Shown here piece by piece: positions 1-32,564 of a stretch of 32,564 bases of DNA. The DNA lies in NCBI GenBank assembly GCA_944325165.1, contig CALUZF010000007.1:1-32564 (forward strand), read 5' to 3'. The translations under genes were made by a program, and so were the position numbers. This stretch comes from Candidatus Gastranaerophilales bacterium. Its GTDB lineage: Bacteria; Cyanobacteriota; Vampirovibrionia; Gastranaerophilales; Gastranaerophilaceae. Positions within the stretch are counted from its first letter, which is position 1, and the number at the start of each line of letters is the position of its first letter. Under the pieces are notes generated by a model that worked only from the letters and a program-made list of their open reading frames with translations, had not been told where the DNA came from and made no database searches.

Positions 1-834
1 ATTTGATATTACTTTAGATTCTTCAATTTCTAATCTTTGAGCCAGAGCATCAATCATTCTTTGATTTGATTGATGAGGTATAAAGTAATCTATATCAGAC
101 ACTTTTGTATTTGTTTTATCCATTAATTCCTCTAGTTTTGGAGGAATTTCTTGCATAACAAATTTATAAACATCTTTGCCTTTCATTTGAATGAATGGCT
201 TAACTTCATTTTTAATACCTTCAACTAATGGACAATTTTTTCCTTGAGTGGTTAGTGTGATATAATCTCCGCAAGTTCCATCAGACAAAAGATTTATCCC
301 TATTATATCTTCGCTATTTTCATCCGCTTTAACTATTGCAGAACCTGCACCATCTCCAAATAAAACACATACTGAGCGATCTTCCCAATCTGTAAATTTT
401 GTAGTTGCATCTGTTGCAATAATTAAAATGTTTTTATATAAACCGGATTTAATGAATGCTTGAGCTGTGCTAAGGGCATATATAAAGCCTGCACATGCTG
501 CTTTGACATCAAAACAAGCAGCTTTTTTAGCGCCGATTTCAGCTTGAACCCTGCAAGATACTGATGGATAAATTTCTTCCGGAGCTGATGAAGCTGCAAT
601 AATCATATCAAATTCATCACCTTTATAGTTTGCTCTTTTGATAACTTTTTTTGCTGCTCTTATTGCTAAATCTACTGATGTTTCATCACCAGATAAAACT
701 CTTCTTTTTTTAATTCCTGTTCTTGTTGAAATCCATTCATCCGATGTGTCTAATATTTTTGTTAAGTCGTCGTTTGTTATTATATTTGTTGCAACATCAC
801 AATCAATTGCAACTATTTTCGTACCTATATTCAA
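1..834 (-). CDS. fabH: 3-oxoacyl-ACP synthase III (KAS III), 3' end cut by window edge
   Basis: Starts fatty acid synthesis by condensing an acyl-CoA primer with malonyl-ACP in the cytosol. 278 codons are visible; the family is about 320-330 residues, so roughly 45-50 are missing at the left edge. The thiolase-fold active-site Cys is in KAACAGFIYAL (about residue 114) and the catalytic His in PHQSNQRM (about 254); the catalytic Asn of the usual GNTS motif should lie beyond the edge. The N-terminus shows the family's DEWISTRTGI. The start is TTG at 834, one base after the gamma-subunit stop, with GGGAG 9 bases upstream inside the preceding gene, so translation is probably coupled. It is the last visible gene of the oxidoreductase operon. 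FabH can use branched primers in some bacteria, which fits a branched 2-oxoacid substrate for that enzyme, but specificity cannot be read here. Confidence 0.95.
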   Translation of the reverse strand, partial: MNIGTKIVAIDCDVATNIITNDDLTKILDTSDEWISTRTGIKKRRVLSGDETSVDLAIRAAKKVIKRANYKGDEFDMIIAASSAPEEIYPSVSCRVQAEIGAKKAACFDVKAACAGFIYALSTAQAFIKSGLYKNILIIATDATTKFTDWEDRSVCVLFGDGAGSAIVKADENSEDIIGINLLSDGTCGDYITLTTQGKNCPLVEGIKNEVKPFIQMKGKDVYKFVMQEIPPKLEELMDKTNTKVSDIDYFIPHQSNQRMIDALAQRLEIEESKVISN

Positions 835-835
835 T

Positions 836-1378
836 TTACATTTCTCCCATCTTGTAATTATAACCTAATAAATAGGCTTCGATATTTTTTTGTATTAATT
901 CTGTTTTTGTTGATAATATTTTTTCGTATCCTTTTTTGACATTTTCAAAATTAAATCCGCCGAGCAATTTTGCCAAAATGCCCAATGCAATAGAATTTGT
1001 CATTCTGATATCGCCCATTTTTGTAGCTTCTTCGCTAAAAGGCATAAAAATATATTTAATATCATTTCTTGGTTTTAATATTTTAGCAAGAGATGAATTA
1101 ATTATCATAGTTCCGTTTTCTTTTACTTTTGAAATAAATTTATCAAACGAAGCTTGATTAAGCGCAACAACAAAATCCACTTTTTCGTTTTGAAGAGTAT
1201 TTATTTCTTTATCTGACATATTAATCTCGCAATTAACAGCGCCGCCTCTCATTTCAGCTCCATAGCAAGTGCAATAGGTTACAAATAGATTATTTAGCAT
1301 AAATATATTAGCTAAAATTGAACCTATTGATAAAACTCCTTGTCCGCCTGAGCCTGAAATAATAAAACTTTTAATCAT
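836..1378 (-). CDS. korC: 2-oxoacid:ferredoxin oxidoreductase, gamma subunit
   Basis: Gamma subunit (180 residues, normal length) of a CoA-dependent 2-oxoacid:ferredoxin oxidoreductase, which decarboxylates a 2-oxoacid to acyl-CoA and reduces ferredoxin. The family signatures are GSGGQGVLSIG near the N-terminus and YGAEMRGGAVNCEI around residues 39-52. It overlaps the beta-subunit end by 8 bases and is followed at once by fabH. Substrate class (2-oxoglutarate, branched-chain 2-oxoacid or other) cannot be settled from this subunit; the symbol denotes the family. Confidence 0.9.
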   Translation of the reverse strand: MIKSFIISGSGGQGVLSIGSILANIFMLNNLFVTYCTCYGAEMRGGAVNCEINMSDKEINTLQNEKVDFVVALNQASFDKFISKVKENGTMIINSSLAKILKPRNDIKYIFMPFSEEATKMGDIRMTNSIALGILAKLLGGFNFENVKKGYEKILSTKTELIQKNIEAYLLGYNYKMGEM

Positions 1379-2129
1379 TTTCTATATCCTTAAAAATACC
1401 GAGAGGGTATACTTTTATAAGTTCATTTTCAATTTTTTTGTGTGAATCTTGAGGTGTAAGCTTCCAATTTGTTGGACAAGTGGATAAAATTTCAACAAAA
1501 CTGAAACCTAAGCCTTTTTTTTGATATTCAAAAGCTTTTTTAATTTGTTTTTTTGCATTAATTATATTTTTTATGTCATATAAGGCAACGCGGGCTGAAA
1601 AACTCGTGCCTTCGCAAAGTGCAATGTGTTCTGCTGTTTTAATAGGAAAACCGTGGTATTCTTTATTTCTTCCGCTTTGGCTTGTTGTTGTAATTTGTCC
1701 CATAGCAGTTGTTGGACCTAGCTGACCGCCTGTCATACCGTAGTTTGTATTGTTTATACAAATTGCAGTAATATTTTCGCCCCTAAGTGCGCTATGTAGT
1801 GATTCTGCTAGTCCGATTGAGGCAAAGTCTCCGTCACCTTGATAAGTAAATACAAATTTATTATATCCTTGAGCTTTATGAGCTCTTTTTATTCCTGTTG
1901 CAACAGCGCAGGCTCTTCCATGGGGAGATTCTATGCAATCCACATCTAAGAAGTCATATAATAAAACAGAACAACCGGAAGATGCAACTGCAATTGTATT
2001 TTCTTTTAATTCTAATTCGTCAATTACTTGAGCAACAAGCTTAATTGCAAGCCCATGGTCACATCCTGGGCAGAATGTAAAAGTTGAATTTTGTTTTATT
2101 GATTTTGGAATACTATATACTTGTTGCAT
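1371..2129 (-). CDS. korB: 2-oxoacid:ferredoxin oxidoreductase, beta (thiamine diphosphate) subunit
   Basis: Thiamine diphosphate-binding subunit of the complex. FCPGCDHG near residue 19 is the standard N-terminal motif; GDGDFASIG followed about 25 residues later by NNTNYGMTGGQ is the ThDP/Mg2+ motif. CPTNW near the C-terminus is also typical. The frame is open back to a TTG at 2141, but I choose ATG at 2129 because GAGGGG ends 4 bases before it; this gives 252 residues. The start lies 17 bases inside the alpha-subunit gene, so the subunits are probably made in equal amounts by coupling. No [4Fe-4S] cluster motif beyond the CPGC region is visible, so electrons probably leave through the separate ferredoxin. 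Confidence 0.93.
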   Translation of the reverse strand: MQQVYSIPKSIKQNSTFTFCPGCDHGLAIKLVAQVIDELELKENTIAVASSGCSVLLYDFLDVDCIESPHGRACAVATGIKRAHKAQGYNKFVFTYQGDGDFASIGLAESLHSALRGENITAICINNTNYGMTGGQLGPTTAMGQITTTSQSGRNKEYHGFPIKTAEHIALCEGTSFSARVALYDIKNIINAKKQIKKAFEYQKKGLGFSFVEILSTCPTNWKLTPQDSHKKIENELIKVYPLGIFKDIEND

Positions 2130-3186
2130 ATTGCCCCTCAAAAATCTTATCTATTGCTTTAATTATTTCATCTTGCTTTAGCCATTCGCCCGCAGGTCTG
2201 CCTATGAAAAATACTTGTGAGTTTTGTGAAATTGCTTGACAAACATCCTTATGCATTTGTCCTAAATTCATTTCAACATCAAAGAATACCTTTGTTTTCT
2301 TAGAGAGTTCTCTCAATCTTTCGTATGGGAAAGGATATAGGGTTTTTGGTCTAAATACGCCAAAATTAACCCCTTTTGTTTTGTAATAATCAGAAACACC
2401 TTTTGCTATTCTTGCCATTGAGCCAAATGCGGTTATTATATAGTCTGCATTTTCGCAGTTATATTCTTCCCAATCAACTTCATTTTTTTCTATTTCAAGA
2501 TATTTTTTGTGGAGCTTTAATGTATGTTCTTCTAATTTTTTAGGGTTTGGCTCAAGTGAATGTATATTTCTTGAAGCTCTGTTTTTAGCACCGTTCAAAA
2601 TCCATGACGAATTATCTATGTTTGGATATGGGTTATCTTCGATAGTTATAGGTTCTGCCATTTGACCCAATAAACCATCAACAAGAAGGATAACAGGATT
2701 TCTATATTTTTGTGCCAAATAAAAAACTTTATATGTCATATCAACACATTCTTGAACGCTTGATGGCGAAAGTGCGATAATTTTATAATCGCCATTGCCA
2801 CCGCCAATAGTTGCTTGATTATAATCGCCTTGAGAAGGGAAGATATAACCTTGTCCTGGGCCTGCTCTCATAACATTTACAAGCACAATGGGAAGCTCGT
2901 CACTTGAAGCATAAGAAAGCGCTTCTTGCATTAAAGATACTGCACAAGATGAGCTTGATGTCATAACTTTTGCACCGCTTGTTGCAGCGCCAAGCGCCAT
3001 ATTTATTGCTGCAACTTCAGATTCTGCACAAACGTATGCAAGTTTTTTTTCTTGCATTTTAGAGCTTAGGTATTCACCAATTTCAGTTTGTGGAGTTATA
3101 GGATATCCAAAATAACAACTGCAACCACAATTTAGCGCAGCCTTGGCTATTGCAATATTTCCTTTTAGTAATACTTTTTCACTCAT
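2113..3186 (-). CDS. korA: 2-oxoacid:ferredoxin oxidoreductase, alpha subunit (KorA/VorB type)
   Basis: Alpha subunit (357 residues) carrying the pyrimidine-binding domain. GYPITPQTEIGEYL near residue 27 is the family YPITPST-type motif; AESEVAAINMALGAATSGAKVMTSSSS and MRAGPGQGYIFPSQGDYNQAT are typical of the alpha chain of four-subunit 2-oxoglutarate and 2-oxoisovalerate enzymes. The gamma domain is not fused, in keeping with a separate gamma gene downstream. ATG at 3186 overlaps the ferredoxin TAA stop by one base (TAATG). This arrangement, ferredoxin-alpha-beta-gamma, is common in gut anaerobes, where the alpha chain is often named VorB. I cannot separate the kor and vor substrate classes from sequence alone. 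Confidence 0.92.
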   Translation of the reverse strand: MSEKVLLKGNIAIAKAALNCGCSCYFGYPITPQTEIGEYLSSKMQEKKLAYVCAESEVAAINMALGAATSGAKVMTSSSSCAVSLMQEALSYASSDELPIVLVNVMRAGPGQGYIFPSQGDYNQATIGGGNGDYKIIALSPSSVQECVDMTYKVFYLAQKYRNPVILLVDGLLGQMAEPITIEDNPYPNIDNSSWILNGAKNRASRNIHSLEPNPKKLEEHTLKLHKKYLEIEKNEVDWEEYNCENADYIITAFGSMARIAKGVSDYYKTKGVNFGVFRPKTLYPFPYERLRELSKKTKVFFDVEMNLGQMHKDVCQAISQNSQVFFIGRPAGEWLKQDEIIKAIDKIFEGQYATSI

Positions 3187-3395
3187 TATCTATATACTTC
3201 CACTATAGCCATATCCGGACAAACAAGTGCACATTGAGCGCACCCTATGCATTCTTGATTTTTATCATCAAATTCTACGATACAGTTACCCGTTTTACCT
3301 ATTTTTTCGCTCTTTTTTATCAGTTTTTTAGGACACACATCCATACATAAATAGCAAGATTTACATTTATTGCCATCTATTTTTATATGTGACAT
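3186..3395 (-). CDS. korD: 2[4Fe-4S] ferredoxin-type subunit of the oxidoreductase
   Basis: Small electron carrier (69 residues) with two cluster motifs, CKSCYLCMDVCP and CIGCAQCALVCP, each CxxCxxCxxxCP. It should take electrons from the oxidoreductase and pass them to cellular ferredoxin or a hydrogenase. An ATG also exists at 3410, but it overlaps the likely ribosome site: GGAGAG lies 7 bases before the second ATG at 3395, and the protein starting there (MSHIKIDG) matches the usual short N-terminus. It is the first gene of the operon, facing away from the sugar transporter. Confidence 0.9.
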   Translation of the reverse strand: MSHIKIDGNKCKSCYLCMDVCPKKLIKKSEKIGKTGNCIVEFDDKNQECIGCAQCALVCPDMAIVEVYR

Positions 3396-3483
3396 ACTAG
3401 AGCTCTCCATGACTAAAAATTATCTTTATCCTATTGTCGCACAAAAATAAGAAAAGTGTATTAACTATTTTTTTAAAAAAATT

Positions 3484-3492
3484 TGTTATAAT
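3484..3492 (+). promoter_or_regulatory. Extended -10 box of the sugar transporter
   Basis: TGTTATAAT is a perfect extended -10 (TGnTATAAT). No good -35 is seen at the normal distance. The -10 ends 7 bases before the ATG at 3500, which has no Shine-Dalgarno sequence, so transcription would begin at or next to the start codon and give a leaderless mRNA. Confidence 0.55.
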
Positions 3493-3499
3493 GTGTTGT

Positions 3500-4819
3500 A
3501 TGAGTAGAATTAATTTTTTATATTTCGCAGTATTTTTTGCTTCATTAAGCGGACTTTTATCAGGTTTTGATACAGGCGTTATTTCAGGCGCTATGTTATA
3601 CATTAATCAATCTTTTGAAATGAGCCCTGAGATATCGGGATTATTGGTAAGTTCTGTTTCTGTTGGTGCTGTCATTGGTGCGTTGATTAATGGCAGACTT
3701 GTTGATAAATTAGGAAGAAAAAATATTTTGCTTTTAAGTGCAGTTATTTTCATTTTGGGCTCTGTATTTTGTGCAGTATCTCAAAATGTAACTGAATTAA
3801 TTTTATCAAGGACTTTGGTGGGTTGTGCAGTTGGTATTGTTAATTTTGCAGGTCCATTGTATTTAAGCGAGATTTCCATTAGAGAAAAAAGAGGCAGTAT
3901 AGTTTCTTTTTATCAAATTGCACTTACTTTTGGGATATTGCTTTCGTATTTGATTAATTATTTTTGTGCTCATATAGAATATACTTGGAGAGCTATGCTT
4001 TTTATGGGGGCTATTCCTGCCATAGTTTTATTTTTAGGAATGATTGCTCAATCAGATACACCAAGATGGTATGTTTTAAAGGGTAAGTTTGATTCTGCAA
4101 GAAAAATATTAAGGAAAATTAATCCTAAAACAAATTTAGATGAAGAAATTGAGGCAATAAAACACACTTTAAATCAAGATGAAAAAATCAAATTAAGCAA
4201 GAAAATCATTATGCCTTTTGTTATAGGTATAGGAATAATGTTTGTTCAAATTGCAACAGGTATTAATGCAATAATTTATTATGCTCCTACTATATTTAAA
4301 ATGTTGAATTTTTCATCAAATCAAGATGCATTATTTATAACTATTTTTATCGGTTTAATTAACTTTTTAATGACTTTTGTGGCATTTGCCCTTGTTGATA
4401 AATTAGGCAGAAAGCCATTGCTTTACATTGGTTTATCTGGTATGCTTTTTAGTCTTTTAGTTTTATCAAGTGTTTTTGTTCTTAATTGTCCTTGTGTTAA
4501 GTATTTAGCTGTTATATTCTGTGCTGTATATATTGTTTCTTTTTCTATGTCTTTAGGACCAATCGGATTATTATTGATTTCTGAAGTTTTCCCTCTAAGG
4601 TATAGAGGAAGTGCTATGAGTGTTGCTATAATATCAAACTTTCTTTTTAATTTTATAGTGACAGGATTATTCCCTATATCATTAAGCAGATTAGGAGGCT
4701 GTACTACATTTTTGATATTTGCTTTAATTTGTGTATTTTCAATATTTTTCGTTCGCTTTATTGTGCCTGAAACTAAGGGTTTAAGTTTAGAAGAGCTTGA
4801 AGAAAAATGGAGCGAATAA
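3500..4819 (+). CDS. MFS sugar porter (XylE/GalP-like sugar:H+ symporter)
   Basis: Inner-membrane sugar transporter, 439 residues, about 12 membrane segments. Sugar-porter signatures are all present: FDTGVISGAM near residue 23, GRLVDKLGRK at 65-74, PLYLSEISIREKRG after segment 4, a long central loop, QIATGINAIIYYAPTIF in segment 7, DKLGRKPLLYIG, GLLLISEVFPLRYRGSAMS, and the C-terminal PETKGLSLEELEEKW. It is in the group containing E. coli XylE, AraE and GalP; the sugar cannot be told. The frame extends to a TTG at 3434, but the extension is charged and the extended -10 box lies inside it, so I start at ATG 3500. Transcribed alone, opposite the oxidoreductase operon, and ending one base before the convergent dedA gene. 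Confidence 0.92.
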   Translation: MSRINFLYFAVFFASLSGLLSGFDTGVISGAMLYINQSFEMSPEISGLLVSSVSVGAVIGALINGRLVDKLGRKNILLLSAVIFILGSVFCAVSQNVTELILSRTLVGCAVGIVNFAGPLYLSEISIREKRGSIVSFYQIALTFGILLSYLINYFCAHIEYTWRAMLFMGAIPAIVLFLGMIAQSDTPRWYVLKGKFDSARKILRKINPKTNLDEEIEAIKHTLNQDEKIKLSKKIIMPFVIGIGIMFVQIATGINAIIYYAPTIFKMLNFSSNQDALFITIFIGLINFLMTFVAFALVDKLGRKPLLYIGLSGMLFSLLVLSSVFVLNCPCVKYLAVIFCAVYIVSFSMSLGPIGLLLISEVFPLRYRGSAMSVAIISNFLFNFIVTGLFPISLSRLGGCTTFLIFALICVFSIFFVRFIVPETKGLSLEELEEKWSE

Positions 4820-4820
4820 T

Positions 4821-5441
4821 TTAAGAATTTTTTAGATTTTTTACGTGATGATAAATATATATTATTCCTAAAATTAAGCAAATAATGATTATTATCGCAT
4901 CAAATTTATGCCAGATATGCTTTAAAGCTTCGGTATTTTCGCCAACTTTTATTCCAACCCATACAAGTATATAACTCCAAACTAATGACCCTACGAAGGT
5001 AAACAGAAAGAAAGTTCTTTTTCTTGCTCTTAAAATTCCTGCAGGGAGCGATATAAAAGTTCTTACAACAGGAAGCATTCTGCATAAGAAAAATGACCAA
5101 TCGCCATATTTGTCAACCCATTTATCGGCAACTTCTAGGTCATGTCTTGAGATTAAAAAATATTTTCCATATTTTTCTATAAATTTTCTTCCTCCAAAAT
5201 ATCCCAAATAATAGGAAGGAATTGAGCCTAATACACATCCTATAGCGCCAAAGATTGCTGCTGTATGAATTGAGAATACTCCTTTTGTAACCAAATATCC
5301 TGCAAATGGTAATATTGCTTCAGAGGGCAGTGGGATATTGCAGGATTCTATTGCCATTAAAAGCGAGATACCCCAAGGGCCGAGATGTGTTATTACTGAT
5401 TCAATCCAACTTATGAGTGCTGTTAAAATTTCATTTATCAT
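4821..5441 (-). CDS. DedA/SNARE-associated family membrane protein
   Basis: Polytopic inner-membrane protein of 206 residues. The DedA (VTT) domain is recognised by IPLPSEAILPFAGYL near residues 34-48, the glycine-rich GCVLGSIPSYYLGYFGGRK, and FLCRMLPVVRTFISLPAGILR with its conserved Arg and Pro. Bacterial DedA proteins are implicated in undecaprenyl-phosphate and phospholipid recycling and membrane-potential homeostasis. I choose ATG 5441 over TTG 5453 because GGAG stands 6 bases ahead of it. That ribosome site lies inside the 3' arm of the hairpin at 5443-5484, an unusual arrangement that could sequester it. Confidence 0.9.
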   Translation of the reverse strand: MINEILTALISWIESVITHLGPWGISLLMAIESCNIPLPSEAILPFAGYLVTKGVFSIHTAAIFGAIGCVLGSIPSYYLGYFGGRKFIEKYGKYFLISRHDLEVADKWVDKYGDWSFFLCRMLPVVRTFISLPAGILRARKRTFFLFTFVGSLVWSYILVWVGIKVGENTEALKHIWHKFDAIIIIICLILGIIYIYHHVKNLKNS

Positions 5442-5442
5442 A

Positions 5443-5484
5443 AAAAACTCCAATCTTGTTTAATTTTATCTGATTGGAGTTTTT
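5443..5484 (-). terminator. Terminator hairpin that contains the dedA ribosome site
   Basis: Perfect 13-base inverted repeat, AAAAACTCCAATC at 5443-5455 and GATTGGAGTTTTT at 5472-5484, loop of 16. On the minus strand it follows the stop of the unknown gene at 5505 by about 20 bases and ends in a T run, so it acts as an intrinsic terminator. The GGAG used by dedA is in its descending arm. Confidence 0.8.
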
Positions 5485-5504
5485 ATTACAAATATATTAA
5501 GTTT

Positions 5505-6626
5505 TTATTTCATAAAACTGCTGTATAATTTTATTTCTTGAGCTCTTACTTCTCTATCTTTTGAAGGCGTAAAGTTTGTTCCGCGCTTTTCTCCAACAGG
5601 TTTTTCGCTTAAGTATTTTTTCTCAAGTCTTTTTTGGTTTAATGTCGGTAAGCCAAAACCAAGGAAGAATACTTCAATTGCAAGTGCTGCTGTTCTTAAC
5701 CAAGCATTTACTCTTTTAGCGCCAAGAGCTATAGGATTTTTTTTGTCTTTAAAGAATTCTTCTATTGTATGATTTATATCAAAAGCGGGTTCTTTATCTG
5801 TTAATGTTGTTGTATCTAAATTCATAAATTTTTCATAAGTTAGATTTTCAAAATATTCAAGAGCACTTTTGTTTCTTCTTATGTTTTCTTCTACATCATT
5901 AGTGAATTTGTTATTTTTTGGCATATTTTCTGCCTTTAGTTTAGCAATGTTTTCTTTTATTGAAGCAATTATGCCATCTTTCATTTTTTCAAATACTTTT
6001 TTAGAATTTCCGCCGTGATTAGGAATATCTTCTAAAAGTTTTTGTACTTCTTCTGCGCTTTTATAGCCTGTAAACAATTTATCTGTTTGCTCGCCACTTA
6101 AAGATTTGCTTCCTCCGATAGGATTTAGAGCTAAACCGATATTTTCGGCAATAGTTTTAAGTTTTTCAGCGGGATTTTGAGCAAATTCTTTTGCTTTATT
6201 GGCAATGTCTTTTGTTTCTTCGTTGAATAATTTTTTGAATGGAACATTAACCATTGGAATACCTGTAGCTTTTGTTCCTATGTTACTTACAACTGAATTC
6301 ATTGTTTTAAGTGCAAATAACATTGTTATTATGGTTGTTACATCTCTAAATAAGATGCCCGTAATTTCATCTTTTGTTGCTTCTTTATCTTCAGGATTTC
6401 TTCTAAGAGCAGTGATTACCCTTGGAATTAATACTGCAAATACCATTATACTTGCAAGTCCGAAAAATGAGTTATCTCCGCCGTTTGGTTCAAAAACATT
6501 TATCACTTTTTTTGCAGTATTATTGTCGCTAACAAATCCGCCTATTTTGTCAGCAAGTTTATTTACTCCTTTACCTAAGGTATTTTTCATTGGTGCAAAA
6601 GATGAGGTTATTTTTGAGATGTTCAT
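5505..6626 (-). CDS. Unrecognised membrane protein, related to the genes at 6623-7633 and 20133-21425
   Basis: 373 residues, no family recognised. Hydrophobic stretches at about 54-70, 96-112 and 308-328 suggest three membrane segments; the charged middle (about 125-300) is helical and lysine-rich. Residues around 70-105 (VITALR, then KEATKDE, then LFRDV and FALK) align by eye with residues 228-262 of the 20133-21425 protein (VITATR, KEARKEER, AFKEL, GLAK). Its N-terminus MNISKIT resembles MKISALA and MKLTAVS of the other two. ATG overlaps the upstream stop (ATGA), with GGGGG about 8 bases before it, so it is coupled to the preceding gene. A clear terminator follows. No signal peptide is evident. 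Confidence 0.8.
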   Translation of the reverse strand: MNISKITSSFAPMKNTLGKGVNKLADKIGGFVSDNNTAKKVINVFEPNGGDNSFFGLASIMVFAVLIPRVITALRRNPEDKEATKDEITGILFRDVTTIITMLFALKTMNSVVSNIGTKATGIPMVNVPFKKLFNEETKDIANKAKEFAQNPAEKLKTIAENIGLALNPIGGSKSLSGEQTDKLFTGYKSAEEVQKLLEDIPNHGGNSKKVFEKMKDGIIASIKENIAKLKAENMPKNNKFTNDVEENIRRNKSALEYFENLTYEKFMNLDTTTLTDKEPAFDINHTIEEFFKDKKNPIALGAKRVNAWLRTAALAIEVFFLGFGLPTLNQKRLEKKYLSEKPVGEKRGTNFTPSKDREVRAQEIKLYSSFMK

Positions 6627-7633
6627 TGTTTATCCCCCTTTTCTTTTGCTATATCAGTATAAACTTTAGTGTCAGGGTTCTTCTTGCCTGAAGCCAATGT
6701 ATATAATTTAGGAATAAATGACATAATTACACCTGTAAGTGCAATCATAGATATGATAGTTATAACGCGCTTACCAATCCAATTTTTCTTAAATGCTTTA
6801 ATTGTGTTTTCGGCTAAATCCAAAGCACTTCCTTTAGCATTTTCTTTTAGATAGTCATTAGCAAAAGCAGTTGTATATCCGATATAATTTTCAAAGTTTG
6901 CTGAAGCTGTTTTAGCATTATCAAGAGAGAATTTTGCAACTTGAAAATCTGTATCTTTGAAGTTTGCTTTTTTAGATTTAATAATTCTTTCAAAATTATT
7001 TTGCATTGTATTAAGTATTTCTTTTGCTTTAGCTTTAGCTGCTTTCTTTTCTTTTCTTGTTGCTAATTGCTTGATATTTTCAAGTGTTGAATCGTATTCA
7101 TTTATGCCATCAAGAAGTGTTTTTACATCATTATCATCTAATTTATCTGTTTTAAGAGTTTGTTTTAACATATCTTGAATAACATTTTCAAAATATACTC
7201 CCTTAAAGTTGTTTTTATCTACACTATTTGGTAATTTTCCTGCAATATATGATAAGTTTTCAATATTCGTAATATGTGTATTTGCTGATTTACCGCCTAA
7301 AGCAGTTGCAACTCCTAAAATTACATAAGGTGCAATAGACATTATAGGGCCTGTTAAAAATTCTCTTATGCCTTCTTGTAATAATGACGGAAAGTTAATT
7401 TTTTTAGTGTGTTTGTAGCCGGACATAGCACCTTTATATGTTCTTGGGAAATTTGTTCCAAGCATATCTTCAACAGTGAATTGCAGTGCTCTTCCGCCTG
7501 CATCAATAATGTCCCACATAACAACTGCGCTATCGGCAAAACCTCTGAAAGACAATCTTTTTTTAGCATTGTTATTATTGTTATTATTTGTAGTATTTTT
7601 AATAGTGTTGTCGCTAACGGCTGTTAACTTCAT
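6623..7633 (-). CDS. Unrecognised membrane protein with LSFRG motif and Asn tract
   Basis: 336 residues, no known domain recognised. After MKLTAVSDNT comes a run of seven Asn (residues 16-22) and then LSFRG (27-31), comparable to ISFKG at 205-209 of the 20133-21425 protein. Residues 88-104 (GIREFLTGPIMSIAPYV) match that protein's residues 56-72 (AIEEFGTGAIWLFAIPA) in pattern. Membrane stretches lie at about 93-112 and 288-307, the latter followed by IPKLY, compared with IQPKL in the homolog. The middle is lysine-rich and helical. AGGAAAG lies about 9 bases before the ATG. First gene of a two-gene unit with the 5505-6626 gene. Its upstream region shares a 13-base element with the aspS promoter. 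Confidence 0.8.
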   Translation of the reverse strand: MKLTAVSDNTIKNTTNNNNNNNAKKRLSFRGFADSAVVMWDIIDAGGRALQFTVEDMLGTNFPRTYKGAMSGYKHTKKINFPSLLQEGIREFLTGPIMSIAPYVILGVATALGGKSANTHITNIENLSYIAGKLPNSVDKNNFKGVYFENVIQDMLKQTLKTDKLDDNDVKTLLDGINEYDSTLENIKQLATRKEKKAAKAKAKEILNTMQNNFERIIKSKKANFKDTDFQVAKFSLDNAKTASANFENYIGYTTAFANDYLKENAKGSALDLAENTIKAFKKNWIGKRVITIISMIALTGVIMSFIPKLYTLASGKKNPDTKVYTDIAKEKGDKQ

Positions 7634-7735
7634 TTATAGTCTTTCCTCACACAAACACAAGTTAATAAAAACATGTGACTTATTTTTTTTGCTATTTTGT
7701 AACCGGTATTTTAAAAAAATTTACAATACTTTTTG

Positions 7736-7766
7736 TCGCAAGGAAAATACTAACATAAATGTTTTA
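7736..7766 (-). promoter_or_regulatory. Element shared with the aspS promoter
   Basis: TCGCAAGGAAAAT (7736-7748) is an exact copy of 15912-15924, and AACATAAATGTTTTA (7752-7766) copies 15934-15947 with one extra A. AACAT-AA-ATGTT is an inverted repeat. It lies about 100 bases before the start of the gene at 7633. At aspS the same sequence overlaps a good promoter; here the -10 position reads TAGTAT. The rest of the 298-base gap (7634-7931) holds a small terminator, several TTAACAT words and no gene that I can support. Confidence 0.4.
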
Positions 7767-7769
7767 TAT

Positions 7770-7788
7770 AAAAAAGCCCAAAGGACTT
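7770..7788 (-). terminator. Small intrinsic terminator downstream of ribF
   Basis: On the minus strand, AAGTCC-TTT-GGGCTT followed by T's: six pairs (one G-T), three-base loop, T run at 7770-7775. It is about 145 bases after the ribF stop, so it may end the rsh-ribF transcript, or act as an attenuator ahead of the gene at 7633. Confidence 0.55.
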
Positions 7789-7931
7789 AATTAACATAAA
7801 AATTAACATTCCCTTCCTAGGTAATTTATTAAATACACCTTTTAATTAACATTTTATTATGATTGGTGTAAGAAAATTGTTATTTATAATGTTATTTTAT
7901 TATGCTGTAATAATGCTGGCTCTGGGTTTTT

Positions 7932-8852
7932 TTATTTAACCATTCTTGCCCATTTTTGAAAAGCGGAGTAATCTTTTTGCAATTGCGTTGCAAGAACTCT
8001 TATGTTGCCAAAATTTTCTTCATCTCTTAATTTTTTAACAAAAATTACTTTGATAATTTTCCCGTAGAGATTTTCGCTGAATTTATATAAATGTGCTTCT
8101 AAAATTTCATTATTTCCATTGGTTAAAGTAGGCTTTGTTCCCCAAGAAATTAGTGCGGGAATCATTTTAGAATCAACTTGCGCATAGCCAAAATATACTC
8201 CATAAGGCAATTTTACTGTGCTATTTGGCCAAATCAAATTTGCGGTAGGATAGCCTAGGGTTCTTGCTATTTTATTGCCTTTGATAACAGAATTTCTAAC
8301 TGAAAAATATCTTCCTAATAATGCCCTTATAGCGTTTAGATGACCGTGTTGTATTCTTTTTCTTATTTGTGTAGAGCTTACTTCTTCTTTGTTGTTGTAT
8401 TTTTGCTCGGGAATTATTACACATTTATAATTATAATTAGCAGAATATTCTTTTAATAGCTGGGCATTTCCGCTTTTTTCTTTTCCGAATGTGTGGTTGT
8501 ATCCTACTATTATCATTTTTGGTTCAAAATTTTTAATTAAGACGTCTCTTAAATATTCTGTTGCAGATAAATCTTTATATTTTTCAAAGTTTAATTCATA
8601 TAAAAAATCAACTCCAAGAGAATCTAATATAATTTGCCTGTCTTTAAAAGTTTGTATATTTAAAGTGGGTTCATTATTAAAATAATCGGCAGGATTTTTG
8701 TCAAAAGTAACTACGGCGGATTTTATGCCATTTAATTTTGCTTGTTGAACTAATGTGGTTATAATTTTTTTATGTCCAATATGAATGCCGTCAAAATAAC
8801 CTAAGGCAATTGCTATATTTTTATTTTCGGTTATTTCTTGAAAAACTTCCAT
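7932..8852 (-). CDS. ribF: Bifunctional riboflavin kinase / FAD synthetase
   Basis: Makes FMN from riboflavin and FAD from FMN. The N-terminal adenylyltransferase domain has GYFDGIHIGHKK (about 18-29, the GxFDGxHxGH nucleotide motif) and EVSSTQIRKRI (about 159-169). The C-terminal flavokinase domain has GNKIARTLGYPTANL (about 194-208) with the PTAN motif, then LPYGVYFGY. The length of 306 is normal. It begins 3 bases after the rsh stop and is probably cotranscribed with it; AAGG is some 14 bases before the ATG, so the ribosome site is weak and coupling is likely. Confidence 0.95.
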   Translation of the reverse strand: MEVFQEITENKNIAIALGYFDGIHIGHKKIITTLVQQAKLNGIKSAVVTFDKNPADYFNNEPTLNIQTFKDRQIILDSLGVDFLYELNFEKYKDLSATEYLRDVLIKNFEPKMIIVGYNHTFGKEKSGNAQLLKEYSANYNYKCVIIPEQKYNNKEEVSSTQIRKRIQHGHLNAIRALLGRYFSVRNSVIKGNKIARTLGYPTANLIWPNSTVKLPYGVYFGYAQVDSKMIPALISWGTKPTLTNGNNEILEAHLYKFSENLYGKIIKVIFVKKLRDEENFGNIRVLATQLQKDYSAFQKWARMVK

Positions 8853-8855
8853 TTT

Positions 8856-11075
8856 TTATTTTTTATCCTTTTGAACAGGTTTTGGTTTTTTCTTTTTGTT
8901 TTGTTTTGGCTGGTTCAGGTTTTCTTTTTGTTGCAGTCTTCTAACTGAACAAACATCCGGTATGGACTGAATACTTAATATAACTTTTTTTAGAGTTTCA
9001 ATGTTATCTAATTCAATTCCTAAATCGATTATGCCAAATTTTCTGCCTTTTAGGTAAGTATTTGAATATATTATATTAATTCCAAGATCACCCGTTTTTA
9101 ATAATATATCCCTTAACATTCCTACTCTATCTTGGCATTCAATTCTAATATGTGCTAGATATGATGTTTTAGTTGCACCTTCTGCCCAAGAAATATCAAT
9201 CATTCTTTCAGGTTCTATATTATATAGGCATTTACAATCTAGCCTATGAACGCTCACTCCTTTAGAGCGGGTAATGACACCAATTATAGGTTCTCCTGGG
9301 ATTGGCGAACAACATTTTGCTAATGACCACAATAATCCTTCAAGCCCTACAATATCATTTTTTTTGCTTTTTGTTTTCTTTGTTTGCGTTTGAGAAGTAG
9401 CCAGCTCTTCATTTGTTTTTGGTGGTTCATATTTTTTTAGTACATTTACTACTTTATGAATGGTTGTTTCGCCGTAACCAAGCGCTGCAAATAAGTCTTG
9501 AGGGCTTTTATAATTCATTTCCTTTGCAGCTTTGTTTATAATACCGTTTTTGGTGCATTCATCAAAACAAGCTTTTGTAAGTTCAATTTCAAGATTTGTT
9601 TTTCCGATTTGAATATTATCTTCACGATTGAATTTTTTAAACCATTGACGAATTTTTGAGCTTGCATTTTTAGTAACAACAAAATTTAACCAATCGATTT
9701 TTGGCATATATTGTTTTGATGTTAGTATTTCAACAATATCACCGTTTTTTAATTTTGTATCAAGCTGTGCTATTCTGCCGTTAATTAGAGCGCCTACTGT
9801 TTTGTGTCCTACTTCTGTGTGAATTCTGTACGCAAAATCAACAGGAGTTGAGTTTTGTGGTAAATCAAAAACATCACCATTCGGGGTAAATACAAAAATT
9901 TGATTATTGAAAATATCAAGTTTAACGCTTTCGACAAAATCTTGTGCATTAGCTGATTCGTTATCAAGCTCCATTACTTTTCTCATCCAAGAAAACTGCA
10001 TATCTTGCTTATTTGATGCTTTAATTGAGCCTGATTCTTTGTATCTCCAATGCGCAGCGATACCGTATTCTGCTACTTCATGCATTTCTTTTGTTCTGAT
10101 TTGAATTTCAACAGGTTTATTTTTTGTACCTATAACAGAAGTGTGCAATGAGCGGTACATATTGCCTTTTGGCATTGCGATATAGTCTTTAAATCTTCCG
10201 GGGATTGGCTTAAATAATTGGTGAATTATGCCTAAAACTTGGTAACATTCTTTTTCGCTATCTACAATTACTCTTACCGCCGTTATATCATAGAGTTGGT
10301 CAAATGTAACGTTTAAGCGTTTCATTTTATTATAGATAGAATTATAGTGTTTTGCTCTACCTTTTATTTTTGCTTTAATTTTATTTTTTTCAAGTTCTTT
10401 TGAAATAACTTCAATGAGGGCATTTACGGTTGAATCTCTCATTGCTTTTGTTTCTGCGACAAGTTTTGCAATTTCATAGTATTTTTCGGGGTTTAAATAT
10501 CTTAAAGACAAATCTTCAAGTTCTGCTTTTATTTTTCCCATACCTAAGCGATTAGCTAAGGGTGCAAATATATCCATTGTTTCTTGGGCAATTTTTTTTT
10601 GTTTTGCCGTTGTCATATATGCCAGCGTTCTCATGTTATGAAGCCTGTCTGCTAATTTTAAAACGACAACTCTAATGTCTTGTGCCATTGCTATGAGCAT
10701 TCTTCTAAAATTTTCAGCTTGTCGTTCTTCTTTTGATTTGAATTGATATTTGTTTAATTTTGTAACGCCTTGGACAAGATTAACAACATCTTGACCAAAT
10801 TTTTCCTTCATTTCTTCAGCTGTTGTGTCGGTATCTTCCAAAACATCATGTAAAAAAGCTGCGATAATTGTATTTTTATCTAATTTTAAATCTACCAGAA
10901 TTTTTGCAACTTCAAGAGGGTGAATTATGTATGGTTCTTGAGAAATTCTAAATTGACCATCATGTAATTTTTTAGCCCAATTATAGGCAGCTTCTATTTG
11001 CTCAATATCGCTTTGCTGTCTTTTTTGTTTATATAATTCCTCTTTAATCTCTTCAAAAATTTTTTGATATGTCAT
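8856..11075 (-). CDS. spoT: Bifunctional (p)ppGpp synthetase/hydrolase (Rsh, RelA/SpoT family)
   Basis: Stringent-response enzyme of 739 residues that makes and degrades (p)ppGpp. The hydrolase HD domain is intact: AAFLHDVLEDTDTT (HD at 76-77) and LADRLHNMRTL. The synthetase domain has GRAKHYNSIYNKM, YDITAVRVIV, GRFKDYIAMPKGNMYRSLHT and EIQIRTKEMHEVAEYGIAAHW. Then follow TGS (FVFTPNGDVFDLP, HKTVGALINGRI), a Zn-finger-like CCSPIPGEPIIG region, and a C-terminal ACT domain. Both halves keep their key residues, so it is a full Rsh rather than a synthase-only RelA. The lysine-rich tail (about 715-739) is an extension. Only GGTGA precedes the ATG. Divergent from the DUF167 gene. Confidence 0.95.
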   Translation of the reverse strand: MTYQKIFEEIKEELYKQKRQQSDIEQIEAAYNWAKKLHDGQFRISQEPYIIHPLEVAKILVDLKLDKNTIIAAFLHDVLEDTDTTAEEMKEKFGQDVVNLVQGVTKLNKYQFKSKEERQAENFRRMLIAMAQDIRVVVLKLADRLHNMRTLAYMTTAKQKKIAQETMDIFAPLANRLGMGKIKAELEDLSLRYLNPEKYYEIAKLVAETKAMRDSTVNALIEVISKELEKNKIKAKIKGRAKHYNSIYNKMKRLNVTFDQLYDITAVRVIVDSEKECYQVLGIIHQLFKPIPGRFKDYIAMPKGNMYRSLHTSVIGTKNKPVEIQIRTKEMHEVAEYGIAAHWRYKESGSIKASNKQDMQFSWMRKVMELDNESANAQDFVESVKLDIFNNQIFVFTPNGDVFDLPQNSTPVDFAYRIHTEVGHKTVGALINGRIAQLDTKLKNGDIVEILTSKQYMPKIDWLNFVVTKNASSKIRQWFKKFNREDNIQIGKTNLEIELTKACFDECTKNGIINKAAKEMNYKSPQDLFAALGYGETTIHKVVNVLKKYEPPKTNEELATSQTQTKKTKSKKNDIVGLEGLLWSLAKCCSPIPGEPIIGVITRSKGVSVHRLDCKCLYNIEPERMIDISWAEGATKTSYLAHIRIECQDRVGMLRDILLKTGDLGINIIYSNTYLKGRKFGIIDLGIELDNIETLKKVILSIQSIPDVCSVRRLQQKENLNQPKQNKKKKPKPVQKDKK

Positions 11076-11164
11076 AATTCACCAAAATTATATTTATATT
11101 ATACATATTATTGTGTTTTTGAGATATATTATATGTTGTATTTTAGCTAAAAAAAGTTAAGTAA

Positions 11165-11434
11165 ATGCCCAAAAGTATCGAAGAATTAAATGAATTAGTA
11201 AAAAATAATGATGGTTATAGAATTAATGTAAAAGTTGTTGCTAATTCAAAAAGCAATTCAATTGAATTTTTAGATGAGTATATTAAAATCAAAATTACTC
11301 AGCAGGCAATTGAAGGAAAAGCAAATAAGGCCATAATTCAGTATTTATCAGAATTATTAGGTATTTCAAAGACAAAAATTTCTATAGTAAAAGGTGAAAA
11401 ATCTTCCATCAAAATTATTGAAATAAAAAAATGA
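11165..11434 (+). CDS. YggU/DUF167 family protein
   Basis: 89 residues. The family core is clear: RINVKVVANSKSNSIEF, IKIKITQQAIEGKANKAIIQYLSELL, then ISIVKGEKSSIKIIEI. The alpha/beta fold is known from structures, but the biochemical role is not established. No Shine-Dalgarno is visible before ATG 11165. It shares an AT-rich divergent promoter region with rsh. The 102-base gap that follows holds an AT-only inverted repeat and probably the promoter of the cyclic-di-GMP protein. Confidence 0.85.
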   Translation: MPKSIEELNELVKNNDGYRINVKVVANSKSNSIEFLDEYIKIKITQQAIEGKANKAIIQYLSELLGISKTKISIVKGEKSSIKIIEIKK

Positions 11435-11536
11435 TTTACTAAGAAATGTAAAGAAAATTAAAAAATTTATAAAAAAATAGCATTTTTTAATTTCACCGTT
11501 CTTAATTAAATTGTTAAAATCTGAAAGGTTTTATGT

Positions 11537-13375
11537 GTGGACTATAATCAAATAAAAGATAACAACAGCTTTCAAGATTCTAAGAACAGCTTAATAAATA
11601 ATAAGATTTCAAACCCTATCGATACATCAAGAATAATGCCTCTAAATACAAGAACTTCATCGAACAGATTGTATGGCGGATGGTCGAAAAATCTTACAAA
11701 AGTATCTGATATAAATTATCTTGAAATAATAAATGCTATAAATGAAGCTATTTTAAATCAAACAGACACCGTACAATTGTTTTATTCTATTCATAAACAG
11801 GTTTGTTTGAATTTAAATTTAGATTTTTTGGCAGTGGGCGTGTTTAATCATACTTCTAATTATATAAACATTAAATTGGTTGAAAAGACGGGCTCTTCTT
11901 ATAATTCAAAGATATTATTATCTGATGAAGATAATGTTATTGTTAAAGCTTTTAAAACTAAAGAAGCTATTTTTACAACCGATAGCAGTTATTTAAAAAT
12001 GAATTATATTTCAGAAACGCCGACAACGGTTATTCCTTTGGTCGTTTTTGGAGAGTGTCTTGGAGTTATTATATATTCAGATAATAATAATCAATTATTT
12101 GATTTATATAAATTAATTGCAAATTACTATGCTATATTTTATAAAAATAGACAACTTATTGATTTGGTAGATAGAAATACAGATACCGATTCTTTGACAG
12201 GTTTATCAAATCACAAAAAACTTCAAGAAGATTTAGCAAGAGAAATTTCTCTAAGTATCAATTCTAATGCTGCTTTGGCATTTTGTATTTTGGATATTGC
12301 TAATATTTCCGAGATAAATAACGAATTAGGACATGCTAAAGGTGATGAAGTAATTAAAGAAGTTGCACAAAAAATAAAGAAAAATGTTAGAAATACCGAT
12401 ATTTTAGGAAGATATGGCGGAGATGAAATAGCCATTATAATGCCTAATACCACCGAAGTAGAAGCAAAATATGTGTGTGAATTTCTTTTGTATAATTTAG
12501 CTTGCACAATGTTTGATGATTTAGGACAATTAAAATTCTCATGTGGTATTTCAATGTGTCCTGATTCTACAAATAAACAGGAAAAATTGACAATTCTAGC
12601 CGAGCAAGCTTTGTTTATTGCAAAAAGTAAAAGAAATAAAACAGGTCAATCAGAAATTGTATCAACTCTAGATTATAATTTCTGGGATGATGAAGCGCTT
12701 AAATGTTTTGCAAGAGTATTAACTAAAAAACATGCTGCAATTGGTGTTGATATAGAAGAGGAATTAATTAATCAATTCCATGATGAAAATATTGTTTCTA
12801 ATGAACATTTGCTTGACGTTGTTTCATCTTTGGCTAATACAATTGATGCAAAAGATACTTATACAAAAGGTCATTCGGCCGCTGTTTCAAGATATTCTGA
12901 AGCATTAGCCAGAGCAATAAATTTACCTGCAAATGAAGTGGAACGTATAAAATTGGGTGCGCTATTGCATGATATAGGTAAAATCGGTATTCCTGAACAT
13001 GTTTTAAGAAAGCCTACTATGCTTTCTGATGAAGAATGGGCGATTATGAAGCAACACCCTGCAATAGGTGCAGATAAAGTATTGAAACCAAATAAATCGC
13101 TTCACGATTTAATTCCTATGGTGAAATTCCATCATGAACATATTGATGGCACAGGTTATCCTTTCGGCTTGAAAGGAGATGATATACCGCTTTCAGCAAG
13201 AATTGTAGCTATTGCTGATGCTTATCATGCTCTTATTTCTGATAGACCATATAGAAAAGGATTATCTGTAAACAAAGCTTGCGAAATTTTAAAAATGGGC
13301 GCAGGTACTCAATGGGATAAAGAATTAATCCGTCAATTTATTATTATTGCCCCAAGTTTAGCAACTAATATATAG
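11537..13375 (+). CDS. GAF-GGDEF-HD-GYP cyclic-di-GMP signalling protein
   Basis: 612 residues, cytosolic, no membrane segment. A GAF-like sensor spans about 50-200. The GGDEF domain reads RYGGDEIAI (GGDEI at 294-298) and keeps an inhibitory RxxD site (RNTD, 285-288) five residues upstream; the usual DIDxFK is changed to DIANIS, keeping the first Asp only, while guanine-side residues INN and GHAKGDE remain. The HD-GYP domain is complete: GHSAAVSRYSEALAR, LLHDIGKIGIPEHVL (about 478) and HHEHIDGTGYPFGLKGDDIP (about 532), followed by ARIVAIADAYHALISDRPYR. I infer a phosphodiesterase controlled by GAF and by GTP/cyclic-di-GMP binding in GGDEF; residual cyclase activity is possible. It starts at GTG 11537 with AAAGG 8 bases upstream; the nearby ATG at 11533 is out of frame and stops after four codons. 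It abuts the convergent glycosyltransferase gene without a gap. Confidence 0.93.
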   Translation: MDYNQIKDNNSFQDSKNSLINNKISNPIDTSRIMPLNTRTSSNRLYGGWSKNLTKVSDINYLEIINAINEAILNQTDTVQLFYSIHKQVCLNLNLDFLAVGVFNHTSNYINIKLVEKTGSSYNSKILLSDEDNVIVKAFKTKEAIFTTDSSYLKMNYISETPTTVIPLVVFGECLGVIIYSDNNNQLFDLYKLIANYYAIFYKNRQLIDLVDRNTDTDSLTGLSNHKKLQEDLAREISLSINSNAALAFCILDIANISEINNELGHAKGDEVIKEVAQKIKKNVRNTDILGRYGGDEIAIIMPNTTEVEAKYVCEFLLYNLACTMFDDLGQLKFSCGISMCPDSTNKQEKLTILAEQALFIAKSKRNKTGQSEIVSTLDYNFWDDEALKCFARVLTKKHAAIGVDIEEELINQFHDENIVSNEHLLDVVSSLANTIDAKDTYTKGHSAAVSRYSEALARAINLPANEVERIKLGALLHDIGKIGIPEHVLRKPTMLSDEEWAIMKQHPAIGADKVLKPNKSLHDLIPMVKFHHEHIDGTGYPFGLKGDDIPLSARIVAIADAYHALISDRPYRKGLSVNKACEILKMGAGTQWDKELIRQFIIIAPSLATNI

Positions 13376-14110
13376 TTATTTAAATAATTTAGTTTTAATA
13401 CCAATTTTTGCTAAACGGTATAGAATACTTGTTTTTATGACGCCTAAGCCATATTTACAAGAGCGAATAAAATTAATTGAGCTTGCGCCGTTAAAATATT
13501 TAGTCGGACAAGAAATTTCTCCTATTGAATAATTTTTAAAATATACTAAAGCGAGCATTTCATTGTCAAAAACAAAATCGTCACTCATTTTGTCAAATGG
13601 AATATTTTTTAATACTTCTGAGCTAAAGGCCCTATAGCCTGTATGGTATTCTGATAAGTGTTTGTTTAGGAAAAAATTTTGGAATTTTGTAAGAAATCTA
13701 TTTGCAAAATATTTATATTTTGGCATTTTGGAATTTTTAGCAGAACCTACAAGCATTCTTGAAGCAATAGCACAATCATAATTATCGTAAGCTATCATTG
13801 AAGCTAGTGAAGGGATTAACCTTGGGTCATATTGAAAATCAGGATGAAGCATAATTATGATATCGGCATTATTTTTAAGCGCTTCTTTGTAGCAAGTTTT
13901 TTGATTTGCGCCGTAGCCAAGATTTTTTTTGTGTTCAATTGTTTTTATATTTAGCGATTTTGCGATTTCAACGGTTTTATCTTTTGAATAATCATCAACA
14001 AGAATTATTTCATCAGCTATATCTTTTGGAATAGCTTCAAATGTTTCTTTTAAAGTAGCCTGCGCATTATACGCAGGCATTACTATTGTTATTTTTTTAT
14101 TATTTATCAA
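13376..14110 (-). CDS. Family 2 glycosyltransferase (dolichol-phosphate mannosyltransferase-like)
   Basis: GT-A fold sugar transferase of 244 residues. TIVMPAYNAQATL (about 8-20) and IILVDDYSKDKT form the nucleotide-sugar site; HPDFQYDPRLIP holds the usual acidic metal motif region; HTGYRAFSSEVL and DFVFDNEML are typical acceptor-side motifs. The C-terminus is short and has no clear membrane domain, so it may act on a lipid-linked sugar at the membrane face. It starts at TTG 14110, with AAGG 7 bases upstream inside the end of aspS, two bases after that stop, so coupling is likely. Confidence 0.88.
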   Translation of the reverse strand: MINNKKITIVMPAYNAQATLKETFEAIPKDIADEIILVDDYSKDKTVEIAKSLNIKTIEHKKNLGYGANQKTCYKEALKNNADIIIMLHPDFQYDPRLIPSLASMIAYDNYDCAIASRMLVGSAKNSKMPKYKYFANRFLTKFQNFFLNKHLSEYHTGYRAFSSEVLKNIPFDKMSDDFVFDNEMLALVYFKNYSIGEISCPTKYFNGASSINFIRSCKYGLGVIKTSILYRLAKIGIKTKLFK

Positions 14111-14112
14111 TT

Positions 14113-15888
14113 TTAAGCCTTAGGTACATTTCTTAATCTTAAGTGTAGTTCTCTAAGCTGTTCTTCTGAAGCTAAAGAAGGTGCATTTGTCATTAAATCT
14201 TTTGCTGCAGAGTTTTTCGGGAACGCTATAACTTCTCTGATTGAATTTGCCCTTAATAATAGCGCAACAAGTCTATCTAAGCCGATAGCCAAACCGCCAT
14301 GAGGAGGAGTTCCGTATTTGAATGCGTCAATCATAAATTCAAATTTTTCTTTTATGTCTTCTGGGGTTAAGCCAAGTGCATTAAAGACTTTTCTTTGAAT
14401 TTCTGCGTCGTGGATTCTTATTGAACCGCCGCCAAGCTCGTTTCCGTTATATACGATATCGTAAGCTATTGATTTTACGTTGCCTTTATCGTTTTCAAGT
14501 TTGTCGATATCTTCTAGGGCAGGCATTGTGAATGGATGGTGAACTGATTTAAATGAACCATCTTCTAGCGATTGTTCAAATAATGGGAAATCTACAACCC
14601 ATAATAAATCATGTTTTGATTCGTCAATCATATTTAATTTTTGACCAAAATATAATCTGAATCTTCCTAAAACATCGAATACAATTTGCGGATGATCAGC
14701 AACAAAGAAAACTATATCGCCATTTTGAGCTTGTGCTCTTGTTTGAATTTCTTTGATTTGGTCTTCATTTAAGAATTTTAAAACAGGAGATTTCACTTCG
14801 CCGTTTTCCATATATGTAATCCAAGCAAGACCTTTTGCACCGAATGAAATTGCAAGATTTCTTACATCATCCATTTCTTTTCTTGAATATCCGGCAATAC
14901 CTGGGATTTTGATGGCTCTTACTGTTCCGCCGTTATTAATAACAGCTTTGAATGCTTCAAATGTTGATGCTTGCATAATATCTGTTACATCAAAAAGCTC
15001 TAATCCAAAGCGTGTGTCTGGTTTATCAGAACCGTATTTATCCATTGCTTCTTTGTATGTAATTCTTTTAAATGGAGCTTTAACTTCAACTCCTGCTGCT
15101 TTGAAGGCGTGTTCAATTAAGCCTTCTGTCATTTTAATAACATCATCTTGATTAACAAAAGACATTTCCATATCAACTTGAGTGAATTCTGGTTGTCTAT
15201 CTGCTCTTAAATCTTCATCTCTGAAGCATTTTGCAATTTGGTAATATTTTTCAAAACCGGCAACCATCAACAATTGTTTGAAAATTTGAGGAGATTGAGG
15301 TAGTGCATAGAATTTTCCATCGTGTATTCTTGATGGAACTAAATAATCACGAGCGCCTTCTGGTGTTGCTTTGATTAAAATCGGAGTTTCGACTTCCATA
15401 AAATCTAAACTATTTAAGTAGTTGCGAATTGCTTTAACGATATTATGGCGAAGTTGGAAGTTTTGCATCATTTTTTCACGACGCAAATCTAAATAACGAT
15501 ATTTTAAGCGAACATCTTCTGAGACATTATTATCGTCAAGAACAAATGGAAGAGTTTGAGCGCTTGATAAAACAGTAACCTTGCTTGGATACATTTCAAT
15601 TGTACCTGTTTTAAGTTTTTCATTAACTGTTTCATCCGGTCTTTTTGAAATTTTACCTTCCGCTTGGATAACATATTCTGGTTTGATTTTTGATAAAACA
15701 GCATGAACTTCGGGGTTAACTTGAGGGTCTGCTACAAGTTGAAACAGGCCTGTTTTATCTCTTAATTCAACGAAAATTATACCGCCAAGGTCGCGAATTG
15801 TGCTTGCCCAGCCTGCTAGGGTTGTTTCTTTACCGATATCATTTTCTGTTAAATAGGTACAACTTTGTTTTTTATATGTTAATTCCAT
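14113..15888 (-). CDS. aspS: Aspartyl-tRNA synthetase
   Basis: Class IIb synthetase, 591 residues, the bacterial-type length. OB-fold anticodon domain at the N-terminus, motif 2 as FRDEDLRADRQPEFTQVDME, bacterial GAD insertion in the middle, and motif 3 GLAIGLDRLVALL near the C-terminus. The frame is open back to 15951, but ATG 15888 has AGGAAG upstream and gives the standard N-terminus, and a promoter lies at 15923-15951. Whether it also charges tRNA-Asn (non-discriminating) cannot be told; no gatCAB is in the window. The glycosyltransferase follows at two bases. Confidence 0.97.
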   Translation of the reverse strand: MELTYKKQSCTYLTENDIGKETTLAGWASTIRDLGGIIFVELRDKTGLFQLVADPQVNPEVHAVLSKIKPEYVIQAEGKISKRPDETVNEKLKTGTIEMYPSKVTVLSSAQTLPFVLDDNNVSEDVRLKYRYLDLRREKMMQNFQLRHNIVKAIRNYLNSLDFMEVETPILIKATPEGARDYLVPSRIHDGKFYALPQSPQIFKQLLMVAGFEKYYQIAKCFRDEDLRADRQPEFTQVDMEMSFVNQDDVIKMTEGLIEHAFKAAGVEVKAPFKRITYKEAMDKYGSDKPDTRFGLELFDVTDIMQASTFEAFKAVINNGGTVRAIKIPGIAGYSRKEMDDVRNLAISFGAKGLAWITYMENGEVKSPVLKFLNEDQIKEIQTRAQAQNGDIVFFVADHPQIVFDVLGRFRLYFGQKLNMIDESKHDLLWVVDFPLFEQSLEDGSFKSVHHPFTMPALEDIDKLENDKGNVKSIAYDIVYNGNELGGGSIRIHDAEIQRKVFNALGLTPEDIKEKFEFMIDAFKYGTPPHGGLAIGLDRLVALLLRANSIREVIAFPKNSAAKDLMTNAPSLASEEQLRELHLRLRNVPKA

Positions 15889-15911
15889 ATTCTTCCTCTC
15901 GATTTTAGTTC

Positions 15912-15951
15912 TCGCAAGGAAAATTATAAAATAAACATAATGTTTTACCAA
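15912..15951 (-). promoter_or_regulatory. aspS: aspS promoter with shared element
   Basis: On the minus strand TTGGTA (15951-15946), 17-base spacer, TATAAT (15928-15923); the expected start is near 15916, giving a leader of about 28 bases with an AGGAAG ribosome site. The spacer contains AACAT-A-ATGTT (15934-15944), an inverted repeat, and TCGCAAGGAAAAT (15912-15924) overlaps the -10 and start. Both are repeated at 7736-7766. Confidence 0.75.
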
Positions 15952-15959
15952 ATTATTTA

Positions 15960-16622
15960 TTAAAATGTGTATTCTTTTTTACAATTTGTGCCTTTTGAAT
16001 TTGATACATGGTCAATTTTATAGAATTTAGGTTCACCTTTTTCGTAACCTATAAATTCTCTTGTTTTTATATCAAATAAGCCTTCTTTTACGCCTTTTTT
16101 AACTTCTATATAACTTTCATCATAGTTAAAGAAAGTTGTTTGATTGTATCCTTTTTTCTTATGTTTTGAATGAGCGTTAATTTTTTGCTCTGATGTTTTT
16201 ATCTTATATATTTCACCTGTTTCTTCAACAAAAGTTGTTTCTCTTAGAACTTTGCCTTTTTTATCACATTCATACATTATTCCTCTGCCTAAAGGATCTG
16301 ATTCAAAATCAAATGTAATAAAGCCTTCGTGGCTTTCTAGGTCTGTGTAGTTTCTGTTTGCTGCAACTTCGATTATGCTTGAAACTTCATTTCTTTCCAT
16401 AATCGCTTCGCATAGAACATATTTTGCTCTGTCATATTCTTCAGAGTGTTTGCTCATTTTTACGGCTTGAGATGGTTGTAGCGTTTTTACAAATTTATCT
16501 TCAGCATCTAAGTCATAATCAACAAAAGTTGAGCTATCGTATCTTTTTTGTTGTATTCTTTCTGGTTGGGCTGTATCTGTGTTTCCTTGCCAAGAGTTTG
16601 GTTTAAAGTTAATGATTGTCAT
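15960..16622 (-). CDS. Unrecognised soluble protein, partner of the 16634-17737 gene
   Basis: 220 residues, no family recognised, no membrane segment or signal peptide. The C-terminal half alternates short charged strands with turns (YECDKKGKVLRETTFVEETG, TTFFNYDESYIEVKKGV, GLFDIKTREFIGYEKGEPKFY), a pattern like short beta repeats. LRETTFVEET resembles LRETFFSET in the upstream protein, so the two may share a repeat. AAAGGA lies 5 bases before the ATG. It begins 11 bases after the upstream stop, probably one operon; no terminator is seen before the aspS promoter. Confidence 0.75.
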   Translation of the reverse strand: MTIINFKPNSWQGNTDTAQPERIQQKRYDSSTFVDYDLDAEDKFVKTLQPSQAVKMSKHSEEYDRAKYVLCEAIMERNEVSSIIEVAANRNYTDLESHEGFITFDFESDPLGRGIMYECDKKGKVLRETTFVEETGEIYKIKTSEQKINAHSKHKKKGYNQTTFFNYDESYIEVKKGVKEGLFDIKTREFIGYEKGEPKFYKIDHVSNSKGTNCKKEYTF

Positions 16623-16633
16623 ATTTGTCCTTT

Positions 16634-17737
16634 TTATTGTTCTGTTTTAATTTCTACAAATTTATTGTTTATGCGTCCATATCTTTTTTGGCATTTTGTA
16701 GTATTGTTTTGTTTTATTATGTTTTCTATATATTCTTTTATGCTGCCATCATCTTCAAAATTATATATAAATAAACTTTGTCCATTGTAATTTCTTGTAA
16801 TTGTACAGTTTTGAGCACAGCTTTTAAGTTTTTTATCATTAAAAGAGTATAATCTTTCTACAGAATTTGTATTGTTAATTTTATCTTCTTGACTGTTTTT
16901 TGAGAATAGCGATAATTCATTGTTGAAAAATGTGTAAATTTCATCAAAAATCCTATTATTTTGGGTTTCTTTGCCGTTTTTCAAATAACGTAAAATATCT
17001 CCGTTGTAATCAAATTCAAATATATGAGATATAGCGCCTAAACTATCAGCTTCTGCTTCTTTAAACATTGTAAGTATGCCATCTTCAAATGAAAAACTTT
17101 TGATTTTAGGTTTAGCGCTGTTTTCTTGTGTATGTTTTAATATTTTTTCTATGTTAATTGCAAAATCGTTGTTATCTTGATATAAGGTTTCGCTGAAAAA
17201 TGTTTCTCTAAGTATTTGTCTTGCATCATCTAATTCAACCATAACCATTCCATCAGATTTTCTTTGGAAGTATCTGTTTATTTTATTGTCTTTATATACC
17301 ATATTATAATTATTTTTTCTGCCTTGCGTGATGAGTGATAATACTTCATCAAATTCTTTTTTACCTTCTTCAATAATATCGGCACCTTTTCTTTTGATTT
17401 TATCGGTTTCTTCGATTATTTGAGAGCCTTCATTAAATATTTCTTTGCCTTTTTCTAATATTTTGTCAATTTCTTGTGTATTTTTAGAACCTGGTTTTTT
17501 TATTATCAAATATGCAGATACTATAGCTGCTGCTACAATGCCTGCAATAAGCCCCAAAGTTAATTTTTTGTTATTCTTTAATTTATCAAGAAAACCGGAT
17601 TTTTTGGATAGCTCGACTGTATCTTTTGATTGTTCAATCTTTATTGGCGCAACAAAGGTGTTTTGGGCAGAATTTGTATTTTTTGCCTTCGATTTGTTTT
17701 CAATATATTTTTGATTTATAGCGCTAAGTGTAGTCAT
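16634..17737 (-). CDS. Unrecognised single-pass membrane protein with coiled segment
   Basis: 367 residues from ATG 17737. A polar N-terminal tail (about 1-50) is followed by a lysine cluster and one membrane segment (GLIAGIVAAAIVSAYLII, about 61-78), then a heptad-like helical stretch (about 88-140, IDKILEKGKEIFNEGSQIIE and on) and a repeat-like C-terminal region with FEFDYNGDILRYLKNGKE and LRETFFSET elements like those of the downstream protein. The start MTTLSAINQ resembles MKISALATQ and MKLTAVSDN of other unknown proteins here. I drop the longer frame from 17806 because a good promoter (TTGACT-17-TATATA) lies inside it. The likely start of transcription is only about 6 bases before the ATG. 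Function unknown. Confidence 0.78.
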   Translation of the reverse strand: MTTLSAINQKYIENKSKAKNTNSAQNTFVAPIKIEQSKDTVELSKKSGFLDKLKNNKKLTLGLIAGIVAAAIVSAYLIIKKPGSKNTQEIDKILEKGKEIFNEGSQIIEETDKIKRKGADIIEEGKKEFDEVLSLITQGRKNNYNMVYKDNKINRYFQRKSDGMVMVELDDARQILRETFFSETLYQDNNDFAINIEKILKHTQENSAKPKIKSFSFEDGILTMFKEAEADSLGAISHIFEFDYNGDILRYLKNGKETQNNRIFDEIYTFFNNELSLFSKNSQEDKINNTNSVERLYSFNDKKLKSCAQNCTITRNYNGQSLFIYNFEDDGSIKEYIENIIKQNNTTKCQKRYGRINNKFVEIKTEQ

Positions 17738-17749
17738 ATTTTTATCTTC

Positions 17750-17778
17750 TATATAATTAATAAAAACATTAAAGTCAA
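17750..17778 (-). promoter_or_regulatory. Promoter of the 17737 gene
   Basis: On the minus strand TTGACT (17778-17773), 17-base spacer, TATATA (17755-17750). Only 12 bases separate the -10 from ATG 17737, giving a leader of about 6 bases without a clear ribosome site. Confidence 0.65.
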
Positions 17779-17857
17779 AAAATTTGCTAGTAATAAAGTT
17801 AAACATTTTAAGATTTGTAAAAAAGTTTTGTATATAAAAAATAATTTTTATTTGTAA

Positions 17858-17933
17858 TATAATGTTTTTTACAATGTTGTTATCGGGTCGGAATTAAAAA
17901 CCTTACCGGTATAGATAAATTAAGGAGAAAAAG
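17858..17933 (+). promoter_or_regulatory. metK -10 box and structured leader
   Basis: TATAAT at 17858-17863 should start a leader of about 64 bases. TATCGG (17881-17886) can pair with CCGGTA (17906-17911; six pairs, one G-T). CCTTA (17901-17905) is complementary to TAAGG (17921-17925) within the metK ribosome site AAGGAG (17922-17927). This could be a translational switch, plausibly for S-adenosylmethionine, but it does not match any SAM riboswitch consensus that I can recognise. Confidence 0.4.
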
Positions 17934-19190
17934 ATGACATTAAAAAATTTTTTATTTACGTCTGAATCAGTTACAGAAGGACATCCTGATAAAGTATGCG
18001 ATCAGATTTCTGACGCTATTTTAGATGAATTTTTAACTAAAGATTCAAAATCAAGAGTTGCCGCAGAAACTACTGTTACAACAGGTATGGCTCTTGTTTG
18101 CGGTGAAATTACATCTAATTGTTATGTTGATATTCCAACAGTTGTTAGAAATACAATCAAATCAATCGGATATAACGGCGAAGAAGGTGGCGGTTTTGAT
18201 TATAAAACTTGCGCTGTTTTAACTTCGATTGATGAACAATCAACAGATATCGCAGGCGGTGTTAATAAAGCTTTAGAAACTCGCTCAGATAACGCTGATA
18301 CATCAAAAGAAGAAACACTCGATATAGGCGCAGGCGATCAAGGTATTATGTTTGGTTATGCTTGTAATGAAACACCAGAATTAATGCCTATGCCAATCGC
18401 TTTAGCTCATAAATTAGCGTACAAATTAGCTGAAATAAGAAAACAAAGACGTGTTAACTATCTAAGACCGGACGGCAAAAGTCAAGTTACTGTTGAATAT
18501 GTAGATGGTAAACCAAAAAGAATTGATACAATTGTTATTTCAACCCAACATGATCCTATAGTAAACGGTGTTGAAGATAATCAAAAAATTCAAGAAATCA
18601 TAAGAAAAGATATGATTGAATTGGTTATTAAACCTGTTTTTGAAAATTATGATGTTAAACCTGATGAAACTACTAAATATTTAATTAATCCATCTGGAAG
18701 ATTTGTTATTGGCGGACCTCAAGGCGACGCTGGTTTAACAGGAAGAAAAATCATTGTTGATACTTATGGCGGTTATGCTCGTCATGGTGGCGGTGCTTTT
18801 TCTGGAAAAGATCCAACCAAAGTTGACCGCTCTGCAGCATACGCTGCTCGCTGGGTAGCAAAAAATATTGTAAAAGCAGGACTAGCTGAAAAATGCGAAA
18901 TCGAATTAGCTTATGCTATTGGTCGTGCTCAACCTGTGTCAGTATTGGTTGATACTTTTGATACGGGTAAAATAGCTGACGAAGAATTATCAAAAATTGT
19001 TTCTGAAACATTTGATTTAAGACCTGCAGCAATTATTAAGCAATTTGATTTAAGAAATTTACCTGCTAAAAATGGCGGTAAATTCTATCAAAAGCTTGCT
19101 GCGTATGGTCATGTCGGAAGAGAAGATTTCTCTATTCCTTGGGAGGAAACTCAAATGACTGAAATTCTTCTTCAAAAAGCGGGGCTATAA
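17934..19190 (+). CDS. metK: S-adenosylmethionine synthetase
   Basis: Makes S-adenosylmethionine from methionine and [23 protein letters not shown] (about 8-27) carries the ATP/metal His and Asp; [12 protein letters not shown] (about 124-135) and [20 protein letters not shown] with [22 protein letters not shown] are the family signatures. At 418 residues it is longer than the E. coli enzyme (384); I recall cyanobacterial enzymes as being of similar length. AAGGAG lies 6 bases before the ATG in a leader that may fold over it. A perfect 9-bp hairpin lies just downstream of the stop. Confidence 0.97.
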
Positions 19191-19223
19191 TAAGTTAATT
19201 AATATTGTAAAATTATACAATTT

Positions 19224-19258
19224 GCCACCTTATAATTTTAAGGTGGCTGTTGTATAAT
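19224..19258 (+). promoter_or_regulatory. Hairpin after metK and -10 box of the next gene
   Basis: GCCACCTTA (19224-19232) and TAAGGTGGC (19239-19247) form a perfect 9-bp stem with a 6-base loop but without a T run, so it is a weak terminator at best. TATAAT (19253-19258) starts 5 bases later and ends 6 bases before ATG 19265, implying a leaderless mRNA. No good -35 is visible. Confidence 0.5.
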
Positions 19259-19264
19259 TGAGGC

Positions 19265-19801
19265 ATGAGAAAAAATAATCCAACTGCTCATATCGGAGAG
19301 CTTATTAATAAAACTGCTTTTGGGGAGACTATTAAAGGTCAAAAATTCGGGCAAATTATCAAACATTCAACAATTTTTTCTTTTTGGAATAATATTGTCG
19401 GAGCTAAGTTTGCAAAATTTACAAAACCTTATGCTATCAAATTTCAAAAATTATATGTTAGCGCAAAAAGTCCTGTTTTAGTTCAAGAGCTTAGTCTTTA
19501 TAAAGCTAAAATTTTGAAAAATATTAATTCTTATTCAATGCCATTAGGTATTGAGATTAAAGATATTATATTTAGTTATAAAAATTATGCTGTTTCAATA
19601 CCTGAAACTATGTCAAGTCTTGTTGAGGATAAGCCTATTGAAATAACTAATTCTCAATTGGAAGAAGTAAAAATTAATGAGCAGGTTGAGCAAAAATTAA
19701 AGGCTAATATAGATAAAATAAATTTTTTAAATGATGAACAAAAAGATAATTTTTCAAAAAAGATTATCGATACATATAAAGCAAAATTAATTCAAGATTA
19801 A
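19265..19801 (+). CDS. DciA-like protein (DUF721)
   Basis: 178 residues. The first 110 match the DUF721/DciA pattern: a short helix, then FWNNIVGAKFAKFTKPYAIK, a strand LYVSAKSPVLVQELSLYKAKIL, and a final strand IEIKDIIFSY. DciA is the ancestral loader of the replicative helicase DnaB and is widespread, including in Cyanobacteria. The C-terminal third is charged and helical with no recognised domain. ATG 19265 has GAGG only one base before it, too close to serve as a ribosome site, and a TATAAT 6 bases upstream, so the message is probably leaderless. The assignment rests on the N-terminal pattern only. Confidence 0.72.
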   Translation: MRKNNPTAHIGELINKTAFGETIKGQKFGQIIKHSTIFSFWNNIVGAKFAKFTKPYAIKFQKLYVSAKSPVLVQELSLYKAKILKNINSYSMPLGIEIKDIIFSYKNYAVSIPETMSSLVEDKPIEITNSQLEEVKINEQVEQKLKANIDKINFLNDEQKDNFSKKIIDTYKAKLIQD

Positions 19802-19820
19802 AATTAATTTTTTTGTACGG

Positions 19821-19849
19821 TAGACAAATATTAAATTATATAGTATAAT
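19821..19849 (+). promoter_or_regulatory. Promoter of the small gene
   Basis: TAGACA (19821-19826), exactly 17 bases, TATAAT (19844-19849). Expected transcription start near 19856. Confidence 0.75.
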
Positions 19850-19879
19850 ATTTATCGCAGTCACATTTGAGGTATTTAA

Positions 19880-19966
19880 ATGATTAATTTATTAACTGTA
19901 TTATTACGACGCTTGTTCTCTTTAGAAGAAAGAGGACTTGTTTGCATTCCTATAGATAAAGATTAA
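19880..19966 (+). CDS. 28-codon small protein, or small RNA overlapping it
   Basis: A self-contained unit lies in the 331-base gap between the DciA-like gene and the 20133 gene. It has a promoter at 19821-19849, GAGG at 19869-19872 with a 7-base spacer, an open frame from ATG 19880 to TAA 19966, and a strong terminator at 19986-20013. The peptide begins MINLLTVLLRRLF and ends CIPIDKD: hydrophobic-basic first half, mixed second half, one Cys. The frame also holds a 9-bp hairpin (GTTCTCTTT 19915-19923, AAAGAGGAC 19929-19937, one G-T), so the roughly 158-base transcript could instead be a structured small RNA. I know no family for it. Confidence 0.55.
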   Translation: MINLLTVLLRRLFSLEERGLVCIPIDKD

Positions 19967-19985
19967 TTTAGTTTTAAAAATATGC

Positions 19986-20013
19986 AAAAAGACCTCTATA
20001 GGAGGTCTTTTTT
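19986..20013 (+). terminator. Strong intrinsic terminator of the small gene
   Basis: AAAAAGACCTC (19986-19996), loop TATAG, GAGGTCTTTTT (20002-20012), with T's to 20013. An 11-bp perfect stem about 20 bases after the 28-codon frame. Confidence 0.9.
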
Positions 20014-20040
20014 ATTGAGAAAAAATAGAAATGAGGTTAT

Positions 20041-20112
20041 ATGAATAACAAATTTAATTTTATTATTAATCGACGAGTTCAAAAACTTATGAACTTAATT
20101 TGGGGACTATAA
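20041..20112 (+). CDS. 23-codon small open frame ahead of the 20133 gene
   Basis: ATG 20041 to TAA 20112 after GAGG (20033-20036, 4-base spacer). The peptide starts MNNKFNFIINRRVQ and ends MNLIWGL. It lies 20 bases before the start of the unknown membrane protein and after the small-gene terminator, so it could be a leader peptide or a small protein of that operon. Support is limited to the ribosome site and position. Confidence 0.35.
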   Translation: MNNKFNFIINRRVQKLMNLIWGL

Positions 20113-20132
20113 TTTAAACTAAAGGAGAATAA

Positions 20133-21425
20133 ATGAAAATTTCAGCATTAGCAACACAAAATTCTATTAAATTGCTATCAGGACTTGCCAATAATGATGA
20201 TTCACTTGCGGCGATGGTCATAAAAGATTGGATTGGTGATGGCGCAACAGTTTATACTTATAAGAAAAACGGCGGAAAAGATGACGCCAGAGAAAAAGCG
20301 ATAGAAGAATTTGGAACAGGTGCTATTTGGCTTTTTGCGATACCTGCAATAAAGAAAATCATTGATTTTGCTATTTACCCGTTATTTAAGTTAAATTCTA
20401 AATTTGATCCAAGATTATTGGATAATAAAGAAAATTTGAAAACAATTTCAAAAATTGCACAAGGCGAAGAAAAGGCTTTGTTTGATAATTTGAATAATTT
20501 TAACCCTGTTTTAAAGAAATTTACAAATGCTCAAATGTATAAAGGTTTTGCAATAGGAAAATTTGCAATAGCAACATCTATTGCAGCATTTGCTTTGGGT
20601 AAAATAATTAAATACAAACAAAAAACAACAACAGATAGAATAAAGAAAGATAATAAAGCTGATAAAATATCATTCAATTCTAAAACAATAGAGAATGCTG
20701 TAAATGAAAATAAAAAATTTGATAAATATATAAATAACAGTCAAATTTCATTTAAAGGCGGATTATCCGAATTTATGTATAATCCAATTAAAAACACTAT
20801 GATATTAGATGGAGTTATTACTGCGACAAGATTAAAAGAAGCAAGAAAAGAAGAAAGACTTGAGGTTGCTTTTAAAGAGCTTTGTCAGATTGTGTTTATA
20901 TATGGACTAGCAAAACCTATTCAATTAGGTTTTGAAAAAATAGGCGAATTAATGAAAACTCCTATAAAATTAGACCCTAAGAATTTATTTACAAATAATC
21001 TTAAAGAATTAATAGAGCAGGCAAAACCATCAATCAATGAATTGAAAAATTCTAAAAATATTGTTGAAACATTATCTAATACCGATGTTAAGAGTCCTAT
21101 TATGACATTGCTTCAAAATGAGGGATTAATTTCTTTAACTAAAGATAAAAAAGCGCTAAGCGTATTAAAACCGATTGATGAGAGTGCTATTAAAAATGCG
21201 CTAAATAATTTTGAAAATATGCAAGATAATATAGGCAATTTAAAGCAATCTAAGATTTTTAAAGCTGTCGCAGTTATTGCAAATATATTAATTGCAGCAG
21301 GTATTATGGGTGTTATTCAACCTAAATTAACTATACTTTTAAGAAAAATTATGTATGGCACAAATGAAAATCCTGCAATTGCTCAAGAAGAAAAAAGATA
21401 TAAAAATGAAATTAAACTTCTATAA
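20133..21425 (+). CDS. Unrecognised membrane protein, third member of the local family
   Basis: 430 residues, no known domain recognised. It appears to contain two related halves: residues 25-80 (MVIKDWIGDGATV, then AIEEFGTGAIWLFAIPAIKK) and 220-270 (MILDGVITATRLKEARKEER, then AFKELCQIVFIYGLAKPI), the second just after ISFKGG (205-210). Hydrophobic stretches at about 62-85, 138-157, 251-267 and 377-395 suggest membrane insertion; the last is followed by IQPKL. These features recur in the proteins at 5505-6626 and 6623-7633. AAAGGAG lies 5 bases before ATG 20133. It ends 14 bases inside the convergent 82-residue gene. Confidence 0.82.
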   Translation: MKISALATQNSIKLLSGLANNDDSLAAMVIKDWIGDGATVYTYKKNGGKDDAREKAIEEFGTGAIWLFAIPAIKKIIDFAIYPLFKLNSKFDPRLLDNKENLKTISKIAQGEEKALFDNLNNFNPVLKKFTNAQMYKGFAIGKFAIATSIAAFALGKIIKYKQKTTTDRIKKDNKADKISFNSKTIENAVNENKKFDKYINNSQISFKGGLSEFMYNPIKNTMILDGVITATRLKEARKEERLEVAFKELCQIVFIYGLAKPIQLGFEKIGELMKTPIKLDPKNLFTNNLKELIEQAKPSINELKNSKNIVETLSNTDVKSPIMTLLQNEGLISLTKDKKALSVLKPIDESAIKNALNNFENMQDNIGNLKQSKIFKAVAVIANILIAAGIMGVIQPKLTILLRKIMYGTNENPAIAQEEKRYKNEIKLL

Positions 21426-21660
21426 ATAATTTTCTGCCTACAATGTTTGGTTTTCCGTTATAATATCCGGCAAAATATCCGCCTGCAACGGGCTGATTTT
21501 TGCCGTAGCTTGAGCTTGAGCCAAATGTTGTAGTTAAAAAGGGATTTTCATTTTCACTTTGTGAAAAAGGATTGTTTGTTTTTTGGCTTATTTTTTTAAT
21601 TGGTGCGCTATATGTGCTTGAGAGTGATTTTGTGATGATGGAAACCAAATTTGATAGCAT
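21412..21660 (-). CDS. Unrecognised 82-residue protein
   Basis: A hydrophobic/polar N-terminal helix (MLSNLVSIITKSL) leads to a Ser/Asn/Pro-rich linker and a glycine- and tyrosine-rich end, AGGYFAGYYNGKPNIVGRKL then FIEV. AAAGGA stands 7 bases before the ATG, so it is likely to be real although it overlaps the end of the 20133 gene by 14 bases. The compact C-terminal motif, preceded by a disordered linker, suggests a surface or assembly peptide, but this is inference and no family is recognised. The 250 bases beyond it (21661-21910) show no further gene, only the rny upstream region. Confidence 0.65.
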   Translation of the reverse strand: MLSNLVSIITKSLSSTYSAPIKKISQKTNNPFSQSENENPFLTTTFGSSSSYGKNQPVAGGYFAGYYNGKPNIVGRKLFIEV

Positions 21661-21910
21661 ATTTTTATCCTTTTTTTAAAATTTTAATAATATTTTTATT
21701 TAAGTCAACATTTAAATTTTATCATTTTTTTAAAGAAATAAATCAAACGTTTGAGGGTAAAATTTTAATAAAACTTAAACTATATTCAATTTTTAATTCT
21801 TATGGTAGAATTAAATTGTTAAGATGGCTTATATCATTTTTTATATATAAAATTAAATAGTAAATGTTATTGGTCTATCGCAAGATACACATTAGACGAG
21901 GATTAGGACA

Positions 21911-23443
21911 ATTAGCACTTTATTTTACATAATAATAGCAATATTAGTTCTGGCATGTGCAATGACTACTATATTGTTTGTTAGACAAAAGGCAAAAGTT
22001 GAAGTTCTTGAAAAAAATGAACAAAAATATATAGAGGACTTTAAAGAAAAAGAAGAATTTTTAAAGAAGGAAGCATTAATTTCTGCAAAAGAACAACTCC
22101 ATAAAGAAAGAATGGAGCTAGATGAGCTTGAGCGCAGTAAAAGAAGCGAATTTAATAAAATTCAAAATGAATTAACAAAAAAACAAGATGAAATTGATGC
22201 TATAAGACAAGAAGTTTCTGATAAAGAGGTTGCTCTCGATAAAAAATATACAGAATTAGAGCAAAAAGAAGATTATTTGGCTGATGCAATTGCAAAGCAA
22301 ATTACAGAGCTTGAGCGTGTTGCTCAAATGTCTCGTGATGAAGCAAAGGCAACTTTGTTAAATCAATTAAAAGATGAGCTTGCAAATGAGCAAATACAAT
22401 TAATTCGAGAAAACGAGTTAAAAATTAAAGAAACAGCCGAAGAACAAGCAAGAGAAATCTTATCTCAAACAATGCAAAAATGCGCTATTGAACAAGTTAT
22501 TGAAACAAGCGTTTGCGTTGTTTCTCTTCCATCTGATGAAATGAAAGGAAGAATAATCGGACGTGAAGGAAGAAATATCAGAACACTTGAAACATTGACA
22601 GGTGTAGATTTGATTATCGATGATACCCCTGAAGCAGTTGTATTATCTTCTTTTGATCCAATTAGAAGAGAAGTTGCAAAGTTGACAATTGAAAAGTTAA
22701 TTCAAGATGGTAGAATACATCCTGTTAGAATTGAAGAAGTTTACGAAAAATCTCTAAAAGAAATTGAAAATAAAATTAAACAAGAAGGTGAACGCGCAGC
22801 TGTTGACCTTGGAATTATGAACCTTAACAAAGAGCTTTCAAAGACACTTGGACGCTTATATTATAGAACAAGCTACGGTCAGAACGTTTTGAAACACTCA
22901 ATTGAAGTGGGTCAAATTGCAGGAATGCTTGCTGCAGAATTAGGTTCTGATGTTAAATTGGCAAAAAGAGCGGGTTTATTGCATGATATCGGAAAAGCAG
23001 TTGATCAAGAACAAGAAGGAACACATGTTCAGCTTGGTGCTGATTTAGCTCGAAGATATGGCGAAAAAGAAGCTGTAATCCATGCAATTGAAGCTCATCA
23101 TGATGATGTTGCCTGCAATAGTTTAACTGACGCTTTGGTTAAAATCGCTGATACTATTTCAGCCGGTCGCCCCGGAGCTCGCCGAGATACGCTTGAAATC
23201 TATATTAAACGCCTCAAAAAGCTGGAAGAAATTGCTAACAGCTATGAAGGCATTAAGCAGACATTTGCCGTGTCAGCAGGTCGAGAGGTTAGGGTTATTG
23301 TTCAGCCTTCTGTCTTTGATGATGTTGCAAGTGCAAAATTAGCTCGTGACATTGCTAAAAGAATTGAAGATGAATTGGAGTACCCTGGTCAAATTCGAGT
23401 AACTGTAGTTAGAGAAGCGAGAGTTACCGAAATTGCAAAATAG
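21911..23443 (+). CDS. rny: Ribonuclease Y, probable AUU start
   Basis: Membrane-anchored endoribonuclease that initiates mRNA decay. A long coiled coil (about 25-190) is followed by a KH domain ([17 protein letters not shown], about 210) and an HD domain ([12 protein letters not shown], about 358, then [13 protein letters not shown] and IEAHHDD). The first ATG is at 21962, but starting there removes the membrane helix that defines the family. Reading upstream in frame gives a complete anchor ([16 protein letters not shown]) back to a stop at 21893. No ATG, GTG or TTG lies between; ATT at 21911 has GAGG 9 bases before it. Starting there gives 510 residues, the usual length. Followed by a YmdB-type gene as in Bacillus. 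Confidence 0.93.
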
Positions 23444-23454
23444 CAATTTGGCAC

Positions 23455-24276
23455 ATGTCAGAAAATTTCAAATTATTATTCATTGGTGATATCGTTGGAC
23501 GTGCAGGACGAGAAGTTGTAAAAAAATTTCTTGTTGATGAGAATAATGCGCAAAAATATGATTTTATAATTGCTAATGTTGAAAATGCAAGTCATGGGTT
23601 TGGTTTGACAAAGAAAAACCATGATGAACTACTAGATTGCAGTATTAATGCAATGACATCTGGAAATCATATTTGGGATAAAAGAGAAATTGTTAATTAT
23701 ATTGATGAAAGCCCTGCTCTAATTCGCCCTTACAACTATCATAAAGATGTAAAAGGTGTCGGATATAGAATATTTGACGACAAAATCATTGTGATTAATC
23801 TTTTAGGTAAGACATTTATGCCTCCGATAGATTGTCCTTTTAAAGCTTTAGAGGAATTAATAAATAAATTAAAAAATGAAATCGATTTAGAAAATAAAAT
23901 AATTTTTATTGATTTTCACGCTGAAGCAACGGCAGAAAAGGTATGCTTTGCTAAATTTGCTGCTGACTTGGGAGTTAGCGCTGTTGTTGGTACTCATACC
24001 CATGTTCCTACTGCCGATTATCAAATTTTGAATGAATGTTGCGCATATCAAAGTGATGTTGGTTTTTGCGGAAGTAAAAACGGTGTAATCGGTATGGAAT
24101 ATCTTGCATCTTTAAGAAGATTAATAACATCTGTTCCTGAAAGATTTGAAGTTGAGACATCTTCACCTTATATACTTAATGCCTGTGAAATTGATTTTTT
24201 CGGTAATTGTGCTAAAAGTATTAATAGAATAAGTTTTGAATATATTAAAGATGAGGAAAAGGAAAGTGAAGATTGA
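23455..24276 (+). CDS. ymdB: YmdB-type metallophosphoesterase (TIGR00282 family)
   Basis: 273-residue calcineurin-like phosphodiesterase; B. subtilis YmdB hydrolyses 2',3'-cyclic nucleotides and affects biofilm and RNA levels. Metal ligands are in LFIGDIVGRAGRE (about 8-20), NVENASHGFGLT, TSGNHIWDKRE, DFHAEATAEK and VVGTHTHVPTAD, the full set for the family. GFCGSKNGVIGME near residue 205 is also characteristic. It starts 11 bases after the rny stop. The rny-ymdB pairing is known from Firmicutes and supports a shared role in RNA metabolism. Only a weak ribosome site is visible. Confidence 0.92.
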   Translation: MSENFKLLFIGDIVGRAGREVVKKFLVDENNAQKYDFIIANVENASHGFGLTKKNHDELLDCSINAMTSGNHIWDKREIVNYIDESPALIRPYNYHKDVKGVGYRIFDDKIIVINLLGKTFMPPIDCPFKALEELINKLKNEIDLENKIIFIDFHAEATAEKVCFAKFAADLGVSAVVGTHTHVPTADYQILNECCAYQSDVGFCGSKNGVIGMEYLASLRRLITSVPERFEVETSSPYILNACEIDFFGNCAKSINRISFEYIKDEEKESED

Positions 24277-25120
24277 TTTACACATTCATACAACTTATTC
24301 TGATGGAATGTTAAATCCTGATGCAATTGTTGATACTGCACTTGAGTGCGGTCTTGATTGCATTGCTTTAACTGATCATGATAATGTTTTATCTCATAAG
24401 ATTGCTCAAGATTATGTTGAAAAAAATAATTTTAAACTAGAAATTATCCCTGGTGTTGAAATTAATACAATATACAAAGGTTATGAAGTTCATATTTTGG
24501 GCTATTTTATGGATAAAAATAATTCTCAATTTATTGATTTGATTAATTTTCAACAAAAAGCCAGAATTGAACAAACTCATCAAATTATCGAATTATTATC
24601 AAAAAAAGAAGGAATTAGAATTAAATTTGAAGATGTTCAAAAACTTGTTGCGCCTATGGGCTCAATAGGCAGACCTCATATAGCAAGAGCCATAACCTCA
24701 TGTGGCGGAAGCGCAAATATAATGGAAGCTTATGCTAAATTTATAAATAATAATTCAGATGTTTATGTAGAAAGAAAAACAGTTTCTCCGCATGATGCAG
24801 TAGAAATTATTGCTGAAGCCGGTGGTATTCCTGTTTTTGCTCATCCTATTGACGTCGATATAGCGGATAAATTAACTTGTGAGCTTGTAAATTATGGTTT
24901 AAGAGGAATAGAGGCATATCATAGAAAACATTCTCCTGCTGCGGTTGAGCATTTTTCAACATTGGCAGAAAAATATGGCTTAATTGTAACAGGTGGGTCT
25001 GATTTTCATGCGCCATCATTAAACCATGGAACTATATTGATGGGTAAAAATTTTGTTCCAGAATGGGTTTATGATAAATTAATTCGAGAAAAGAAAAGAA
25101 TTGAGCTTGCTAATCAATAA
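24266..25120 (+). CDS. PHP-domain phosphoesterase (RNase AM/TrpH-like)
   Basis: 284 residues. The PHP metal motifs are KIDLHIHTTYSDG at the N-terminus, ALTDHDN (about 37-43), IPGVEIN, FAHPIDVD and TGGSDFHAP. Relatives include E. coli YciV (RNase AM, 5'-3' trimming of RNA) and 3',5'-nucleoside bisphosphate phosphatases, which release 5'-phosphates from short RNA or pAp. I choose GTG 24266, 11 bases inside ymdB, because GAGG precedes it by 9 bases and the protein then starts VKIDLHIH as usual; ATG 24251 is the alternative. Placement after rny and ymdB suggests a role in finishing RNA decay. Ends overlapping the convergent peptidase gene by 7 bases. Confidence 0.88.
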   Translation: MKIDLHIHTTYSDGMLNPDAIVDTALECGLDCIALTDHDNVLSHKIAQDYVEKNNFKLEIIPGVEINTIYKGYEVHILGYFMDKNNSQFIDLINFQQKARIEQTHQIIELLSKKEGIRIKFEDVQKLVAPMGSIGRPHIARAITSCGGSANIMEAYAKFINNNSDVYVERKTVSPHDAVEIIAEAGGIPVFAHPIDVDIADKLTCELVNYGLRGIEAYHRKHSPAAVEHFSTLAEKYGLIVTGGSDFHAPSLNHGTILMGKNFVPEWVYDKLIREKKRIELANQ

Positions 25121-25704
25121 TCATTTTTTAAATAATCAAATAATTTATGGAATTTTTGATTTAGAATGTTGATATCTTCTTCTTCATCAATTTCAATGGT
25201 TATTGTTGGGATTTTTCTTTCTTTACCGCAATACGTTCCAAAGCTTCCAGGGGTCATATAGCCAATATCATCTGATGTTGGATAGCTGATTATTTCTGAA
25301 ATTTTTTGAGCTAATTCTTCTGCTGGGCCATCATAGTTAACGGTTTTGTATGGTGCATGGATTGTTATAATTGCACTAAAATTATTTTTTTCTAATAAAT
25401 CAACAAGAAATTGTGTTTCTTCTTCGCTATTTGCGCTAAATCCACCAAAATAATCGTTATTTTCGCCTAAAATCCAATTTTTAGTAGGAAAATTTCTGTT
25501 TAAATCAACTCCGTTTTCATTTTTTCTGGTATTTGTTGAATTTAGTCTTGGTATAAAATAAAGATTATTTTTGCCGACTTCTTTTGATTTTTCAAGATAC
25601 GAATTAATAAAATATTCTCCTTGAGGTTCATCTCCGTGGAATACTCCGATTATTAGTATTTTTTTAGAATTTATTTGATTTTCTTGTTTTACTAAATTTA
25701 TCAT
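25114..25704 (-). CDS. M14-like zinc peptidase/amidase
   Basis: A compact 196-residue protein with carboxypeptidase fold signatures: GVFHGDEPQGE (His 23 and Glu 26 as zinc ligands), GVDLNRNFPTKNW (about 65-77, substrate Asn-Arg), ITIHAP (third zinc His, about 117) and ITIEIDEEE near 170 with the catalytic Glu. It resembles murein tripeptide amidase MpaA or succinylglutamate desuccinylase-like proteins more than secreted digestive carboxypeptidases; no signal peptide is present, so it is probably cytosolic. A role in cell-wall peptide recycling is an inference. It follows the rpaB-like gene on the same strand but a strong terminator lies between. Confidence 0.78.
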   Translation of the reverse strand: MINLVKQENQINSKKILIIGVFHGDEPQGEYFINSYLEKSKEVGKNNLYFIPRLNSTNTRKNENGVDLNRNFPTKNWILGENNDYFGGFSANSEEETQFLVDLLEKNNFSAIITIHAPYKTVNYDGPAEELAQKISEIISYPTSDDIGYMTPGSFGTYCGKERKIPTITIEIDEEEDINILNQKFHKLFDYLKNDY

Positions 25705-25721
25705 TTTTATCTTTCAAAAAT

Positions 25722-25749
25722 AAAAAGGCAGAGTTATGTCTGCCTTTTT
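25722..25749. terminator. Bidirectional terminator downstream of the rpaB-like gene
   Basis: AAAAAGGCAGA (25722-25732), loop GTTATG, TCTGCCTTTTT (25739-25749): an 11-bp perfect stem with A and T runs at both ends. It lies 19 bases after the regulator's stop on the minus strand and ahead of the peptidase gene. Confidence 0.9.
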
Positions 25750-25767
25750 ATTTATTATAGCTATATT

Positions 25768-26514
25768 TTAACCTATTCTTTGAAACATGTAGCCTATTCC
25801 ACGAGCTGTAAGAATTAACTCTGGATTAGCAGGGTCTGTTTCTAATTTTGAACGTAATCTTGAAATGTGTACATCAACAACACGTGTGTCAATTCTATGA
25901 TCCGGCGGATATGCCCAAACGTGTTGCAGAATTTCATTTCTTGAATAAGCGGTACCAGAATTATTTACAAGTAATTCTAATAAGCTAAATTCCATGCCTG
26001 TTAGGCGGATTCTTTCATTTTTGCGATATACTTGACGTCTTGCTGTGTCAATTTTGATATTTCCTGTTGTAATAACATTTTTAGTTGTTTTGCCTGTAGG
26101 AACTGTAATATCTTTACTTACTGTTCTTCTTAATACTGCTTTAACACGAGCTTCAAGTTCTTTGGGGCTAAAAGGTTTAATTACATAATCATCTGCGCCT
26201 AATTCCAAACCTGTAATTCTTTCAGAAACATCTCCTAAAGCTGTTAAGATGATAATAGGAATATCTGATACTCTTCTGATTTCTCTTGTAACCCCATAAC
26301 CATCCATTTTTGGCATCATAACATCCAAAATAACGATATCGGGGTTTGTTTTATTGAATAGCTCAACTGCTTCTTCGCCGTCTTCAGCTGTTACTACATT
26401 GTAGCCTGCCATTTTAAGACGTGTTTCTAAAATTCTTCTGATACTTGCTTCATCATCAACAACAAGGATTTTTTGTTTAGAGTCGGCTTGTTCACCTTGA
26501 ATGTCTTTGGTCAT
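25768..26514 (-). CDS. rpaB: RpaB/Ycf27-like OmpR-family response regulator
   Basis: 248 residues: receiver domain with Asp 64 (ILDVMMPKMDGYG), Thr 91 and Lys 113 (VIKPFSPKELEARVKAVLRR), then an OmpR winged helix. The stretches DDEASIRRILETRL, ITGLELGADDY, RIRLTGMEFSLLELLV, DTRVVDVHISRLRSKLE and NPELILTARGIGYMFQRI are what I recall of cyanobacterial RpaB almost word for word. RpaB is the essential regulator that binds HLR1 promoters and responds to light and redox stress in Cyanobacteria, usually with the kinase Hik33/NblS. No kinase gene is adjacent here. AAGGAAG lies 4 bases before the ATG. A strong terminator follows. Confidence 0.9.
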   Translation of the reverse strand: MTKDIQGEQADSKQKILVVDDEASIRRILETRLKMAGYNVVTAEDGEEAVELFNKTNPDIVILDVMMPKMDGYGVTREIRRVSDIPIIILTALGDVSERITGLELGADDYVIKPFSPKELEARVKAVLRRTVSKDITVPTGKTTKNVITTGNIKIDTARRQVYRKNERIRLTGMEFSLLELLVNNSGTAYSRNEILQHVWAYPPDHRIDTRVVDVHISRLRSKLETDPANPELILTARGIGYMFQRIG

Positions 26515-26539
26515 CTTTCTTCCTTACTTATTAATAACA

Positions 26540-26555
26540 TTACAAAATATTTACT
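26540..26555. promoter_or_regulatory. TTAC direct repeat upstream of the rpaB-like gene
   Basis: TTACA at 26540-26544 and TTACT at 26551-26555 repeat with an 11-base period, 26-41 bases before the start codon. PhoB/OmpR-type regulators often bind such tandem words, so this could be an autoregulatory site. Very weak evidence in AT-rich DNA. Confidence 0.2.
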
Positions 26556-26617
26556 ATTTTGAAGATATATTAACATAAATGAAGTTTTTTGTAAAATAAA
26601 AATACATGATTTTAAAT

Positions 26618-26643
26618 AAAAAAAAGCTCATCTTTTGATGAGC
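26618..26643 (-). terminator. Terminator after the coiled-coil gene
   Basis: GCTCATC (26626-26632), loop TTTT, GATGAGC (26637-26643). On the minus strand the stem is followed by eight T's (26625-26618). It is some 45 bases after the stop at 26686. Confidence 0.85.
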
Positions 26644-26685
26644 ATTTTTAGGTTATAGTTTTAATTAGGATTTGGAATTAAGTTA

Positions 26686-27243
26686 TTATAGTTTTATTGT
26701 ACTGTTTTGAATGCTTTCTGAAATGCTGTCTTTGATTGTTTGTAATTCAGCTTCTTCGGATTCTAGTTCTGCTTCCATTTTAGATTTTTCATTTTCTAAT
26801 TCTGTTTCTAACTCTTTCAATTTTGGCATAATTACTGTATTTGCATAATCTTCAAGAGCCTCTTCGTAAAATTCCCAATACATTGTTTCTGTATTTAGCG
26901 CTCCTGTTTCATCAAAGTATAATGATGCTTGAGCAGATAAGCCTGGATTATTGTAATATTGTTCTGCTGTAACATCAGAGTATGCTGTTGAGTAGTAATC
27001 TGTTTGTAATTGCGCCGCTTCCATCGCTGCTTCGTTTGAGTAACCCATAAAATCAAGAGCATCGCCGAATAATTCAGTGCCTGCTGACGAAATTTCACTC
27101 GGTGTTATTTGACCATCGCCAATAGAGGTAGAAAAATTGGATAATTTTCTTAATCGGTTACTTAATTGAAGTATATCGTATTGCTTTTCCTGAATTGAGG
27201 ATTGCAATTCGCTTCTTCTTAAAGATAGTAAAACCCATCCCAT
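26686..27243 (-). CDS. Unrecognised helical/coiled-coil protein
   Basis: 185 residues, no family recognised. The N-terminus, MGWVLLSLRRSELQSSIQEK, is amphipathic rather than a normal signal peptide. The middle is acidic, and rich in Ala, Tyr and Ser; the C-terminus (about 135-180) is a strongly acidic coiled coil of the type LKELETELENEKSKMEAELE. This profile is seen in filament, needle or adhesin-like assembly proteins and in scaffold proteins, but I cannot assign one. TAGGAG lies about 9 bases before the ATG, within a leader carrying three TAGGTTA words. TATAAT is at 27292-27287. It has its own terminator, so it is a single-gene unit. Confidence 0.75.
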   Translation of the reverse strand: MGWVLLSLRRSELQSSIQEKQYDILQLSNRLRKLSNFSTSIGDGQITPSEISSAGTELFGDALDFMGYSNEAAMEAAQLQTDYYSTAYSDVTAEQYYNNPGLSAQASLYFDETGALNTETMYWEFYEEALEDYANTVIMPKLKELETELENEKSKMEAELESEEAELQTIKDSISESIQNSTIKL

Positions 27244-27292
27244 AACCTAACACTCCTAACCTAATTAAATTTTTAAACTAACCTACATTATA
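27243..27292 (-). promoter_or_regulatory. -10 box and leader with three TAGGTTA words
   Basis: On the minus strand TATAAT (27292-27287) is followed by TAGGTTA at 27285-27279, 27263-27257 and 27249-27243, the last touching the ATG. The words lie mainly in the predicted 5' leader, where they could bind a protein or the ribosome. Confidence 0.4.
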
Positions 27293-27337
27293 ATAAAGTA
27301 TTTTTTTATTTATTAATTGCCTGTTTGTTGTTATTTT

Positions 27338-27357
27338 CTTAACACAACTTAACATTT
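27338..27357. promoter_or_regulatory. Tandem CTTAACA repeat, 10-base period
   Basis: CTTAACA at 27338-27344 and 27348-27354, 35-51 bases before the radical SAM start. The 10-base period equals that of the cyanobacterial HLR1 site (two GTTACA-type words) bound by RpaB, whose gene is nearby, but the word has one extra A. A candidate response-regulator site. Confidence 0.35.
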
Positions 27358-27388
27358 TTTTCTTTTTTGTTTATTGTTTAATTAAATT

Positions 27389-29170
27389 ATGATAGATGAT
27401 AATTTTTTAAATGAATATGGCGACATCCTATATCAAATTGAGCGCCCATCCAGATATATAGGGGATGAATTCGGTTCTTATGATAAGGATTTTAATAATG
27501 TAAAAGGCAAATTTCTTTTTGCGTTTCCTGATAAATATGAAATTGGAATAAGTAATTTTGGACATAAAATTATTTATGATTTGATTAATAAAAAAGAAGA
27601 TTTGTTATGCGATAGGATTTATGCTCCAGATAAAGATTTTATTAATTTGTTGGAAAAAAGTAATAAAACCCTATATGCGCTTGAATCTAAAAGAAAGCCG
27701 ATGGAATTTGATATAATTGGCTTTGCGCTTCAATATGAGATGTGTTATTCAACTGTTTTAAAAATGCTTGAATTGTCTAATATTCCTGTTTTATCAAAAG
27801 ATAGAAACGAAACTCATCCTATAATTTTAGCGGGTGGCCCATGTACATCAAACCCTAATCCAATGAGTAAATTTATCGATATATTTATAATTGGCGATGG
27901 TGAAGACGTTAATATCGAAGTTTTAGAAAAATATATATCTTTAAAAAATAAGTTAACAAGAAATGAAATTATTAAAGAATTAGCTAAAATTGAGGGTGTT
28001 TATGCTCCTTTGGTTCATAAAAAAACAATAAAAAGAATAGCACAATTATCAAAAGAAAATCATCCCATTAACTCTCCTATTCCTCATTTTACATCAGTTC
28101 ATGATAGAGCAATAGTTGAATTAAGAAGAGGGTGCGGCAGGTTGTGTCGTTTTTGTCAAGCTTCACACATAAATCTTCCTATTCGAGAAAGAAAAAAAGA
28201 AGATATAGTTGAATTGACAAAGAAATATGTTAAAAACACAGGATATGATGAATATTCTTTATTATCTTTATCATCAAATGACCATGGACAAATTGAAGAA
28301 ATATTATCTGAATTGAATTGCTATTATAAAGGTAGCGGTATTAATGTTTCACTGCCTTCTCAAAGAGCAGACAGGTTTTCTTTGGAGCTTGCAAATTTAG
28401 CAGCTGGCGAAAAGAAAGCAAGTGTTACAATTGCTCCTGAAGCTGGAACCCAAAGAATGAGAGATATTATAAATAAAAATCTATCTGAAGAACAAATTAT
28501 AAATGCCACAATTTCATGTATAAAAAATGGATGGAATAAAATAAAATATTATTTTGTAATTGGTTTACCTTTTGAGCAATATAGTGATTTAGATGGTATT
28601 GTTAAATTAATTGAAGATGTAAATCTTGCATGTAGAAAAAATGGGCTAAAATATCCTCAAATCACGTGTTCTATTTCTGTTTTTGTACCAAAACCGCACA
28701 CGCCATTTCAATGGGCAAGACAAAATACGATTGATGAAATAAATAAAAAAATTAATTATTTAAGAGATTTAAAAAATAAAATAAAAAATGTAAGGTTTAA
28801 TTTTCACAATCCTAAGATGTCTCAACTAGAAGCATTTTTCTCTCGAGGAGATGAAAAAGTTGCTGATTTTGTTTATGAATTATATAAAAATGGTGCTTAT
28901 TTAGAATCTTGGGATGAAAATTTGAATTTTGAATTATATAAGCAAATTGAAGAAAAATTAAATATTTCTATAGAGGATTTGACTTCAAAAGAATATAATG
29001 AAAATGAAACTCTGCCTTGGGAAATAGTTGATTATGGCGTGAATAAAAGCTGGCTTTTAGGTGAATATAAAAAAGCACAAAATGCAATTTCTACTGTTCC
29101 TTGTGAAGTAAAATGTAATAATTGTGGTGTGTGTTCGAATTTAAAGACCAAAAAAGTTTTAGCAAAGTAA
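27389..29170 (+). CDS. B12-binding-like radical SAM protein (TIGR03960 type)
   Basis: 593 residues. The N-terminal cobalamin-binding-like domain has FPDKYEIGISNFGHKIIYDL, DIIGFALQYEMCYSTVLKML and ILAGGPCTSNPNPMSKFIDI then FIIGDGE. The radical SAM domain has RRGCGRLCRFCQA (CxxxCxxC, about 249-256), followed by SLLSLSSNDHG and IAPEAGTQRMRDIINK. The C-terminus carries extra cysteines (CEVKCNNCGVCSN), perhaps a further metal site. Its substrate is unknown; relatives are often found beside a DUF2344 (TIGR03936) protein and ribonuclease E/G, none of which is here. ATG 27389 has no ribosome site upstream. Ends one base from the convergent PHP gene. Confidence 0.9.
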   Translation: MIDDNFLNEYGDILYQIERPSRYIGDEFGSYDKDFNNVKGKFLFAFPDKYEIGISNFGHKIIYDLINKKEDLLCDRIYAPDKDFINLLEKSNKTLYALESKRKPMEFDIIGFALQYEMCYSTVLKMLELSNIPVLSKDRNETHPIILAGGPCTSNPNPMSKFIDIFIIGDGEDVNIEVLEKYISLKNKLTRNEIIKELAKIEGVYAPLVHKKTIKRIAQLSKENHPINSPIPHFTSVHDRAIVELRRGCGRLCRFCQASHINLPIRERKKEDIVELTKKYVKNTGYDEYSLLSLSSNDHGQIEEILSELNCYYKGSGINVSLPSQRADRFSLELANLAAGEKKASVTIAPEAGTQRMRDIINKNLSEEQIINATISCIKNGWNKIKYYFVIGLPFEQYSDLDGIVKLIEDVNLACRKNGLKYPQITCSISVFVPKPHTPFQWARQNTIDEINKKINYLRDLKNKIKNVRFNFHNPKMSQLEAFFSRGDEKVADFVYELYKNGAYLESWDENLNFELYKQIEEKLNISIEDLTSKEYNENETLPWEIVDYGVNKSWLLGEYKKAQNAISTVPCEVKCNNCGVCSNLKTKKVLAK

Positions 29171-29171
29171 A

Positions 29172-29957
29172 TTATAACTTATGAAATATTGGCTCCATTT
29201 TATCAAAAGTGCAGAAATATTCATAACCTATACTTTTTAGAAATTCTTTCATTTCTTTGATTTTATATCCAAAATCGTTTATTCTATGGCAATCTGAGCC
29301 TATTGTTATGATTTTTCCTCCTAATTCTTTATAGAATTTTAAGATATCAACTGATGGCATTAAATCTTTTAATTTATATCTTGATGAAGAGGTATTTAGC
29401 TCTATTCCTTTGTTGTTGTTGATTATAGTTTTTAGAATTTGCTCTATTATTTCTTTTGAATAGCAAAAAGGATATTCTCCATAATCATCATATCTTCGAA
29501 TTAAATCCAGATGTCCTAAAACGCTGTAATTGTTATAAACATTAACTGTTTTATAAATTTCTTCATAGTATTCTCTATTGTATTGTGCTTGTGGTTTTCC
29601 CATCTGAAAACTTCTATCCCATAAGTCTTTATCGTGAATTAAATGAAAAGATAAAATAATAAAATCAAAAGAATACAGTTTGAAAATATTTTCAAAAAAA
29701 TCTTTATGATGTGCTTGTGCGCCAAATTCCATCCCAAATTTTATGGATAATTTATCTTTATATTTATTTTGATAATAATTAATATCTTTTAAATAATTTT
29801 TAGTGTCGCAACAATAACAAAATGGCGCACCATAATCAATATGATCGGTAAAACAAATCTCGCTGAAACCAAGCTTAATGGCTTGGATAATATAATCTTC
29901 CATATTTACTAATGAATCTTCGCTGTAATTTGTGTGTATATGGTAATCTGCAAGCAT
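29172..29957 (-). CDS. PHP-family histidinol-phosphatase-like protein (HisJ/HisK type)
   Basis: 261 residues. MLADYHIHTNYSEDS gives the N-terminal PHP metal motif; ICFTDHIDYG, GMEFGAQ, LSFHLIHDKD, VLGHLDLIRRY and TIGSDCHRINDFG supply the other ligands, all as in HisJ/HisK histidinol phosphatases. The histidine role is uncertain: no his gene is near, and the ATG overlaps the TAA of the receiver gene by one base (TAATG), so it is made with a two-component pair. It may act on another phosphate ester in that signalling unit. Ends one base after the convergent radical SAM gene. Confidence 0.85.
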   Translation of the reverse strand: MLADYHIHTNYSEDSLVNMEDYIIQAIKLGFSEICFTDHIDYGAPFCYCCDTKNYLKDINYYQNKYKDKLSIKFGMEFGAQAHHKDFFENIFKLYSFDFIILSFHLIHDKDLWDRSFQMGKPQAQYNREYYEEIYKTVNVYNNYSVLGHLDLIRRYDDYGEYPFCYSKEIIEQILKTIINNNKGIELNTSSSRYKLKDLMPSVDILKFYKELGGKIITIGSDCHRINDFGYKIKEMKEFLKSIGYEYFCTFDKMEPIFHKL

Positions 29958-30322
29958 TATATTTCGCCTAGTTTTTGTTTTACTGTTTTTATAAAATTAT
30001 TTATATCAATCGGTTTTGTAATATAATCATTTATGCCAAATTCTCTTGCTTTTTGCTTATCTGAATCCATAGCGCATGCTGATGCTATTATTATGGGCGG
30101 AGTTTGTATATTTTTTTCTTTTAATTTTTCTAAAAGCTCAAAACCTGTCATTTTTGGAAGCTGAATATCTAATATTATTAAATCAAATTTTTCATTTTTT
30201 ATGAGGTTGTATGCTGATAATCCATCCATTGCTTTTTCGGGGCTATATTTCTGATAAAGCAGAATATCGTAAAAAAGTTTCATATTAAGTTCATTATCTT
30301 CAACAATTAATATTTTTTTCAT
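29957..30322 (-). CDS. Single-domain response regulator (DivK/CheY-like)
   Basis: 121 residues, receiver only. ILIVEDNELNMKLFYDIL, Asp 52 in IILDIQLPKMTG, and Lys 103 in YITKPIDINNF are intact; the Thr/Ser switch residue is Ser 81 (IIIASACAM). EDNELNMKLF and the KPID ending resemble DivK, which moves phosphate or controls kinases without binding DNA. Its ATG overlaps the kinase stop (ATGA), so it is very probably the direct partner of that kinase. It is followed by the PHP gene by a one-base overlap. Confidence 0.93.
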   Translation of the reverse strand: MKKILIVEDNELNMKLFYDILLYQKYSPEKAMDGLSAYNLIKNEKFDLIILDIQLPKMTGFELLEKLKEKNIQTPPIIIASACAMDSDKQKAREFGINDYITKPIDINNFIKTVKQKLGEI

Positions 30323-31551
30323 AGAATAATTTTTTTAAACTCCATAATAAAAGTCGTGCCTTTATTTAATTCGCTCTCGAGAGTTATTTTACCGTTGTGA
30401 AGTTTAACTAATTCTTTTGTTATAGGCAATCCTAATCCTGTTGAGGATTGGCTTTTAGAATAAATATTATCAATATGGACAAATTTTTTAAATATTTTGT
30501 TGTGGTATTTTTTTTCTATTCCTATTCCACTATCTTTTATTTTTAGAATGTAGTCTTTATTTTTTGCTTCTTGAATAATTTCAATTTTTCCGTTTTTTCC
30601 TGTAAATTTAATTGCATTTGATAATAGATTATATAAAATTTGTTGGAATTTTTGATAATCAGCATTTATTTCATAATTTGTATTATCTTTAAAGATTACT
30701 TTTATTTTTTTATTTTGATATAAAGGCTCTAATATATTGATAACTTCTTGGATAGCTTGAGTTGAATTTAATTTTGCAGGGTTAAATTTCATAGCGTTAG
30801 CTTCAAGTTTAGATATATCTAATATTTCATTAATCATACCCAATAAATGAAGGCTGGATATTTGAATATCTTTAATATATTCTGCTTGTTTTTGATTTAA
30901 ATCACCAAAAATTTTACTGTCCAGCGCTTGAGAAAAGCCTATTATAGCGTTTAGTGGTGTCCTTAGCTCATGCGAAATATTTGCAAGAAAAAGATTTTTT
31001 GTTTTATCAAGTTCTTGGAGTTTTTTGTGTTGTTTTTTTACAACATCATACATTGCTTCTTTTTCAAAAATTGCTTCTTGCATCGCTTTTAGTTGTATTT
31101 TAAATACTTCATTTAATTCATAATCTTTAATTTTATAGCTTATTATGTTACAAAGTGTAATGAAGCTGGTCTTTGTATCGTTGTCTATTTTATTTTTTGA
31201 GCTTAATGTCATAAAACCAAAGATTGAATTTTTAATAGAGAGCTTAACTATGAGAGTATTTTCGTATAGTAAAACATCTTCATTGGTTTTACATTCAATA
31301 TTTTTTTTGTCATTTAATAAAAATTCTTGGATGTTGTTTTTAAATTCATAATCTTTTATAAAAACATTGTTGTTAATAGCTAACTTTAGGCTATAGCCTG
31401 TATTTTCATAAAAGAATATACCAATTGAAAAATTTTTTTCATATAAAGACGACATTATTTTTAATACATTTTCGTAAAAATCGATATTTTGCGCATTTGT
31501 ATTGTTAATAATGTCATCAATTAAATTTAAACTTCTATTTAGGATATCCAT
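30319..31551 (-). CDS. Soluble sensor histidine kinase
   Basis: 410 residues with no membrane segment. A GAF-like sensor (about 20-145) leads through a coiled linker (150-185) to HisKA (FLANISHELRTPLNAIIGFS, His 194) and HATPase_c (NLLSNAIKFT, IKDSGIGIEKK, GLGLPITKELVKLH). All catalytic boxes are present. It should sense an internal signal and phosphorylate the coupled DivK-like receiver. A good promoter precedes it and the ATG has no ribosome site, so it probably starts a leaderless three-gene operon of kinase, receiver and PHP phosphatase. Confidence 0.93.
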   Translation of the reverse strand: MDILNRSLNLIDDIINNTNAQNIDFYENVLKIMSSLYEKNFSIGIFFYENTGYSLKLAINNNVFIKDYEFKNNIQEFLLNDKKNIECKTNEDVLLYENTLIVKLSIKNSIFGFMTLSSKNKIDNDTKTSFITLCNIISYKIKDYELNEVFKIQLKAMQEAIFEKEAMYDVVKKQHKKLQELDKTKNLFLANISHELRTPLNAIIGFSQALDSKIFGDLNQKQAEYIKDIQISSLHLLGMINEILDISKLEANAMKFNPAKLNSTQAIQEVINILEPLYQNKKIKVIFKDNTNYEINADYQKFQQILYNLLSNAIKFTGKNGKIEIIQEAKNKDYILKIKDSGIGIEKKYHNKIFKKFVHIDNIYSKSQSSTGLGLPITKELVKLHNGKITLESELNKGTTFIMEFKKIIL

Positions 31552-31557
31552 AATTCA

Positions 31558-31585
31558 ATTATAAAGTATGGATTTTTTAGGGCAA
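31558..31585 (-). promoter_or_regulatory. Promoter of the histidine kinase operon
   Basis: On the minus strand TTGCCC (31585-31580), 16-base spacer, TATAAT (31563-31558). Six bases separate the -10 from ATG 31551, so transcription should start at the start codon. Confidence 0.65.
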
Positions 31586-31600
31586 ATCTTTAATATTATT

Positions 31601-32098
31601 TTATATATTAAAAATATATCCGCCTTTTGTAGCGTTTTGAAGTACATCTTGAGTGATTTTTGTTCTTAGATTTTTAATATATTTATATACATAATCAGTA
31701 GGTAAATTTAAAATTGTTGCCAAGTCTTTAGCATAAACAATTTTGCCTTTGTTTTGTGCAAAATGGGCTAAAACTGCATCTTCTCTAGCTGTTAAAGGTT
31801 TTTTGCATGTTAGCTTTGATTTTATATTCTTAAGCGAATTTTCTTGTGAATTATCTATTATTTCATCTTGTATCTTTTGAGCCTTAGAAGCAACTTTTAA
31901 TACTTGCTTTTGAGGTGTAGTTTTTTCTTTTGATGTATATAATCTTCTTTCATTTTGCATAACGATATCAATAATATCGCTTGTTTGTTTATTTTCTTCT
32001 AAAACTTTTCCTAGTTTTCTTGCGTATTCTTCAAGAGTGATTTTTTCTAAAGAGCTTCTCCATTGTTTGATTTCTTCTTTGCTTAGATACTGGCTCAT
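31601..32098 (-). CDS. Winged-helix regulator without receiver domain
   Basis: 165 residues. The C-terminal 65 (LTAREDAVLAHFAQNKGKIV, then LNLPTDYVYKYIKNLRTKI and GGYIFNI) follow the OmpR effector pattern of helices, recognition helix and a final beta wing with GY. The first 100 residues are charged and helical with no phospho-acceptor motif, so it is an OmpR-like DNA-binding domain on another N-terminus. GGGAG lies 7 bases before the ATG. It is upstream of the kinase gene on the same strand but with 49 bases and a promoter between. DNA binding is inferred. The 214 bases upstream (32099-32312) hold the fba terminator and no gene. Confidence 0.7.
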   Translation of the reverse strand: MSQYLSKEEIKQWRSSLEKITLEEYARKLGKVLEENKQTSDIIDIVMQNERRLYTSKEKTTPQKQVLKVASKAQKIQDEIIDNSQENSLKNIKSKLTCKKPLTAREDAVLAHFAQNKGKIVYAKDLATILNLPTDYVYKYIKNLRTKITQDVLQNATKGGYIFNI

Positions 32099-32261
32099 TT
32101 ATTTCTCCCATAAATAATATCACGTTGTGTTTTGTTATTATTGTTATAGCATAAGCCAACTAAAAAATACGCAAATGTTTCATAACGTAAAATTTTTTTT
32201 AAATCTTTAAATTTAGTAATAATTACCTTGACAGCTTAAAATTAAAGAGTATCCTTGACGC

Positions 32262-32293
32262 AAAAAGCGGTAAGAGTTATCTTACCGCTTTTT
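32262..32293. terminator. Strong bidirectional terminator of the aldolase gene
   Basis: AAAAAGCGGTAAGA (32262-32275), loop GTTA, TCTTACCGCTTTTT (32280-32293): a perfect 14-bp stem with A and T runs on both sides, about 20 bases after the fba stop on the minus strand. Confidence 0.93.
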
Positions 32294-32312
32294 ATTGTAT
32301 GTTTTAACAATA

Positions 32313-32564
32313 TTAGTCTTGAGCGTGACCAGCAGTTCCTAGTACGTCAACCATTTTATGTTTAACCATTTCTTTAACTGCAGTTCTTCCTGGACCCATA
32401 TATTCACGTGGGTCGAATTTTTCAGGATGTTCAATAAAGAATTCTCTGATTGTTGATGTCATTGCTAATCTTAAATCTGTATCGATATTAATTTTAGCTA
32501 CACCATGTTTTGAAGCATAGTTTAACATTTCTTCAGGAACACCTTGTGCATCAGGTAATTTACC
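32313..32564 (-). CDS. fba: Class II fructose-bisphosphate aldolase, 3' end only
   Basis: Glycolytic aldolase. Only the last 83 residues are in the window; the frame runs off the right edge. VAKINIDTDLRLAMTSTIRE contains the NIDTDLRLA phosphate-binding motif of class II enzymes, and FDPREYMGPGRTAVKEMVKH and the short tail are typical. The catalytic zinc ligands lie outside the window. A 14-bp terminator follows. Confidence 0.93.
   Translation of the reverse strand, partial: GKLPDAQGVPEEMLNYASKHGVAKINIDTDLRLAMTSTIREFFIEHPEKFDPREYMGPGRTAVKEMVKHKMVDVLGTAGHAQD

Follow-up and report, generated by a model that had tools for sequence, protein, structure and literature searches.

An undescribed family of two-module, probably membrane-anchored proteins encoded by one gene or by two overlapping genes in Gastranaerophilales

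In a stretch of 32,564 nucleotides from a Gastranaerophilales genome (hereafter the window), two overlapping genes, P0002 and P0001, encode what profile comparison indicates are two halves of one protein, and a third gene, P0003, encodes an unsplit paralogue of the same two-module plan. The family is undescribed and new at the protein-family level, and no known family or fold was matched. The three proteins very probably belong to one lineage-specific superfamily, of which the unit is two tandem three-helix modules, each consisting of H1, H2, an insert, and H3. The Gastranaerophilales, non-photosynthetic relatives of cyanobacteria, are gut bacteria that are common and for the most part uncultured.

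Results

A split gene pair and an unsplit paralogue

The genes were located as follows.

6623..7633, minus strand: P0002, 336 aa, carrying module 1 of the split protein
5505..6626, minus strand: P0001, 373 aa, carrying module 2 of the split protein
6623..6626, minus strand: ATGA overlap of 4 bases, with the P0001 start inside the P0002 stop
20133..21425, plus strand: P0003, unsplit two-module paralogue, 430 aa, internal duplication by profile comparison

An earlier note on this DNA had reported these three ORFs and a set of shared motifs, and both were found as it described them. It had also treated the proteins as three parallel members of a family. Profile comparison with 32 fused homologues corrected this view: the P0002 family matched the N-terminal half of the fused proteins (100%, 1e-74) and the P0001 family matched the C-terminal half (100%, 1.3e-59). 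In most of the related genera, P0002 and P0001 together match a single ORF of ~640-790 aa. The similarity of the first seven residues, which the earlier note had used as evidence, carried no demonstrable homology signal, and the P0001 start falls at a position that, in fused homologues, belongs to the linker between the modules.

The ORFs overlapped in all 20 of the 20 split pairs examined, by 1 to 74 nt, and translation of P0001 is likely coupled to that of P0002 through the ATGA overlap. On a tree of 52 sequences the split and fused states require four changes, at least two of these being forced by well-supported branches; the tree is unrooted and gives no direction of change (fission or fusion). 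These changes, together with the overlaps in every split pair, show that a single two-part protein has repeatedly been encoded in the alternative, two-gene form and that the one-chain and two-chain forms are interchangeable. Comparison with a sister species gave dN/dS values of ~0.31 for P0002, ~0.21 for P0001, and ~0.11 for P0003, indicating that all three are under purifying selection.

Homology of the modules

Four groups of P0003-like proteins supplied the N-halves and C-halves that were pooled as module profiles. The N-half and C-half of the P0003 type matched each other (95.8%, 6.6e-9). P0002 matched the pooled C-modules (95.2%, 2.5e-8), and P0001 matched both the pooled N-modules (95.3%, 2.2e-8) and the pooled C-modules (97.6%, 3e-12), whereas reversed-profile controls for these four comparisons reached a maximum of 0.5%. 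The internal duplication that the earlier note had suspected in P0003 is therefore real, and each split gene corresponds to one module. The P0001 profile, which stands for the C-terminal half of the fused family, also matched the P0003 family over its C-terminal half (95.7%, 1e-8). Comparisons of P0002 with the pooled N-halves, and of P0002 directly with P0001, were insignificant (4-7%), so that the membership of P0002 rests on the C-halves and the predicted plan.

Pairwise BLASTP was insignificant for P0001 against P0003 (E 0.065) and for P0002 against P0003 (E 0.48), as would be expected if the three were unrelated membrane proteins with look-alike motifs. However, the profile homology, for which reversed controls stayed at background, the common predicted plan described below, and transitive links that join N-modules and C-modules across several groups of paralogues make that explanation very improbable, and the homology claimed in the earlier note was borne out. 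The best BLASTP alignment of P0001 and P0003 was exactly the VITALR/VITATR stretch named in the earlier note. Profile matches likewise fell on stretches that the note had quoted, one with VITALR/VITATR and RD/KE, the other with REF/EEF..TG....IP.

The SF[KR]G motif lies in the linker ahead of a module. As a general N-terminal tag it was rejected: over ~390 kb of the genome plus the window, it occurred in 18 of 338 genes (5.3%), compared with 6.3% of control windows, and was not enriched. An M(K/N)I start with SF(K/S/G/T) within ~60 residues was seen in a few unrelated genes of this genome (L281 14271-15380, L276 9015-9467, L290 6896-7321, and L279 11817-12815).

Predicted structure and membrane association

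The features of the split pair were mapped as follows.

7541..7552, minus strand: SFRG linker motif ahead of P0002 module 1 (F29 nearly invariant, alignment A3)
7289..7390, minus strand: P0002 helix H2 (QEGIREFLTGPIMSIAP...), weakly hydrophobic, invariant RE (helix at the equivalent position of the fused-homologue model)
6680..6784, minus strand: P0002 helix H3 (RVITIISMIALTGVIMSFIPKLY), strongly hydrophobic (estimate -2.4)
6405..6473, minus strand: P0001 helix H1 (FFGLASIMVFAVLIPRVITA), invariant R69 (alignment, fused-homologue model, hydrophobicity)
6270..6371, minus strand: P0001 helix H2 (DEITGILFRDVTTIITMLFALKTM), invariant E87, R94, and D95 (alignment, fused-homologue model, hydrophobicity)
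5607..5729, minus strand: P0001 helix H3 (RTAALAIEVFFLGFGLPTLNQ) (alignment, fused-homologue model, hydrophobicity)

Those of P0003 were as follows.

20205..20270, plus strand: module 1 H1, residues 25-46, invariant K31 and D32 (alignment, model)
20283..20384, plus strand: module 1 H2, residues 51-84 (EEFGTGAIWLFAIPAIKK) (alignment, model, hydrophobicity)
20526..20687, plus strand: module 1 H3, residues 132-185 (model, hydrophobicity)
20748..20759, plus strand: SFKG linker motif between the modules, residues 206-209 (F207 invariant, G209 at least 90%)
20784..20840, plus strand: module 2 H1, residues 218-236, invariant N221, D226, and R233 (alignment, model)
20847..20951, plus strand: module 2 H2, residues 239-273, invariant E249 (alignment, model, hydrophobicity)
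21231..21356, plus strand: module 2 H3, residues 367-408, GIMGVIQPKL (alignment, model, hydrophobicity)

AlphaFold2 models were obtained for P0003 (mean pLDDT 82, pTM 0.73; low pLDDT in the linker at residues 182-210) and for a fused homologue (mean pLDDT 72.8, pTM 0.69). Both showed H1, H2, a variable helical insert, and a long H3, twice each, with H2 of 33-36 aa, H3 of 38-54 aa, and inserts of ~45 to 165 aa. The earlier note had named differing folds as the outcome that would speak against a common family; the two predicted plans were found to agree helix by helix in secondary-structure order. H1 is an amphipathic helix that conserves D, R, or both, H2 is weakly hydrophobic with conserved acidic and basic residues (R90 and E91 are invariant in P0002), and H3 is long and hydrophobic with a Pro near its end (P308 and Y311 are invariant in P0002). 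The inserts differ in length and sequence between homologues; the charged residues of H1 and H2 are kept.

Hydrophobicity was estimated on a biological scale. H3 appeared clearly membrane-like and H2 marginally so (+0.7 for P0002 H2), and no value below +2.5 was obtained for three soluble proteins of the window that served as controls. The estimate supports no more than two membrane helices in each module. Positive charges were found on both sides of H3; therefore, the topology is ambiguous and H2 may not span the membrane. The family is probably membrane-anchored, in agreement with the earlier note.

The positive flanks of H3, the weak H2, and the long helices could also belong to a membrane-bending or wedge protein, in which H2-H3 hairpins would lie in the cytoplasmic leaflet with all polar parts in the cytoplasm, as in reticulon-like proteins; a translation start in the linker of the split forms would be possible in such a protein. 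We consider this quite improbable: little weight can be put on the charge rule, the hydrophobicity of H3 is sufficient for a membrane-spanning helix, and no homology to reticulon-like proteins was found.

Searches for known families and folds

P0001, P0002, and P0003 reached no curated cut-off in Pfam-A or NCBIfam 20.0, and PHROGs 4, PADLOC-DB, and PDB sequences gave no convincing family match. The sub-threshold matches were at chance level (DUF2670, 16.8 bits where the cut-off is 25; AmaP, 17.4 where it is 55; and phrog_3465, over a lysine-rich helical stretch). Foldseek searches against PDB and viral predicted structures, with VIA second looks, gave nothing above background. No description of the two-module family was found in the literature, and the earlier note's view of the family as undescribed was upheld. 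The lack of a structural match does not by itself establish that the fold is new.

The main rival explanation is a small pseudo-symmetric transporter or channel, in which the repeated modules would form a charge-lined pathway and the substrate would differ by paralogue. The internal repeat and the conserved D, R, and E in or beside hydrophobic helices are consistent with such a protein. P0003 weakly resembles ABC exporter half-transporters (VIA Z 5.8, rmsd 7.5 over 192 residues), and the fused protein weakly resembles membrane pyrophosphatases (VIA Z 5.2, rmsd 4.5 over 164). However, both Z values are of a size to be expected between unrelated helical proteins, the P0003 and fused models match different folds, and H2 is just marginally hydrophobic. 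The helix order of the transmembrane domains of type IV ABC exporters (CydDC, MsbA, and McjD) is comparable over part of the P0003 model, with Foldseek E of at least 0.14 and VIA Z of at most 5.8; unlike these exporters, P0003 showed no ATPase domain, and it had no sequence relation to them and a Z within the helical-protein background. A Pfam search of the three chains detected no domain of the ABC ATPase type, none was recognised by eye among the neighbouring ORFs, and no partner gene was recognised nearby. We regard a transporter or channel as rather doubtful, if only slightly less probable than the scaffold role discussed below.

Distribution, copies, and gene neighbourhoods

The two-module family was present in about nine tenths of the 191 genomes of the window's bacterial family (P0002 in 173, P0003 in 171, and P0001, with a single-sequence query, in 103). 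The earlier note had recognised two loci, both in the window. Further P0003-like genes lie on contigs C4, C105, and C166 (the last cut by the contig end), and the genome therefore holds at least five loci. At the class level, 66 of 146 sampled genomes matched, of which 14 belonged to three families other than the window's. At the phylum level, the matches listed came from the window's family and one other family of its order, and photosynthetic cyanobacteria were not among them. A scan of one genome per species with the P0003 family confirmed 261 of 273 pattern matches. The 80 of these relatives that were listed carried the labels Gastranaerophilales, Melainabacteria, or uncultured bacteria, apart from Fusobacterium sp. 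CAG:439 and a Clostridiaceae isolate, both probably misnamed records.

Neither profile matched in 13 genomes, with completeness up to 99%, of the genera g19 (5), g25 (6 of 7), and g30 (2). A few other genomes apparently lacked one type only, for example the fused type in G070, G121, and G180, and the P0003 type in G008 and G069. The joint absence, which concerns three genera only and was counted with phylogeny ignored, looks as if both proteins serve one trait. Flagella were considered as the co-lost trait and rejected, since flagellin presence does not track the two-module family. A diverged split P0002/P0001 copy was seen in G109, a genome assigned to g25 (contig C24, 101935-103706), and was the only one among the g25 genomes searched.

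Gene neighbourhoods are not conserved, differ between genera, and name no partner. The window genes sit among housekeeping genes. These surroundings and the near-universal presence in the bacterial family argue against a phage- or mobile-element-borne family, as do the lack of a P0003 match in 50,697 phage records and of a convincing PHROG; vertical inheritance and absence from phages were largely seen. Nothing direct favours a mobile origin, which we find barely credible, the nearest observation being one other paralogue of this genome near phage-like ORFs (L152).

A family starting MGM(S/A)ASQARFLGLTARK recurs near the P0003 orthologue in several genera (L161-L165). The window also contains two more genes without a Pfam match on the minus strand, at 15963-16622 (220 aa) and at 16637-17806 (~366-390 aa, one apparent membrane helix).

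Another overlapping pair of three-helix proteins

Many genomes of the window's bacterial family carry a further undescribed overlapping-gene pair, c13/c12, encoding three-helix proteins of ~165-260 aa. Loci were found in the window's own genome (L337 on contig C82, 1100-1597 and 1584-2360) and at L155 9400-10655, L346 5493-6697, and L347 5243-6501. c13 and c12 are homologous to each other by profile comparison (97.3%, 2e-11). Their module plan resembles that of the two-module family (LG.NN, RP..T..D, RE, and a long hydrophobic helix); like split P0002/P0001, they are two overlapping genes, and they had no match in g19 and g30. Profile comparison with the two-module family was not significant (best 11%, P 3e-3). 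Judged by eye and from N-termini, the pair often adjoins genes for ECF-sigma-like, small cysteine-containing anti-sigma-like, and small exported proteins (L346, L347, L348, L350, and L155-L157).

Discussion

Membrane proteins arising by duplication, repeat membrane proteins, and gene fission are already familiar. The explanation that we prefer overall joins the two-module anatomy to a scaffold mechanism, and as a whole we hold it at somewhat less than an even chance. Since the ORFs of every split pair overlap and the fused counterpart is a single chain, we infer that P0002 and P0001 would be co-produced and would associate as a heterodimer. The hydrophobic helices of both modules would pack into one pseudo-twofold membrane-embedded bundle, the conserved H1-H2 charges would hold this bundle together, and the variable Lys-rich inserts may bind different partners in different paralogues. 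Tentatively, the two-module protein might thus act as a membrane scaffold or assembly factor. A further reading, that duplicated three-helix modules form a new fold and that the paralogues, some of them encoded by overlapping split genes, make up a lineage-specific membrane machine lost as a set in some genera, appears unlikely.

The two-module family is conserved and lineage-wide and has a clean anatomy, and its function is putative. As an undescribed, multi-copy family conserved in nearly all Gastranaerophilales, it is a candidate lineage-specific trait. The switching between one gene and two overlapping genes would offer a natural example, open to testing, of a protein whose two modules work equally as one chain or as two.
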